From positions 1-58,600 of the forward strand of contig ONAI01000007.1 in NCBI GenBank assembly GCA_900315755.1: a stretch of DNA of 58,600 nucleotides, written 5' to 3'. Shown here piece by piece: positions 1 through 58,600 of this stretch. Every line of letters starts with the position of its first letter. Positions within the stretch are counted from its first letter, which is position 1. The notes under the pieces were generated by a model. It was given only the letters and a program-made list of their open reading frames with translations. It made no database searches and was not told where the DNA came from. Both the position numbers and the translations under genes were made by a program. Source of the DNA: an uncultured Ruminococcus sp. GTDB taxonomy: Bacteria > Bacillota > Clostridia > Oscillospirales > Ruminococcaceae.

Positions 1-719
1 ACTACAATTATAGCTTCGTTGAGGTATTCAAGCAGATCCGGAAGGTCGCTCTGGTCGCATATACATACGAAAGTATCGCCGCCAAGGCGTGAGACAATAC
101 CGCCGTCACCTATTATTTTCTCAATATGGTTGTAGTGACTTTTTAGAACGGTATCGCCGGCAGTTCTGCCGAACTCCTCGTTAACAAAAGAGAAATGGCG
201 AAGATTGTAGTTCAAAGCAACTTTGCCATTGAGTCCTCCCGGCTGACCTTTCCACAATATGTAATTGAAGAATCTGCGTATGTTCTTGAATCCCATATCG
301 TCATTGAAAGCAAGTTCTTCTGCAATTACCTGAAGCCGGTTGCGGCATATAAAGGCAAGAGCAGTCCTCATAGTCAGATCGACCTTGAAGAGCTCTTCTT
401 CGGTGAGAGGAGGTTCATCCTCGGACATATAGACAGTCATAGTAGAGATAGACATAAGTCTGTTAACGAAACGGACTGTATGTATTGGTTTATCAGGAAT
501 GCCAAGATCGTAGCTTACCATTTCCTCGCCAACACCGCGTTTTTCATCGGAAGGAGAGCGGTAAAAATGCGTTATGCCTTTTGAAAGGCGGAACATGGAA
601 GATATCTCATTGAGTAACGACTCTATCTGAGGAATAACCGGCTTCTGGTTAACTATCTGAGTTAAAGAAGCAAGTTGCTCGTAAAGCTTGTAAAAGCGAA
701 GCTCTCGTTCAGCGTTCAT
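1..719 (-). CDS. Degenerate GGDEF-domain protein (partial, 3' end outside the window)
   Basis: The reverse strand reads open from an ATG at 719 to the window edge, giving 239 residues without a stop. A good Shine-Dalgarno (GGAGGG) lies just upstream. Residues 1-130 show no recognised sensor domain. Residues 139-239 look like the first half of a GGDEF (diguanylate cyclase) fold: an IRRFF stretch near 147-151 in place of the usual NRR, a long helix, then RLGGDTF at 211-217 where active enzymes have GG(D/E)EF. The Glu-to-Thr change in the signature predicts weak or no cyclase activity, so a c-di-GMP or GTP-binding sensory role is possible. No transmembrane segment is seen in the visible part. 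The family call is from motif reading only. The gene is divergent from the protease gene at 981. Confidence 0.72.
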   Translation of the reverse strand, partial: MNAERELRFYKLYEQLASLTQIVNQKPVIPQIESLLNEISSMFRLSKGITHFYRSPSDEKRGVGEEMVSYDLGIPDKPIHTVRFVNRLMSISTMTVYMSEDEPPLTEEELFKVDLTMRTALAFICRNRLQVIAEELAFNDDMGFKNIRRFFNYILWKGQPGGLNGKVALNYNLRHFSFVNEEFGRTAGDTVLKSHYNHIEKIIGDGGIVSRLGGDTFVCICDQSDLPDLLEYLNEAIIV

Positions 720-756
720 TATCATCCCTCCAAATAAATATAGCAGATTCAAAAAC

Positions 757-785
757 ATTATACAACATATACATTGAAAAATCAA
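757..785 (-). promoter_or_regulatory. Sigma-A promoter for the GGDEF-like gene
   Basis: On the reverse strand there is TTGATT (785-780), a 17-base spacer and TATAAT (762-757), about 38 bases before the ATG at 719. Spacing and hexamers fit the vegetative consensus. Confidence 0.7.
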
Positions 786-924
786 TAGCTAAAATGTTAA
801 GGATTTGTGATTTATTATAATTGTAGAATGATATGCGCTGTGCCAACTCAGTAATTTCGTTAATGTGTACAAGCATTTAACGCGAGTTTGTACAATATGT
901 GGTTTAAAAACATGACGGCGGAGA

Positions 925-953
925 TTGAATTTTGTCCGGATTTGTGGTATAAT
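925..953 (+). promoter_or_regulatory. Sigma-A promoter for the dockerin protease gene
   Basis: TTGAAT (925-930), 17-base spacer, TATAAT (948-953), with an extended -10 TGG directly before the -10 box. Transcription would start near 960, about 20 bases before the chosen start codon at 981, which argues against the upstream in-frame ATG at 888. Confidence 0.75.
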
Positions 954-980
954 GGGAAAAATGAGCTGTGGAGGCGGAAT

Positions 981-3900
981 ATGAAGGGTATTATCAAACG
1001 CAATATTTCACTGCTGACGGCTGTTATTACAGCTGCTCTGCCGTGTGCTTGCAATATAGGTGAGGTCGGTGCTGAGCTTTCAGCAAGACCTTCTGTCGGA
1101 CTGATCTCCGGTGATAGTCTTGTAATACGCGGCAGCGCTTCTGGAGAGTACCTTGTTTCAGAACCTGATAGTGCGCTTCCGGCTGTAAAGGAGTCTGCGG
1201 AGGATAAAACAGCAGATCTTCCTTCAGTATTCAGCCTTGCAGATAAGGGAAAAATCACATCAGTGAAGGATCAAGGCGGATATGGCTTGTGCTGGGCGAT
1301 GTCCTCGGCAGCTTGTGTGGAAGCGGAAGTTATTGATTTTGTTCCGGATATTGATATTTCCGAGATGCATACGGGCTGTTTTGCGAATTATGATCCTGAT
1401 GATCCGCAGGGAATTTACAGCAATATCGCAAAAGGCGAGAACGGTTACGATGATTATCCGTCGGAGCTGCTTGATGCAGGCGGTTCATTTATAGAGGTTG
1501 TCAACCTTTGGTCGAAGTGGCGTGGACCCGTGAAAGAGAATAAGCTGCCTTACGGCGAAACATCGGATATGTCTAATAAAAGGGTAAGAGAACGTCTCAT
1601 GAATGAGGCGGACTATCACCTCAGCAGCGCTTTTATTTTTGACTTTGATAAGCAGCGTTCTGACAGCGATGAGGTAAACAGGCGCATAAAGCAGATACTG
1701 ATCTCTGGAAAGCCTGTTGAAGCAGGTTATTATCAGAACAGCAAGTATCTTGAAAGGACACACATGGCAGTATACTCGCAGAGATCTTCCAGACTTGCCA
1801 ACCATTCCGTTATAATAGTAGGATGGGATGACGATGTACCTGCTTCATGGTTCAAGGATACGCCGCAGGGCAATGGTGCATGGCTGATAAAGAACAGCTG
1901 GGGAACGGATTCCGCTAATGACGGCTATTACTGGCTTTCTTACTATGATACTTCGCTTTGTGATCTGTCGTATTATACTGTATCTGATAAAGACGATCAT
2001 CAGTATAATCTGCGCTATAATACATACTATCCCGATCAGAAGCTAAGTGCGGATGATTCGGATGATGAAAATTCACCGGTATATGCAGCGAATGTATTTG
2101 AGGCTTCTGAGATAATGATGATCGAAGCTGTCTCGACTTATTTTGCTGTTCCGGATACATATTATGAGGTCACATTATACACAGATCTTACAGACAGAAC
2201 TGATCCTGTTTCGGGAAGAGCGTCGGCTTTAAAGTCTGGAAAATGCGACTTGACGGGCTACATGACTATTGATCTTGACGATGCTGTATGCGTATCGGAT
2301 GGGGAGATATTCAGTGTTGTTGTGAAATACTATAATGATAACGATAAATATTGTGCGCCGGTTGAGGGATGCCTGTTTGCGGATGATAAGGAGACCGGAG
2401 AGCGATCAACTATCCTTAACAATTATAAGTATGATATTTTCAGAGATAAAATGGATGCCGGAGTAAGCTATGTGAGCTCAGACCTTGAAGAGTGGACAGA
2501 CACGCTTGAACTAGCTGAGGTATATGACGATGATACAAAGGAAGCTATATATAATATAATAGTAGATTCCATTTATGAAGGACTTCTTCCGGAAGACACT
2601 GCACTTATGAAGAATGCGGACAACATGAAGGAGCATTTCAGAGAGATATTTGATTCATCTGATATTGGCATAGCTGTCGGAAATTTTCCGATAGGAGTGC
2701 TTGGGAGCGATGTCGGAAAAGTAAGCTTTTCACAGATGTCCGGACAGGTGAGCTCTGACGTTAAGATAGAATTAAAAAGCAATAGCGGCGAGGACGTATA
2801 TTACTCCGTTAATGACGGCGAATTCAAACTGTATACTTCTCCGATAGCAGTAACAGAGAAGATGTGTATAAAGGCAACTTCGGATAATGTTCACTATTAT
2901 GAGCATGAGTATTATCCTGCTGTGACACAGATGAATTCATTAATGTATACTGACACAGAAAAGAGCAGTATATCAGGTGTGCTGAAAAATGTACACAAGA
3001 GCGCAAAGCGTACAGATAACGGCGATTACCTTATTGAGCTTTCGCCTTATGCAGAATCAACAGTAATATACGCTTACACAGGTGCGGAAATAGAGGAAAA
3101 ACAGTATTCGATCAGCAGAAATGCAAAAAGTCAGGAGATACCTGTCGGATATGAAGGGATCGATCTGCCGGTAGTTCTGAAAGATGAAAAAGGTCATAAC
3201 AGCGAGATAAGTATACATATAATAAGAAGACCTGTATCATTCGATAGCGAAAAAGAGACTGTGACAGTGCCGGAAGGCTGCAAATTAAGTATCGGGGAGA
3301 AAGAGTTCAGCTCCGGAGATAGTGTGAGTGAATATGCAGGTATGACGCTCAAAGCAAGTATTGACGGAAAAAACTATGAAGTCAGAGTTCCTGAACGTGC
3401 GAAAACTCCCGGTATGGAGATAGACTACCGTAATGAGTACGCAGGCAGTTTTTCAGAGGAACAGGCAAAACGCATTGAAATAGCCTGCGGTGACAAGGAA
3501 GAATACTCAGATAAAGACTACGTTTCGGCTTATGGAAGAATGGTCAGGAACAATAAGGGCGAACTCTCAATGCTGGTGATTCCGTCAGAAGCTTTTTCTA
3601 TCAGGGAAAAGTGCAGTGATGACGAATTTGCAAGCGATGCTGTGACTGTAAGTATTCCTGCAAGGCCTTCCGCACCTGAAAAGCTTCCGAAAATGATTTA
3701 CGAGAAATCAAGCGGAATGCCGACATTCGGCGGCGATAAACCTATTGAAGCAGGGCGGATAGTTACATCAGTAACGGTCGGCAGCGCTGATGAAGGAAAA
3801 GAACTTGGCATCACAGACGAACAGCTTTCACGCCGGCTGCTGGCAGGATATGTGCTTTCGGAGGAAAGTGACGGCAAAGTACAGACGGTCAACTGGCTGG

Positions 3901-4208
3901 GAGTGCCTTCGCCTGAGGTCGGAGTAGTATCAGCGGCAAGGTATTCAGCCGGAGAAGACTGCTTCGCTTCTGAAGCGGCGACAATAAAGGCGTATATGCT
4001 TGGAGATGCTAACGGTGATAACAGGATAACTGTTGTTGATGCGACGAGCGTACTGAAAGAATGTGCGGTCCTTGCAGGCGGAAGCGGCAGACGTATTGAT
4101 GAAGATAAAAGAGATGCAGTTGATTATAACAGAGACGGCAGAATAACGGTCGTTGACGCAACTCAGATACTGATGCGCTGTGCTGTACTTGCAAAAAAGG
4201 CGGGATAA
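981..4208 (+). CDS. Secreted papain-like (C1A) cysteine protease with C-terminal dockerin
   Basis: This is a 1075-residue secreted protein. The start at 981 has a Shine-Dalgarno-like GGAGGCGG before it and opens a signal peptide (KR-rich, then hydrophobic, ~residues 1-28). A C1 peptidase domain follows (~80-330) with all four catalytic elements: Gln98 (oxyanion), Cys104 in GLCWAMS, His275 in NHSVIIVGWDDD, and Asn305 in IKNSWG. Residues ~330-1000 contain beta-rich modules I could not name. A type I dockerin lies at the C-terminus (~1007-1070) with two calcium-loop repeats, DANGDNRITVVDA and DYNRDGRITVVDA. The dockerin should anchor the enzyme to a cohesin scaffold outside the cell. Such modular proteases occur in ruminococci and may process cellulosomal or host proteins (inference). 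The next gene starts 3 bases after the stop, so the two are probably cotranscribed. Confidence 0.9.
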   Translation: MKGIIKRNISLLTAVITAALPCACNIGEVGAELSARPSVGLISGDSLVIRGSASGEYLVSEPDSALPAVKESAEDKTADLPSVFSLADKGKITSVKDQGGYGLCWAMSSAACVEAEVIDFVPDIDISEMHTGCFANYDPDDPQGIYSNIAKGENGYDDYPSELLDAGGSFIEVVNLWSKWRGPVKENKLPYGETSDMSNKRVRERLMNEADYHLSSAFIFDFDKQRSDSDEVNRRIKQILISGKPVEAGYYQNSKYLERTHMAVYSQRSSRLANHSVIIVGWDDDVPASWFKDTPQGNGAWLIKNSWGTDSANDGYYWLSYYDTSLCDLSYYTVSDKDDHQYNLRYNTYYPDQKLSADDSDDENSPVYAANVFEASEIMMIEAVSTYFAVPDTYYEVTLYTDLTDRTDPVSGRASALKSGKCDLTGYMTIDLDDAVCVSDGEIFSVVVKYYNDNDKYCAPVEGCLFADDKETGERSTILNNYKYDIFRDKMDAGVSYVSSDLEEWTDTLELAEVYDDDTKEAIYNIIVDSIYEGLLPEDTALMKNADNMKEHFREIFDSSDIGIAVGNFPIGVLGSDVGKVSFSQMSGQVSSDVKIELKSNSGEDVYYSVNDGEFKLYTSPIAVTEKMCIKATSDNVHYYEHEYYPAVTQMNSLMYTDTEKSSISGVLKNVHKSAKRTDNGDYLIELSPYAESTVIYAYTGAEIEEKQYSISRNAKSQEIPVGYEGIDLPVVLKDEKGHNSEISIHIIRRPVSFDSEKETVTVPEGCKLSIGEKEFSSGDSVSEYAGMTLKASIDGKNYEVRVPERAKTPGMEIDYRNEYAGSFSEEQAKRIEIACGDKEEYSDKDYVSAYGRMVRNNKGELSMLVIPSEAFSIREKCSDDEFASDAVTVSIPARPSAPEKLPKMIYEKSSGMPTFGGDKPIEAGRIVTSVTVGSADEGKELGITDEQLSRRLLAGYVLSEESDGKVQTVNWLGVPSPEVGVVSAARYSAGEDCFASEAATIKAYMLGDANGDNRITVVDATSVLKECAVLAGGSGRRIDEDKRDAVDYNRDGRITVVDATQILMRCAVLAKKAG

Positions 4209-4211
4209 GCA

Positions 4212-5000
4212 ATGCACAGATCAGATATTAAAGCTGTTGCCGGAGCTGTTCTGGCGGTATTGGCGGCACTGGCGGCAGTGATAATAAATTCGGGAACAAA
4301 TAAAGATGATACGAGCACTAAGTTCAGAGAACTCAGCAGCGCAAGCCCGGGAGAGGTCATCGAAACACACAATACCGTCAGGCGGACAACGGAGCGCACT
4401 TCTGATGAAAAGCAAAAACGTACTACTGCTGTCGCAAGTACAATGGTCCACACAAAAGATAAGGCGGATGAAATAACAACCGAACTGTATATAGACATTA
4501 ATTCAGCCGGCGTAAGTGAAATATGTAAGCTTGACGGCATCGGTCAGGCTAAAGCAGAGGCGATCGTATCGTACCGGGAGGTACACGGGCGATTCAATAA
4601 TATTGAGGAAATAATGCTGGTCAATGGTATCGGAGAGGAGATATTCTCGCGTATAGCTGGCAATATATATGTAACTGATCCGGTATACACCGAGCCCCGG
4701 ATCCCGGAGACATCAGAGACAAAAACAACAACTGAGGAAGTAACAGAAAGCAGTTCTGAGACTTCTGCTGTGGCTACACACACGATTACACTTGAAGAGG
4801 CAGCGCCGATCAACATAAATACGGCTGATCCTGATGAACTTATGCTGCTTCCGCACGTTGACGCAGAGATCGCAGGGAAGATAGTTGAACTGCGCGAAAA
4901 GATCGGCGGCTATAAAAACAGCTATGAATTACTGTATATTGACGAACTTACCCAAAAACAGGTTGCGGAGATTGTCAAATTTGTAACAGTTGGGCAATAG
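4212..5000 (+). CDS. ComEA-like membrane-anchored protein with two helix-hairpin-helix units
   Basis: 262 residues. A single N-terminal hydrophobic segment (~7-26) anchors the protein. A Thr/Ser/Lys-rich linker (~30-95) and two separated ComEA-type helix-hairpin-helix modules follow. The first begins IDINSAGVSEI and contains the hairpins LDGIGQAKAEAI and VNGIGEEIFSRI (~95-155). The second begins ININTADPDEL and contains LPHVDAEIAGKI and IDELTQKQVAEI (~198-260). ComEA is the DNA receptor of competence systems and binds double-stranded DNA outside the membrane. A ComEC homologue is encoded at 32575, far from here. Having two spaced modules rather than one is unusual. Whether it still serves DNA uptake is unproven. 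It sits 3 bases downstream of the dockerin protease. Confidence 0.8.
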   Translation: MHRSDIKAVAGAVLAVLAALAAVIINSGTNKDDTSTKFRELSSASPGEVIETHNTVRRTTERTSDEKQKRTTAVASTMVHTKDKADEITTELYIDINSAGVSEICKLDGIGQAKAEAIVSYREVHGRFNNIEEIMLVNGIGEEIFSRIAGNIYVTDPVYTEPRIPETSETKTTTEEVTESSSETSAVATHTITLEEAAPININTADPDELMLLPHVDAEIAGKIVELREKIGGYKNSYELLYIDELTQKQVAEIVKFVTVGQ

Positions 5001-5162
5001 GCATAAAAGAAGGGTGCGGAATTTGTGAAATAAGAGTGAAAGTGCTTGTTACCAATTTGTAATATTTTGATTTTACAGTTTTTAATTGTGTGATTATTAC
5101 CGATAAACAGCTGTTGAAAATGTACAAGATGCACAAAAAATATTAAAGAACGATATAAAGCA

Positions 5163-5191
5163 TTGACTTTGAACCGAAAATGCTGTATATT
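5163..5191 (+). promoter_or_regulatory. Sigma-A promoter of the sugar ABC operon
   Basis: TTGACT (5163-5168), 17-base spacer, TATATT (5186-5191). The predicted start near 5198 leaves a leader of about 240 bases before the coding sequence at 5438. Confidence 0.72.
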
Positions 5192-5197
5192 TGAAGT

Positions 5198-5437
5198 ACA
5201 AAAGCGGTCAATATATTTGCAGATAATTCTGCTTGTATGACTGCCGGATATTACACAGACTCAAAAGTCTTGGTAATAGCTGACCTTGAAGGTCGGCAAG
5301 CGGCTTTGACCGGCTCGGCTATGCAGAAGTGAGTACATTCATTATGCGGGGGGATGCCGGCGGAAACCGTAAATTTTATCCATTCATATTATGCTTCCAG
5401 TGGAGCGTAATATACATATTTAAGGAGGAAAATACCA
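5198..5437 (+). promoter_or_regulatory. Long structured 5' leader of the sugar ABC operon
   Basis: This stretch has no convincing ORF but contains several hairpins: 5219-5232 (GCAGA/TCTGC), 5249-5278 (TATTAC/GTAATA enclosing AGACT/AGTCT), 5279-5297 (GCTGACC/GGTCGGC, 7 pairs) and 5388-5411 (ATTATGC/GCGTAAT). A strong ribosome site AAGGAGG follows at 5422-5428. I could not match it to a known riboswitch consensus. No run of T follows any hairpin, so transcription termination inside the leader is not obvious. Upstream of the promoter, 5001-5160 is AT-rich with nothing I can name. Confidence 0.5.
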
Positions 5438-6913
5438 ATGAACACACTTAAGAGAACATTAGCATTAGTTGCTACTCTCGCTATGTCTGCAACAGCTTTC
5501 GTAAGCTGTGGTAGCGACGATTCATCATCAAGCAAGAAGGCTTCTACAACAGCTGCTTCAACAGAGGCTGGTTCAGGCGCTTCTGAGGCTTCAACAGCTA
5601 ACGCTTCAGCTGCTTCAACAAAGGCTGCTGAGACACCTTCAAAGGGCAATTCAACAACTCTTGGCGAAGTTAAGCTTGGCAAGGGCGGTTCTGAATTCTC
5701 AATCGCTGCTTGGAACGAAGATGACGTTCCTTTCCTTATCGATCTCTGGGCTCAGAACGGCGGCGACAAGAGCAAGGTTAAGTTCACTTCATTCGGCGTA
5801 GGCGGTGGAAAGGCTTCTGAAAAGTATGACGCTCTCTTCCAGTCTGGTAAGGATCTCGACGTTTACTTCTGCGAAGCTGACTGGGCTCTCAAGTACATCA
5901 ACGATGATACTAAGACAGCTGCTCTCGAAGACCTCGGCTTCTCAGAAGACAACTTCTCAGACGTTTACTCATACACAACTGAAATCGGTAGAGCTACTGA
6001 GGGCGCTAACAAGGGTAAGATGGTTGGTGCTTCATGGCAGGCAGCTGCAGGTGGATTCGCTTACAGAACAGACCTCGCTGAGCAGTACCTCGGCGTTAAG
6101 ACACCTGAGGAAATGCAGAAGAAGATCAACAACTGGGATAACTTCGTAGCTGCTGCAACAGAAGTTGCTACAAAGACAGACGGTAAGGTTGCTCTTGCTG
6201 ACTCACTCGGTGGTATGTGGCAGGTATTCGCTGCTAACAGAAAGACTCCTTGGGTTTCTAACGGCAGAGTTGCTTTCGACCAGGAGTGCGAGACATTCGC
6301 TAAGTATGCTAAGACTCTTTGGGACAACGGTGGTGTAACAAAGAACGGTCAGTGGACAGATTCTTGGATCCCTGCTGGTAAGGACGGTTCAGCAATGGGC
6401 TACTTCGTATCAACATGGGGCTTCGGTGAGAAGGCATTCTTCGGCCAGGCTTCATCTGAGTCATACGGTAAGTGGGCAGTTGTTCAGGGTCCTTCAGCTT
6501 ACTTCTGGGGCGGTACATGGATCGTTGTTAACCCGAAGACAGATAACGCTGAGGAAGCACAGCAGTTCATCTACACAGCTACTGTAAATCCTGAGACAAT
6601 GAGAAAGCTCGCTCTCGACAAGCCTGAGTACGTAAACAACCGTACAGTAATGCAGACAATCGTTGATAACAACGAGTGCCCGAACGAGTGGGTAACAAAG
6701 GATCTTAACGGTCAGAACTACTTCGCAGTGCTCCACGAGAATGCTAAGTCAATCGACCTTAAGGGACTTATCACACCTTACGATGCTACAATCAAGACAA
6801 ACTTCATCAATGCTGTTCAGAAGGAATACTGCGAGGGCGGTGCTTCTTACGAGGATACAATCTCTAAGGCACTTTCAGATGTACTCACAGCTATCCCTGA
6901 TCTTGCAAAGTAA
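5438..6913 (+). CDS. Extracellular carbohydrate-binding lipoprotein of an ABC importer
   Basis: 491 residues, about the normal size for a family 1 solute-binding protein. The N-terminus is a lipoprotein signal (MNTLKRTLALVATLAMS...) with the lipobox AFVSC, so Cys25 would be lipidated and tether the protein outside the membrane. A Ser/Ala/Thr-rich linker (~26-75) leads into the binding fold starting at EFSIAAWNEDDVPFL. Aromatic residues (WGGTWIV, FVSTWGFGEK) fit a sugar-binding cleft; the sugar cannot be told. Codon use is strongly biased (AAG, GAC, TTC, GCT, ACA) compared with neighbours, suggesting very high expression. A strong hairpin follows the stop and should raise lipoprotein mRNA over permease mRNA. 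Two permease genes follow in the same direction. Confidence 0.93.
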   Translation: MNTLKRTLALVATLAMSATAFVSCGSDDSSSSKKASTTAASTEAGSGASEASTANASAASTKAAETPSKGNSTTLGEVKLGKGGSEFSIAAWNEDDVPFLIDLWAQNGGDKSKVKFTSFGVGGGKASEKYDALFQSGKDLDVYFCEADWALKYINDDTKTAALEDLGFSEDNFSDVYSYTTEIGRATEGANKGKMVGASWQAAAGGFAYRTDLAEQYLGVKTPEEMQKKINNWDNFVAAATEVATKTDGKVALADSLGGMWQVFAANRKTPWVSNGRVAFDQECETFAKYAKTLWDNGGVTKNGQWTDSWIPAGKDGSAMGYFVSTWGFGEKAFFGQASSESYGKWAVVQGPSAYFWGGTWIVVNPKTDNAEEAQQFIYTATVNPETMRKLALDKPEYVNNRTVMQTIVDNNECPNEWVTKDLNGQNYFAVLHENAKSIDLKGLITPYDATIKTNFINAVQKEYCEGGASYEDTISKALSDVLTAIPDLAK

Positions 6914-6938
6914 TCGAAGCTAAAATTTAAGCTAATTT

Positions 6939-6992
6939 AAATAGTTGCCTATGGGACTTTTGTCCTGTGGGCAGCTATTTATAATCTTTTTA
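6939..6992 (+). terminator. Intra-operon hairpin after the binding-protein gene
   Basis: A 19-pair stem (left arm 6939-6957, right arm 6962-6980, loop TTTT, a few G-T pairs) is followed by a T-rich stretch (ataatctttttac). It lies between the binding protein and the first permease. It is best read as a partial terminator or 3' mRNA stabiliser giving more binding protein than permease. Confidence 0.8.
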
Positions 6993-7019
6993 CTTATCTT
7001 ATACGAGAGGGTGTGTGCT

Positions 7020-8144
7020 ATGGCATCAGCTGCCCAGAAGCGAATTAAATCGATCAGCTATGCTAAATATGGCTATATGTTTATATTGCCATTTTTTCTT
7101 GTTTATTTCTTTTTCCAATTATGGCCTTTGATTAATACTTTTATTGTTGCTTTCCAGGGTAACGGTTCCGAAACAGGTGAAGCCGTTGGCCTTGATAACT
7201 TTAAGCATCTTCTTCAGAAGGTTTCATTAACACAGGAAGAGAACCGTAAGGTTCTCGGTATCATCCCTGCTGAGTCTGAGGACGAAATCGCAGCTCTTAC
7301 TGCTAAGAAAATGCAGGGAACTATCCACGACGACTTCGTTACAGCGTTCAAGAATACTCTTATTCTGTGGTTCGGTAACTTTATTCCACAGATCCTTCTT
7401 TCACTTTCTCTTGCTGTTTGGTTCACTGACGCTAAGCTGAAGATCCCGGGAAAGGGCTTCTTCAAGGTTGTTATGTATATGCCTAATATCATTACAGCCG
7501 CTTCAGTCGCCGTATTGTTCATGTCTCTGTGTTCGGAGAGTAAATACGGTGCTGTAAACCAGCTGCTCCACAGTATGGGAATCGTTAAGGAACTGGAAGG
7601 TCCAGACCGAGACGTTGTAAAATTTGTATCCGGTGTATGGCCGGCACGTTGCGTTATTATGTTTATCCAGACATGGATGTGGTTCGGTAATACTATGATC
7701 ATGCTTATGTCTGGTATTATGGGTATCAACCCATCACTGTTTGAAGCTGCAAGTATTGATGGTGCAAGCAGCGGACAGGTCTTCAGAAAGATAACTCTTC
7801 CTCTGTTGAGCCCGATTATGGTTTATACACTCGTTACATCTATGATCGGTGGTCTCCAGATGTTCGATATTCCGTTCCTCTATCATGATGGTACAGTTGT
7901 CAACAAGGATGTATCAACAGTTGCTGTATTCATTTACAGACATTTCCACACTGGTCAGAAGTATCAGAACTATGGTTATTCTGGTGCTGCTTCAGTTCTC
8001 TTGTTTATTGTAACTCTTGCTCTCGGTTCTATAACATTCTATATGAATAGAGACGTTGATGCTATTGCTAAGAAAAAACAGCGCAAAGAGCTCCAGAAAC
8101 AGATGAAACTGCAGAATAAACAGTTTGGAGGTCTGAGCTTATGA
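7020..8144 (+). CDS. ABC sugar importer permease, MalF type
   Basis: 374 residues from the ATG at 7020, which has GAGAGGG upstream; the in-frame ATG at 6945 would place the start inside the terminator-like hairpin. Six or more hydrophobic segments are visible, the first at YGYMFILPFFLVYFFF. The cytoplasmic EAA loop that contacts the ATPase reads EAASIDGASSGQVFRKITLP. A charged extracytoplasmic insert of ~70 residues lies between the first two membrane segments. It pairs with the MalG-type permease that overlaps its 3' end by four bases. No ATP-binding subunit lies nearby, so a shared MsmK/MsiK-like ATPase encoded elsewhere is likely (inference from related systems). Confidence 0.93.
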   Translation: MASAAQKRIKSISYAKYGYMFILPFFLVYFFFQLWPLINTFIVAFQGNGSETGEAVGLDNFKHLLQKVSLTQEENRKVLGIIPAESEDEIAALTAKKMQGTIHDDFVTAFKNTLILWFGNFIPQILLSLSLAVWFTDAKLKIPGKGFFKVVMYMPNIITAASVAVLFMSLCSESKYGAVNQLLHSMGIVKELEGPDRDVVKFVSGVWPARCVIMFIQTWMWFGNTMIMLMSGIMGINPSLFEAASIDGASSGQVFRKITLPLLSPIMVYTLVTSMIGGLQMFDIPFLYHDGTVVNKDVSTVAVFIYRHFHTGQKYQNYGYSGAASVLLFIVTLALGSITFYMNRDVDAIAKKKQRKELQKQMKLQNKQFGGLSL

Positions 8145-9031
8145 GTAATATGAAGTCTGTATACGGACAGCCAAAAGATAATTATATGTTCAAGATCAGA
8201 TTAAAGTCTACAATTCTCTTTATCTGGTGCGTTATACTTACAATTATCTGTTTGCTTCCTATCTATATTCTTGTTATCAACGCAACTCGTCTTGATACCG
8301 ATATTGCCGGCGGTCTTACAGTAATTCCGGGCAAGGCTCTTGGTAAGAATATCAAGACAATGCGTGAAGACTTTGGTAATCTGTTTAAGCCACTTATAGG
8401 TTACAGAAACAGTGCCATCATCACAGTATCAGCTACGTTCCTTACCGTATTCTTCTCTGCTTTGACTGCTTACGGTATCCACGTATATGATTTTAAGCTT
8501 AAGGAAACATCTTACATGATAATTCTCTTTATCATGATGGTTCCTACTCAGGTTACTGCTACCGGATTCCTTAACTTTATGGCTAAAATCGGTCTTACCG
8601 ATACATACTGGCCGCTTATTCTTCCGGCAGTTGCAGCGCCTGCGGTCGTCTTCTTCATGCGATCCTACATGAAATCATCGTTCCCGCTCGACATCGTTGA
8701 GGCTGCACGTATCGACGGCTCAGGCGAGTTCAGAACTTTCCTGACAATTGCTATTCCAATGATGAAGCCGGCTATCGCTGTTCAGGCGATCTTCGCTTTC
8801 GTTGCTAACTGGAATAACTTCTATACACCTTCAATGATTCTCCTTAGCGGTGATCCCGATCAGAAGACACTCCCTATGATGATCTCTGCAATTCAGGCAT
8901 CCGATAAGACAGGTGACCTCGGTGTTGTTTACACTTGTATCGCACTTAGTATCGTTCCGATCATTATCGCGTATGTACTCCTTTCAAGATTCATCATTGC
9001 CGGTGTTGCACTCGGTGGTGTAAAGGAATAA
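8141..9031 (+). CDS. ABC sugar importer permease, MalG type
   Basis: 296 residues, the usual size of MalG/LacG-type permeases. The ATG overlaps the previous stop (ATGA), indicating translational coupling. An N-terminal membrane segment (TILFIWCVILTIICLLPIYIL) is followed by about five more. The EAA loop reads EAARIDGSGEFRTFLTIAIP. With the partner permease it forms the membrane channel for the sugar delivered by the lipoprotein at 5438. A strong intrinsic terminator ends the operon 14 bases downstream. Confidence 0.94.
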   Translation: MSNMKSVYGQPKDNYMFKIRLKSTILFIWCVILTIICLLPIYILVINATRLDTDIAGGLTVIPGKALGKNIKTMREDFGNLFKPLIGYRNSAIITVSATFLTVFFSALTAYGIHVYDFKLKETSYMIILFIMMVPTQVTATGFLNFMAKIGLTDTYWPLILPAVAAPAVVFFMRSYMKSSFPLDIVEAARIDGSGEFRTFLTIAIPMMKPAIAVQAIFAFVANWNNFYTPSMILLSGDPDQKTLPMMISAIQASDKTGDLGVVYTCIALSIVPIIIAYVLLSRFIIAGVALGGVKE

Positions 9032-9044
9032 TAATATCAAAATC

Positions 9045-9075
9045 AACAGCACACTTCGGTGTGCTGTTTTTTTGT
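9045..9075 (+). terminator. Intrinsic terminator of the sugar ABC operon
   Basis: A perfect 10-pair stem (9045-9054 / 9059-9068) with a TTCG tetraloop is followed directly by a T run. Confidence 0.95.
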
Positions 9076-9086
9076 TTATATGATGT

Positions 9087-9116
9087 GTAATATTACTGCT
9101 TGTACGTGAATAAGAT
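9087..9116 (+). promoter_or_regulatory. Possible sigma-E-like promoter of spoIIIA
   Basis: TAATATT (9088-9094), 14-base gap, AATAAGAT (9109-9116) loosely resembles the mother-cell sigma-E pattern (about 5 of 8 at -10). Known spoIIIA operons use sigma-E. No good sigma-A promoter is visible in the 60 bases between the terminator and the gene. Confidence 0.3.
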
Positions 9117-9136
9117 TAAGTGAAGGGAGTGTTAAA

Positions 9137-10054
9137 ATGAAAAAACGTACAAGCTTTGAAGTTATAACTGCGTATCTGCCGGAGCGTATCAGAAGAGTTA
9201 TGAGATACGTGAAGAGTGAGGATCTGAATTTGATCTCAGAGGTCAGACTTCGCTCTGAAAGACCTATAAGTTTTGTGTATCCGACTGAATGTAGATTCTT
9301 AACTTCTGACGGTCAACTGACACTTAATCATAATAACGATAACTGCATTTCCGCTTCGTATCAGGAAATCTCTGCAGCAGTCGAATCATTGTGTAAATAC
9401 TCAGTACATAGCTGTGCAAGGGAGTTGAGCGAGGGCTATTTTACAATTGAGAGTGGAGTCAGGGTCGGGGTTGCCGGATACGTTTCCAGTGAGGGCATTA
9501 TTCGTGAAGTATCAGGACTCAATTTCAGGGTAGCCCGTGAGGTCAAGGGGTGTTCGGAGAAGATTTTCAATTCCTGCGGCAGCGATTCGAGCGTGTTGAT
9601 ATGCGGCGAAGTAAATTCAGGCAAAACAACTATGCTGCGGGATTTTTGTCGGCTAAATGGTAATGTCTGCAAGACTGTTCTCGTTGATGAGCGTAATGAG
9701 GTTTCAGCGACTGTTCACGGTATACCTGAGAATGAGATAGGCTGTATGACTGATGTGCTTGTCGGGTATAAACGTTCTGAAGGAATTAATTCTGCCCTGA
9801 GGACTCTATCGCCTGATATTATTATCTGCGACGAGATCTCAACACAGGCAGATGTCTCAGCGATCCTCTCAGCTCACGGAAGCGGAGTAAGGCTATGTGC
9901 GACAATGCACGCTGGTAGCTACGCTGATCTTATGAGAAGAGAAGCTGGAAGAGAGCTTGTTGCTTCCGGAGTTTTTACTCATGCTGTATTTTTGTATGGA
10001 AGTGAAAGACCTTCGGCAGTACGAGGAATAAGGAGTCTCAGAAATGCTTCTTAG
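9137..10054 (+). CDS. spoIIIAA: Stage III sporulation protein AA (ATPase)
   Basis: 305 residues, close to family length. The ATP-binding site is intact: Walker A in GEVNSGKTTML (~155-165) and Walker B in DIIICDEI (~231-238). SpoIIIAA is a secretion-type ATPase thought to power the channel joining mother cell and forespore. It is the first gene of a complete AA-AH operon. The ATG at 9137 is preceded by GAAGGGAG. The gene overlaps spoIIIAB by 11 bases. Its presence argues for a genome with sporulation capacity, though the early regulators are not in the window. Confidence 0.95.
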   Translation: MKKRTSFEVITAYLPERIRRVMRYVKSEDLNLISEVRLRSERPISFVYPTECRFLTSDGQLTLNHNNDNCISASYQEISAAVESLCKYSVHSCARELSEGYFTIESGVRVGVAGYVSSEGIIREVSGLNFRVAREVKGCSEKIFNSCGSDSSVLICGEVNSGKTTMLRDFCRLNGNVCKTVLVDERNEVSATVHGIPENEIGCMTDVLVGYKRSEGINSALRTLSPDIIICDEISTQADVSAILSAHGSGVRLCATMHAGSYADLMRREAGRELVASGVFTHAVFLYGSERPSAVRGIRSLRNAS

Positions 10055-10547
10055 ACTAACAGCGGCACTGATGTTCGTATCTGCCGGGGGAATGATTGGT
10101 ATGCATTTTTCGTACAAGCTTAAGCTAAGGCGTGAAGTATGCCGTGAAATTGAATATCTGCTGAGGTGCTGCGAGATCTATATCCGGTGTAACGCGATGA
10201 ATGTTTATGAGATCACCGGACATCTGCGCCGTGATCCTGAGCTTTCACATCTTGACTTTATTAGCAGACTGCCTGAGGAATTCTCTGAAGGAATAAACTT
10301 TCATGATGAATGGCGCAGAGCCTTAGCTTCTCAGGAAATGCCACAGGAGGAGAGACAGATCCTTGCTGAATTCGGCGATATATTGGGTACAAGTGACATA
10401 TCGGGACAGCTTTCATCAATAGCATCACTTTCTGAGCGGATACGTCAGCTTGAAGCTCAGAGAAGAGAGATTTGTCTTAAAAAAAGCAGAATGTACCGCA
10501 GTATAGGCGTATTGTTTGGCGTTATGGTTGGAATTCTCGTGATATAA
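10044..10547 (+). CDS. spoIIIAB: Stage III sporulation protein AB
   Basis: 167 residues with hydrophobic segments at both ends (AALMFVSAGGMIGMHFSY and IGVLFGVMVGILVI) and a helical middle, as in the SpoIIIAB family, which resembles a GspF-like membrane platform. Translation is coupled to spoIIIAA by an 11-base overlap. It is identified mainly by position, length and topology. Confidence 0.92.
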   Translation: MLLRLTAALMFVSAGGMIGMHFSYKLKLRREVCREIEYLLRCCEIYIRCNAMNVYEITGHLRRDPELSHLDFISRLPEEFSEGINFHDEWRRALASQEMPQEERQILAEFGDILGTSDISGQLSSIASLSERIRQLEAQRREICLKKSRMYRSIGVLFGVMVGILVI

Positions 10548-10558
10548 CGGAGGGAGAA

Positions 10559-10756
10559 ATGGATATTGATCTTATTTTTAAAATTGCCGGCACAGGAATA
10601 ATAGTTGCGGTGCTGAATCTTGTACTTAAACGTGCTGAGCGTGAAGAGCAAGCTATGATGACAACTCTCGCCGGACTTATAGTGGTTCTTGTCGTTATAG
10701 TTCAGGAGATAGGCTCGCTTTTCGAGACAGTCAAAACGGTGTTCGGACTATGGTAG
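10559..10756 (+). CDS. spoIIIAC: Stage III sporulation protein AC
   Basis: A 65-residue protein with two membrane helices (FKIAGTGIIVAVLNLVL and TTLAGLIVVLVVIVQEI), the expected size and topology for SpoIIIAC. A GGAGGG ribosome site precedes the ATG. The end overlaps spoIIIAD by seven bases. Confidence 0.93.
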   Translation: MDIDLIFKIAGTGIIVAVLNLVLKRAEREEQAMMTTLAGLIVVLVVIVQEIGSLFETVKTVFGLW

Positions 10757-11145
10757 AAAACAGCTTTTCAGTGGCTATGTTCTGCATATGCGGAACTTCA
10801 ATGGCTGTACTCCTGCGGCAATACAGCCGTGAACAGGCAATGCTTGCTGCACTTGCTGCCTGCACGGTCATACTTGGTGGATTTATAGCGTTTGCAGAGC
10901 CGATAATGTCGGAGATAAGGGATATATTTGAGCAGGCTGGTATCTCGGAAAGCTATGTCTCACTGATATTCAAAGCAGCTGCTATATGCTTTATAACGCA
11001 GATCACAAGCGAGATATGCAGAGACAGCGGTGAGTCGGCAATAGCGTCCGCTGCTGAGCTATGGGGACGGGGCGCGTTGACTTTTATGAGTCTTCCGGTG
11101 ATAAGAGTACTTCTTGATATGATCAACAATATGATACAGGTATAA
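10750..11145 (+). CDS. spoIIIAD: Stage III sporulation protein AD
   Basis: 131 residues, four hydrophobic stretches, standard SpoIIIAD length. It is a membrane component of the mother cell-forespore channel. The start overlaps the end of spoIIIAC, so translation is probably coupled, and spoIIIAE begins five bases after the stop codon. Confidence 0.93.
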   Translation: MVENSFSVAMFCICGTSMAVLLRQYSREQAMLAALAACTVILGGFIAFAEPIMSEIRDIFEQAGISESYVSLIFKAAAICFITQITSEICRDSGESAIASAAELWGRGALTFMSLPVIRVLLDMINNMIQV

Positions 11146-11149
11146 GAAT

Positions 11150-12235
11150 ATGAAGAAAATAATTGCGGCGGCAGTATTTATAGTAATGCTGTTTTTATGC
11201 GTTCCGGTCAATGCAGCAGCTGACTATACTGAGGAAGAGGCTGAGATCAGCGGACAGATCAATGACATCCTCAGTGACTATGACATAGATTACGATTACG
11301 GTGATATGAGCGAAATGAGTTTCAGCGATATTATCGGTGAAATACGCGGCGCAATGTCAGCGAAAGCTTCTGCACCGTTGAGAATGCTTGTAACTATCAT
11401 CATTCTGGCAGTTTTTACGTCCGTTATGCGAAGTGCAGGCGATACTTTTACGGAAGGAAATAAGGGCTCTGGAGTTTATGACATGATATGTGTGATAGCT
11501 GCGGTCACAGCTATTACGCCTCAGCTTATGACTGTATATTCGGATTCTATGGATTCTATACGCATGATAAGTGGATTCATATCAATATTTGTACCGCTGT
11601 ACGCAGGAATAGTCATGGCATCCGGCGGAATAGTGTCCGGAAGTGTTTATAATGCGGCAGTTCTTGGCGCATCTGAGGTCATAGTTGGACTTTCGGGCTG
11701 CTATCTCATGCCGGTACTTACAATGACAGCAGTTCTTGCAGTAACAGGGAGTGTTTTTCCGAATAAGTCAGTAGATTCGCTGATCGGGATAGTGAAAAAG
11801 CTGATAACATGGTGTATAACCATTATAATGTCACTATTTTGCGGCTTCGTAACATTAAAAACCACAATTGCCGGAAAGGCTGATGGTGCTGCGACAAAGA
11901 CTACCAAATTTGTTATCTCAGGTTCAGTGCCGATCGTCGGAGGTGCAGTTTCGGACGCATATTCAACGGTGCGCGGAAGCTTTGAGGTCATTGGAACTAC
12001 CGTAGGAACAGCCGGTACGATAGCCATACTTCTGATAATGCTTGCACCAACGGCGGAGATACTGTTATTCCGTGCGGTGATGAAGATAGGTACGGCAGTT
12101 TCGGAGATGTTTTCAGCTGCGCCGCTTACAAAGCTGCTTACAGGTATAGACAGCGGACTTGCTATCGCACAGAGCGTACTTGTCAGCTATGCGGTGATGT
12201 TTATAATATGCACTGCGATACTTATGCAGAATTAG
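11150..12235 (+). CDS. spoIIIAE: Stage III sporulation protein AE
   Basis: 361 residues, slightly shorter than many SpoIIIAE proteins. An N-terminal signal (KKIIAAAVFIVMLFLCVPVNAAA) is followed by an acidic, helical extracytoplasmic segment (~25-75) and then about seven membrane helices, including ones with small-residue patterns (GGIVSGSVYNAAVLG, GTTVGTAGTIAILLIMLAP). SpoIIIAE is the large integral membrane subunit of the channel. It sits between AD and AF in canonical order. Confidence 0.94.
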   Translation: MKKIIAAAVFIVMLFLCVPVNAAADYTEEEAEISGQINDILSDYDIDYDYGDMSEMSFSDIIGEIRGAMSAKASAPLRMLVTIIILAVFTSVMRSAGDTFTEGNKGSGVYDMICVIAAVTAITPQLMTVYSDSMDSIRMISGFISIFVPLYAGIVMASGGIVSGSVYNAAVLGASEVIVGLSGCYLMPVLTMTAVLAVTGSVFPNKSVDSLIGIVKKLITWCITIIMSLFCGFVTLKTTIAGKADGAATKTTKFVISGSVPIVGGAVSDAYSTVRGSFEVIGTTVGTAGTIAILLIMLAPTAEILLFRAVMKIGTAVSEMFSAAPLTKLLTGIDSGLAIAQSVLVSYAVMFIICTAILMQN

Positions 12236-12247
12236 GGAGAGCACGGT

Positions 12248-12709
12248 ATGGAAGGATTCCAAAGAGCAGTAAAAGCGATATGTATAGCCTCAGCAGCTGT
12301 TTGTCTTATCGAGAGTCTGACTGCCGGAACACGTATGCAGAAACAGATGAAGTTCCTTCTTGATCTCGTTATGGCAGTTGTCATAATAACGCCCTTTATA
12401 AGCGGAACAGCGGCATTTGAGATGCCGGAGGTCAGCGTAAGCCGATCCGTTGACACCAGCTATTCCCTTGAACTCTATAACAGGACTCTCAGCCGAAAAA
12501 CTGCACAGAACATTGGCGATGTGCTGTATTCACAGCTTTCAGCGGCAGGGATAAACTGTGAAAAAATAGATGTTGAGGTTAATATTTCGCCGGATGGCAG
12601 CATATCTATTAGTAAGGTCATAGTCATTGCGGACGATAACGATTTCGCAGCCGACATCATAAAGAACTGTCTTGGTGACGATACGGAGGTAATAAATGGA
12701 GATCCCTGA
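12248..12709 (+). CDS. spoIIIAF: Stage III sporulation protein AF
   Basis: 153 residues: two N-terminal membrane segments (ICIASAAVCLIESLTAG and FLLDLVMAVVIITPF) and a soluble C-terminal domain resembling ring-building motifs of secretion systems (EVNISPDGSISISKVIVI). Size and position fit SpoIIIAF. It overlaps spoIIIAG by 14 bases. Confidence 0.92.
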   Translation: MEGFQRAVKAICIASAAVCLIESLTAGTRMQKQMKFLLDLVMAVVIITPFISGTAAFEMPEVSVSRSVDTSYSLELYNRTLSRKTAQNIGDVLYSQLSAAGINCEKIDVEVNISPDGSISISKVIVIADDNDFAADIIKNCLGDDTEVINGDP

Positions 12710-13217
12710 AAAGTTTGCAAATCTTAAAAAGGACAAGAAAATTATGACCGCCGCCGCAGTTCTTTGCTTATGCGGACTCCTTCTTGTACTTCTTTCGTCT
12801 TTTACATCCGGCGGGAAAAAGGAAGGTACTGATAACGCTGAATTCAGTACAGAGAGCGGTCAGGAGTATTGCTGCGCTACTGAACAGCGACTTCAGAGCT
12901 TTCTTCGGAATATCGACGGCGCAGGTGAGGTGAGGGTATTCCTGAAAGTCGGAGGAGAACAGAGGTATGTTTATGCGACAGAGGGCAGAAAGAGTTCATC
13001 AGATAATAAAACAGAGGAGGAAGAGAAGTATGTACTTATAGGCGGCAGCAGCGGAAAAAACGCACTTATTGAGACAATAGACGCTCCTGAGATAGAGGGC
13101 GCGGTTATACTATGCAGCGGCGGAAATGATCCGGCAGTACGCGAGCGTATATACAAATCAGCAGCAGCGGCACTTGGCATATCTACATCAAAGATCTATG
13201 TAGCAAAACTCAAATGA
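12696..13217 (+). CDS. spoIIIAG: Stage III sporulation protein AG
   Basis: 173 residues with one N-terminal membrane helix (MTAAAVLCLCGLLLVLLSSF) and an extracytoplasmic domain. In this family that domain forms the large ring in the intermembrane space. Conserved-looking ring segments include LRNIDGAGEVRVFLKV and AVILCSGGNDPAVRERI. It partners with the SpoIIIAH encoded next. Confidence 0.93.
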   Translation: MEIPEKFANLKKDKKIMTAAAVLCLCGLLLVLLSSFTSGGKKEGTDNAEFSTESGQEYCCATEQRLQSFLRNIDGAGEVRVFLKVGGEQRYVYATEGRKSSSDNKTEEEEKYVLIGGSSGKNALIETIDAPEIEGAVILCSGGNDPAVRERIYKSAAAALGISTSKIYVAKLK

Positions 13218-13233
13218 GAAAGGGAGAATTATT

Positions 13234-13785
13234 ATGAAAAAGCCAACAATAATCATCGGAAAGAAGCAAATTATCATGACCTGTCTTACACTTATGCTTG
13301 CAGTAGCAGTATACATAAATTATGCGACAGCGCCGGCTTCCATGACAAAAAGCGATAAGGATACACCTGTATCGCAGGGAGATGACATCACACATTACGG
13401 TGAAACAGAATTTGTGAATGCAGACGCTGCTGCGGCTTGCGATTACTTTGCACAGGCAAGACTTGACAAAATGAATAACCGTGATGAAGCTGTCCAGACA
13501 CTCCAGACTATCATCGGCGGCGGAGACCTTACTGAAGATGAAAAGGTAGTGAACGCTATCGACGCTGTTCAGGTATCAAAGCTTATCGAATCGGAAGGCA
13601 CTATCGAATCACTTGTCCGCGCACAGGGATTTGAGGACTGCGTTGCTTATCTTGACGGCGAAACAGCTAAGGTCGTAGTCAAGACAGAGGGGCTTGACAA
13701 ATCGCAGGCAGCTTCAATAAAAGAGATAATCCTTGGCGAAACTGAAGTTCCGGCAGAAAATATAAGAATTTTTGAAGTAAAGTAG
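13234..13785 (+). CDS. spoIIIAH: Stage III sporulation protein AH
   Basis: 183 residues. One N-terminal membrane helix (IIMTCLTLMLAVAVYINY) is followed by a C-terminal ring-forming domain (AYLDGETAKVVVKTEG...). In the known system SpoIIIAH binds SpoIIQ across the septum. Last gene of the operon: a sigma-A promoter starts one base after its stop codon, so downstream genes can be expressed independently of sporulation. Confidence 0.93.
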   Translation: MKKPTIIIGKKQIIMTCLTLMLAVAVYINYATAPASMTKSDKDTPVSQGDDITHYGETEFVNADAAAACDYFAQARLDKMNNRDEAVQTLQTIIGGGDLTEDEKVVNAIDAVQVSKLIESEGTIESLVRAQGFEDCVAYLDGETAKVVVKTEGLDKSQAASIKEIILGETEVPAENIRIFEVK

Positions 13786-13814
13786 TTGAATATTCTGAAT
13801 TTTTTTGGTATAAT
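13786..13814 (+). promoter_or_regulatory. Sigma-A promoter of the Asp23-nusB housekeeping run
   Basis: TTGAAT (13786-13791), 17-base spacer, TATAAT (13809-13814) with an extended TGG. Starts directly after the spoIIIAH stop. Confidence 0.8.
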
Positions 13815-13824
13815 ATAGAAGCGG

Positions 13825-13860
13825 GAGTGTAAATGTACTTTTAGTTAAATATTTACACTC
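13825..13860 (+). promoter_or_regulatory. Hairpin at the very 5' end of the Asp23-family mRNA
   Basis: Perfect 10-base inverted repeat GAGTGTAAAT (13825-13834) / ATTTACACTC (13851-13860) with a 16-base loop, starting a few bases after the predicted transcription start. No T run follows, so it is more likely a 5' stabiliser or an operator than a terminator. Confidence 0.6.
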
Positions 13861-13886
13861 AAATACTATGCTACCGGAGGTTCAAT

Positions 13887-14213
13887 ATGGAAGTTGTAAA
13901 GGAAGCAGTTAAAAGCAAACTTAAAATATCCGAAGATGTTATGATAACCGTTGCAAAGCTTGCGGCGCTTGATGTCAAGGGCGTTGCAAGTCTTGCCGGT
14001 GAGATCAGCAAGCTGAAAAAGAACGGTCCTATCAAAATAAAGATAATGGGCGATGTTGCAGCTATCGACATCAGTATAATTATCAAAAATACTGAAAAAG
14101 CCTGCGTTGTTGCACAGGACGTTCAGAACGCAGTAAAGGAAAATGTTCAGAATATGACCGGCGTTGCGGTAGCAAGAGTGAATGTTACTATAAGCGGAGT
14201 GGTATTTGAATGA
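13887..14213 (+). CDS. Asp23/Gls24 family protein (YqhY-like)
   Basis: 108 residues, matching the short Asp23 family members found next to nusB. Typical elements are ISEDVMITVAKLAALDVKGVASLAG at the N-terminus and a beta-rich core ending in ARVNVTISGVVF. In Bacillus subtilis the equivalent gene yqhY lies upstream of nusB and its loss is linked to poor growth and acetyl-CoA carboxylase balance; here accBC are absent from the neighbourhood. The stop overlaps the start of the next gene (ATGA). Confidence 0.92.
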   Translation: MEVVKEAVKSKLKISEDVMITVAKLAALDVKGVASLAGEISKLKKNGPIKIKIMGDVAAIDISIIIKNTEKACVVAQDVQNAVKENVQNMTGVAVARVNVTISGVVFE

Positions 14214-14653
14214 TACGCGGGTATGAAACATCTGATCTTTCCGGCGCTGCTGAAGTTTTCAGAGAAACCTTCACTGCACCTCCGTGGAAGGAAAAATGGA
14301 ATTCTGAGAATGCCGAGCAGAGAGTATTTGAACTAATGGACGCTCCTCAGTCTATGGGATATGTATGCGAAGAGGAAGGCAGAATAATTGCGATAGTTCT
14401 CGGAAGAAAACTGACCTATCTTCGCGGACCTGAATATGTGATCGATGAATTCTGTGTTATGCCGGAATTCCAGAATCAGGGCATCGGTACAGAAATGCTC
14501 GAATACATACGGGCTGATCTTATTCATCATGGTATTATTGCAATGGTGCTTCTTACCACAAAGGGGTATCCGAGTGAAAAATTCTATTTGAAAAACGGAT
14601 TTGAACAGAGTGAAGATATGATATTCATGTATAATGTTTTTGATAAATTATAA
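14210..14653 (+). CDS. GNAT family N-acetyltransferase
   Basis: 147 residues with the GNAT fold. The acetyl-CoA pyrophosphate loop QNQGIGTEML (~93-102) follows the beta strand YVIDEFCVMPEF, and the C-terminal strand carries FYLKNGFEQ. The substrate is unknown. The gene is inserted between the Asp23 gene and nusB and is translationally coupled to the former by a four-base overlap. Confidence 0.88.
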   Translation: MIRGYETSDLSGAAEVFRETFTAPPWKEKWNSENAEQRVFELMDAPQSMGYVCEEEGRIIAIVLGRKLTYLRGPEYVIDEFCVMPEFQNQGIGTEMLEYIRADLIHHGIIAMVLLTTKGYPSEKFYLKNGFEQSEDMIFMYNVFDKL

Positions 14654-14664
14654 GGAGAGTTTAA

Positions 14665-15081
14665 ATGACAAGACGTGAAATAAGAGACAGCGCATTCAAG
14701 CTGGTTTTTGAGCAGCTCCTGCGCGATGATGATATTCAGGAACTCTATGAGATCGCTGAGGAGATAGATGAGATAACTGTAAACGATGAGGTAAAGAAGA
14801 TCGTTGAGGGGACTCTCAGTCACGCTGAAGAGCTCGACGGCATCATCTCAGGTTACAGTAAATCAAGAAGTATTTCCAGAATATCAAAGCTTAATCTTGC
14901 AATACTCAGGATCGCACTGTATGAGTCAATCTATGACGATAATACCCCGATGAATGCGGCTATAAGCGAAGCTATCAAGCTTTCTATGACCTATACATAC
15001 CAGGAGGACACTTCGTTTATCAACGGAGTTCTCGGCGCATTCTCACGCGACCGCAGCAAGGAAAACGCTGAAAATGAGTGA
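14665..15081 (+). CDS. nusB: Transcription antitermination factor NusB
   Basis: 138 residues, standard NusB size. N-terminal RREIRDSAFKLVFEQL and the C-terminal signature NTPMNAAISEAIKLSM...INGVLGAF are diagnostic. NusB with NusE binds boxA in rRNA operons to prevent premature termination. A strong AAGGAGAG site precedes the ATG. The end overlaps the next gene by eight bases. Confidence 0.95.
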   Translation: MTRREIRDSAFKLVFEQLLRDDDIQELYEIAEEIDEITVNDEVKKIVEGTLSHAEELDGIISGYSKSRSISRISKLNLAILRIALYESIYDDNTPMNAAISEAIKLSMTYTYQEDTSFINGVLGAFSRDRSKENAENE

Positions 15082-16030
15082 TTTCCTCGGAGTTGATACA
15101 AGCAATTATACTACCTCTGTGGCTGTTTTTAACTGCGGGGAAAGAAGTATAACTCAGGAGAAGAGACTTCTTCCGGTCAGGGAAGGTGAGCTTGGTCTGC
15201 GTCAGAGCGATGCAGTCTTTCACCACACTAAGCAGCTTCCGGAAATGGTTGAGAGACTTGCGGAAAAGTACGGCGGTTTTTCGCTTGAAGCAGTAGCTGC
15301 GTCGGTACGTCCGCGAAATACTGAGGGCTCATATATGCCGTGCTTTCTCTGCGGCGAGGGGCTTGGACGTTCAATCTCAGCGGTGAACAAGCTGCCGTTT
15401 TACACAACCTCGCATCAGGTTGGACATATCCTTGCAGCGCTGTATTCAGCCGGAAAACTGCCGTATGTGAATGAGCGGTTCATTGCGTTCCACGTAAGCG
15501 GCGGAACTACCGATTGTCTTCTGTGTGAGCCGGACGATGATCTGATAATCAAGATCACAGAGATCGGAACTTCGCTTGATCTCAAAGCAGGACAGGCTGT
15601 CGATCGCTGCGGACTTATGCTCGGACTTCGCTTTCCCTGCGGAGCTGAGCTTGAAAAGCTTGCTGAACGATCTGACAAAAAAGTGAAGATCAGACCTGTC
15701 ATCAAGGACGGAAACTGCTGCCTTTCCGGCGTTGAGAACAAATGCCGTCAGATGACAGAACGCGGGGCTTCACCGGAAGATACCGCGAGATTCTGCCTTG
15801 ATTTCATAGGTGAGACTATCATCGCTATGACGCTTGCTGCTAAGGATAAATGCGGTGATCTTCCGCTTGTGTTTGCAGGCGGAGTTATGTCCGATGCCAT
15901 TATACGCAGAAGTGTTACAGAAAGGTTCAACGGAGCGTCTTTTGCCGCACCTGAGTTTTCCTGTGATAATGCAGCAGGTGTAGCGATATACGGTTGGCTG
16001 AAGCAAACAGGGGTGAAAAAATGCCTGTAA
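15074..16030 (+). CDS. TsaD-like peptidase M22 family paralogue
   Basis: 318 residues of the ASKHA/Kae1 fold: N-terminal FLGVDTSNYTTSVAVF, the metal-binding HQVGH motif (~116-120), a phosphate loop FHVSGGTTDCLL, and the C-terminal VFAGGVMSDAIIRR. True TsaD makes the tRNA t6A modification together with TsaB and TsaE. This shorter paralogue, next to xseA, is common in clostridia and its function is not settled. The start overlaps nusB and the end overlaps xseA. Confidence 0.85.
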   Translation: MSDFLGVDTSNYTTSVAVFNCGERSITQEKRLLPVREGELGLRQSDAVFHHTKQLPEMVERLAEKYGGFSLEAVAASVRPRNTEGSYMPCFLCGEGLGRSISAVNKLPFYTTSHQVGHILAALYSAGKLPYVNERFIAFHVSGGTTDCLLCEPDDDLIIKITEIGTSLDLKAGQAVDRCGLMLGLRFPCGAELEKLAERSDKKVKIRPVIKDGNCCLSGVENKCRQMTERGASPEDTARFCLDFIGETIIAMTLAAKDKCGDLPLVFAGGVMSDAIIRRSVTERFNGASFAAPEFSCDNAAGVAIYGWLKQTGVKKCL

Positions 16031-17211
16031 TTACGGTTTCACAGATCAACAGATATTTAGGCTTCGTACTGAAGGGAGACAAGAACCTTCAGGGAATAAT
16101 GATAAAAGGCGAGATCTCGAACTGCGTCCGCCATTATCGCAGCGGACATATCTATTTCACACTCAAGGACGACAACAGCGCTGTAAAGGCGGTAATGTTT
16201 GCTCAGGCGGCTTCAAGGCTTAAATTCGAGCCCGAGGACGGTATGTCGGTGATAGTGAGCGGCAGTATCGGAGTTTACGAGCGCGACGGTGTTTATCAGA
16301 TCTATGCAAATGATATAGTGCCGGACGGCGCGGGTGCTGTAAATGCGGCACTTGAACAGCTGAAAAAAAAGCTTGCTGCCGAGGGGATATTCTCTCAGGA
16401 TCACAAGAGACCTTTGCCGCTTATGCCTCGCAAAATTGGTGTTGTCACGTCGCTTGACGGAGCAGCTGTCAGGGATATTATAAACGTCCTTTCGAGGCGC
16501 TATCCGATCGGCAGCATTTATGCAGTAAATGCGCTTGTTCAGGGTGAGGGCGCACCGGATTCAGTGTGCAGGGGCATCCTTAAAGCTGAATCGGCAGGCT
16601 GTGACGTGATAATAGTCGGACGAGGCGGAGGTTCAAGCGAGGATCTTGGAGCGTTCAATACAGAAAAGGTAGCCTATGCGATATACAATTGTAAAGTTCC
16701 GGTTATTTCGGCAGTAGGTCATGAAACTGACTTCACTGTTGCTGATCTTGCAGCTGATATGAGAGCACCGACGCCGTCAGCAGCTGCTGAAATCGCAGCA
16801 CCTTCGACGGAAACGCTTTATGAAAGGATAGATGCGCTGATAAAACGTGCTGAAAATAGTGTGTCTGCAAGGCTTGAAAGGGCGAGAGAAAGACTTTCAT
16901 CCCTGAATGTACGACTTACAGGGCAGTCTCCGGAAAACAGACTAAAGCTCAGCTCAAACAGGATAGAGAATTACACGGAGCGGAATAAGCTTGCGTTTTC
17001 ACGCTATATAGAGCGACTTGACAGCAAGCTGTGTCAGAATACCGCACGGCTTGAAAGTCTCAGTCCGCTGAAAGTGCTTTCACGCGGATATTCGCTCGTT
17101 TACAGCGATGATAAGCTGCTGGGCAGTTCGGAGGATATATCAGAAGGCGACCGCGTTAAGATAAGATTCGGTGACGGCGGTGCTGAGGCTGAAATAATTG
17201 ATAAATGGTGA
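16021..17211 (+). CDS. xseA: Exodeoxyribonuclease VII large subunit
   Basis: 396 residues. The start at 16021 (MPVITVSQINRYLG) matches the family N-terminus and has GGGGTGA before it; the in-frame ATG at 15994 would add nine residues inside the upstream gene. An N-terminal OB fold (~1-100), the catalytic region with GVVTSLDGAAVRDI and GRGGGSSEDLGAFN, and a coiled-coil C-terminal half are visible. With XseB it degrades single-stranded DNA into short oligonucleotides. Confidence 0.95.
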   Translation: MPVITVSQINRYLGFVLKGDKNLQGIMIKGEISNCVRHYRSGHIYFTLKDDNSAVKAVMFAQAASRLKFEPEDGMSVIVSGSIGVYERDGVYQIYANDIVPDGAGAVNAALEQLKKKLAAEGIFSQDHKRPLPLMPRKIGVVTSLDGAAVRDIINVLSRRYPIGSIYAVNALVQGEGAPDSVCRGILKAESAGCDVIIVGRGGGSSEDLGAFNTEKVAYAIYNCKVPVISAVGHETDFTVADLAADMRAPTPSAAAEIAAPSTETLYERIDALIKRAENSVSARLERARERLSSLNVRLTGQSPENRLKLSSNRIENYTERNKLAFSRYIERLDSKLCQNTARLESLSPLKVLSRGYSLVYSDDKLLGSSEDISEGDRVKIRFGDGGAEAEIIDKW

Positions 17212-17215
17212 AATA

Positions 17216-17404
17216 ATGGAAGAAAAAGTAACTTTTGAGGAAAACCTCGAACGCCTCGGAAAAATAGTTTCTGAGCTTGAAAAAGGAGATATACCACTCG
17301 AAAAGGCAGTAGAACTGTACGGTGATGGCGTTAAGCTATCAGCTCTGTGCAGAAAGCAGCTTGACGAGGCTCAAATAAAAATAGAGGAGGATAAGGGCGC
17401 GTGA
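17216..17404 (+). CDS. xseB: Exodeoxyribonuclease VII small subunit
   Basis: 62 residues from the ATG at 17216, giving the usual XseB N-terminus (TFEENLERLGKIVSELE...). GGTGA precedes it; the earlier ATG at 17198 lies inside xseA. The signature GDIPLEKAVELYGDGVKL is clear. It forms coiled-coil filaments on XseA. Confidence 0.95.
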   Translation: MEEKVTFEENLERLGKIVSELEKGDIPLEKAVELYGDGVKLSALCRKQLDEAQIKIEEDKGA

Positions 17405-17421
17405 GCGTCTGAAATTGAAAA

Positions 17422-18318
17422 ATGAACAGCAATTTTAAGGAAAAGCTCTCGGGATTTGCTAAAATAACTGAGGAGAACCTGAAAAAATATAACGTTCTTA
17501 CTGAGGAGGCAATGCCTCAGAAGGATCTAATTGCAGCTATGAATTATTCTCTCGAAGCAGGCGGAAAGCGCATACGTCCGGTGCTTGTCTACGCATTCTG
17601 TGAGGCTTGCGGCGGAAATACTGAGTTGGCTGCTGCACCGGCTGCGGCTATCGAGATGATACATACCTGTTCGCTTATACATGATGATCTTCCGGCTATG
17701 GATAATGATGATTACCGCCGCGGAAAGCCTTCATGTCACAAGGCATTCGGAGAAGCTATGGCTATTCTTGCCGGCGATGCGCTTACTGTACTTCCGTTTG
17801 CAGTTGTTGCAGATGACGATAAGCTTTCGGCAGATCAGAAGGTAGCGATCATCTCGAAGCTTGCACTCGCTGTCGGAAGAGACGGCATGATCGGAGGTCA
17901 GGTCATCGACATACAGAATGAAACACGCACAGATGTTGACGAGGCTAATCTCAGAAATATGTACCGCCACAAGACCGGCGAACTCATAGCTGTATCGTGT
18001 GCAATGGGATGTATCTGCGCCGGAGTTGACGATAATAATAAGATAAAGGCTGCAATGGATTACGGATATAAACTCGGACTTGCCTTCCAGATAATTGATG
18101 ATATACTTGATGTCACAAGCACTACGGAAGAACTTGGCAAGCCTGTCGGAAGTGATGAGGAACTCAACAAGACTACCTTCGTGACGATACACGGTGTAGA
18201 TAAGGCTCGTGAGATCGCTGCGGGAATAACCGATGAGGCAATGCTTCTGCTTGAAACATTTGATAACAGCAATTTCCTGAAAGAACTAACGGAAATGCTT
18301 TTAAAGAGGAAAAACTAA
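17422..18318 (+). CDS. ispA: Farnesyl/geranylgeranyl diphosphate synthase
   Basis: 298 residues of the trans-prenyltransferase fold. Both Asp-rich magnesium-binding motifs are present: DDLPAMDNDD (~92-101) and DDILD (~217-221), with GGKRIRP near 49-55. It condenses IPP with allylic diphosphates, most likely to farnesyl diphosphate, feeding undecaprenyl-phosphate synthesis. It precedes dxs, which starts the MEP pathway. No clear Shine-Dalgarno is visible before its ATG. Confidence 0.94.
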   Translation: MNSNFKEKLSGFAKITEENLKKYNVLTEEAMPQKDLIAAMNYSLEAGGKRIRPVLVYAFCEACGGNTELAAAPAAAIEMIHTCSLIHDDLPAMDNDDYRRGKPSCHKAFGEAMAILAGDALTVLPFAVVADDDKLSADQKVAIISKLALAVGRDGMIGGQVIDIQNETRTDVDEANLRNMYRHKTGELIAVSCAMGCICAGVDDNNKIKAAMDYGYKLGLAFQIIDDILDVTSTTEELGKPVGSDEELNKTTFVTIHGVDKAREIAAGITDEAMLLLETFDNSNFLKELTEMLLKRKN

Positions 18319-18362
18319 TGTAAGGAGCTGCGGAGAGCCAGATATTCTCCGTAACGTTAAAA

Positions 18363-20261
18363 ATGAAGGAAAATATTAATTCAGAGGACAAGGTCACATT
18401 ATCAGAGCTTGTTCTGCCTGATGACCTGAAAAATCTTTCGCTGAAGCAGTGCAAGGGTCTGTGCAGCGATATAAGAAAAATGCTCATATCTACCGTCTCG
18501 AAAAACGGCGGACATCTTGCTTCAAACCTCGGTGTTGTCGAGCTGACTATGGCTATCCACAGGAATTTTAATTCTCCTGAAGATAAGATAATCTGGGATG
18601 TCGGTCATCAGGCTTATACTCATAAAATTCTTACCGGAAGAGCTGATGAGTTCCCTACTCTTCGTCAGAAAAACGGTATTTCCGGATTTCCGAAGCCGGA
18701 AGAATCCGAGCATGATGTTTTCATAAGCGGTCACAGCAGTACATCAGTTTCGGTAGCCTGCGGTATTGCAGAGGCTATGAAGCATCAGGGCAAGGATAAC
18801 TATGCAGTCGCTGTTATTGGTGACGGCGCTATGACAGGCGGTATGTTCTATGAAGCTATGAACAATGGCGGCCGTGAAAAGGACAGGAATCTTATTGTTA
18901 TCCTGAACGACAATAATATGTCGATCTCAAAAAGTGTAGGTGCGGTCTCAAGATACCTTACCTCGCTCAGAAATACGGAAAAATACATCCGCACAAAGAG
19001 GACTGTTGAGAAGGGGCTCGGTAAAATACCGCTTGTTGGTGACGGCGTTACCAAGGGCATCAAGTATGTCAAGGACTCGGTAAAGTATAAGATACTTGAA
19101 CAGAGCACCATGTTCGAGGACATGGGATTCATTTACCTCGGACCGGTAAACGGTCATAATCTTGAGGAACTTGAAGAGGTAATCCACGTTGCAAAATCAT
19201 ATCACAGACCTGTGTTTATACACGTAAAGACGCAGAAGGGAAAGGGTTACAGTCCTGCGGAGCAGAATCCCGGTGAATACCACGGTATCTCAAAATTTGA
19301 TATTGCTACCGGCAATCCTGAGGTCTCGGCTGATGACAGCTATTCCATAACGTTCGGCAAGGAGCTTGTTGAAATAGCTGAGAAGGATGAGCGTATCTGC
19401 GCTATTACTGCCGCTATGAAATACGGCACGGGCTTGCAGTTCTTCCAGCATCGTTTTCCGGAAAGATTCTATGATGTTGGCATCGCTGAACAGCACGCTG
19501 TTACCTTTGCTGGAGGACTTGCATCAATGGGACAGATACCGGTATTTGCGGTTTATTCGACGTTCCTTCAGAGAGCCTATGATCAGCTTATCCATGATGT
19601 TGCGATAGGCGGACTTCATGTTGTTCTTGGTATTGACCGTGCAGGCATAGTCGGTGAGGACGGTGAAACTCATCAGGGAATATTTGATGTTCCGATGCTT
19701 ACATCTATCCCGAATACTGTCATCTATTCGCCGTCATGCTATGATGAACTGAAAATGTGCATGAACAAGGCGATATATACTGATAAAGGCATTGCTGCGG
19801 TACGCTATCCGAGAGGTGCGGAATCTGTTGATTTTGATAAGCATTATCTCAGTACAGAACACCTTCTCGTAAGCAATAAGGATGCCTCAACGCTGATGAT
19901 AGCTTATGGAAGACTTTATAACGAGGTCTGTCTTGCAAACAGGAAGCTTGCAAAAGATGGCATAAAATGCGATATAATGAAGCTTACAAAGATATATCCG
20001 CTGAATCTCAACATTATAAGAGAGATCGTGGACTATGACAGGATAGTATTCTTTGAAGAAGCTTACGGTGAGGGAAGCATCTCTGAAAAGATCGGAGATA
20101 TGCTCGCCGAATACGGTTATAAAGGAAATTACAGCAGAAAAACTGCTGAGGGATTTATAAAACAGGCATCCGTAAAACAGTGCTTTGAAGAGATAGGACT
20201 TTCAGCTGAGAGAATTTATCGTTATATCAGAACGGAGTGCAGTGAGAATGGCAAGGCTTGA
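18363..20261 (+). CDS. dxs: 1-deoxy-D-xylulose-5-phosphate synthase
   Basis: 632 residues, full length. Thiamine diphosphate site GDGAMTGGMFYEAMNNGG, the conserved HVKTQKGKGYSPAE, and the transketolase-like DRAGIVGEDGETHQGIFD are all present. It makes DXP from pyruvate and glyceraldehyde 3-phosphate, the entry step of the MEP isoprenoid pathway. No strong Shine-Dalgarno lies in front of the ATG; instead a six-pair hairpin (18331-18351) holds the only GGAGA nearby. Confidence 0.96.
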   Translation: MKENINSEDKVTLSELVLPDDLKNLSLKQCKGLCSDIRKMLISTVSKNGGHLASNLGVVELTMAIHRNFNSPEDKIIWDVGHQAYTHKILTGRADEFPTLRQKNGISGFPKPEESEHDVFISGHSSTSVSVACGIAEAMKHQGKDNYAVAVIGDGAMTGGMFYEAMNNGGREKDRNLIVILNDNNMSISKSVGAVSRYLTSLRNTEKYIRTKRTVEKGLGKIPLVGDGVTKGIKYVKDSVKYKILEQSTMFEDMGFIYLGPVNGHNLEELEEVIHVAKSYHRPVFIHVKTQKGKGYSPAEQNPGEYHGISKFDIATGNPEVSADDSYSITFGKELVEIAEKDERICAITAAMKYGTGLQFFQHRFPERFYDVGIAEQHAVTFAGGLASMGQIPVFAVYSTFLQRAYDQLIHDVAIGGLHVVLGIDRAGIVGEDGETHQGIFDVPMLTSIPNTVIYSPSCYDELKMCMNKAIYTDKGIAAVRYPRGAESVDFDKHYLSTEHLLVSNKDASTLMIAYGRLYNEVCLANRKLAKDGIKCDIMKLTKIYPLNLNIIREIVDYDRIVFFEEAYGEGSISEKIGDMLAEYGYKGNYSRKTAEGFIKQASVKQCFEEIGLSAERIYRYIRTECSENGKA

Positions 20262-21033
20262 TGCAGAGCTCGTTTTACGCGGCATTGCAAGAAGCAGACA
20301 GAGAGCAAAGGAAATGATAGGATCAGGAAGCGTTACCGTAAACGGTAAAACTATTCTGAAAGCCTCTGCTGAGGTCTCGTCTGAGGACGAAATAAAGTCG
20401 TCAGAGCAGGAGATGTATGTCGGACGCGGTGCGCTGAAGCTTGAAAAAGCTGCTGCTGAATTCGGACTTGAATTCAGTGGAAAGGTGTGTATCGACATCG
20501 GTGCTTCAACGGGAGGTTTCACCGATTATATGCTGAAAAACGGCGCTTCAAGAGTATATGCGGTCGATGTCGGACACGGACAGCTCGCAGAAAGTCTGTG
20601 TGCTGATGACAGGGTAGTCAACATGGAAGGCACGGACATCCGCAATGTTTCGGCAGAAAGCGTGTCCGGCGGCGCAGACTTCATATGCGCTGATGTTTCA
20701 TTCATATCGCTGAAACTCATATTGCCTGCGATATACAGGCTTCTCAACGACGGTGCGTGTGCAGCTGTACTTATAAAGCCGCAGTTTGAAGCCGGAAAGA
20801 GCAGCATCGGCAAGAACGGCATAGTCAAGGACAGAAAAGTTCATCTGCGTGTTCTCGGCGAAATAGACAATGCAGCACAAGCCGCAGGATTTATTTGTGA
20901 AAAATACACCTATTCCCCGATCAAGGGCGGAAGCGGTAATATTGAGTATCTCGTGAAGCTCCGGCGTTCATCCGGAGATCCGATGATACATGATTTCAGG
21001 GAACTTGTGAAAAGTGCCTTTGAAAAGCTTTAA
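20248..21033 (+). CDS. tlyA: TlyA-type rRNA 2'-O-methyltransferase (S4 plus FtsJ-like domain)
   Basis: 261 residues from the ATG at 20248; a GTG six bases earlier is the alternative start. An N-terminal S4 RNA-binding domain (ARLDAELVLRGIARSRQRAKEMI) is followed by an FtsJ-type methyltransferase with the SAM loop CIDIGASTGGFTDYML and the downstream ADVSFISLKLILP. TlyA proteins methylate ribosomal RNA (C1409 of 16S and, in some species, C1920 of 23S). It overlaps the end of dxs, as in many clostridia. Confidence 0.93.
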   Translation: MARLDAELVLRGIARSRQRAKEMIGSGSVTVNGKTILKASAEVSSEDEIKSSEQEMYVGRGALKLEKAAAEFGLEFSGKVCIDIGASTGGFTDYMLKNGASRVYAVDVGHGQLAESLCADDRVVNMEGTDIRNVSAESVSGGADFICADVSFISLKLILPAIYRLLNDGACAAVLIKPQFEAGKSSIGKNGIVKDRKVHLRVLGEIDNAAQAAGFICEKYTYSPIKGGSGNIEYLVKLRRSSGDPMIHDFRELVKSAFEKL

Positions 21034-21042
21034 GGAGTTCAT

Positions 21043-21897
21043 ATGAAAGCAGTATTATACCCGAATTTTCAAAAGATAAATGCACTTAATTGTGCCCGCG
21101 AGGCGTGTGAGGTGCTTCATTCTGCCGGGATAGAGGTTTCGGTAAGCGGAGAGTTCCGGGCAGATTTTGCCGATAAGGATTTTGTGCTGTTCGAGGATAT
21201 AGCTGTATCAGCTAAAACGGCTGATTTCGTTATAGCGATCGGAGGCGACGGTACGATACTGCGCTGTGCGAAATTCCTTATGGGCACTGATACAAAGCTT
21301 CTTGGGATAAATACGGGTACGCTCGGATTCATGGCTGGTCTTGAAGCGGATCAGCTTGATAAGCTGCGTCTTTTAACTGCCGGCGAATATGAGATCTCAC
21401 AGCGCATGACACTTGATATTACCTATCACGGCAACAGGGGCGATGAGGTTTATACGGCTCTCAATGAAGCTTCAGCAAGATCCGGAAGCTTCAGGATATG
21501 TGATTTTGAAGTCTATTCTGAAGGGTATCTTGTTGGAAGATACCGTGCGGACGGTGTACTTTTCAGTACCCCTTCCGGTTCAACAGCCTATGCACTTTCG
21601 ACCGGAGGACCTATTATAGAACCGGATCTTGAATGTATAGAAATGACACTGATATGTCCTCATTCGCTGTTCTCACGCGCTACACTGTTTTCTGCGGGAA
21701 AACATCTGCGCCTTACAAATAAGTCTGCTAATGGGGACTGTATGGTAGTAAATGTTGACGGCGCTCTCAACATCAAAATGGGTGAGAACGATTCGATCGA
21801 CATCTGCCGCGGACGCAACAATATCAATTTCATAAACCTTATCGGAAATTCATTCCATGAATCGCTCTGCCGTAAGCTTTGCAGACCGATAAAATAG
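21043..21897 (+). CDS. nadK: NAD kinase
   Basis: 284 residues. Diagnostic motifs are IGGDGTILR (~67-75), the TGTLGFMAG loop, and FSTPSGSTAYALSTGGP (~175-191). It phosphorylates NAD to NADP. A strong AAGGAG site precedes the ATG at 21043. Its position between tlyA and argR is typical. Confidence 0.96.
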   Translation: MKAVLYPNFQKINALNCAREACEVLHSAGIEVSVSGEFRADFADKDFVLFEDIAVSAKTADFVIAIGGDGTILRCAKFLMGTDTKLLGINTGTLGFMAGLEADQLDKLRLLTAGEYEISQRMTLDITYHGNRGDEVYTALNEASARSGSFRICDFEVYSEGYLVGRYRADGVLFSTPSGSTAYALSTGGPIIEPDLECIEMTLICPHSLFSRATLFSAGKHLRLTNKSANGDCMVVNVDGALNIKMGENDSIDICRGRNNINFINLIGNSFHESLCRKLCRPIK

Positions 21898-21914
21898 TAA
21901 CAGCGGTGATATTT

Positions 21915-22361
21915 ATGAAAAATAAAAGACATGAAGTAATACTTGAGCTTATTGAACAGCAGCCTGTTGCAACACAGGAAGCCCTCATGGAGCTTCTTGC
22001 CGAACGTGGGATCAAGACTACTCAGGCAACACTTTCACGCGATATACAGCAGCTTTCACTTGTTAAGCAAAGAGATGCGGAGGGGGTATACAGATATGCA
22101 CTGCTTCCGGCGTCGGCAGTGGAAAAGAGCCTTTTTGCTGAATCGGTCATATCTGTTGACTATGCGATGAATACGATCGTATTGAAATGCCGTGCAGGAA
22201 TGGCTCAGGGCACTTGTGCAGCGATAGATTCGGTCGAGCATCAGGGGATAGTTGGTACGATAGCCGGTGATGATACTATTTTCATACTCGTTCGCAGTGA
22301 AGCTGATGCGAAGAAGCTTTCCAAAAAATTCAAGAGCGAACTCTTTCCGGCTGGGAGGTAA
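21915..22361 (+). CDS. argR: Arginine repressor ArgR/AhrC
   Basis: 148 residues from the ATG at 21915, preceded by GGTGATATTT; the in-frame ATG at 21879 adds residues not usual in the family. The N-terminal winged helix has IKTTQATLSRDIQQLSLVK, and the C-terminal hexamerisation/arginine-binding domain has GTCAAIDSVEHQGIVGTIAGDD. It controls arginine metabolism genes. Confidence 0.95.
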   Translation: MKNKRHEVILELIEQQPVATQEALMELLAERGIKTTQATLSRDIQQLSLVKQRDAEGVYRYALLPASAVEKSLFAESVISVDYAMNTIVLKCRAGMAQGTCAAIDSVEHQGIVGTIAGDDTIFILVRSEADAKKLSKKFKSELFPAGR

Positions 22362-22371
22362 TTTCTGAGGA

Positions 22372-24042
22372 ATGTTAAAGGAAATCTACATCAGCAATCT
22401 TGCTGTTATAAGAGAAGCAACTATACCGCTGACCGCAAATCTGAATATATTCACCGGTGAGACCGGCGCTGGTAAGTCGATATTGATAAATGGTATCAAC
22501 GCTGTACTTGGTCAGCGCTGTTCAAAGGATATTGTAAGATCAGGGTGTGAAAAAGCTGTCATAACAGCCCTGTTCACTGAGCTTTCGCCGGAGATATGCA
22601 GTAAACTTGATGAACTTGGCATTGCTCATGATGAAGGCGAGATCACCGTCACCCGAGAGATAAGTGCGGATGGCGGAAGTGTTGCAAGGATCAACCACAG
22701 AACTGCTTCTGTATCACTTCTGAAAGAGATCGGCGGAATGCTTATAAACATACACGGTCAGCACGATAATCAGATACTGCTCGACAGTGAAAAACACCTT
22801 GATATACTCGACAGCTTCGGCGGAGATAACACTCTTCTTAACAGCTACCGTGAATCGTTCAGACAGCTTCAGCATACTGCCCGCCGTCTTGGTGAGATAA
22901 AAAAGATCGAGCAGACACGTATTGAGCGCAGCCGCTACCTCAATGAGATAGTTGATGACATAGGTGAGCTTGATCTTGCTGAGGACGAGGATGATACAAT
23001 CGAAAAGGAATATACTGCCGCTAAGGATTCTGAACGCACTCTTGCAGCAATAAACGAAGTGGTACAGTTCCTGAGCAGCGATGAAGCAGTCGGAGACATG
23101 ATAGTCTCAGCCGAGCGCAGTATAGCGGCTTACACTGAGAATATCCTGGAACTCGATCAGCTTTATGAAAGACTTACAGCAGCTGAGATCGAGATAGCGG
23201 ATATAGCCTCCGGATTTGAAAAGCTTGCCGATAAGATAGAACTTGACGGGCAGCGGCTTGAGTATCTCGGCAGCCGTCTCAGCGCTATAAACAAGCTCAA
23301 ACGCAAATACGCTGAGGACTGTGCAGGGCTTATAAGGCTTTACAATGATGCCTGCCGCGAACTTGGTCAGTTTGATTCATCACGCGAGGAGATCGAGCGG
23401 CTTACGGCTGAACGCGAGCAGCTTCTTCACACTGTGACCGAACGTGCAAAGGCACTTTATGAGTATCGTGAAAAGGTTGCAGCAAGATTTGTAGAAAGAG
23501 TAACTTCCGAACTTGAATTTCTTAATATGTCCGGCGTTATAATATCCGTAAAGCACGAAAAGGGCAAGCTTACAGTCAATGGCATGGACACCGTTGAGTT
23601 CCTTATCTCCGCAAATAAGGGCGAAGAGCCTAAGCCGATATCGAAGATAGCTTCCGGCGGCGAGCTTTCACGTATCATGCTTGCGATCAAAAGTGTTATT
23701 GCCGATAAGGACAGCATCCCGACTATGATATTTGATGAGATAGACACGGGAGTAAGCGGAAAAGCTGCTCAGAAGATAGGCATAAAGCTTCGCAGTATAG
23801 GTAGAGTGAGACAGGTCATCTGTGTTACACATCTTTCACAGATAGCCGTCATGGCAGATCACCACCTTTTGATAGAAAAGGGAGTTGTCGGTGACCGTAC
23901 TGAGACAAATGTTACAGAACTTGATATGGACGGCAGGATAGCTGAGATCGCGCGTATCATGGGCGGTGAAGATCCGAGCGGACTTATGCTTGAAAACGCT
24001 CGTGCAGAGATAACCAAGGCAATGGAGAATCAGATTTTATGA
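22372..24042 (+). CDS. recN: DNA repair protein RecN
   Basis: 556 residues, normal length. SMC-like ATPase: Walker A FTGETGAGKSILING at the N-terminus, a long coiled-coil middle (~150-370), the ABC signature ASGGELSRIMLAIK, and Walker B TMIFDEIDTGVSG. It acts early in double-strand break repair. In Bacilli and many Clostridia spoIVB and spo0A follow recN; here they do not. Confidence 0.96.
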   Translation: MLKEIYISNLAVIREATIPLTANLNIFTGETGAGKSILINGINAVLGQRCSKDIVRSGCEKAVITALFTELSPEICSKLDELGIAHDEGEITVTREISADGGSVARINHRTASVSLLKEIGGMLINIHGQHDNQILLDSEKHLDILDSFGGDNTLLNSYRESFRQLQHTARRLGEIKKIEQTRIERSRYLNEIVDDIGELDLAEDEDDTIEKEYTAAKDSERTLAAINEVVQFLSSDEAVGDMIVSAERSIAAYTENILELDQLYERLTAAEIEIADIASGFEKLADKIELDGQRLEYLGSRLSAINKLKRKYAEDCAGLIRLYNDACRELGQFDSSREEIERLTAEREQLLHTVTERAKALYEYREKVAARFVERVTSELEFLNMSGVIISVKHEKGKLTVNGMDTVEFLISANKGEEPKPISKIASGGELSRIMLAIKSVIADKDSIPTMIFDEIDTGVSGKAAQKIGIKLRSIGRVRQVICVTHLSQIAVMADHHLLIEKGVVGDRTETNVTELDMDGRIAEIARIMGGEDPSGLMLENARAEITKAMENQIL

Positions 24043-24575
24043 AGATATATTCCACCCGTCACGGTCAGACGGATTATAACAAAAGTGAATTGATACTCGG
24101 TGCAACAGACGTTCCGCTGAACGATACAGGTATTGAACAGGCAGAGGAACTTGCAGAAAAAATAGCTGAACTCGGTGAAGTTGACCTGATGATAGTATCG
24201 CCTATGAAAAGGGCTCAGATAACCGCTGCTGCTATTGCTGAAAAAACTGGTATCAGGATAATAACCGATGAACGTCTGAGGGAATGGAACTACGGTCGGT
24301 TTGAACAGAAATCCCGTTTTACCGAGGGCTTTGCGGAGAACAAGCTTGATTTCGGAGTCCGCATGGGAAAGACGGGAGAATCACTGCTTCAGCTGAGTCA
24401 CCGTGTGTATGCAGCACTTGACGATATAATTGAAAAATACAACGACAGGAATGTACTCATAGTAAGTCACGGCGGCGTTTGCAGAGTCATCGAGACTTAC
24501 TTCAACGATATGACAGCAAAAGAATTTGCCGGCTGGTTTATGGGCAACTGCCAGCTGATAGAATATAAAATATGA
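24039..24575 (+). CDS. Histidine phosphatase family protein (phosphoglycerate mutase-like)
   Basis: 178 residues. The catalytic STRHGQTDYNK begins at residue 4, and the second conserved His is in VLIVSHGGVCRVI (~142-154). The overall fold matches small acid phosphatases such as CobC/PhoE. The substrate cannot be told from sequence. The start overlaps recN by four bases. Confidence 0.9.
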   Translation: MKIYSTRHGQTDYNKSELILGATDVPLNDTGIEQAEELAEKIAELGEVDLMIVSPMKRAQITAAAIAEKTGIRIITDERLREWNYGRFEQKSRFTEGFAENKLDFGVRMGKTGESLLQLSHRVYAALDDIIEKYNDRNVLIVSHGGVCRVIETYFNDMTAKEFAGWFMGNCQLIEYKI

Positions 24576-24592
24576 TTTGACCGGAGGATATT

Positions 24593-26563
24593 ATGAAGAT
24601 AGGTGTAGATTATTATCCCGAACAGTGGGACAGATCATTCTGGGAACAGGATGCAGCACTAATGGCACAGACAGGTGTTAAGGTCGTAAGAATAGGAGAG
24701 TTTGCATGGTCGAAGCTTGAACCTAAAGAAGGCGTATTCGATTTTGAGTGGCTCGATAATGCAATATCGGTACTTCAGAGATTCGGAATGGAGATAGTTA
24801 TCGGAGTTCCGACGAATTGTCCTCCGTTATGGCTTTACGAATCACACCCTGAGATAGTTCAGACAGGCGCTGACGGTAAGCAGATACAGACCGGTATCCG
24901 CGGACATCGTTGTGTCAATTCGCCTGTATTCATGAACTACGCTAAACGTATAGCAACTCAGCTCATTCTGCGCTATGCGAATCATCCGTCGGTAGTTGCA
25001 TGGCAGATAGACAATGAGCTTGAAGCTTCGCAGTGCTGCTGCGATGAATGCAAGGCACGTTTCAGGAACTGGCTGCTCGATAAATACGGCAGTCTTGAAG
25101 AGATAAATGCCGCTTTCGGAACGAGTGTGTGGAGCGGAGAATACAGCAGTATCACTCAGATACAGCCGCCGAATGCCTACCCGAAGGCATGGCAGAATCC
25201 TGCACTCTGTCTCGATTGGTTCAGATTTACAAGCGAAAGCACAACTGCATTCGTGAAGGAAATAGCACTTACAATGCGGCGTGAAGCACCTAAGATCAAG
25301 CTTACCGCAAATACATCTGTCAGTGAGAATACTCCGGATCTGTATAAACTCTTCGACGAGGTCGATTTTGTATCGTTTGATAACTATCCGCCGGCAGAGA
25401 TACCGAAGGATGCGGACGAATTCTATTCACACGCATTTTTACTTGATATGATGCGTGGTGTCAAGGGTAAAAGCTTCTGGGTCATGGAGCAGCTTAGCGG
25501 ACCTACCGGAAGCTGGTCGCCTATGTCAAGAACTCCGAAGCCTGGCATGATAATGGGCTATTCGCTTCAGGCTCTTGCACACGGTGCGGATACAGTAGTA
25601 CATTTCCGCTGGAGAACAGCACGTACAGGTGCAGAGATGTACTGGCATGGACTGATAGATCACAGCAATGTTCCGGGAAGAAGATTCTTTGAGTTCGCCG
25701 AACTCTGCAAAACAGCCTCGAAACTGAGCGTAATAGATACTACCGAGCTGGTCTCAGATGTTGCGATACTGTATTCTCCCGAAAACAGATTTGCACTCAG
25801 ATTACAGCAGCAGTCAGAAGGCTTCGATTATCTTGAACAGCTGAGGTATTTCCATGCGGCATTCTCACGCTACGGTGCAAACATTGACGTTGTTTCGCCT
25901 GATTCCGACCTTTCAAACTATAAAGTCGTGATAGCACCTTCGATGTATGTTTATAAGAAGTCGTCAGCTGAGAATATCTACCGTTACGTTATAAACGGCG
26001 GAACACTTGTCATGACCAACCGCAGCGGCGTCAAGGACAGTAATAATAACTGTATTATGGAGCCGCTCCCGACTGTTTACAGGGAACTCATCGGCGCTGA
26101 GATAACTGAGTATGATCCTGTTGGCAAAAGTGAACAGACTATCACAGATTTTGCCGGAAACAAGTTCGTTTGCAGCAAGTGGTGTGATATACTGCGTGTT
26201 ACAACTGCCAAGGCGTATGCGGAATATAATGATAATTTCTATCGCTGCTGTCCTGCGGTAACTATGAACAGATATTGCAGCGGAGTTGTTTACTATGTTG
26301 GTACTATATGCAAAATGGATTTCTACGAAAGCTTTGCAGGAAATATAATGCGTCAGACCGGTATGCCGCGTCTGAAAGGACTTCCTAAGGGAGTGGAGGT
26401 AACAACCCGTACTAACGGTCTTGATGATTACATTTTCTTTTTCAATAACTCTGATGAGAATGCTACTATCACTCTTCCTAAGCCGATGTACAGCATTATC
26501 GACTCGACAGGCAAGGATAAACTTGAACTCAAGCCGTTTGAAATGGAAATCGTAAGGAAGTGA
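24593..26563 (+). CDS. GH42 beta-galactosidase
   Basis: 656 residues, standard length for family GH42, no signal peptide, so cytoplasmic. The N-terminal TIM barrel begins IGVDYYPEQWDRSFWEQD. The catalytic acid/base is Glu142 in QIDNELEAS and the nucleophile is Glu299 in FWVMEQLSG. A Cys cluster (CCCDEC, ~148-153) matches the structural zinc site of GH42 enzymes. The trimerisation domain and a C-terminal beta domain follow. It should cleave beta-galactosides imported as oligosaccharides. It may cooperate with a sugar ABC importer such as the one at 5438, though nothing in the sequence links them. No GH42-specific promoter is seen; it lies 17 bases after the phosphatase gene. Confidence 0.94.
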   Translation: MKIGVDYYPEQWDRSFWEQDAALMAQTGVKVVRIGEFAWSKLEPKEGVFDFEWLDNAISVLQRFGMEIVIGVPTNCPPLWLYESHPEIVQTGADGKQIQTGIRGHRCVNSPVFMNYAKRIATQLILRYANHPSVVAWQIDNELEASQCCCDECKARFRNWLLDKYGSLEEINAAFGTSVWSGEYSSITQIQPPNAYPKAWQNPALCLDWFRFTSESTTAFVKEIALTMRREAPKIKLTANTSVSENTPDLYKLFDEVDFVSFDNYPPAEIPKDADEFYSHAFLLDMMRGVKGKSFWVMEQLSGPTGSWSPMSRTPKPGMIMGYSLQALAHGADTVVHFRWRTARTGAEMYWHGLIDHSNVPGRRFFEFAELCKTASKLSVIDTTELVSDVAILYSPENRFALRLQQQSEGFDYLEQLRYFHAAFSRYGANIDVVSPDSDLSNYKVVIAPSMYVYKKSSAENIYRYVINGGTLVMTNRSGVKDSNNNCIMEPLPTVYRELIGAEITEYDPVGKSEQTITDFAGNKFVCSKWCDILRVTTAKAYAEYNDNFYRCCPAVTMNRYCSGVVYYVGTICKMDFYESFAGNIMRQTGMPRLKGLPKGVEVTTRTNGLDDYIFFFNNSDENATITLPKPMYSIIDSTGKDKLELKPFEMEIVRK

Positions 26564-26567
26564 CGAG

Positions 26568-27008
26568 ATGAAGATAGTTTTGCAGAGAGTCACCTCAGCG
26601 AGTGTACGTGTAGACGGTGAATTATGCGGAGCGATAGACACCGGGTATCTTCTGCTTTTCGGAGCAGGTCACGGTGACAATGAGGAATACTGCCGCCGTC
26701 TTGCTGACAAGATACTGAATCTCAGGATATTTTCAGACGAAAACGGAAAGATCAATCTTTCGCTTACAGATGTCGGAGGTTCACTGCTTGTAGTACCTCA
26801 GTTCACGCTTTATGCGGATTGCCGTAAGGGAAATCGTCCGAATTTCATACAGGCTGCTAAGCCTGAGGAAGCGGAAAAGCTTTATGAATACTTTGTTGAG
26901 TACTGCCGCAGCAAGGGGTTCAGGACAGAAACAGGCAAATTCGGTGCGGACATGAAAGTCGAGATACACAACGATGGTCCGTTCACACTTGTACTTGAAC
27001 AGGAATAA
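26568..27008 (+). CDS. dtd: D-aminoacyl-tRNA deacylase
   Basis: 146 residues, standard length. The N-terminal MKIVLQRVTSASVRVDGE, the central LLVVPQFTLYADCRKGNRP and the C-terminal VEIHNDGPFTLVLE (GP motif) are diagnostic. It hydrolyses D-amino acids (and glycine on tRNA-Ala) from tRNA. The alanyl-tRNA synthetase gene follows one gene later, which is a sensible though possibly accidental partnership. Confidence 0.96.
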   Translation: MKIVLQRVTSASVRVDGELCGAIDTGYLLLFGAGHGDNEEYCRRLADKILNLRIFSDENGKINLSLTDVGGSLLVVPQFTLYADCRKGNRPNFIQAAKPEEAEKLYEYFVEYCRSKGFRTETGKFGADMKVEIHNDGPFTLVLEQE

Positions 27009-27013
27009 TTCAG

Positions 27014-27040
27014 CCTCCGGAGCAGATACTACTCCGGAGG
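27014..27040 (+). promoter_or_regulatory. Hairpin burying the PBP ribosome binding site
   Basis: A perfect nine-pair stem, CCTCCGGAG (27014-27022) / CTCCGGAGG (27032-27040), loop nine bases. Its right arm is the Shine-Dalgarno of the TTG-started gene at 27049. The TGATTCTTTT after it is a poor T tract, so it may be a weak terminator for dtd, a translation brake for the PBP gene, or both. Confidence 0.7.
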
Positions 27041-27048
27041 TGATTCTT

Positions 27049-28647
27049 TTGATACGTAAACGCGGCGAACACGGAATAGTGATACTCACGGCGATGTTTT
27101 TTGTCTTTTTTACAGTTCTGATATTACATTATTTTTCGATAGCATTTGAGCAGAAATACGTAAGTGCAGCTGACGAGCGTTCAGAGCTGAAAATATGCGC
27201 CGCTGAGACGAATGGTACTATCTTTGACCGCAATCTCAGACCGCTGAACAATTCTCAGAGAATATATCAGGCAGTGATAGTTCCGAAGTCTGCTGATAAG
27301 GATGTATACATTGATTATGCCCTCGACAAGGAGAAATTTTCCGCAGACTTTGATAATGGTGAGCCGTTTGTATTCAGCTGCGCTGAGGATACTCCTGAGA
27401 GCGATGCGGTCACTGTATTCAGCGTACCTCAGAGGTATTCCGAAAATCAGCTTGCACAGCATATAATAGGCTATACTTCTGATGGTAAAGGTGTGTCCGG
27501 GGTAGAGGAAGCTTACAGCAGTATTCTTCACAGCGCAGGCAGTGAGAATAGCGTTTCGTACTCGATAGATGGTTTCGGGCGTGTGCTTATGGGTGACGGT
27601 AAGAACGTAGTAAACAGCAAGGCGGATGAGGCTGGGGTAGTTACTGCCATTGACAGCGATGTTCAGCGTATATGCGAGAAATACGGAAAAAGCTGTGGCA
27701 GAGGAGCGATAGTCATAGCGGAAATAGAAACCGGTGATATACTTGGAATGGCAAGCTTTCCCGATTATTCGGCAGATGATCTTGAAAGTGCGATAAAGGA
27801 CGAGAGAAGTCCGCTGATAAACCGATGTCTGTGTTCTTACAGCGTCGGCTCAATATTCAAGCTTGTCACAGCCTGCGAGGCTATTGAAGAGGGTAAGAGC
27901 TACTACGACTATGAGTGCAAAGGATGTATAAATGTTGACGGTCAGCGGTTCAACTGTCATCAGCTTGCCGGACATGGAGCGCAGAGTATGTCCAAGGCAA
28001 TGACGAATTCATGCAATACGTATTTCATAAGTCTAAGCCGCGAGCTTGATGTGAAGTCGTTCAGAGAAAAGGCTTACGAACTCGGTTTCGGAAAAGAGAC
28101 CTATCTATGCGAAAGCATGATAGGTTCAGCAGGAGTTCTGCCGACCGCAAGACAGCTTGACATACCTGCGGAAATGGCAAATTTTTCATTCGGACAAGGC
28201 AAGCTAACTGCGACACCTCTCCAGATAACGCAGCTTATCAGTGCGATCGCCGGAGGGGGACAGATGCCGGTGCTGCGCCTTATAAAGGGCATCACAATAG
28301 ACGGTAAAACTATCGCAAATGAGAAAACTCCTCAGCTGAGCAGAGTATTTGAAAAGCATACAGCTGAACAGCTGCGTCAGATGATGATCTCAGCTATAAG
28401 AGACAACAAGGAATCCAATGCTCGCTCAGATATAGTATCAGTAGGTGCTAAGACCTCAACTGCTCAGACCGGACGCTTTGGTGAAGACGGTGAGGAGCTG
28501 TGTCACGCATGGATAAGCGGATTCTTTCCGGCTGATTCGCCAAAGTACGCCCTGACTGTACTTGTTGAGGATGGCGGATATGGAAATAAGTCTGCTGCAC
28601 CGATATTCATAAAGATAGCCGAGGAAGTAACAAAGCTTAAAAGATAG
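27049..28647 (+). CDS. Penicillin-binding protein (transpeptidase)
   Basis: 532 residues from a TTG start at 27049, chosen because GGAGG sits eight bases before it; an ATG at 26974 would overlap dtd and lacks a ribosome site. One N-terminal membrane helix (IVILTAMFFVFFTVLILHYF) is followed by a class B PBP layout. The catalytic SxxK is in VGSIFKLV, SxN in NSCNTYF, and the KTG-like box in AKTSTAQTG. It cross-links peptidoglycan; the close relatives are PbpA/SpoVD-type enzymes, but no PASTA domains are present. With recN and spoIIIA nearby a sporulation role is possible but unproven. Confidence 0.88.
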   Translation: MIRKRGEHGIVILTAMFFVFFTVLILHYFSIAFEQKYVSAADERSELKICAAETNGTIFDRNLRPLNNSQRIYQAVIVPKSADKDVYIDYALDKEKFSADFDNGEPFVFSCAEDTPESDAVTVFSVPQRYSENQLAQHIIGYTSDGKGVSGVEEAYSSILHSAGSENSVSYSIDGFGRVLMGDGKNVVNSKADEAGVVTAIDSDVQRICEKYGKSCGRGAIVIAEIETGDILGMASFPDYSADDLESAIKDERSPLINRCLCSYSVGSIFKLVTACEAIEEGKSYYDYECKGCINVDGQRFNCHQLAGHGAQSMSKAMTNSCNTYFISLSRELDVKSFREKAYELGFGKETYLCESMIGSAGVLPTARQLDIPAEMANFSFGQGKLTATPLQITQLISAIAGGGQMPVLRLIKGITIDGKTIANEKTPQLSRVFEKHTAEQLRQMMISAIRDNKESNARSDIVSVGAKTSTAQTGRFGEDGEELCHAWISGFFPADSPKYALTVLVEDGGYGNKSAAPIFIKIAEEVTKLKR

Positions 28648-28666
28648 ACTTTTTTTCTCAAAACCA

Positions 28667-28695
28667 TTGACAATTCTGCGATGCTGCGTTATAAT
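28667..28695 (+). promoter_or_regulatory. Consensus sigma-A promoter of alaS
   Basis: TTGACA (28667-28672), 17-base spacer, TATAAT (28690-28695), both perfect hexamers. Start predicted near 28702, at the beginning of the T-box leader. Confidence 0.92.
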
Positions 28696-28701
28696 ATAAT
28701 G

Positions 28702-28918
28702 GTATGGCAGTGAAGGGACTGACTGTCCGGAAGACGTTTCAGAGAGAAAGCGGCTGGTGAAAGCTTTTGCGTCGGGGATAGGTGCTTACCCTGAGCCACT
28801 GTGAGAAATCGCAGCGTATATCTGCGTTAAAGATGCTGAGGAAAGAACTGCGGTTCTTTTGAATTAGGGTGGTACCACGAGAGCCTTCGTCCCTTTTGGC
28901 GGCGGGGCTTTTTGTATT
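28702..28918 (+). promoter_or_regulatory. T-box riboswitch leader of alaS
   Basis: The leader has the AGAGAG(AAAG) stretch of Stem I (28741 on), the GGTGAAAGC-type apical region, and the invariant T-box AGGGTGGTACCACG at 28866-28879 that pairs with the NCCA end of uncharged tRNA. A GC-rich terminator (about 28881-28912, ending in a T run) is the alternative fold. A GCT alanine codon at 28784-28786 (in GGTGCTTACC) is the best specifier candidate, though the following base is not the usual A. Uncharged tRNA-Ala should switch on alaS. Confidence 0.93.
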
Positions 28919-28952
28919 ACTTAGTATTATTTTTATTAAAGGAGATATATTT

Positions 28953-31583
28953 ATGCAGTGGACAGGTCTTAACGATCTACGTGAAAAATATCTTTCGTTC
29001 TTCGAGAGCAAGGATCATACGAGAATGGCAAGCGCTTCTCTGGTGCCTCAGGGTGACAAGAGCCTGCTTCTCATCAATTCGGGAATGGCTCCTCTCAAGA
29101 AGTTCTTCCTCGGACAGGCTACTCCTCCAAACAAGAGAGTGACTACCTGCCAGAAATGTATCAGAACTCCCGACATTGAGAGCGTAGGAAAGACAGCACG
29201 TCACGGTACATATTTTGAAATGCTCGGAAACTTTTCTTTCGGCGATTACTTCAAAACAGAGGCTATCGAGTGGGCATGGGAGTTCCTTACAAAGACGCTT
29301 GCTATCCCTGCTGAGAAACTCTGGATCACCATTTTTGAGAGCGACGATGAGGCTGAGCAGATCTGGGAAAACAAGATCGGTATCCCTCACGACAGGATAA
29401 TCCGCCTCGGTAAAAAGGATAACTTCTGGGAACACGGCTCAGGTCCGTGCGGTCCATGCTCTGAGATACACTTTGATCGCGGTGAGGCTTACGGTCCTTT
29501 CGAGAGCTTCGAGCAGGCAAGCGACTGCGATCGTGTCATCGAAATATGGAACCTCGTATTCAGCCAGTTCGACAGTGACGGTGAAGGTCACTACGCTGAA
29601 ATGAAGAACAAGAACATCGACACAGGTATGGGACTTGAGCGTCTTGCCTGTGTAATGCAGGGCGTTGACAACATCTTCGAGGTCGATACCGTTCAGAATA
29701 TAATGAAGCACATTTCGTCTATCGCAGGCGTTGAGTATAAGAAGGACGCTAAGACTGACGTTTCTCTCCGTGTTATCACTGACCACATCAGAAGTACAAC
29801 TTTCATGGTAGGTGACGGTATTCTTCCTTCAAATGAAGGACGCGGATATGTTCTCCGCCGTCTCCTGAGAAGAGCTGCACGTCACGGCAGACTTTTAGGC
29901 ATCACACGTCCGTTCCTCTGCGAGGTATGTGATACAGTTATCAACGAGAACGAGGGAGCTTACCCTGAACTCGCTGAAAAGCGCGATTACATCAAGAAGA
30001 TAATCGGCGTTGAGGAAGAAGCCTTTGCAAAGACTATCGACAAGGGTACAGAGCTTCTCAACAGCTATACAGATGCACTCAGAGCTGAGGGCAAAAAGAC
30101 CCTCTCAGGCGATGATGCATTCAGACTTTCCGATACATACGGCTTCCCGATAGATCTTACAGAAGAGATATGCGAGGAGAAGGGATTCACTGTTGACCGT
30201 GACCGCTTCACTGAGCTTGCTAAGGAACAGAGAGCAAGAGCTAAGGCTGACCACGCTGCAAAGGCTGGTTCATCGTGGGCTGACAACAGCATCAAGGTAG
30301 ACGCTCCGCCGACAGTATTCACAGGCTATACAAGCATGAGTGAGAGCAGTGCAGTTGTACTTGCTGTCTACAAGGACGGCGTTGCAGTCAAGAGCGCTCT
30401 TGAAGGCGATGACGTTGTTATCGTTCTTGACAGGACGCCTTTCTATGCCGAGAGCGGCGGACAGGTCGGCGATAACGGTACTATCTTCTCAAATGCGAAT
30501 ATAGCAGCGATTTCCGATACTATCAAATCTGACGGACATTTTCTCCACATTGCTTCTATCGAGCAGGGCTGCATCAGCGAGGGAGATACTGTAACAGCTA
30601 TGGTAAACAGTGAGCGCAGAATGTCCATTATGCGTAACCATACATCTGCACATCTTCTTCAGAATGCACTCCGCAAGGTGCTCGGCGATCACGTACATCA
30701 GGCTGGTCAGCTTGTAAATGAGAGGGCCTGCCGTTTCGACTTCAACCACTTCAGTGCTATGACCGAGGATGAGATCGCAGACGTTGAAAACATCGTAAAC
30801 GCTTCTATTATGGCAGCTATCCCTGTAACAATGGAAGAAATGCCTATCGAGGAGGCTAAGAAGCTCGGCGCTATGGCACTTTTCGGTGAGAAGTACGGCG
30901 ATACAGTAAGAGTTGTAACAGCCGGTGATTCGATCGAATTCTGCGGCGGTACTCATGTATCAAACGCTTCACAGATCGGACTTTTCAAGATAGTTTCCGA
31001 AAGCTCGGTAGCAGCCGGTGTTAGACGTATCGAGGCTGTAACAGGTCTCGGAGTAATGGAGCTCCTCAACGGCTACAAGAATACTATCGCAAAGGCTGCA
31101 AAGGCAATAAAGCTTGCAAATCTCAGCGAACTTCCTGAGAAGTGTGCAGCAATGACTGCTGAACTCAAGGAAAAGGATAAGAAGCTTGAAAGTCTCACAC
31201 AGCAGATGGCTAATGCCAAGACAGCCGCTCTCTTCGACAATGCAAAAGAGGTCGCAGGCGTTAAGATAGTTTCCGCACGTATGGACGGTTCAACTCCGGA
31301 CGCTCTCAGAAAGCTCGGCGACAGCGTAAAGGACAAGAACGAAGCTATCATAGCACTCTTTGCAGGCACTGTCGGTGAAAAGGGTACATTCTACTGCGTA
31401 TGCACAAAGGAGGCTGTTTCAGCCGGTGCCAATGCAGGTAAAATTGTACGTGAGATCGCAGCTGTTACCGGCGGCAAGGGCGGCGGTAAGCCGGACGGCG
31501 CTATGGCTGGTGCAGGTGATATAACAAAGATAGACGAGGCTCTTTCCAAGCTCGAGAGCATAGTGTCCGAACTCGTTAAATAA
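28953..31583 (+). CDS. alaS: Alanyl-tRNA synthetase
   Basis: 876 residues, standard full length. The start at 28953 (MQWTGLNDLREKYLSFFESK) follows AAGGAGATAT and is downstream of the T-box terminator; an in-frame ATG at 28869 lies inside the T-box. The class II catalytic core has FEMLGNFSFGDYFK and GMGLERLACVMQG. The editing domain carries HTSAHLLQNAL and CGGTHVSN, and the C-Ala domain has the Gly-rich GGKGGGKPDGAMAGA. It charges tRNA-Ala. Codon use is biased as in highly expressed genes. Confidence 0.97.
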   Translation: MQWTGLNDLREKYLSFFESKDHTRMASASLVPQGDKSLLLINSGMAPLKKFFLGQATPPNKRVTTCQKCIRTPDIESVGKTARHGTYFEMLGNFSFGDYFKTEAIEWAWEFLTKTLAIPAEKLWITIFESDDEAEQIWENKIGIPHDRIIRLGKKDNFWEHGSGPCGPCSEIHFDRGEAYGPFESFEQASDCDRVIEIWNLVFSQFDSDGEGHYAEMKNKNIDTGMGLERLACVMQGVDNIFEVDTVQNIMKHISSIAGVEYKKDAKTDVSLRVITDHIRSTTFMVGDGILPSNEGRGYVLRRLLRRAARHGRLLGITRPFLCEVCDTVINENEGAYPELAEKRDYIKKIIGVEEEAFAKTIDKGTELLNSYTDALRAEGKKTLSGDDAFRLSDTYGFPIDLTEEICEEKGFTVDRDRFTELAKEQRARAKADHAAKAGSSWADNSIKVDAPPTVFTGYTSMSESSAVVLAVYKDGVAVKSALEGDDVVIVLDRTPFYAESGGQVGDNGTIFSNANIAAISDTIKSDGHFLHIASIEQGCISEGDTVTAMVNSERRMSIMRNHTSAHLLQNALRKVLGDHVHQAGQLVNERACRFDFNHFSAMTEDEIADVENIVNASIMAAIPVTMEEMPIEEAKKLGAMALFGEKYGDTVRVVTAGDSIEFCGGTHVSNASQIGLFKIVSESSVAAGVRRIEAVTGLGVMELLNGYKNTIAKAAKAIKLANLSELPEKCAAMTAELKEKDKKLESLTQQMANAKTAALFDNAKEVAGVKIVSARMDGSTPDALRKLGDSVKDKNEAIIALFAGTVGEKGTFYCVCTKEAVSAGANAGKIVREIAAVTGGKGGGKPDGAMAGAGDITKIDEALSKLESIVSELVK

Positions 31584-31656
31584 GCCTGAGTAAATTCGGA
31601 ATTAATTCAGTAATTCCTGATTATAAAAACGTTATTATTTGTAAAGGAGTATTATT

Positions 31657-32010
31657 ATGGATTGCTTATTCTGTAAGATCATTGACGGAGACATCCCAAG
31701 CACAAAGGTTTATGAGGACGATTTCGTATTCGCATTCAAGGACATTGCTCCTATCGCACCGTTCCACTGCCTTATCATCCCGAAGGTTCATATCAGCGGT
31801 GCAGACCAGATAACCTCTGAGAATTCTGAGGTGATCGCAAAGGTGTTCGAGGCTGCTGCAAAGATCGCAAAGCAGGAGAATATCGAGAGCTTCCGTATCA
31901 TCAACAACTGCGGTGACGATGCCGGTCAGACTGTTAAGCATATCCATTTCCATATGCTCGCAGGCGTAAAAATGGGCTGGGGACCTGAGTCGCTCGGCAA
32001 GACCAAATAA
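31657..32010 (+). CDS. HIT family nucleotide-binding hydrolase
   Basis: 117 residues of the HINT branch: N-terminal DCLFCKIIDGDIPSTKVYEDD and the histidine triad HIHFHMLAG (~96-104). HINT proteins hydrolyse adenosine phosphoramidates. A strong GTAAAGGAG site precedes the ATG. The region between alaS and this gene contains a seven-pair hairpin (GGAATTA/TAATTCC) without a T run. Confidence 0.95.
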   Translation: MDCLFCKIIDGDIPSTKVYEDDFVFAFKDIAPIAPFHCLIIPKVHISGADQITSENSEVIAKVFEAAAKIAKQENIESFRIINNCGDDAGQTVKHIHFHMLAGVKMGWGPESLGKTK

Positions 32011-32022
32011 GGAGGACGGGAT

Positions 32023-32562
32023 ATGCCACAGACCTACAAAATGACTATTGCAGGACTTGAAAGGGAACTCATCCGCTGTCCTCTCAATGATAAGATCGAC
32101 ATAGCTGCGTTCATAATGTTCTCTGACGTTGAACTGACAGTAGCTTGTGCTGAGGAGCTCCTCAAAAAATGCGGAGACTTTGATGTTATTCTTACAGCAG
32201 AATCCAAGGGAATACCTCTCGGCTACGAAATGGCAAGACAGAGCGGCAAGAACTATGTCGTTGCGAGAAAATCAGTGAAACTTTATATGACAGATCCGGT
32301 GGAGGTATCGGTCAAGTCTATAACTACTGCGAATGTACAGAAGCTTTGCCTTTCTAAGGAAAAGGCAGAAATGCTTAAAGGCAAGCGCGTCCTCATTTTG
32401 GACGATGTTATCAGCACCGGTGAATCACTCATCGCGCTTGAAAAACTGACAGAAGCAGCCGGCGGTATTATTTCCGGAAAGGCAGCTGTACTTGCTGAGG
32501 GCGATGCGGCTGACAGAAAAGATATAATTTTCCTTGAAAAGCTTCCGCTTTTCTTTAAGTAA
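32023..32562 (+). CDS. Purine phosphoribosyltransferase family protein (Apt/Xpt-like)
   Basis: 179 residues. The PRPP-binding loop is VLILDDVISTGESLIAL (~125-141), with an upstream EAKG-like TAESKGIPLGYEMARQ and the hood region RKSVKLYMTDPVEV. The fold matches adenine or xanthine phosphoribosyltransferases that salvage purine bases to nucleotides; which base is not clear. It follows the HIT gene by 12 bases. Confidence 0.86.
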   Translation: MPQTYKMTIAGLERELIRCPLNDKIDIAAFIMFSDVELTVACAEELLKKCGDFDVILTAESKGIPLGYEMARQSGKNYVVARKSVKLYMTDPVEVSVKSITTANVQKLCLSKEKAEMLKGKRVLILDDVISTGESLIALEKLTEAAGGIISGKAAVLAEGDAADRKDIIFLEKLPLFFK

Positions 32563-32574
32563 GGGATAAATAGT

Positions 32575-34641
32575 ATGAAGCGAAAAATGATTTTAGCTGC
32601 GGCAGCATATATGGCGGGATTGTTTTTCGCTTCATTTTTTAGCGGAATTGCTGCTGTTCTGTTTCTGATGAGTCTCGCAGCAGCAGTATTGTTTATAGGC
32701 AGGCTCAATGGTCTGCATCGCTGCGACTATATTATTGCAGCGGTATGTTTTACGGCTGCATTTGCCTATATAAGCGCGTATACTGCCATGACTTATGACC
32801 GTGTTACGTCGCTTGACGGAACTAACGGAAGTTATAGCGGAGAAGTTACAGCGATAAAGGACTATGAGGGCGGCAAGTCACAATATATCCTCAGCGGTAC
32901 TTCTGACAGCGGGATTTCAGTAAAGGTTCAGCTTTATACTGACACACTTCAGGTCGGATACGGCGATGTTATAACAGTCGGAAGCTGCGGCTTTTCTATT
33001 CCGGAGGGCGACTATCTCTATGGCAGCCGGGCACGTCTCAGGTCTGAGGGGGTATATCTTACCCTTGTATCGCCTGATAATATAAGTACAGAGAAAACAA
33101 ATACCAAAAGGCTGCATAATTTTCTGCGTGAGCGCCGCGAACGTACAAGCGATGAATTCAGACTGAAAATGGGAAGCGCCAGCGGCAGCTTTATGAGCAG
33201 TATGCTTTTCGGAAAGGCATCCGGTATCGACGACAGTACGCGCACAGCACTTTCAAGATGCGGTATAGCGCATATTCTGGCTGTTTCGGGACTTCATGTC
33301 TCGATGATCGCATTCATGCTGATGTGGCTGCTCAGAAAGCTTCGTATTAAACGTATACCCGCGTTTGCGGTAATGAATCTGTTTCTTTTTATGCTGGTTG
33401 TTGCAGCGGAATCGCCTGTATCAGCAATACGTGCTTCGATAATGCTTGATATGATGTATCTTGCAGCGATTTTCCGCAGACAGAATGATACTTTTACTTC
33501 ACTATCAGCGGCAGTCCTTCTAATATGTGTATTCAACCCATATGCAATATACAGCAGCGGATTTCTGATCTCTGTTGCCGGAACTTTCGGTATCGGAGTT
33601 TTTGCACCTTATATGGTGAAGAATATGCCTGAGGACAGGCTTCTTTGGATATTCCCCCGTGCATTTGTAACAATGCTTTGCACGACACTGTGTATCATGC
33701 CTTTCAGTATGAAGTATTTTGACGAGACATCGCTTATCTCGCCTTTTACTAATGTATTCATAGTTCCGCTTTGTACCGCTGCACTTGCGGCTGGCGTACT
33801 CTATTTTGTAACAGGAGGAGCAATATCACTTCTTTTGCCGGCTAAGTACATCATCGACATGATACTGTATATGTCGGACGGAATAGCGCGGCTCGGAAAG
33901 ACGCATTTTTCAGCTGGCAGCGAGCGAATAATAATGATCGCATTCGTACTTGCTTCGGCAGTGGGCATATTTCAGCTGATATTTCACAGCAGACGTTTTA
34001 CAGCTTGCCTGACTGCTTGTGCTTGCAGCGTATTGTTCCTTTCTTCCGCTTTGTATGGGCGGATCATGTTTGAGAGGTTCAATATAGCAGTTCTTGGCAG
34101 GGGAAGCAATGCGGCAATAATTGTCGCATACAAAGGCAGGACGGAGATAATCGACCTGAGCGGACATTATAAGTCTCCGGATTATGTCAGGAAATATCTG
34201 ATGTGTAATAACATTTCTGATGTTGATACTCTTGTGCTGACGAAGAAGGTACAGTCGCAGTATTCCGCGTATAAAAAAGCGCTTGAGTATATAGCTGTTG
34301 ACGATATATATGTTACAGGTGATGTAACAGTGTATGGCGGCAGTATCGAAAAAAGCGGCGGCAGCGAAGGCTTTGTGCTTGAATCGGATGAATACAGTAT
34401 TCAGTACGTAAGCGGAGTGCTTACAGTTGATTTCCGTGGCAGTACCATGAATTTTATCCCTGCGGACAAATCAGCGGAAAATGTAAGCGGATGCTGTATC
34501 TGCTACGGGAATATAAGCAAGAATAGTATCATCAGAGATGATCCTGATGTGATATACCTTGATGATGAAATTGAAGGAGCATACAATAATTTTGAGATAA
34601 CGCTGTCTGGCAGCGGAGGGTATAAGGTAAGGAGATTATAA
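32575..34641 (+). CDS. comEC: ComEC/Rec2-type DNA uptake channel with degenerate C-terminal domain
   Basis: 688 residues. Two membrane segments at the N-terminus are followed by an OB-like extracytoplasmic domain (~75-190) and then the competence domain with about eight helices (AHILAVSGLHVSMIAFML is the family signature, ~222-240). ComEC carries single-stranded DNA across the membrane. The C-terminal region (~500-688) is laid out like the metallo-beta-lactamase domain of full-length ComEC, but where HxDxDH is expected after the LVL strand this protein has TKKVQSQYS, so the metal site seems lost. The gene abuts holA with one base shared. Confidence 0.88.
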   Translation: MKRKMILAAAAYMAGLFFASFFSGIAAVLFLMSLAAAVLFIGRLNGLHRCDYIIAAVCFTAAFAYISAYTAMTYDRVTSLDGTNGSYSGEVTAIKDYEGGKSQYILSGTSDSGISVKVQLYTDTLQVGYGDVITVGSCGFSIPEGDYLYGSRARLRSEGVYLTLVSPDNISTEKTNTKRLHNFLRERRERTSDEFRLKMGSASGSFMSSMLFGKASGIDDSTRTALSRCGIAHILAVSGLHVSMIAFMLMWLLRKLRIKRIPAFAVMNLFLFMLVVAAESPVSAIRASIMLDMMYLAAIFRRQNDTFTSLSAAVLLICVFNPYAIYSSGFLISVAGTFGIGVFAPYMVKNMPEDRLLWIFPRAFVTMLCTTLCIMPFSMKYFDETSLISPFTNVFIVPLCTAALAAGVLYFVTGGAISLLLPAKYIIDMILYMSDGIARLGKTHFSAGSERIIMIAFVLASAVGIFQLIFHSRRFTACLTACACSVLFLSSALYGRIMFERFNIAVLGRGSNAAIIVAYKGRTEIIDLSGHYKSPDYVRKYLMCNNISDVDTLVLTKKVQSQYSAYKKALEYIAVDDIYVTGDVTVYGGSIEKSGGSEGFVLESDEYSIQYVSGVLTVDFRGSTMNFIPADKSAENVSGCCICYGNISKNSIIRDDPDVIYLDDEIEGAYNNFEITLSGSGGYKVRRL

Positions 34642-35723
34642 TGCCATACACAGATCCAAGGTCGGCGGAAGCAAAGCTAAAAAAAGGCGAGCTGTCGAAT
34701 CTTTACTATATATGCGGACAGAATGTCACAGAAGTTGAAAAGATCACGAAGAAGATAATCAGAGCTGCTGTCGGTGACAGTGAGGATCTTGCTCTGACAC
34801 GTATGAAAGGCAAAGAACTTGACTTTTCAGAGCTGTATGATACTGTTCAGATGATGCCGATGATGTCTGAGCATAACTGCATACTGATAAATGATTATAA
34901 CTGCGAGAAGCCGCGTGAGGATATGCGCGGACGTTCAGCAGAAGACTATAACAAAAAACTGATTGAGATCATCAAGGATATTCCGCCGATGACAATAGTG
35001 ATTTTCAACGTCACGGGCTTTGAGATCAAAACAAAGTACGACAGAAAAACACGCAGTAACGTCATCACTGACAAAAACAAAAAACTTGCTGATCTTGCAG
35101 CCAAAAACGGTGAAGCTGTGATATGTCCGGTAAAGACACCGAATGAACTTGCGAAGGATATTGCAGCAGCCGTTTCAGCGCGCGGAGGTCTCATTTCACT
35201 TGACAATGCCCGCGAGCTTGCAGAGATGTGTCTTTCCGATACTCTTGCTATCAGGAATGAAGTTGATAAGCTTTGTGCTTATGCGGGAAAAAGTGAGATA
35301 ACGCGTGATGTTATTGAGAATATGGTCCACAGACAGAGCAGTGTCAATGTTTTCAAGCTTGCCGATGCTGTTGCATCAATGAAGCGGAAAGAAGCCTTTG
35401 AAGCCCTTGATGAACTTATGGTTGATAAGGATAACCGCGGATCAGTTCTTGCTAACATTACTACTTCATTTATTGATATGTACCGTGCTGCGTGTGCGAG
35501 AGCATCCGGAAAAAGTCCGGAAAGGATGAAGGATGATTTCGGGTACATATGGGGATTCAAGGTCGATAACGCATTCAGAGACAGTTCAAGAATGAGTATA
35601 AACAGACTTCGTGCCTGCCTTGTAATACTGCGTGATACAGCGCAGAAACTGAATTCATCGTCTTCAGATGAGAAGATAGTTCTTGAGCAGATGGTTACTA
35701 AAATGCTCATGACTAAGAATTAA
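34641..35723 (+). CDS. holA: DNA polymerase III delta subunit
   Basis: 360 residues with the delta-subunit layout: N-terminal YYICGQNVTEVEKITKKII, a middle AAA-like lid, and a C-terminal collar with DNRGSVLANITTSFIDMYRAA. The delta subunit opens the sliding clamp. The holA gene directly after comEC is a conserved arrangement in Firmicutes. Its ATG overlaps the comEC stop. Confidence 0.9.
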   Translation: MPYTDPRSAEAKLKKGELSNLYYICGQNVTEVEKITKKIIRAAVGDSEDLALTRMKGKELDFSELYDTVQMMPMMSEHNCILINDYNCEKPREDMRGRSAEDYNKKLIEIIKDIPPMTIVIFNVTGFEIKTKYDRKTRSNVITDKNKKLADLAAKNGEAVICPVKTPNELAKDIAAAVSARGGLISLDNARELAEMCLSDTLAIRNEVDKLCAYAGKSEITRDVIENMVHRQSSVNVFKLADAVASMKRKEAFEALDELMVDKDNRGSVLANITTSFIDMYRAACARASGKSPERMKDDFGYIWGFKVDNAFRDSSRMSINRLRACLVILRDTAQKLNSSSSDEKIVLEQMVTKMLMTKN

Positions 35724-35734
35724 CGGAGGAACAG

Positions 35735-36331
35735 ATGTTAAAGATAGATGAGGCTATAATAGTCGAGGGAAAATATGATAAGATAAAGCTATCGTCTGTC
35801 GTTGATGCAGTAATAATAGTAACGAACGGTTTCGGCATTTTCAAGGACAAGGAAAAGCTTGAACTGATACGCTATTATGCGCGGACTACCGGTATCGTAA
35901 TACTGACTGATTCTGACAGTGCCGGAAGAAAGATACGCGGCTATCTCAAAGGGGCAGTGGACGGAAATATCCGCAATGTGTATATCCCTGATGTATTCGG
36001 AAAAGAAAAGCGTAAGGAAAAGCCGTCAGCAGAGGGCAAGCTCGGAGTTGAAGGCATAAACGTCAGGACGCTTTCTGAGATATTTGAGAAAGCAGGTATA
36101 GCTGCTTCAGAAAGCGTGAAAACAAGCGATATTACTAAGCTTACACTGTTTGAACTCGGGCTGAGCGGAGGCAGACAGAGCAGTATACTGCGTAAAAAGT
36201 TACAGAAAAAGCTTGGGCTTCCTGAGCTTATGTCTGCCACAGCACTTGTAGAGGTTCTCAGGACTATGATGACAGCTAAAGAGCTTGAAGAGTATGTAAA
36301 TGTCTGCAAGGAGAATGAAAATGATATATAG
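35735..36331 (+). CDS. rnmV: Ribonuclease M5
   Basis: 198 residues. The Toprim domain has the catalytic IIVEGKYDKIKL (Glu ~10) and ILTDSDSAGRKIRGYL (~55-70), then a DUF4093-type C-terminal domain. RNase M5 matures 5S rRNA. GGAGG precedes the ATG. The gene ends inside the start region of the next gene. Confidence 0.94.
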   Translation: MLKIDEAIIVEGKYDKIKLSSVVDAVIIVTNGFGIFKDKEKLELIRYYARTTGIVILTDSDSAGRKIRGYLKGAVDGNIRNVYIPDVFGKEKRKEKPSAEGKLGVEGINVRTLSEIFEKAGIAASESVKTSDITKLTLFELGLSGGRQSSILRKKLQKKLGLPELMSATALVEVLRTMMTAKELEEYVNVCKENENDI

Positions 36332-37700
36332 CAGTTTGTTGTTCATCTATGGATTTCTGCCTGTATCAATGCTGATATATCATCTTTCTCCAAAAAAGAG
36401 TCAGCCGGCGGTCATCCTGGGATTGAGTGCAGTTTTCAGCGCGATGATATGCTTGAGATACCTTGCATTTGTAAGTATATATGTTCTGATAAATTATGCG
36501 TTCACGAGACTGATAGGACATTACCGAAGCAAAAAAGAAATCTCATTGGCAGTGTTCTCATTTGCTGTATTCTGCGACATTATTTCTCTGTTTGTATTCA
36601 GGACTGAGCTGTTTTCTGAAGTAAGACTGAGTTTAGGATTTCCGGAGGACTTCTTCCCGATAGGCATATCATTTTTTGCTCTTTCAGCAATAGGAATGCT
36701 TGTTGATGTTTACAGCGGAAAAATAGAGCCCGAACGAAACATCATATTATTTTCGCTGTATATGATATTCTTTCCGCGTCTGATAATGGGACCTATATTG
36801 AGATATAACAGTTTCAGGAAAGCAATGGAAGGGAGAAAGACTGATCTTTCGGAGATAGGTGTCGGACTTACGATATTTGTAAAAGGTCTTGCAAAGAAGA
36901 TCATCGCGGCAGATACTCTTTATCAGCTATATACAGCGGCACACAGCACTTCGCTAAAAGAAATGTCCTCGCTGACAGCATGGCTGGGAATGACAGCTTA
37001 TGTAATGTGTCTGTACTTTACTCTTTCGGGATTTGCAGATATGGGAACAGGTGTGAGCTACTGCTTTGGCATAAAGATGCCTCAGAGCTTCAACTATCCT
37101 CTGTTCAGCACGAAGATCCGCTATTTTGCAGCAAGATGGCACATACAGCTGATACAGTGGATGAGAAGATACGTCACAAAACCGCTGTTCTCGCATTTCA
37201 GCAATAATCTTCTCCGAAGGATGATATACATAGGAGTATGGGGGATGTTCGGCTTCTGGTATACGTTCAGCGCAAACGGATTGATATGGGGATTGCTTTT
37301 AGGTGTTGGAATAACTCTTGAAAACAAGTTAAGCAGTGCAAAGCTGCTCAACGTAACAGGGATCATATATACCTTCTTTGCAGTAATGATCTGTTTTGTA
37401 TTCTTCTCCGGAGAGAGCCTTTCGTATTCGCTTCGTTACATTGGAGTAATGGCAGGCGGCGGAGCAAACTTTGCAGACACATTTTCGCTGTATCTGCTGA
37501 AGTCGTATATAGTCGTATTGCTGATAGGTATGTATGCCTCGACAGACCTGTTTAAGAATATGATGATGAGATCCGGCAAGAATAAGGTAAGAACAGCAGT
37601 TTCAGTGATCTCACCGGTAATGGTACTATCACTGCTGATAGTATGTACTGCACTTATATCGTATTCCGGCAGTTCTGAAATGATACTTGTAAGGCTGTGA
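36321..37700 (+). CDS. MBOAT family O-acyltransferase (AlgI/DltB-like)
   Basis: 459 residues from the ATG at 36321, eight bases after AAGGAG; ATGs at 36300 and 36315 are too close to or before that site. Eleven or so membrane segments are visible. The MBOAT signature region includes FPRLIMGPILRY and the catalytic-type His in ARWHIQLIQWMRRYV. These proteins move acetyl groups across the membrane to extracellular glycans. The partner gene directly downstream encodes a DHHW/AlgX-type protein, which supports a surface polysaccharide or wall O-acetylation role. Confidence 0.92.
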   Translation: MIYSSLLFIYGFLPVSMLIYHLSPKKSQPAVILGLSAVFSAMICLRYLAFVSIYVLINYAFTRLIGHYRSKKEISLAVFSFAVFCDIISLFVFRTELFSEVRLSLGFPEDFFPIGISFFALSAIGMLVDVYSGKIEPERNIILFSLYMIFFPRLIMGPILRYNSFRKAMEGRKTDLSEIGVGLTIFVKGLAKKIIAADTLYQLYTAAHSTSLKEMSSLTAWLGMTAYVMCLYFTLSGFADMGTGVSYCFGIKMPQSFNYPLFSTKIRYFAARWHIQLIQWMRRYVTKPLFSHFSNNLLRRMIYIGVWGMFGFWYTFSANGLIWGLLLGVGITLENKLSSAKLLNVTGIIYTFFAVMICFVFFSGESLSYSLRYIGVMAGGGANFADTFSLYLLKSYIVVLLIGMYASTDLFKNMMMRSGKNKVRTAVSVISPVMVLSLLIVCTALISYSGSSEMILVRL

Positions 37701-37711
37701 GGAGGCGCGTA

Positions 37712-38839
37712 ATGACAAAATTATCAAGCAGAGTAACTGCGGTATTGGTACTTGCATTTATGGCATTTTTTATGCTCTTCACATTTTTGGGCAAAAAGGA
37801 AAATACGTCAGAAAACGAGAACCGTCCTCTTGCAGGAAGACCGGGATTCAGTTTGTCAGAGGTTGCTGACGGCATTACAGCTTCGCAGCTTTCTACCTAT
37901 ACTGCCGATCATTTTGCAATGCGAGATCTGTGGATAAAGCTTAATGCAGCTATAAGGGCTGAAGTAGGAGAGGGGATTATCAATGGCGTGTATATCGCTG
38001 ATGATATGCTTCTTGATGCACAGGCTTCGGGCAGAGCAAGAGCAGACGAAAGTATAAGGGCGCTAAACAGCTTTGCTGAAAGCTATAACGGTGCAATATA
38101 CGTAGTTGCGGTCCCGACTTCATCCGGAGTATACCGTGAAAAGCTTCCCGAGCAGTTTGATACCTACCGCGAAAGTCAGCAGATCAGTGACATCTATGAT
38201 AAACTCAACCGCAAGATAAAGAGGATTGACGCTTACAATATCCTGAAAATGCTCAATAAGAATTACATCTATTACCGCAGCGATAATAAGTGGACAAGCT
38301 ATGGAGCATACTGTGTTTACAGAACCGTAATACAGCGTCTTGGTTTTATGCCTACGACTTATGATAAATACTCAGTACATCATGCAACTTCAGACTTCCG
38401 CGGCGATCTTTACAACCGCAGTCAGTATGACGGTATACGACCGGATATAATTGATTTCTATTCATGCAATGGCGGTGCAGAGATCATAAGCTGTACAGGT
38501 TATTATAACAGTGGAAAAACTGTTGAGAAGCACATATATGACGAAAAGCTGCTTGATATGGATTATATGTATAATGCGTATCTTGGCGAGGAAGTACCGC
38601 TTCTGAAGATAACCACAACAGTAAAGAATGAACGAAAGCTTCTCGTGATAAAAGATGATTATGCCGATTGCTTTATACCATTCCTGACACAGCATTACAG
38701 CGAGATAGACGTTGTATCGCCGGAACTGATAGAAGGTAAGATAAGCGATCATATAAGGTTTTCAGACTATGAACAGGTACTCTTTCTGTTTGGTATCGAG
38801 AATCTGAGTAAACCGGACATTCTATCAACATTAAGCTAA
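37712..38839 (+). CDS. DHHW-family protein (AlgX/AlgJ-like acetyltransferase partner)
   Basis: 375 residues from the ATG at 37712, with AGGAGG just before; a GTG at 37697 is an alternative. One N-terminal membrane helix (AVLVLAFMAFFMLFTFLG) anchors an extracytoplasmic SGNH-like domain. The motif YYRSDNKWTSYGAY stands where the family has D-H-H-W-T, so the second His of the motif is replaced and hydrolase activity is uncertain. It most likely works with the MBOAT protein encoded just upstream in transferring acetyl groups to a surface glycan. Confidence 0.85.
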   Translation: MTKLSSRVTAVLVLAFMAFFMLFTFLGKKENTSENENRPLAGRPGFSLSEVADGITASQLSTYTADHFAMRDLWIKLNAAIRAEVGEGIINGVYIADDMLLDAQASGRARADESIRALNSFAESYNGAIYVVAVPTSSGVYREKLPEQFDTYRESQQISDIYDKLNRKIKRIDAYNILKMLNKNYIYYRSDNKWTSYGAYCVYRTVIQRLGFMPTTYDKYSVHHATSDFRGDLYNRSQYDGIRPDIIDFYSCNGGAEIISCTGYYNSGKTVEKHIYDEKLLDMDYMYNAYLGEEVPLLKITTTVKNERKLLVIKDDYADCFIPFLTQHYSEIDVVSPELIEGKISDHIRFSDYEQVLFLFGIENLSKPDILSTLS

Positions 38840-38857
38840 GTTAGAAAGGAGAATATC

Positions 38858-39622
38858 ATGAAGGCACTTATAACAGGAGCAACATCCGGTATCGGAAAGA
38901 GTATAGCGAATGAACTCAGCAGAAGAGGCTGGGAGCTGATACTCACCGGCAGAAATGAGGTCGCTCTGCGCGAACTTCAGGAAAAGCTCGGCAATACCGA
39001 GATAATAAGCGCTGATCTTTCAAAGAAGGAGGATGTTTTCAGAGTATACGAATTCTGCCGTGAAAAGAACGTTGATATGCTTGTGAATAATGCGGGCTAT
39101 GGTATATTCGGTGAATTCGACAAGACCGATCTTGAAGATGAGATAAACATGATTAACGTGAATATTACAGCACTGCATATTCTGACAAAGCTGTTCCTGC
39201 GCGACTTCAAAAGGCGTGACAGCGGTATTATACTGAATGTAGCGTCTGTTGCCGGATTCATGACAGGTCCTCTTCTTTCATCGTACTACGCTTCAAAGAA
39301 CTATGTTCTCAGACTTTCGATAGCGATATATGAGGAGCTCCGTCGTGCAAAGTCAAATGTCAGCATAACTGTGCTCTGTCCCGGACCTGTTGACACAAAT
39401 TTCAATAACCGTGCAGGAGTTACGTTCAGTGCAAAGCCTATTTCACCGGCATTTGCTGCTGAATACGCAGTAAAGAAAGCACTTTCACGCAAGCTGTTTG
39501 CTATTCCCGGATTATCAATAAAGGCTTGTGCTATCGGACAGAGATTCATTCCGAGCAAACTTCTTGCCGCACTGACATACAATGTTCAGAAGGCGAAGGA
39601 AAAGACCGGAGACAAAAAATGA
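38858..39622 (+). CDS. Short-chain dehydrogenase/reductase
   Basis: 254 residues, classical SDR size. The cofactor motif GATSGIGKSIA starts at residue 6, NNAGYG is at ~80, and the catalytic YxxxK appears in SYYASKNYV. An Arg in SRRGWELILTGRN suggests NADP(H). The C-terminal half resembles DltE/YqjQ-type SDRs. Substrate unknown. It overlaps the next gene by four bases (ATGA). Confidence 0.92.
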   Translation: MKALITGATSGIGKSIANELSRRGWELILTGRNEVALRELQEKLGNTEIISADLSKKEDVFRVYEFCREKNVDMLVNNAGYGIFGEFDKTDLEDEINMINVNITALHILTKLFLRDFKRRDSGIILNVASVAGFMTGPLLSSYYASKNYVLRLSIAIYEELRRAKSNVSITVLCPGPVDTNFNNRAGVTFSAKPISPAFAAEYAVKKALSRKLFAIPGLSIKACAIGQRFIPSKLLAALTYNVQKAKEKTGDKK

Positions 39623-40158
39623 GAAGTATAAGTTACAGAGTAGCACTTGGCGGAATAGTATCGGCTTTATGTCTCGTTACGATGTTCCTTGCAGGCGTGA
39701 TACCCGCATTGTATCTTGTACTGCCGATGGCTGCCGGTATACTCATGATGATAATATCAGCAGAGGTCAGTAAAAGCTGGGCTCTGCTGACGTACATATC
39801 GGTAAGTCTGCTTTCAATGTTCATAACGTTTGATAAGGAAGCGGCGCTGATATTCATTATGCTGTTCGGACACTATCCGATACTGCGTCTGTATACCGAG
39901 AAGATACCGCTTAAAGGACTGAGAATGGCGCTGAGGACTGCTATATTCAATGTTTGTGTCATTGCATATTATTACGTTACAGTATATATCTTCGGACTTG
40001 ACCAGATGGCAGATGAACTTTCGGATTACGGCAGATACGGCGCATATGTGATGCTTGGACTTGCCAATATACTTTTTCTGCTTTACGACCTTAATCTTGA
40101 CAGTATCTATCGCATATACCTGAAACGTCTTGCGCCTAAATTCAAGAAAAACAGATGA
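39619..40158 (+). CDS. Small integral membrane protein of unknown function
   Basis: 179 residues from the ATG overlapping the SDR stop; the in-frame ATG at 39526 lies well inside the SDR gene. Five hydrophobic segments are seen, beginning ALGGIVSALCLVTMFLAGVIP, with a Lys-rich C-terminus. The topology resembles small ECF-transporter S components or DUF2232-like proteins but I do not recognise a specific family. It is translationally coupled to the SDR. Confidence 0.75.
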   Translation: MRSISYRVALGGIVSALCLVTMFLAGVIPALYLVLPMAAGILMMIISAEVSKSWALLTYISVSLLSMFITFDKEAALIFIMLFGHYPILRLYTEKIPLKGLRMALRTAIFNVCVIAYYYVTVYIFGLDQMADELSDYGRYGAYVMLGLANILFLLYDLNLDSIYRIYLKRLAPKFKKNR

Positions 40159-40198
40159 CCGCACCATACCTTGCAAGGGTAGGAGCGGTCATTAATTT
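40155..40198. terminator. Bidirectional terminator between convergent genes
   Basis: Stem ATGACCGC (40155-40162) / GCGGTCAT (40185-40192) with an inner TACC/GGTA pairing. A T-rich tail follows on the plus strand (TAATTTTAT), and on the minus strand the reverse complement gives CTGTTTTTCTTG. Confidence 0.88.
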
Positions 40199-40203
40199 TA
40201 TAT

Positions 40204-40770
40204 TCATGCGAAGTATCTGTCGATGTCCTTTTTTGATGCAGCGAGGATGCCGCCGATGTCGGCACCTATTATATCGAGGTTTTCGGCGCGGAACATTTTC
40301 GTTTCAGTGATACCGTAAAAAGTTCCGGCAAGAGACTTTATGTATCCGTAACCGAATTCTTCTGAAAACATCGGACCGCCTGAGGTTGTAACATAGAACA
40401 GCTTTTCGGCTTTGCAAAGACCTACCGGAGTTCCTTCATCTGAGTATGTAAAGGTGATACCGCTCACAGTTATCTGTTCGATGTACTGTTTAAGTGCAGC
40501 CGGGAAGGAAAGATCCCAGAACGGTGCAGCAATGACGATAATATCCGCATTTGCGAATTGTTTGGCAGGAAGGAAAATATCGTCCGAGTAATCAGCAGAA
40601 GCACAGGCTGCATTGCGCTTGCAGATGAATTGTTCATCGGCTGCCGGCAGTGACATTTCATGCGGTTTGATTTCGGTAATGCTGCCTTTTAGCTTGCTGA
40701 GAAGATATTCAGCGAGCAATGCAGTACGCGAATCGCTTCTCACAGATGAATTGATATAAAGAATGTTCAT
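40204..40770 (-). CDS. Flavodoxin-fold NAD(P)H oxidoreductase (AzoR-like)
   Basis: 188 residues. The N-terminus MNILYINSSVRSDSRTALLAEYLL has the FMN phosphate-binding pattern, followed by IVIAAPFWDLSFPAALKQYIEQ and FYVTTSGGPM, typical of the FMN-dependent NADH-azoreductase/quinone reductase family. It likely carries out two-electron reduction of quinones or similar acceptors. A very strong AAAGGAGG site and its own promoter precede it. Single-gene unit, convergent with the membrane protein gene. Confidence 0.9.
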   Translation of the reverse strand: MNILYINSSVRSDSRTALLAEYLLSKLKGSITEIKPHEMSLPAADEQFICKRNAACASADYSDDIFLPAKQFANADIIVIAAPFWDLSFPAALKQYIEQITVSGITFTYSDEGTPVGLCKAEKLFYVTTSGGPMFSEEFGYGYIKSLAGTFYGITETKMFRAENLDIIGADIGGILAASKKDIDRYFA

Positions 40771-40800
40771 AGGATCGCCTCCTTTAGTATTTATGAGTAT

Positions 40801-40829
40801 ATTTTAACATAATAGGCTGTAAAAGTCAA
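40801..40829 (-). promoter_or_regulatory. Sigma-A promoter of the flavodoxin-fold reductase
   Basis: Reverse strand TTGACT (40829-40824), 17-base spacer, TAAAAT (40806-40801), about 30 bases before the ATG at 40770. Confidence 0.78.
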
Positions 40830-40882
40830 GATGTCCGGAGGTGTGAATACATAAAAATATTTTGTATTAGCAAAAATAATTG

Positions 40883-40911
40883 TTGCAATTATACGAATGA
40901 TAGTGTATAAT
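40883..40911 (+). promoter_or_regulatory. Sigma-A promoter of the dockerin glycanase genes
   Basis: TTGCAA (40883-40888), 17-base spacer, TATAAT (40906-40911), about 35 bases before the ATG at 40947. Confidence 0.75.
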
Positions 40912-40946
40912 GTAATAAGGATTACCTGATTGAAAAGAGGCGAGTT

Positions 40947-43762
40947 ATGAGAGTTTTTAAGCGAATAACAGCATTTGCGATGTCATTGGCGTTGACTGGA
41001 CAGGTTATATTGTCTGATGCAAGCGGTATAATGGTCTCGGAAAAAATATCAGTACCGGATAAGCTTTATTATGCCGACAGCTTCGGAGATGTACTGAGCG
41101 GTGCTGAATACACTATAATGGTGCGGCTCAGCGGAAAGCTTATAACAGCGGATAATACCGGCAATGTCATTCAGTGGGAGGACAAAGGCGATAACTCACA
41201 GCGCTGGAAAATAGTCAGCTGCCGTAACGGTATGTGCAGTATTCATCCGGCTTCGGACACCTCGCTGGCACTTACCGTTGAAAACGGCGACAGTACAAAC
41301 GGCAACAATATATACCTCTCTGCTTATGAGGACGTTCCTTCTCAGCATTTTATACTTCACCGTACTGATGATGCTTACTATATAACTGCGGAGTGCTCAG
41401 GAAATGCCGCGCTCGATGTATATGACATAAGCTATGATAACGGCGCGAACATTGACCAATGGGACTATTGGCAGGGTGAGGGACAGAAGTTCTATATTCG
41501 TCCTGCTGACGGCGACTACTCTCTCATACGTGGCGATATGAATATGGACGGCAAGGTAAATGGCTGCGACAAGATACTCATGGGGCGTTATATTTACGGC
41601 GGCGTGAAGAATTCTTCTGTTCCGGAATCATATATAGCTGATATGAATGCGGACGGAGTTTGTGATACTAAGGATTATCAGCTGATAACTGACTATATCC
41701 TCGGCAGGGATATTGATATTGAATCCCGGAGCAGGATACCGTATGAAAAGGAAGAGTCTGGAAGTCAGGAGTCGGCACAGAATGTCTGCGCGATCCCTAC
41801 ATATTCAAGGGTGAGGACGGTCTTTATCATATGCTTGCAACGGATATGAAGTCGTCCCTTGGCTGGAACAGCAACCGTAATCTTATAAGTGCGAAGTCTA
41901 CCGACCTTGTACACTGGTTTGATGAGTCGCTGATCGAGATAGCAAACAAGTATCCGAATATGCAGAATGCCGACAGAGCATGGGCACCGCAGGCTATTTA
42001 TGACCGTGAAAAGGACTCCTATATGATCTATTTTGCGGCGAGAGTTCCGGGAACTGATGACAGGACGATAATGTACTATGTTTACAGCAAAGACCTTAAA
42101 AACCTCGATACTGCACCGCAGCTGCTGTTTGCTCCGCAGAACGGAAACGATGCAATAGATTCCGATATAATCTTTGAAAACGGCAAGTATTATATGTATT
42201 ACAAAAACGAGACCAACAAGCGTATATATCTTGCGGTATCCGATCATGCAAGCGGTCCTTACAGTGAGATAAAGCAGGTCTCTGAGGGCAATATAGGAGT
42301 TGAAGGACCTAATATCTACAAGCTGCTCGGCAGTGATAAGTGGCTGATGATGTCGGATGCTTACGGTAACGGCTATTACGTTATGCAGGAGACTGCTGAT
42401 CTCGAAAACTTTACTACCGTACCGCGAAGTGAGTACAGTTTCGACTTTACTCCGCGTCATGGGTATGTTATACCAATAAACGGCGATCAGTATAATGCTC
42501 TTGTGAGCGCTTTTCCTTCTGACGGACTGAATCAGATAAACACAGGTATCGAGCCTGTGAACGTACATATCAATTTAGGTGATGACGCGGTTCTGCCGGA
42601 CAAGGTAACAGCCGATTACAGTGACGGTGCGAAGTCTGAATTCTCTGTTAAATGGGATGAAGCAGAGCGTAAGAGGATAGATACTTCAAAGCCCGGAAGA
42701 TATAGTGTTACCGGAAAGGTTATATCGACCTCAGATATTTACAGCGAGCCTTTCATAACAGAACGTGCAGATCCTTACATTGTTGACGGCGGGGATGGAT
42801 ACTACTATTTCACAGCATCTTATCCGGCTTACGGCAGCGTTGACAAGGGCTATGACAGGATAATCCTCAGACGCAGTCCGACCGTTGCCGGACTTGCCGA
42901 GGCGGAGGAAAAGGTGATATGGAAAGCTCATTCATCGGGCATAATGGCAAAACACATCTGGGCACCTGAGATGCATAAAATAGGCGGAAAGTGGTATATG
43001 TTCTTTGCGGCAGGAGAGAGCGGGAATATATGGGCGATACGTCCTTACGTTCTGAAATGTGACGGCGATCCGTATACCGGAAACTGGACAGAATGCGGTC
43101 AGATGCAGGCATCATACGGCGATGACGAGTCGTTCAGGAATTTCTCACTTGATATGACCTATTTTGAACACAACGGCAGACATTACGTCATATGGGCAGA
43201 GATAAAAGGCGATTCGTCACTGTTCATGGCGGAGATAGATCCGGCTGAGCCGTATAAGCTTATCTCGAAACCGATACTTCTCACAAAGCCTGAGTATAAC
43301 TGGGAACTCGTGAATAACCGTGTAAACGAGGGCGCGGCGGTACTTGTGACGGATGAAAAGGTATATGTATTCTTTTCGGCATCCGGAACAGGTTCGGAGT
43401 ATTGTGTCGGAAGGCTTGAAGCGGACACGGATGCAGACCTTATGGATGTAAAAAGCTGGCGGAAGCTTGACCGTCCGGTGCTTTCAACGAGCGATCTGAA
43501 CGGAGAATCGGGTCCGGGACACAACAGCTTTGTGGTTGACGAAAACGGTGATCTGCTTATTGTATACCATGCGCGGCCTGAGTCTCATGCTTCCGGAAAC
43601 TGCGGAACATACAACAAAGATCCGCTGTATGATCCTTGCAGACATACACGTATCAAGCGTGTCATATTCAACTCGGACGGAACTCCGATAATCAATCTTA
43701 GTAAAGAAGCTGAACTCTCATCAGCTTGTAAAATAGTAACGGCTGAAGTAACAGTCGGATAA
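40947..43762 (+). pseudogene. Frameshifted secreted enzyme: ricin-type lectin, dockerin and two GH43 domains
   Basis: Two overlapping frames together encode one ~940-residue modular enzyme. Frame 1 (40947-~41785) gives a signal peptide, a ricin-type beta-trefoil with QxW-like repeats (NSQRWKIV, SQHFIL, GQKFYI; ~40-190) and an internal dockerin (RGDMNMDGKVNGCD and DMNADGVCDTKD). Frame 2, readable from ~41786, continues LRDPYIFKGEDGLYHML, the opening of a GH43 propeller with its catalytic base Asp in RDPYI, then VEGPNIYK with the acid Glu. An Ig-like segment follows, then a second GH43 (RADPYIVDGGDGYYYF, LDMTYFEHNGRHY, VNEGAAVL). The switch at 41784-41788 equals one missing base (GTC-CTG read as GTCTG). 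Without it the product stops at 41849. It could be a sequencing error or a true mutation; no slippery heptamer is seen. Tandem GH43 enzymes of this kind are usually arabinofuranosidases. A GH30 gene follows 19 bases later. Confidence 0.85.
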
Positions 43763-43781
43763 ACAGAAAAGGGGAATTGGT

Positions 43782-45935
43782 ATGAAATTCAAAAGAATGG
43801 TTGGAACAGTAACAGCAGCACTGGTAATGCTGTCAGGCATGACTGTTAAAGTGCCTGAGAAGTCTGCACCGGCAGATGCAGCGACAGTCATAAGTCTTGC
43901 ACCAGAGAACAAGTACGAGATCAATGGCGGAAAGTTTCAGGGCTGGGGTACATCCTTGTGCTGGTGGGCAAACAGAGTGGGATACTCAGATGTACTTGCC
44001 CAAAAGACTGCTGACCTGTTTTACGGCGATGAAGGTCTGCGTATGAATATCGCAAGATTCAACATCGGCGGCGGTGATGATCCTACACATCATCACATCA
44101 CACGTACAGACTCGAATATGCCTGGCTATACCGTTTACAACAACGGTAATGTCACATATGACTGGAACGCTGACTACAATCAGCGAAATGTGGTTCAGAG
44201 GGCAATCAAGGCTTGCGGAGACGATATGATCGTTGAGATGTTCTCAAATTCACCTCCGTATTATATGACCAACAGTGGATGCTCAACCGGCAATAAGGAC
44301 TCCGGAAAGAATAACCTGCGTGATGACCAGTACACAGCCTTTGCCGAGTATCTTGCTGAGGTCTGTGCTCACTACGAGAAATACTGGGGAGTTAAGGTGC
44401 AGAGTATTGATCCTATGAATGAGCCATATACTAACTTCTGGGGAGCGTTCAGCTATAAGCAGGAGGGATGTCACTTTGATCAGGGCAATTCCGAGTCTAA
44501 GATACTCGTTGAGCTGAAAAAATCGCTTGATAAGAGAGGCCTCAATGACGTTATAGTCTGCGGTACTGACGAGACATCTATCGACACTCAGATAGATTCA
44601 TTTAACAAGCTTTCTTCAGAGGCAAAGAATCTGCTTGGACGTATCGACACTCATACCTACGGCGGTTCACAGCGTTCAAAGCTGAAGGAGACTGCTCTTG
44701 CAAACGGCAAGAATCTCTGGATGAGTGAAGTGGACGGCAGCGGCGTATCAGGTACAAATGCCGGAGAAATGGGCGCAGCTCTGTGGCTTGCAGAGCGTAT
44801 GGTCCTTGACTGCAACGAGCTCAACTGCTCTGCATGGATACTCTGGCAGGCTATTGATAATCATATCTCATCAGTCGGAATGAACGGCAACAAGGATAAG
44901 GGAATGGTCAATGTAAACGGCGGTTTCTGGGGACTTGCAGTCGCTGACCACGATAAGAACGAAGTCATACTCACAAAGAAGTATTATTCATTCGGACAGT
45001 TTTCGAGATACATCCGTCCGGGTATGACCATGCTTAAATCTACCGGAAATACTATGGCTGCATTTGACGAAAAAACCGGCAGACTTGTAGTTGTAGCTAT
45101 CAACAGCGGAAGTTCAGCGCAGGAATTCAACGTTGACCTCTCCGGCTTTGATGAGGTAGGCGTATCTGCACAGGTTATACGTACAAGTAATACCGAAAGC
45201 TGGAAGGATGCAGGAAACATTGCACTTAACGGTACTTCCCTCAAAACTCAGCTTGCACCTCAGTCGATAACAACATATATCGTTGACGGTATGAAGGGCG
45301 GTTCGTCACTTGAAAACAAGATAGAGATCAAGCCGGAAATGCTCAGCGGTACCGATTCGTGGAAGAGCATGGGATCATCCGATTTCTATAAGGCTTACGA
45401 CGGCAGCACAAGTACATACTTCGACGGCGTCGGCGATGGCTGGACAATGGTAGACCTCGGCAGAAACTACGATATATCAGCTATTGGCTATGCACCGAGA
45501 AACGGTTATGAGTATCGTATGGCAGACGGCAGATTTGAGTTCTCGCAGGACGGTATCAACTGGCAGACAGCTTATACAGTCAACGGCAAACCGCGTTCAG
45601 GAATGAATTACGTTAAGAGATTGGGCTGCGAAAATAAGGCGAGGTATGTGCGCTATGCAGTACCGAGCGGAGCGCCTCAGAACGAATACAACAAGGATAG
45701 TGTTTATTGCTGCAACATTGCTGAGATAGAGCTTTACGGCACACCGGAAGCCGTTAAAGGCGATGTGAACAGCGACGGATCAGTTGACACAGCAGACATT
45801 GTTATGCTGCAAAGGTATCTTTTCGGAAAAATAACGGAGATAAATATGGAAGCTGCTGATCTTTGCAGGGACGATAAACTCAACGGTTATGACATGATAC
45901 TTCTTCGCAGACTGGTGTTTGCAAAGGCGGTCTGA
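43782..45935 (+). CDS. Secreted GH30 glycoside hydrolase with discoidin-like and dockerin modules
   Basis: 717 residues. Signal peptide (~1-33), then a GH30 catalytic barrel with side beta domain (~38-505) containing FQGWGTSLCWWA, the acid/base Glu214 in DPMNEP and the nucleophile Glu316 in MSEVDGSG. A discoidin/F5-8C-like carbohydrate-binding module follows (~520-655; KAYDGSTSTYF, GWTMVDLG, ARYVRYAV), then a C-terminal type I dockerin (GDVNSDGSVDTADIVMLQRY and a second, weaker repeat RDDKLNGYDMILLRR). The sequence style is that of endo-beta-1,6-galactanases of GH30 rather than xylanases (inference). Together with the GH43/ricin protein upstream it suggests breakdown of arabinogalactan side chains at the cell surface. 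Confidence 0.9.
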   Translation: MKFKRMVGTVTAALVMLSGMTVKVPEKSAPADAATVISLAPENKYEINGGKFQGWGTSLCWWANRVGYSDVLAQKTADLFYGDEGLRMNIARFNIGGGDDPTHHHITRTDSNMPGYTVYNNGNVTYDWNADYNQRNVVQRAIKACGDDMIVEMFSNSPPYYMTNSGCSTGNKDSGKNNLRDDQYTAFAEYLAEVCAHYEKYWGVKVQSIDPMNEPYTNFWGAFSYKQEGCHFDQGNSESKILVELKKSLDKRGLNDVIVCGTDETSIDTQIDSFNKLSSEAKNLLGRIDTHTYGGSQRSKLKETALANGKNLWMSEVDGSGVSGTNAGEMGAALWLAERMVLDCNELNCSAWILWQAIDNHISSVGMNGNKDKGMVNVNGGFWGLAVADHDKNEVILTKKYYSFGQFSRYIRPGMTMLKSTGNTMAAFDEKTGRLVVVAINSGSSAQEFNVDLSGFDEVGVSAQVIRTSNTESWKDAGNIALNGTSLKTQLAPQSITTYIVDGMKGGSSLENKIEIKPEMLSGTDSWKSMGSSDFYKAYDGSTSTYFDGVGDGWTMVDLGRNYDISAIGYAPRNGYEYRMADGRFEFSQDGINWQTAYTVNGKPRSGMNYVKRLGCENKARYVRYAVPSGAPQNEYNKDSVYCCNIAEIELYGTPEAVKGDVNSDGSVDTADIVMLQRYLFGKITEINMEAADLCRDDKLNGYDMILLRRLVFAKAV

Positions 45936-46038
45936 TACAGCAGTATCAAGGTGTTGTATATCACGTACAAAACGAGCGGCAGCTCATTGTGAAACACGCC
46001 AAAATTATGAAATAACTGTTAATTTTAGATAGAAGATA

Positions 46039-46067
46039 TTGACAAACAGCAACGAATGTGTTAATAT
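46039..46067 (+). promoter_or_regulatory. Sigma-A promoter of the candidate small RNA
   Basis: TTGACA (46039-46044), 17-base spacer, TAATAT (46062-46067). No coding gene begins between it and the terminator at 46145. Confidence 0.75.
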
Positions 46068-46074
46068 ATACTTA

Positions 46075-46174
46075 CAGAATATTACTGATGAATTACAGTA
46101 ATTGTTGCATGATCTATTCCTCCTTAGTTATCATACCTCTTGAAAAAGGCTGCGGTTTTCCGCAGCCTTTTTTC
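46075..46174 (+). ncRNA. Candidate ~100-nt small regulatory RNA
   Basis: A self-contained unit lies between the GH30 gene and feoB: a near-consensus promoter, a perfect seven-pair 5' hairpin (ATTACTG 46081-46087 / CAGTAAT 46096-46102), about 40 unpaired bases rich in C and T, and a strong intrinsic terminator. The open stretch includes TTCCTCCTTAG (46117-46127) and later ACCTCTTG. The first resembles the anti-Shine-Dalgarno end of 16S rRNA and could pair with ribosome binding sites of target mRNAs. This is the layout of CU-rich regulatory RNAs in Gram-positives. Expression is inferred, not shown. feoB has its own promoter further downstream, so this is not simply the feoB leader. Confidence 0.6.
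46145..46173 (+). terminator. Intrinsic terminator upstream of feoB
   Basis: Perfect 11-pair stem (46145-46155 / 46160-46170) with a TTTT loop, continuing into a T run. It would end the small RNA and any GH30 read-through. Confidence 0.96.
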
Positions 46175-46202
46175 GTTTGAGAAGCCGCTTTATCCAGTGC
46201 TA

Positions 46203-46231
46203 TTGACATTATTGGCAAATTGAACTATAAT
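46203..46231 (+). promoter_or_regulatory. Consensus sigma-A promoter of feoB
   Basis: TTGACA (46203-46208), 17-base spacer, TATAAT (46226-46231), both perfect. No clear Fur-type palindrome is visible around it, so iron control cannot be read from the sequence. Confidence 0.9.
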
Positions 46232-46278
46232 TAATGTGTGAAGAATAAATACAGAAACATGAAAAGGAGTGCCAATTA

Positions 46279-48627
46279 ATGGCAACACTAAAAGAAATTA
46301 AGATCGGCGAAACAGTAAAGATAAAGAAGCTCAACGTTGATGGTGCATTGAGACAGCATTTTCTTGATATGGGTGTTATTCCCGGAACTGAGATAACTCT
46401 CGTAAAATTTGCACCTATGGGCGATCCTATGGAATTAAGGCTTCATGGGTATGAACTCACGCTGAGGCTTGCCGATGCAGAAAAAATAGAAGTATCCGAA
46501 AAGATCAATGCTTCCGGTACTTCTTTAAAAGTTTCAAAAGCCCCTAAGACTGCCCATCCGGGACTTGGTGAAGGCGGAAAGTTCCATCCGAAGGGTACGG
46601 GAAATCCGCTTCCTGATGGTACAGTAATGCGTTTTGCACTTGTAGGAAATCAGAACAGCGGCAAGACCACTTTGTTCAACAGACTTACCGGTTCAAAGCA
46701 GCACGTAGGTAATTTTCCGGGAGTTACAGTCGATCGCAAGGACGGTGCGATAAAGGGCTATCCTAATACGATCATAACTGATCTGCCAGGTATATATTCG
46801 ATGTCACCTTACAGCAATGAGGAGATAGTTTCACGTAATTTCGTGCTCAATGAGAAGCCCCATGCTATAATAAACATAGTAGATTCTACAAATATCGAGC
46901 GAAATCTCTATCTGACCATGCAGCTTCTTGAAATGAATATACCTATGGTCGTTGCACTCAACATGATGGATGAGCTGACTGCTAACGGCGGAGGCATAAA
47001 CGTAAATAAAATGGAAGAGATGCTTGGTGTACCTGTTGTACCAATATCAGCGGCAAAAAACGAGGGAATCGCTGAACTTGTTGAACACGCGGTACATATT
47101 GCAAAGTATCAGGAATGTCCGGTGCGTCAGGATATATGCGATAAAACTTCAAACGGAGGTGCTGTTCACAGATGTCTGCACGGAATAAGCCATCTCATAG
47201 AAGATCACGCTGAAGTATCAGGACTTCCGCTGCGTTTTGCGGCAAGCAAGGTAGTTGAAGGCGATGAACTTATAATCAAGCAACTTGTGCTTGACAAAAA
47301 TGAAGAAGAACTGATCGGACATATAGTTCTTCAGATGGAGAACGAGAGACAACTCGACAGAAGTGCTGCGATAGCTGATATGCGTTATAATTTCATATAT
47401 CGTCTGTGCGGAAGTACGGTTACAAAGCCTACCGAGAGCAAGGAACATATCCGCAGCCGTAAGATAGATTCGGTATTGACAGGAAAATACACAGCGATAC
47501 CTATGTTTATAATTATAATGTCGCTTGTATTCTGGCTGACGTTCAATGTTATCGGAGCATTTTTGCAGAATCTGCTTGAAAGCGGAATAGATTCACTCAC
47601 GGAAGCAGCTGATATTGCTCTGACGAATGCAAAAGTCAACAGCACGATACACAGTCTGATAATCGACGGAATATTTTCAGGTGTGGGAAGTGTGCTGAGC
47701 TTTCTGCCGATAATAGTAACGCTGTTTTTCTTCCTTTCGTTTCTTGAGGACAGCGGATATATTGCGCGAGTGGCATTCTTTATGGACAAACTCCTGCGAA
47801 AGATCGGACTTTCAGGAAGAAGCATAGTACCGCTGCTGATAGGCTTCGGATGTTCTGTTCCTGCTGTTATGGCTACGAGGACGCTTTCGAGTGAGCGGGA
47901 CAGAAAAATGACCATAATCCTTACGCCGTTCATGAGCTGTACAGCAAAGCTTCCGATATATGCGTTCTTTGTAAACGCATTTTTCGATGAATACCGCGCG
48001 TTGATAATGATAGGTCTCTATCTTCTTGGTATATTAACCGGAATAATCGCAGCGATGATCTATAAGTTGACCATATTCCGCAGCGAGGCAGTACCATTTG
48101 TAATGGAGCTTCCGAATTATCGTTTGCCGGGTGCCGGAAACGTAGCACAGCTGCTGTGGGAAAAGGCAAAGGACTTCCTGCAAAGAGCATTCTCTGTTAT
48201 CCTCATAGCCACAGTTATCGTATGGTTTCTGCAAAGATTCGATATGCATCTGAATATGGCTGATAATGCCGAAGTGAGCATACTTGCAGCCGCAGCGAGT
48301 ATCTTCGTACCGATAATGAAGCCGCTCGGACTTGGTGACTGGCGCATACTTGTTTCGCTTGTCAGCGGGTTCATAGCAAAAGAAAGTGTAGTTTCGACAA
48401 TGGAGATACTTTACGGTGAAGGCGTAGAAAATACGATGTCACCGCTTGCAGCAGCTTCAATGCTTGCATTTTCACTGCTTTATACTCCGTGCGTAGCTGC
48501 AATTGCAGCTGTCAGGAGGGAACTCGGCGGCAAATGGGCATTTGCACTCGCAGCAGTACAATGTGTTATAGCTTGGGTAGCAGCATTTGGCATCAGGCTG
48601 ATTGGATTAATGATAGGAGCAGGCTGA
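46279..48627 (+). CDS. feoB: Ferrous iron transporter: FeoA-FeoB fusion
   Basis: 782 residues. Residues 1-75 form a FeoA/SH3-like domain (LKEIKIGETVKIKKLN...ELTLRLADAEKIEV) fused to a full FeoB. The G domain has G1 GNQNSGKTTLFNRLTG, G2 NFPGVTVD, G3 DLPGIYSM and G4 NMMD. The membrane half has the two gate regions including SGRSIVPLLIGFGCSVPAVMATRTL and GDWRILVSLVSGFIAKESVVSTM. It imports Fe(II). A small Cys-rich membrane protein gene starts on its last base, forming an operon. Confidence 0.96.
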   Translation: MATLKEIKIGETVKIKKLNVDGALRQHFLDMGVIPGTEITLVKFAPMGDPMELRLHGYELTLRLADAEKIEVSEKINASGTSLKVSKAPKTAHPGLGEGGKFHPKGTGNPLPDGTVMRFALVGNQNSGKTTLFNRLTGSKQHVGNFPGVTVDRKDGAIKGYPNTIITDLPGIYSMSPYSNEEIVSRNFVLNEKPHAIINIVDSTNIERNLYLTMQLLEMNIPMVVALNMMDELTANGGGINVNKMEEMLGVPVVPISAAKNEGIAELVEHAVHIAKYQECPVRQDICDKTSNGGAVHRCLHGISHLIEDHAEVSGLPLRFAASKVVEGDELIIKQLVLDKNEEELIGHIVLQMENERQLDRSAAIADMRYNFIYRLCGSTVTKPTESKEHIRSRKIDSVLTGKYTAIPMFIIIMSLVFWLTFNVIGAFLQNLLESGIDSLTEAADIALTNAKVNSTIHSLIIDGIFSGVGSVLSFLPIIVTLFFFLSFLEDSGYIARVAFFMDKLLRKIGLSGRSIVPLLIGFGCSVPAVMATRTLSSERDRKMTIILTPFMSCTAKLPIYAFFVNAFFDEYRALIMIGLYLLGILTGIIAAMIYKLTIFRSEAVPFVMELPNYRLPGAGNVAQLLWEKAKDFLQRAFSVILIATVIVWFLQRFDMHLNMADNAEVSILAAAASIFVPIMKPLGLGDWRILVSLVSGFIAKESVVSTMEILYGEGVENTMSPLAAASMLAFSLLYTPCVAAIAAVRRELGGKWAFALAAVQCVIAWVAAFGIRLIGLMIGAG

Positions 48628-48785
48628 TGAATGTGATCGACGTTATACTTATAATTCTGATAGCATTGGCGATAATATGGGCGTTGAGAGTGTGTATACG
48701 CAATAAGAAAAACGGAAAGTGCTGCGGTGATTGCTCGTATTGCGCCGGCTGCGGTAAAGAAGAGGAGAAACGGCATGAGTTATAA
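48627..48785 (+). CDS. FeoB-associated Cys-rich membrane protein
   Basis: 52 residues from the ATG that shares a base with the feoB stop (TGATG). One membrane helix (VIDVILIILIALAIIWALRVCI) is followed by a cytosolic tail with a cysteine cluster (CCGDCSYCAGC). Proteins of this kind sit behind feoB in many Firmicutes and may bind iron or modulate FeoB; the function is not established. Confidence 0.92.
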   Translation: MNVIDVILIILIALAIIWALRVCIRNKKNGKCCGDCSYCAGCGKEEEKRHEL

Positions 48786-49209
48786 TTTTTATGGCTGGGA
48801 AACAGCTTTAGTGCCTGCTGTAAGCGACGAATTCAAAGGTATTGAAACACCTCAGCAGCTTTATGATATACTTACAGGTATATGGTGCGAATATACCTGT
48901 GCACCTCGTTTGCGGAGCGGATGGAGCAAGGAGAATATCACTCTTGGACAGTGCTCGATAACTGCATTTTTAGTGCAGGACATCTTTGGAGGAAAGGTAT
49001 ATGGAATACTGCGTCCCGGCGGTAACTATCATTGCTATAATGTGGTAGGTGATTCTGTATTTGACCTTACGAGTGAGCAGTTCGGGGATGAAAGACTTGA
49101 TTACAGCGATAATCCTGAACAGTTCCGGGAAATACACTTTGCCAAAGCTGAGAAACGTGAAAGATATGAGTATCTTCGCAGTGAACTGAAAAAGTATCTT
49201 GCAAAGTGA
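48775..49209 (+). CDS. YunG-like protein of unknown function
   Basis: 144 residues from the ATG at 48775, after GAGGAGAAACGGC; an upstream ATG at 48727 lies inside the Cys-rich gene. A central stretch GQCSITAFLVQDIFGGKVYGI followed by NYHCYNVVGDSVFDLT recalls YunG and papain/transglutaminase-like folds, with a candidate Cys and His pair. No signal peptide. Overlaps the previous gene by 11 bases, so it probably belongs to the feo operon; any role in iron handling is a guess. Confidence 0.78.
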   Translation: MSYNFYGWETALVPAVSDEFKGIETPQQLYDILTGIWCEYTCAPRLRSGWSKENITLGQCSITAFLVQDIFGGKVYGILRPGGNYHCYNVVGDSVFDLTSEQFGDERLDYSDNPEQFREIHFAKAEKRERYEYLRSELKKYLAK

Positions 49210-49228
49210 CAGATACGCAGTTAATAAG

Positions 49229-49270
49229 TGCTCCCCTCAGGAGTTATCCTGAGGGGAGCATATCATTTTA
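49229..49270 (+). terminator. Terminator of the feo operon
   Basis: Perfect 14-pair stem (49229-49242 / 49247-49260) with a GTTA loop, followed by TATCATTTTATC. It also stands downstream of the convergent glycosyltransferase gene. Confidence 0.88.
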
Positions 49271-49320
49271 TCATAAATTGTGTAATTCAGTATCGGAGCA
49301 TAAGCACATCGGGGGGAATA

Positions 49321-50304
49321 TCAGTTATTATCTTCGTCTCTGTGGTCCCATTTGTGTTTAACTACGAATTGAGGTGCTTTATTGATGCTTATGTAAGTTC
49401 TGCCGACATATTCACCGATTATGCCGAGCATCATCATTATCATTCCGCCGATGAACATAAGTATAGTGACTATCGAGGCGTAACCCATCATAATATCCGG
49501 ATTTACAAGCTTTCGGATTATCATTGCCAGACCAAAAATGAATCCTAAAAAAGCGCAGGTCAGACCAGAAAAAGTAGCAAATCTCAGAGGAAGTATCGAA
49601 AAGGCAGTGAAGCCGTTCATCCATAGGGCGATCAGCTTAGTGAACGTATAGTTTGAAGTACCGAACTGCCGTTCTCTGTGCTTTACCGGAACAGATGTGA
49701 TATTCCTTGTTACTCTGAGCAGCAGACCGCCTATATAAGGGTAAGCGCCGTCATATTTCAAGATCTCGTTTATGATATACCTTTTTCCTGCCCAGAAGCT
49801 TGTAACGCGGACATTCTTAGGCTGTCCGACCAGCTTTTCTGCCATCTTGACATTGACCCATGAGCCTATATTGCGATACCATTTCTGTTTTATCTCGTCA
49901 TACTTTCCGAAAGCCAGATCATAGCCTTCATCGAGCTTTGCTATGAGGTCAAAAACCGATTCAATAGGCATCTGACCGTCATCGTCGAGACTGATGACAT
50001 AATCGCCCCTCACTTCGTGGAAGCCTGCCATTTGAGCCGAAGCCTGACCGAAATTTCGTGGAAAATCCACACCAACTATCTTGTGGTCTTCAGCGGAAAG
50101 CTTCTCTATTTCCCTGAGAGTGCCGTCTCTGGAGTAGTCATTCACAAGTATTATCTCGTAATCGTATTCATCTTTTTTTTTCCGGACCTCGCCTCTTATC
50201 TCATCAACAACGCTTCTGATCGTTTTTTCAGAGCAATAGCAGGGGATAACGAAGCTGATTGTTTTTAGTCCTGATCTGCTTTCAGAAGCAGGAATACTGC
50301 TCAT
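49321..50304 (-). CDS. GT2 family membrane glycosyltransferase (GtrB/ArnC/DPM1-like)
   Basis: 327 residues. The GT-A domain begins ISFVIPCYCSEKTIRSVVDEI and carries LVNDYSRDGTL, FPRNFGQASAQMAG and the metal-binding SLDDDGQMP (DXD). Two C-terminal membrane helices (FSGLTCAFLGFIFGLAMII and ASIVTILMFIGGMIMMMLGI) end in the typical GEYVGRTY motif. Such enzymes transfer a sugar from a nucleotide to undecaprenyl or dolichyl phosphate. Third gene of a minus-strand operon with an ATP-grasp and a Gfo/Idh enzyme, 13 bases after the ATP-grasp stop. Confidence 0.93.
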   Translation of the reverse strand: MSSIPASESRSGLKTISFVIPCYCSEKTIRSVVDEIRGEVRKKKDEYDYEIILVNDYSRDGTLREIEKLSAEDHKIVGVDFPRNFGQASAQMAGFHEVRGDYVISLDDDGQMPIESVFDLIAKLDEGYDLAFGKYDEIKQKWYRNIGSWVNVKMAEKLVGQPKNVRVTSFWAGKRYIINEILKYDGAYPYIGGLLLRVTRNITSVPVKHRERQFGTSNYTFTKLIALWMNGFTAFSILPLRFATFSGLTCAFLGFIFGLAMIIRKLVNPDIMMGYASIVTILMFIGGMIMMMLGIIGEYVGRTYISINKAPQFVVKHKWDHRDEDNN

Positions 50305-50317
50305 TGCAATTACCTCT

Positions 50318-51511
50318 TTAATTATTATTCTCTGTGATTATTTTCATTTTGTTGTAAAGACCGTTCAGCATATTTTTCATTATGATCCTGTCAGGAAACT
50401 CAAAAAAAACGATACCAGCCTTGTATTTTAGGTAGTCCTCAACGGGTTCGCCCAGTTCAGCCCAGATAAGAGCATCACGGATGTATTTTTCAAGTTCATC
50501 ATCAATAACAATTCCTTTGAACGTACCGCAGCGGTCGGTCATAATACATTCACGCGCGATACATTTCTCAGTATCATATCTATGAGCAAGCAGTTCTGAA
50601 AAATCAAGTCCGAGTTCGGATCTGACGATAGCTTCGCTGTGGTCAACTCCGGTTGAATACTCAACGAGTTTCAGGTAAAGATCACCGGGAGCGCGGCGGC
50701 ATGGATCTATAAGGTAAGAAATGCCGTCATCTGTCATTATGCACTGACAGTGGAAGAGACCGTCAGCAAGACTGAGTTTACCGGCAATAGTATTGATCTG
50801 AGCGCAAACGTCAGCTTTGACCTCATCTGAAATATCTGCCGGAGCATATGCGCCGGAAACGAGATACTTGTTTATGTAGTACTCTTCATTGTCGAAGAAC
50901 GCGAAAACAGTTTTGCCATTTTTAATAAGAGCAGATACGCCGTGATTTTGTCCTTTTATCATCTGTTCAGCAATGACATGATCCTCGCGTGTAGCTTTCA
51001 TCGCAGCGCTTAAGGCACTTTTCGCTTCATTTATACTGCTGCATATCCTTACACCTTTTCCGCCGGTCAAGTCGACAGGTTTTACCAGCATCGGGAAGCC
51101 GATCTTCTGACAGGCGGCTTCAAGTTCAGAATCTGATGACACCTTTATGCTTTCGGGTGACGGAAGACCAGATCCGCGTAGCAGTTCACGGAAAAGGTCT
51201 TTATGATGTATAATACTTGCAGTGCTGAAGTTGTCGTGTCCCGGCAGACCAAGCTTTTCGCAGGCATAGGCGGCAGAAAGAAAAGCAAAGTCATTGCATC
51301 CCGAAACTACGCCTTTTACGCTGTAATCCTCTGCCAGACGCAGAACGAGGTCTCTGTCGGAAAAATCTCCCTGAACGTAAAGATCAGCAGAAGCGTGACC
51401 TAATCCTTCCGGATTGTTTCCGGTTGAGATGACATAATATCCAAGACGGTGAAGAGCATCTATGAGAGGAAGCTCAGCGTGACTTCCTCCTGTTATCAAA
51501 ACTTTATCCAT
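50318..51511 (-). CDS. ATP-grasp superfamily ligase
   Basis: 397 residues. The N-terminal Rossmann-like preATP domain reads VLITGGSHAELPLIDALHRLGYYVISTG. The ATP-grasp domain has the lysine-bearing FPMLVKPVDLTGGKGVRICSS and the metal-site region YLIDPCRRAPGDLYLKLVEY. The fold resembles PurK/PurT and carbamoyl-phosphate synthase-like ligases that join a carboxylate to an amine or other nucleophile with ATP. The substrate is unknown. Placement between a sugar oxidoreductase and a lipid-linked glycosyltransferase suggests amide modification of a surface sugar (inference). Confidence 0.87.
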   Translation of the reverse strand: MDKVLITGGSHAELPLIDALHRLGYYVISTGNNPEGLGHASADLYVQGDFSDRDLVLRLAEDYSVKGVVSGCNDFAFLSAAYACEKLGLPGHDNFSTASIIHHKDLFRELLRGSGLPSPESIKVSSDSELEAACQKIGFPMLVKPVDLTGGKGVRICSSINEAKSALSAAMKATREDHVIAEQMIKGQNHGVSALIKNGKTVFAFFDNEEYYINKYLVSGAYAPADISDEVKADVCAQINTIAGKLSLADGLFHCQCIMTDDGISYLIDPCRRAPGDLYLKLVEYSTGVDHSEAIVRSELGLDFSELLAHRYDTEKCIARECIMTDRCGTFKGIVIDDELEKYIRDALIWAELGEPVEDYLKYKAGIVFFEFPDRIIMKNMLNGLYNKMKIITENNN

Positions 51512-51538
51512 ATCAAAAATTCCTTTACGATCTGCCTT

Positions 51539-52720
51539 TTAAAGCTTGACAGCGTGACCGAGTTCCGACGACTTATAAGCTGCATAGATTATTTTGATGG
51601 TATCATAAGCGAGATCAAAGCCGGACTGCGGCTCTCTGTCATAGTATATAGCTTCCATGAAATCGCGCATTTCATCAGTATATCCGCGGATTATTTCATC
51701 TTCAAGGAACGGATGATTCCAGCCTGTTTTGGATGGCAGCATTTCGGAAATATATACATTGTCGAGTCTGTCTTCATCGAGGAAGTAAGTGTCCATCATA
51801 TCTGACATAGTGAGCTTGCAGTTTATCACAGCATCATTGCAGTAGAGCTCAACGTAGTTGCGGCTTCCTCCGAGGAGAGTATCAGTGGCGAGGATCGAAG
51901 CTTTAGTACCGTCTGTGAAAGTGAGGATAACGTTGCCGTAGTCTTCAACATCATTCGGAGAAGCGGCGATGTGTCTGTGTTCGTAATCGGAGAGGGAAGA
52001 TGTAAGCTGCCCCATATCTCCGAAAACTGTGGCAACTTCTATTTTTTCTCCGCGCACCATGCCTTCGACGTGTTTAAGCCATAGGATAGCTGCCAGAGGA
52101 TGTGCGCCGGTTCTTATGAAAGTACCACCACCGGTCTTGTTCCATTCTCCTGCGACCGGAGAGCTTGAGCCCTTCAGACTTTCCTCGCCTTTAGCACAGA
52201 GGATACGGGACTTTTTCTCACGTATTATCTCTGCGGCTTTTCTGATAGCAGGAGCATATACAAAGTTTTCAGCGTACATGAACTTCCTGTCTGAATTTTT
52301 CAGTACAGAGCGGACTCTCTCCAGTGATTTCAGAAGTTCATCATACATGACTGCTTTGGAGACGTTTTTTCCAATTGGCTGTATGTCACCGGCTTTTCCG
52401 AAGTAACCGCTCAGCGGCTTTTCGCAGATAACGTGTTTGCCGGCTTTTATAGCTTCGATCACCATTTCCTCGTGAACGTAAGGTGGAGTACATATGTCGA
52501 TGACATCTATCTCCTTATCGTTAAGAAGATCCTCGAATGACAGCGAATACTTTTCAAATCCGAAGCGTTTCTGAGCATACTCAACCTGTTCGGTCCTTTG
52601 AGCGATGATATGTTTTAGACATACCGGTACACCGGAAAAACGTTTAAGAGCATTCATATGTAGTTCAGTTGCTCTGCCGGCTCCTGCCATACCGATGCAA
52701 ATATCGCCATTCTGATTCAT
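51539..52720 (-). CDS. Gfo/Idh/MocA family oxidoreductase
   Basis: 393 residues from the ATG at 52720, seven bases after GGAGGAT; an ATG at 52756 is upstream of that site. The NAD(P)-binding N-terminus has ICIGMAGAGRATELHMNAL, the DVIDICTPPYVHEEMVIEAIKAGKHVICEKPL signature (Lys of EKP is catalytic) follows, then a substrate domain with HPLAAILWL. Acts on sugars or sugar nucleotides. First gene of the three-gene minus operon. Confidence 0.9.
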   Translation of the reverse strand: MNQNGDICIGMAGAGRATELHMNALKRFSGVPVCLKHIIAQRTEQVEYAQKRFGFEKYSLSFEDLLNDKEIDVIDICTPPYVHEEMVIEAIKAGKHVICEKPLSGYFGKAGDIQPIGKNVSKAVMYDELLKSLERVRSVLKNSDRKFMYAENFVYAPAIRKAAEIIREKKSRILCAKGEESLKGSSSPVAGEWNKTGGGTFIRTGAHPLAAILWLKHVEGMVRGEKIEVATVFGDMGQLTSSLSDYEHRHIAASPNDVEDYGNVILTFTDGTKASILATDTLLGGSRNYVELYCNDAVINCKLTMSDMMDTYFLDEDRLDNVYISEMLPSKTGWNHPFLEDEIIRGYTDEMRDFMEAIYYDREPQSGFDLAYDTIKIIYAAYKSSELGHAVKL

Positions 52721-52770
52721 AGAAGATCCTCCAGTCCGCGGCGCATTCAGATACAATAAAAGTTATATTT

Positions 52771-52799
52771 ATTATACCCTAAAACGGCTGACAAGTCAA
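52771..52799 (-). promoter_or_regulatory. Sigma-A promoter of the Gfo/Idh-ATP-grasp-GT2 operon
   Basis: Reverse strand TTGACT (52799-52794), 17-base spacer, TATAAT (52776-52771), about 50 bases before the ATG at 52720. Confidence 0.82.
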
Positions 52800-52942
52800 G
52801 CGGAACGCGTCTGATAGACGGTGTATCGCAGCCTGTATATTCACCTTTTACAAATGAAAGTCCTCTGACTTGTGCAATATATCAAATTGTTGGTCTGAGG
52901 TCAGGAAAAAGCAGGAGTTCCCTTTATATTGCTGCTGCAAGG

Positions 52943-52966
52943 TGATATAATTAGTGTATTATATCA
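52943..52966 (+). promoter_or_regulatory. Operator-like palindrome before the stand-alone dockerin gene
   Basis: Perfect inverted repeat TGATATAA (52943-52950) / TTATATCA (52959-52966). It covers the best -10 candidates (TATAAT 52946-52951 or TATTAT 52957-52962) but no good -35 is spaced correctly, which suggests an activator- or repressor-dependent promoter. Confidence 0.4.
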
Positions 52967-52988
52967 TTAGGTTTAGGAGAGATATGCG

Positions 52989-53315
52989 ATGAATAGCATA
53001 AAAAAGAAAGCCGCAGCAGTCCTTTCGGCAGCTTTATGCAGTTTAGGAATTATACTTCCGTCAGCAGCTGCGGTCAGAGGTGATCTGAACGGCGACAGCA
53101 AAGTGAATGGTTATGACGCAATACTTTGCCGCAGAGCATTGGTGAATATGTTTTCCGGCGGCAGCGTTGATCCAAAATCGGATATTGACGGCAACGGAAT
53201 GGTAAATGTAAATGATGTCGTACTCATAACGCAGTATGTGCTTGGAAGGATAACAGAGTTTTCGGCACTTCCGGTCACTGAACCTGATACAGAAATATGT
53301 ATTGAAAATGTTTGA
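52989..53315 (+). CDS. Secreted stand-alone dockerin protein
   Basis: 108 residues. A signal peptide (KKKAAAVLSAALCSLGIILPSAAA) is followed at once by a complete type I dockerin: first calcium loop DLNGDSKVNGYDAILCRRAL, second DIDGNGMVNVNDVVLITQYV. Only ~18 residues follow and no catalytic or binding module exists. TAGGAGAGAT precedes the ATG at 52989. It should dock to a cohesin and occupy it without adding an enzyme. A terminator follows, so it is its own transcription unit and not a broken fragment of the large gene downstream. Confidence 0.93.
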   Translation: MNSIKKKAAAVLSAALCSLGIILPSAAAVRGDLNGDSKVNGYDAILCRRALVNMFSGGSVDPKSDIDGNGMVNVNDVVLITQYVLGRITEFSALPVTEPDTEICIENV

Positions 53316-53338
53316 TCAGCTTTAATATATGCTGTGTT

Positions 53339-53381
53339 ATGCCGTGCGGGGACTTATAGTTCCTGCACGGCATTGTTTGTG
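53339..53381 (+). terminator. Terminator of the stand-alone dockerin gene
   Basis: Stem ATGCCGTGC (53339-53347) / GCACGGCAT (53365-53373), extended inward by five more pairs with two G-T pairs, loop CTTATAG, tail TGTTTGTG. Confidence 0.85.
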
Positions 53382-53415
53382 AATAATGTGACAGATATGT
53401 TAAGGAAAATTTAAC

Positions 53416-53444
53416 TTGACTTGCTGGAAACAATTGTGTATAAT
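53416..53444 (+). promoter_or_regulatory. Sigma-A promoter of the LRR surface protein gene
   Basis: TTGACT (53416-53421), 17-base spacer, TATAAT (53439-53444). A leader of ~140 bases follows, with a six-pair hairpin GCAAAT (53457-53462) / ATTTGC (53471-53476) and an AAGGAGG ribosome site shortly before the ATG. Confidence 0.82.
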
Positions 53445-53591
53445 ATTTATAGTATTGCAAATTTTTTCATATTTGCATATGATTTTTGATGTAATTGCTG
53501 TAATTATCTTGTTAAAAATAGGAACAAGGTGAGGCTTTTCCCCCGAAATACAGCATTACAACATTTCCAAGACTACTAAGGAGGTCAGTTA

Positions 53592-56500
53592 ATGAAAAGT
53601 TTTATCAGTTTACGCAAATCCATGATCAGCGGAACAATGGCAGTAGCGCTGCTTTCGTCAAGTGTTCCTTACAATGCTGCACTCCAGTCGTATGCGGCTG
53701 AAGCACCGGATACCGGAGTAACTTCAGAGATAGCAAGATCTATCTACGAAGCACCGGCTTCGGAGAACAATATCGTTTTCACAGCCGAAGATGCTGCTGA
53801 GAATGCTGTTGCAAAGAAGTCATCTGCAAGCACTCTTTCTATGGCAGAAGAAAACGGCTATAAGTATTATGTTACTGCCGGACGTGCTGTTATCGACACT
53901 TATATCGGTGACGAAACAGAGATCGGATATGCTGCTTTTGCAGGCAACAAAAACATAACATCAGTAAAGATACGTGATTCGATCAACAGGATCAACCACG
54001 ATGCTTTCAATGGCTGTACCTCACTTACCGAAGTGGATATACCTTCAAGCGTAACAAGCATACAGGACGGCGCATTTTCCGGTTGTACTGCACTCGTTTC
54101 GATCACACTTCCGGATTCTGTATCACGAATCGAAGATAATACATTTGCAGGCTGTAATTCACTTTCAGAAGTAAAGCTCAATTCCAATATTGATTATATC
54201 GGAAAGAGTGCATTTGCAAATTGTCGTTCTCTTTCAGCATTTGAGATACCTGCTTCTGTTACTGCTATCGGAAATATGGCATTTGCAGGCAGCGGACTTA
54301 GCAGCCTTGATGTACCTGATACAGTAACTTCTCTCGGCTATGCAGTATTTGCAAATTGTGCATCTCTCAAGGAGATCAAGCTTCCAGAGAGCATTACAGT
54401 TCTGAAATCCGGCAATGATCTCGGAATGTTCTCAAACTGTACTTCACTTGAAAGTGTTACATTCCCAGTAGCTCTTGCCGAGCTCGGAAACAATGCATTC
54501 TCAGGCTGTACTTCACTTGATGCTATTGCTCTTCCTGAAACTGTAAACAAGATCGGAAGCGGCGCATTCAGAAATTGTACTCTTCTCACTACGTTTACTG
54601 TTCCTTCGCTTGTAACACGTATCGAAGGAAGCACATTCAGCGAATGCACTTCACTTGAATCTGTGAAGCTTCACAATAATGTTGAGTATCTCGGCGGAAG
54701 CGCATTCTCAAACTGTGTAGAGCTTTCAGAAGCAGTTCTCCCTGCTAAGCTTGCAGAGATAGGTGAAAAGTGCTTCTATAATTGCGGAATCAAGGAGATA
54801 AACGTTCCGAAATCTGTTACTGAGATCGGCGGCGGCGCATTTGCAGCTTGCGCTTCACTTAAAAAAGCTGTACTTCCGGACACTATAAAGGTACTTAATT
54901 CTGTGAACGGTCTTGGATTATTCTCAGATGATACATCACTCACAGATGTAAAGCTTCCTTCTGCTCTTACAACTATCGGTGCACTCTCATTCAGAAACTG
55001 TAAGGCACTCGAAAAGATCAATATCCCGTCAACTGTTACAGCGATCAACAACTCAGCTTTTGAAAGCTGCTGTGCATTGAAGTCTGTTGTTATACCGGAC
55101 GGCGTAACTGTTATTTCTGACAGAACATTTTATGATTGTCCTGAACTTGCAAGTGCAGTTCTTCCGGCTGATATTGACGAGGTAAGAAATTACGCATTTG
55201 CAGGATGCAGCAGTCTTTCTGACATTGGAAACAAGGCTGGCTTCTTCAAGTTTGCTGAGTATGCATTCTCCGGATGCAGCTCGCTTAATGATGAAAGAGC
55301 AACTGTTTTCACAAGCGAAAGCCCTGTAATGAACGTAAGCTCAGCTGCAAAGATCGTTGGCGGCGTAGCTAACTTCAGCATCAAGTACGATCTTAATGAC
55401 TGGATCTGCTCTGGCTTTGCAAACGGTGAAAACTCTGATGTAAGATTTGAACTCAATCTTCCAAGCGGACTCCTTCTCATTGACAGTTCTGTTGTTACTG
55501 ATTCTGAAGATAACAAGGCAACATTTGTAGGCAACAGCGGCGTTATTTCACTTACAAAGCCAACCGGAACTCTTCATTTCTCGGCAAGAATAGAGGCTTA
55601 TAACGCTGAGGCTTATACTATCAGACCAAGAATGCACTTCAATTCTCACAATTACAACTGGTCTCAGACACTGCCTGACATGGCACTTACAGTACCTAAG
55701 CTTACTATTTCAGCACAGTCTACTGTATCAAAGCGCAGCTGTGATATTTACGGTATTGCTGAACCCGGCAAGAAGGTTAAGATCTACTTAGGCGATGAGC
55801 TTGTAGGCGAGGCAGTATCAAACCAGTATACAGGCAAGTATGTCGTAACAGCAGTACTTCCTGAGGAAGCTGAGAACGATATATATAATCTCCATGCAGT
55901 ATGCGGAGTTGAAAAGACAAATGACATTACTGTCAAGTATTCAAATAATAAGCCTTCAATAACAAGTGTTGAGCTTTTATACTGTACTCACGCTCCGACT
56001 AATATCAACAAGTATACTGATACGCTTGATATTACAGGCATTTTCACAAAGGGTGAGCGTCCGCTTATCCAGTATTATCCGGCAGGCAATATGCGCTTCA
56101 AGATCACTGCTACAAATCCTGACAGGATCTCATCCATCGTTGTAAGAAGCAAGAAGGGTAACGAATCCAAGTACCTTGTTGCAGAGTACGATGAGGCAGA
56201 GGGCGCATTTATGACACCTGAGGGTGCATACTTTGATGAATCCAATCACAACTATGTGCCGGGTTCACTCAATTTGATCATCTTTGATAAGAGAAAGCCA
56301 GTTGTTGATGATGAAACAGTTGAGGCACTCAAGAATTCAATTGATCTCAGCAAGTATGACACTGAATCTATCAAAATAGATGATACAAGCTGTATTGCAA
56401 GACTTAAGAGCAAAACTACCGGCAAGAAGCTTACAGACTGCTATTATTATGCTTCTGATTCAGTAGCTGTAAACGGTAAGAGCATTTCAGCAGATAAGCT

Positions 56501-58454
56501 GGCTGATTCTTATGAGGAATACGGCTTTGAGAAGTCTGATGGCAAAATCCTTATGAATGGCAAGTACTATACAGCTTACCATAAGACTATCAGCAATAAG
56601 AAGGCTGCTGATGACAAGACAGGCTTCGATAACTCTGTACTTGCACAGGCTGATGAAGCTTACACAAATTCCGGAAAGTCATCTTACAGCATGGATGATT
56701 ATCTCGCATTTGCTCATCTGCTTATTTCTGATGACGGAAGTGTTCCTGCACGCGTTTACATTCAGGCAGACGCTGAGCAGCCAAAGGCTAAGAAGAGAGC
56801 AGTGATCCGTGACGAAGCTGAAAATGACAGTATGTTATATCTCAATAATATTGTCAGATTCAACAGCGACGATGATGACGATGATCCGACAGAAGATGCT
56901 CAGAACTTCCTTGATACAGTTGCTGAGTATGCATTTGATGATGATTCACCGCTTGGTCCGGTATATAATGCAATCAGTGGTATAACAACAGTTGCACGTA
57001 CCAACAGAGACGCAACAGAGCGCTATGATGAGATAGTGAGCAACACAAATACAGGATCATCTTATTGGGATGCTGAAATAGAGCGTATCTCAGCTCTCGA
57101 AAGAGACGGTCAGGTAATGATCTCAGGTATGTCAGTTGCTACATCATCTGTTGACCCAGGATATTACTCATCATCACTTGATTATATCAGCAATGGTCTT
57201 GGTACTATCTGTGATGCAAGAAGAAGACAGTGCGAGGAACTTGCTGCTATTGACTTAGAAATGGCTGATTACGGCTGGTGCGAATATGATTCCGATGGTC
57301 AGATGAATACTATCGTTGATCCATCCGGTATCGTATATGAGGGCATAAAGTCCAAGACAGTAAGCGGTGCTGTTATGACCTGCTATGTACTCGATGAAGA
57401 GACAGGCGAATGGAAGGTATGGAACGCTGAGGACTATGATCAGCAGAACCCGAAAATAACAGACGATGCCGGCGCATATGCGTGGGTTGTTCCGGAGGGT
57501 ACATATTATGTAACCTGTGAAGTTCCCGGATATGATATTATAAAGAGCGAGATATTTAATGTCGCACCTCCTAAGTTCGATCTTGATTTCAATCTTCTCA
57601 ATAAAACAGCACCTGCTGTACAGAATTACGTACTTAGTGAGAATGCAATCCGCGTTGAGTTCACAAAGGTTATGGACATTGAAACTGTAAACAATGATAC
57701 AGTATCAATAGGCGGAATCAGCAGTGCTATAACAGTTGAGCCTCAGTTATACGCTCCTGATGACAAGTATTCAGATACATTTGTGGTTTCAGGCGATTTC
57801 AGTTCAACTAACGTACTTGGATTATCAATTTCCGGCAACGCTATCGACTATACCGGAACAGCTATGGAAGAGTTCTTTGTAAGAATTCAGAATATCTATG
57901 CTGATCTCAAACTTAATACCGAAAGCATTGAGATACTTGCAGATGAAACATTCAAGCTCACTGCAAACAAGGACTTTGTAACTTATACTTCTGCTGATCC
58001 TGAGATAGCAACAGTAGATGAGAACGGTCTTATAACAGCGGTATCAAAGGGTGAAACAAAGATAACCGCAGTAGACAGCGTAGGAAAAGAAGCAATAGTC
58101 AATGTAAAGGTAAATGTTAAGATAGATGAAGATGAGATCTGTCAGTGGGCTATCAGGGATTACCGTGACAAGACAGGCAAGAATCCGGCAAATGCAGAGA
58201 TAACAACCTCTGCTGATGGTAAGTATGTTATAACACTTACTGATGTTAAGGGAAATGTTCTTGATGTTTATACTGTTGATCCTATAACAGGTATCGGAAC
58301 TAACATGAATGACGAGAATATCAACCTCCCTCAGACAGGTGACAACTCCATGACAAACTGGCTTACAGCTTTCGCAGCTATAATGTCAACAATTATGGGC
58401 TTGATCGCAATAAAGGCATCTGGAATCATCCGCCGCAAGGAAGATGAGCAGTAA
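53592..58454 (+). CDS. Giant cell-wall-anchored BspA-type leucine-rich repeat protein (LPQTG)
   Basis: 1620 residues. Signal peptide ~1-36. About 20 BspA-type (LRR_5) repeats of ~23 residues run from ~110 to 585, with patterns such as IPSSVTSIQDGAFSGCTSL. They are organised in a higher-order block of 164 residues. Beta-rich Ig-like modules follow (~590-800), then a poorly recognised middle with an Asp run (DDDDDD, ~1098) and a peptidase-regulatory-like segment near 1265-1330. A Big_2-type Ig domain (~1450-1515) precedes the C-terminal sorting signal: LPQTG at 1579-1583, a hydrophobic helix and the basic tail RRKEDEQ. Sortase should fix it to peptidoglycan. BspA-type proteins bind host or plant surfaces and other bacteria. 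It carries no dockerin, unlike the other secreted proteins here. Confidence 0.93.
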   Translation: MKSFISLRKSMISGTMAVALLSSSVPYNAALQSYAAEAPDTGVTSEIARSIYEAPASENNIVFTAEDAAENAVAKKSSASTLSMAEENGYKYYVTAGRAVIDTYIGDETEIGYAAFAGNKNITSVKIRDSINRINHDAFNGCTSLTEVDIPSSVTSIQDGAFSGCTALVSITLPDSVSRIEDNTFAGCNSLSEVKLNSNIDYIGKSAFANCRSLSAFEIPASVTAIGNMAFAGSGLSSLDVPDTVTSLGYAVFANCASLKEIKLPESITVLKSGNDLGMFSNCTSLESVTFPVALAELGNNAFSGCTSLDAIALPETVNKIGSGAFRNCTLLTTFTVPSLVTRIEGSTFSECTSLESVKLHNNVEYLGGSAFSNCVELSEAVLPAKLAEIGEKCFYNCGIKEINVPKSVTEIGGGAFAACASLKKAVLPDTIKVLNSVNGLGLFSDDTSLTDVKLPSALTTIGALSFRNCKALEKINIPSTVTAINNSAFESCCALKSVVIPDGVTVISDRTFYDCPELASAVLPADIDEVRNYAFAGCSSLSDIGNKAGFFKFAEYAFSGCSSLNDERATVFTSESPVMNVSSAAKIVGGVANFSIKYDLNDWICSGFANGENSDVRFELNLPSGLLLIDSSVVTDSEDNKATFVGNSGVISLTKPTGTLHFSARIEAYNAEAYTIRPRMHFNSHNYNWSQTLPDMALTVPKLTISAQSTVSKRSCDIYGIAEPGKKVKIYLGDELVGEAVSNQYTGKYVVTAVLPEEAENDIYNLHAVCGVEKTNDITVKYSNNKPSITSVELLYCTHAPTNINKYTDTLDITGIFTKGERPLIQYYPAGNMRFKITATNPDRISSIVVRSKKGNESKYLVAEYDEAEGAFMTPEGAYFDESNHNYVPGSLNLIIFDKRKPVVDDETVEALKNSIDLSKYDTESIKIDDTSCIARLKSKTTGKKLTDCYYYASDSVAVNGKSISADKLADSYEEYGFEKSDGKILMNGKYYTAYHKTISNKKAADDKTGFDNSVLAQADEAYTNSGKSSYSMDDYLAFAHLLISDDGSVPARVYIQADAEQPKAKKRAVIRDEAENDSMLYLNNIVRFNSDDDDDDPTEDAQNFLDTVAEYAFDDDSPLGPVYNAISGITTVARTNRDATERYDEIVSNTNTGSSYWDAEIERISALERDGQVMISGMSVATSSVDPGYYSSSLDYISNGLGTICDARRRQCEELAAIDLEMADYGWCEYDSDGQMNTIVDPSGIVYEGIKSKTVSGAVMTCYVLDEETGEWKVWNAEDYDQQNPKITDDAGAYAWVVPEGTYYVTCEVPGYDIIKSEIFNVAPPKFDLDFNLLNKTAPAVQNYVLSENAIRVEFTKVMDIETVNNDTVSIGGISSAITVEPQLYAPDDKYSDTFVVSGDFSSTNVLGLSISGNAIDYTGTAMEEFFVRIQNIYADLKLNTESIEILADETFKLTANKDFVTYTSADPEIATVDENGLITAVSKGETKITAVDSVGKEAIVNVKVNVKIDEDEICQWAIRDYRDKTGKNPANAEITTSADGKYVITLTDVKGNVLDVYTVDPITGIGTNMNDENINLPQTGDNSMTNWLTAFAAIMSTIMGLIAIKASGIIRRKEDEQ
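54141..55300 (+). repeat. Higher-order 492-base repeat inside the LRR gene
   Basis: Seven LRR units recur as a block with a period of exactly 492 bases: the ACATTT (Thr-Phe) codon pair opens equivalent units at 54141, 54633 and 55125. Each full block has the same irregularities in the same place, a short unit (GSGLSSL / NCGIKEI) and a long unit with an insert (VLKSGNDLGMF / VLNSVNGLGLF). The third copy is cut off after about two units. Confidence 0.85.
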
Positions 58455-58472
58455 GCCGGACATAGGTCAATA

Positions 58473-58510
58473 AAAAACGCCGCACTATACATAGTGCGGC
58501 GTTTTTGTTT
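58473..58510 (+). terminator. Terminator of the LRR gene
   Basis: Perfect 16-pair stem (58473-58488 / 58491-58506) that includes the A run and T run, GC-rich in the centre. Confidence 0.95.
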
Positions 58511-58520
58511 ATAATTAGAA

Positions 58521-58567
58521 AACCCCCAGTTTGACTGGGGGTTCAAAATAGCTTAAAGCTATAAGGC
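58521..58567. repeat. Paired palindromes at the right window edge
   Basis: AACCCCCAG (58521-58529) / CTGGGGGTT (58535-58543) is a nine-pair hairpin with a TTTGA loop, followed within five bases by the odd palindrome ATAGCTTAAAGCTAT. No gene is associated within the window. It could be the end of an IS200/IS605-type element, a dispersed palindromic repeat, or a leader element of the next gene; the window stops too early to say. Confidence 0.4.
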
Positions 58568-58600
58568 TTGAAAGAAAAACTCCTTTTGATTATAATAAAC

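Follow-up and report, generated by a model that had tools for sequence, protein, structure and literature searches.

What is the short segment that lies on the plus strand between a GH30-dockerin gene (43782-45935) and a FeoA-FeoB fusion gene (46279-48627), and on which gene, if any, would an RNA made from it act? The question arises from 58,600 nucleotides of DNA from an uncultured Ruminococcus sp. (hereafter the window), in which the original prediction had placed a new small RNA at this position. As it had described, a perfect -35 element (TTGACA, 46039-46044) is followed at a spacing of 17 nt by a good -10 element (TAATAT, 46062-46067), with 10/12 matches overall, and both elements are kept in an alignment with the one relative found to carry the unit, G003. 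The complete unit of ~100 nt was likewise recovered, together with its strong terminator, which is absent from the terminator-scan list and evident from the fold. Judged from these elements, the unit appears to have the general anatomy of a trans-acting sRNA, namely its own promoter, an intrinsic terminator and no open reading frame. The second promoter downstream is presumably that of feoAB.

Table 1. Positions of the features of the small RNA unit, of the adjoining promoter and of the predicted target
Feature	Position	Strand	Basis or remark
Sigma-70 type promoter TTGACA-17-TAATAT, TG before -10	46039..46067	+	Promoter scan
Predicted small RNA, ~100 nt	46074..46173	+	Start placed by inference 7 nt past the -10
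5' hairpin, arms 46078-46087 and 46096-46106, loop ATGAATTA	46078..46106	+	Fold
TGATGAATT around 5' hairpin loop, predicted second target contact	46086..46094	+	Pairing prediction; unchanged in G003
CATGATCTATTCCTCCTTAG, anti-Shine-Dalgarno core, predicted main target contact	46108..46127	+	Pairing prediction
Intrinsic terminator GAAAAAGGCTGCGG-TTTT-CCGCAGCCTTTTTT	46142..46173	+	Fold
Second promoter TTGACA-17-TATAAT, 12/12	46203..46231	+	Promoter scan; outside the small RNA unit
Predicted target: 48-codon GTG-start frame, last of nine tandem small genes	L078 9567-9713, contig C80	minus	

The unit is confirmed as real. Neither strand of the window has a second unit that combines a promoter with a terminator, and no such unit was found in 60 shuffles of the window or in 2000 shuffles of the intergenic region, by criteria that were fixed after the unit had been seen; a plain promoter scan by itself was near chance (17 found versus 13.4 expected in 43000-50000). 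For the 101-nt transcript, the predicted fold has an energy of -31.3 kcal/mol (z -5.75; 0/200 shuffles as good), and the terminator must account for much of this energy. The predicted 5' hairpin is present, and the minimum-energy fold gives it 6+4 pairs. Downstream of it, the claim of an open CU-rich stretch of ~40 bases held for composition, the core containing TTCCTCCTTAG, and failed for openness, since TTCCTCCT belongs to a weak predicted hairpin (46109-46134) and occupies its loop of 8 nt. A frame of 30 codons, from an ATG at 46088, has no Shine-Dalgarno (SD) sequence, reads through the terminator and, by our own reading of the alignment, carries non-synonymous changes in G003; a small-peptide reading of the unit was ruled out on the first and last of these grounds, in agreement with the claim that no convincing frame is present.

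With Rfam 15, the window gave no match at the gathering threshold. At E <= 10 there were 22 weak matches, none above any gathering score (ar15, 20.6 bits versus a gathering score of 40), and the three with alignments shown were rejected as resting largely on the terminator. A BLAST search with a 151-base query found the full unit in 2/125 genomes of the genus, its own (G000) and G003, where the copy is 93% identical and has the same gene setting. Some match at E <= 1 occurred in 122/125 genomes; among the matches listed, all were partial except those two, and nine of the partial ones, besides the target described below, were set aside by eye as promoters, coding DNA or ordinary ribosome sites. 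The covariance search across Ruminococcus that had been proposed as a check, made with a model built from two sequences only (own and G003), returned 17 matches in 14 of the 125 genomes at E <= 0.1, both true copies included, and yielded no further copy. Of the 15 weaker matches, 13 were inspected and look like bare terminators, while the other two (one in G003, one in G014) lie outside the inspected loci; TTCCTCCTT occurs in none of the 13, and CCTCC occurs in two (L111 and L116), but within a terminator-like stem.

At the level of the family, 396 genomes, a sample evidently without G003, were searched with the first 77 bases, and at E <= 1e-4 the matches were confined to the own genome and a single ribosome site. 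A 25-nt match in another genus (G471) was discarded, as it overlies the ribosome site of an unrelated gene. The exact 26-base core pattern, run over a contig collection, recovered a single record, SVNH01000005.1, from the Ruminococcus flavefaciens MAG SIG534, which is taken to be G003; plasmid records held no match to the unit. Because no relative beyond G003 was found with it, the unit is not a conserved Ruminococcus RNA. The joint conservation of its parts, a further check run in part here, was borne out in G003, where promoter, hairpin, core and terminator occur together, and did not extend to further relatives. The unit would thus represent a new, narrowly distributed sRNA family whose predicted match to a single target is unusually long.

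Between G000 and G003, there are no differences among the 26 positions of 46074-46099 or the 35 positions of 46108-46142 (0/61 together), two blocks that were delimited after the alignment had been seen. In the outer 3' hairpin arm that separates them (46100-46107), 4/8 positions differ and the hairpin still forms (-5.5 versus -5.8 kcal/mol); the terminator (46143-46173) differs at 2/31 positions. For comparison, the rates are 97/920 in the GH30 coding sequence, 4/100 in the upstream spacer and 9/58 in the downstream spacer, so that the upstream spacer, too, has changed little. A hand estimate puts the probability of no change in 61 positions at ~0.005 with the pooled spacer rate (16/192) and at ~0.08 with the upstream spacer rate alone. 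In this one comparison, the unchanged blocks would fit selection on two contacts with a target, whose 100-nt start region is itself identical in the two genomes. Co-occurrence and conservation are weak evidence here, because they come from only two genomes that are closely related.

A candidate target was indicated by a weak BLAST match of the 151-base sRNA query (E 0.0142) on contig C80 of the same genome, which proved to lie on the strand complementary to a translation start, CTAAGGAGGAATGGATCGTG. The core is predicted to pair with this start through 20 contiguous pairs, 2 of them G-U, running from the SD through the start codon, and TGATGAATT is predicted to form 9 pairs with AATTCATCA, at codons 6-9 of the target mRNA. 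The predicted complementarity spans some 50 nt, bulges included, and the duplex has a predicted energy of -56.6 kcal/mol. A target prediction against ribosome sites had been recommended with the original claim, and it gave one outlier: across 304 mechanically defined candidate starts, target included, from 367 kb of the 2.45 Mb genome (15%), the mean was -23.5 kcal/mol (sd 4.5) and the next best -38.8 kcal/mol. In 14,618 100-nt stretches from both strands of the same 367 kb, a scan in which some energies failed, only the complement of the sRNA itself beats the target, and the best stretch overlapping neither sRNA nor target reaches -44.7 kcal/mol.

The energy was also compared with that of shuffled RNAs. 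None of 120 dinucleotide-shuffled sRNAs reached the target energy in a best-of-304 comparison (best -41.6 kcal/mol), nor did any of 240 sRNAs shuffled with TTCCTCCTT held fixed (best -48.6 kcal/mol); a Gumbel fit by hand to the latter set gives ~5e-5 for the sample and ~3e-4 for the whole genome, if that holds about seven times as many starts. Co-folding, in which the energy includes the cost of unfolding both RNAs, gave -36.4 kcal/mol for G000 and -28.9 kcal/mol for G003, versus a set of 74 control starts with a mean of -8.8 kcal/mol (sd 4.1), the best of which reached -20.5 kcal/mol. The G003 duplex itself is predicted at -50.0 kcal/mol, with pairs lost between the two contacts. When the own genome was scanned in full with a G-U tolerant version of the core, allowing at most three mismatches, 32 places matched (11 for a backward-read control), of which the sRNA itself and the target have no mismatch, none has one or two, and 30 have three; the 19 of these 30 that were scored range from -17.3 to -36.2 kcal/mol. 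Plain DNA identity between sRNA and target is not striking (E 0.0142 as above; E 0.169 in the reverse direction). In that reverse search, the 1801-base array around the target retrieved from its own genome, besides itself and the unit, five further matches, all of them weak (E 0.0453 to 0.589), one of which scored better than the unit (E 0.0453) and one the same. By these models, the unit would have a non-overlapping mRNA target with complementarity beyond chance. The suggestion that the core could block ribosome sites is supported, and comes with an independent small-RNA gene bearing such a core; its description as a mimic of the 16S rRNA 3' end stands for the anti-SD core and is too general for the whole, as the complementarity reaches well beyond the SD and singles out one gene.

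The SD of the target shares bases with the stop codon of the peptide gene just before it. The nine array products, similar peptides that are Cys-rich and precursor-like, have a common N-terminus, with the consensus YxFxKKxVxENxxNVxLYxEN, and a Cys-containing end, and the target peptide aligns with its eight paralogues. Encoded on the same strand are a radical SAM/SPASM protein whose best NCBIfam model is TIGR04334 (Clo7bot peptide maturase; E 4.4e-50, 170.6 bits, below the cut-off of 600) and a neighbour that resembles both subtilisin-like proteases and the peptide maturation proteins of TIGR04066 without reaching either cut-off. Also on this strand are one ABC/FtsX protein, two exporter-like ABC proteins and a protein with a weak match to BtrH_N. 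The target gene and the genes for the radical SAM/SPASM protein, the maturation/protease-like protein and the ABC transporters appear to form one operon. The wider region (L078 4096-19199, minus strand, C80), which ends with a gene for a BioF/serine palmitoyltransferase-like enzyme, has the appearance of a radical SAM RiPP-type locus, and no NCBIfam cut-off is reached in it. For 6/9 array peptides, target included, NCBIfam gave no model at E <= 1, and for the target peptide Pfam gave no family at E <= 0.1; because the tested peptides match no family model, the label of RiPP precursor rests on the neighbours, and we read the locus as a putative RiPP-type one of no named subfamily.

With one array peptide as query, matches were found in 2/125 genus genomes, the same two that carry the sRNA, and an array-peptide profile run over the 396 family genomes gave, apart from the own genome, only a short match that was partial (G400, E 7.5e-4). 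The other array starts show no unusual pairing with the sRNA, save one partial exception at -34.5 kcal/mol, so that there is no obvious control of the whole operon. That exception, the start of another array peptide (L078 10072-10236, minus strand), is the 7th best of the 304 and might be a secondary target. Elsewhere in the same genome, on contig C84 (L077), lies a peptide with a ELNKEQLGNVTGG stretch, which we take to resemble the double-glycine leader of a bacteriocin-type precursor.

The best explanation, to which we give a probability of about two in three, is a stand-alone trans-acting sRNA that silences the translation of one cysteine-rich RiPP-like precursor peptide. Since the sRNA is predicted to pair closely with the ribosome start site of the peptide gene, it probably represses that peptide, switching it off. 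The SD complement sits in the loop of the weak middle hairpin of the fold, and once the RNA was transcribed from its own promoter, this CCUCC loop would contact the target SD, while the 5' hairpin loop would contact codons 6-9; the two contacts would merge into a duplex over SD, start codon and early codons that would bar 30S subunits from the target mRNA, which may then be degraded. Computation shows how the unit is built, that one relative carries it too, that its complementarity to the target is an outlier and in what surroundings the target gene lies; transcription, binding in the cell and repression, as well as the RiPP nature of the peptides and any help from Hfq, whose gene is present in the genome, are what we infer. 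If true, this would provide a concrete and testable sRNA-target pair in a rumen bacterium, and a handle on the post-transcriptional tuning of RiPP arrays.

We consider it rather unlikely that the unit is a general anti-SD sRNA which, in the manner of csRNAs, acts on many targets and simply matches the peptide gene best. It is true that TTCCTCCTT fits the common SD, that the sampled starts average -23.5 kcal/mol, and that six targets are identified for csRNAs (PMC4507080). Such a reading does not account for 20 contiguous pairs with a second block, for the 0/240 of the SD-fixed shuffles, or for a second-best sampled start that is ~18 kcal/mol weaker. According to two reports (PMC3091779, PMC4507080), csRNAs, the cia-dependent small RNAs of Streptococcus, are 51-202 nt long, 32/61 of the predicted ones having two stem-loops, and they target translation starts, including that of comC, a peptide precursor with a dedicated ABC exporter; the action on comC was tested by mutation and restored pairing (PMC4507080). 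The unit resembles them in its small-RNA size, its SD complement and a predicted translation-start target of the putative peptide-precursor kind. The promoters of csRNAs have the CiaR repeat TTTAAG-N5-TTTAAG, to which the best match in 46000-46074 is 7/12 letters, and csRNAs have two to six genes per genome, whereas BLAST of the unit in its own genome gave a single copy at E <= 0.001, a search that diverged siblings would escape. Unlike csRNAs, the unit has no Rfam match, its complementarity to the best target is ~50 nt long, and its second contact lies in a hairpin loop. Being without a CiaR box and without a BLAST sibling in the genome, the unit is not a csRNA, and by analogy it would work like one.

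The silencing RNA preferred here also has features in common with other regulators. The sRNAs LhrC, RsaE/RoxS and AbcR (ar15) carry C-rich anti-SD motifs, and the unit has with them a pyrimidine-rich motif against the SD in common; unlike them, it has no Rfam match at the gathering threshold. Antisense RNAs of type I toxin-antitoxin systems have long complementarity to a small peptide gene, as does the unit, and one study has reportedly dealt with such an RNA encoded in cis. Unlike a type I antitoxin RNA, the unit lies on another contig with no overlap with its target, and its pairing is partial, with G-U pairs and bulges; unlike a type I toxin, the target belongs to an array beside a radical SAM protein. 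In the open literature, no paper was found that joins an sRNA with ranthipeptides and radical SAM, with lantibiotics, base-pairing and precursor peptides, or with sactipeptides and post-transcriptional control, and among the matches listed for small RNAs of Ruminococcus flavefaciens, the subjects were Cas13/CRISPR tools or other matters.

Because its minus strand resembles the target start over 44 alignment columns with two gaps, the unit may have arisen as an inverted copy of that start. A fuller account, in which a translation start was copied in inverted orientation and gave rise to a dedicated antisense RNA that selectively silences one of nine parallel radical SAM RiPP precursors, shifting the product mixture, is offered tentatively, as a possibility on the doubtful side; if true, the new sRNA may have originated from the very gene it targets. 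The same resemblance could be that of a relic, an inverted copy of the peptide-gene start caught by chance between a promoter and a terminator and having no regulatory role, and the minus strand does carry an SD and an ATG, yet by our own reading only a five-codon frame. We regard such a relic as improbable, given that the similar stretch is flanked by a promoter and a terminator on the opposite strand, that both differences in the 20-base core are A/G changes preserving G-U pairs, and that G003 keeps the core and loop block unaltered and has changes in the stem arm that separates them.

About as improbable as the relic is the reading that the unit belongs to the 3' untranslated region of the GH30-dockerin gene and supplies its terminator, perhaps yielding a stable fragment by processing; the two are on the same strand, the terminator lies ~207 nt past the stop codon, and the terminator scan lists no other plus-strand terminator between 45936 and 46142, but a 10/12 promoter stands immediately 5' of the unit. 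A transcription attenuator or riboswitch-like leader of feoAB, as promoter, hairpin and terminator just upstream on the same strand might suggest, is very improbable, since feoAB has its own 12/12 promoter past the terminator, no Rfam family reaches its gathering score, and the marks of the unit (CCTCC, a TTGACA-type promoter pattern and a T run) occur together only in the own genome and G003 among 28 feoB-upstream stretches (28/30 loci, namely the own genome, G003 and 26 others). The metabolic or iron-related control that had been proposed from the neighbouring genes is not supported, in view of that separate promoter and of the 2/28 stretches, and no sign of a link with iron or carbohydrates was found.

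Several minor observations concern this neighbourhood. The part of the window from 41756 to 46239, with GH43, GH30, the sRNA and the feoAB promoter, is 91% identical to G003, and its flanks are 95-98% identical, as if the segment had been exchanged in one lineage. Between the feoAB promoter and the gene, at window positions 46232-46239, G003 has an extra stretch of ~245 bases (L033, ~1383-1626), of which no second copy was found in the stretches compared; it is strongly structured (-104 kcal/mol for 257 bases), and the alignments flanking it overlap by 8 bases. Finally, a FeoB-associated Cys-rich membrane protein domain is encoded at 48489-48785, overlapping the end of feoAB.
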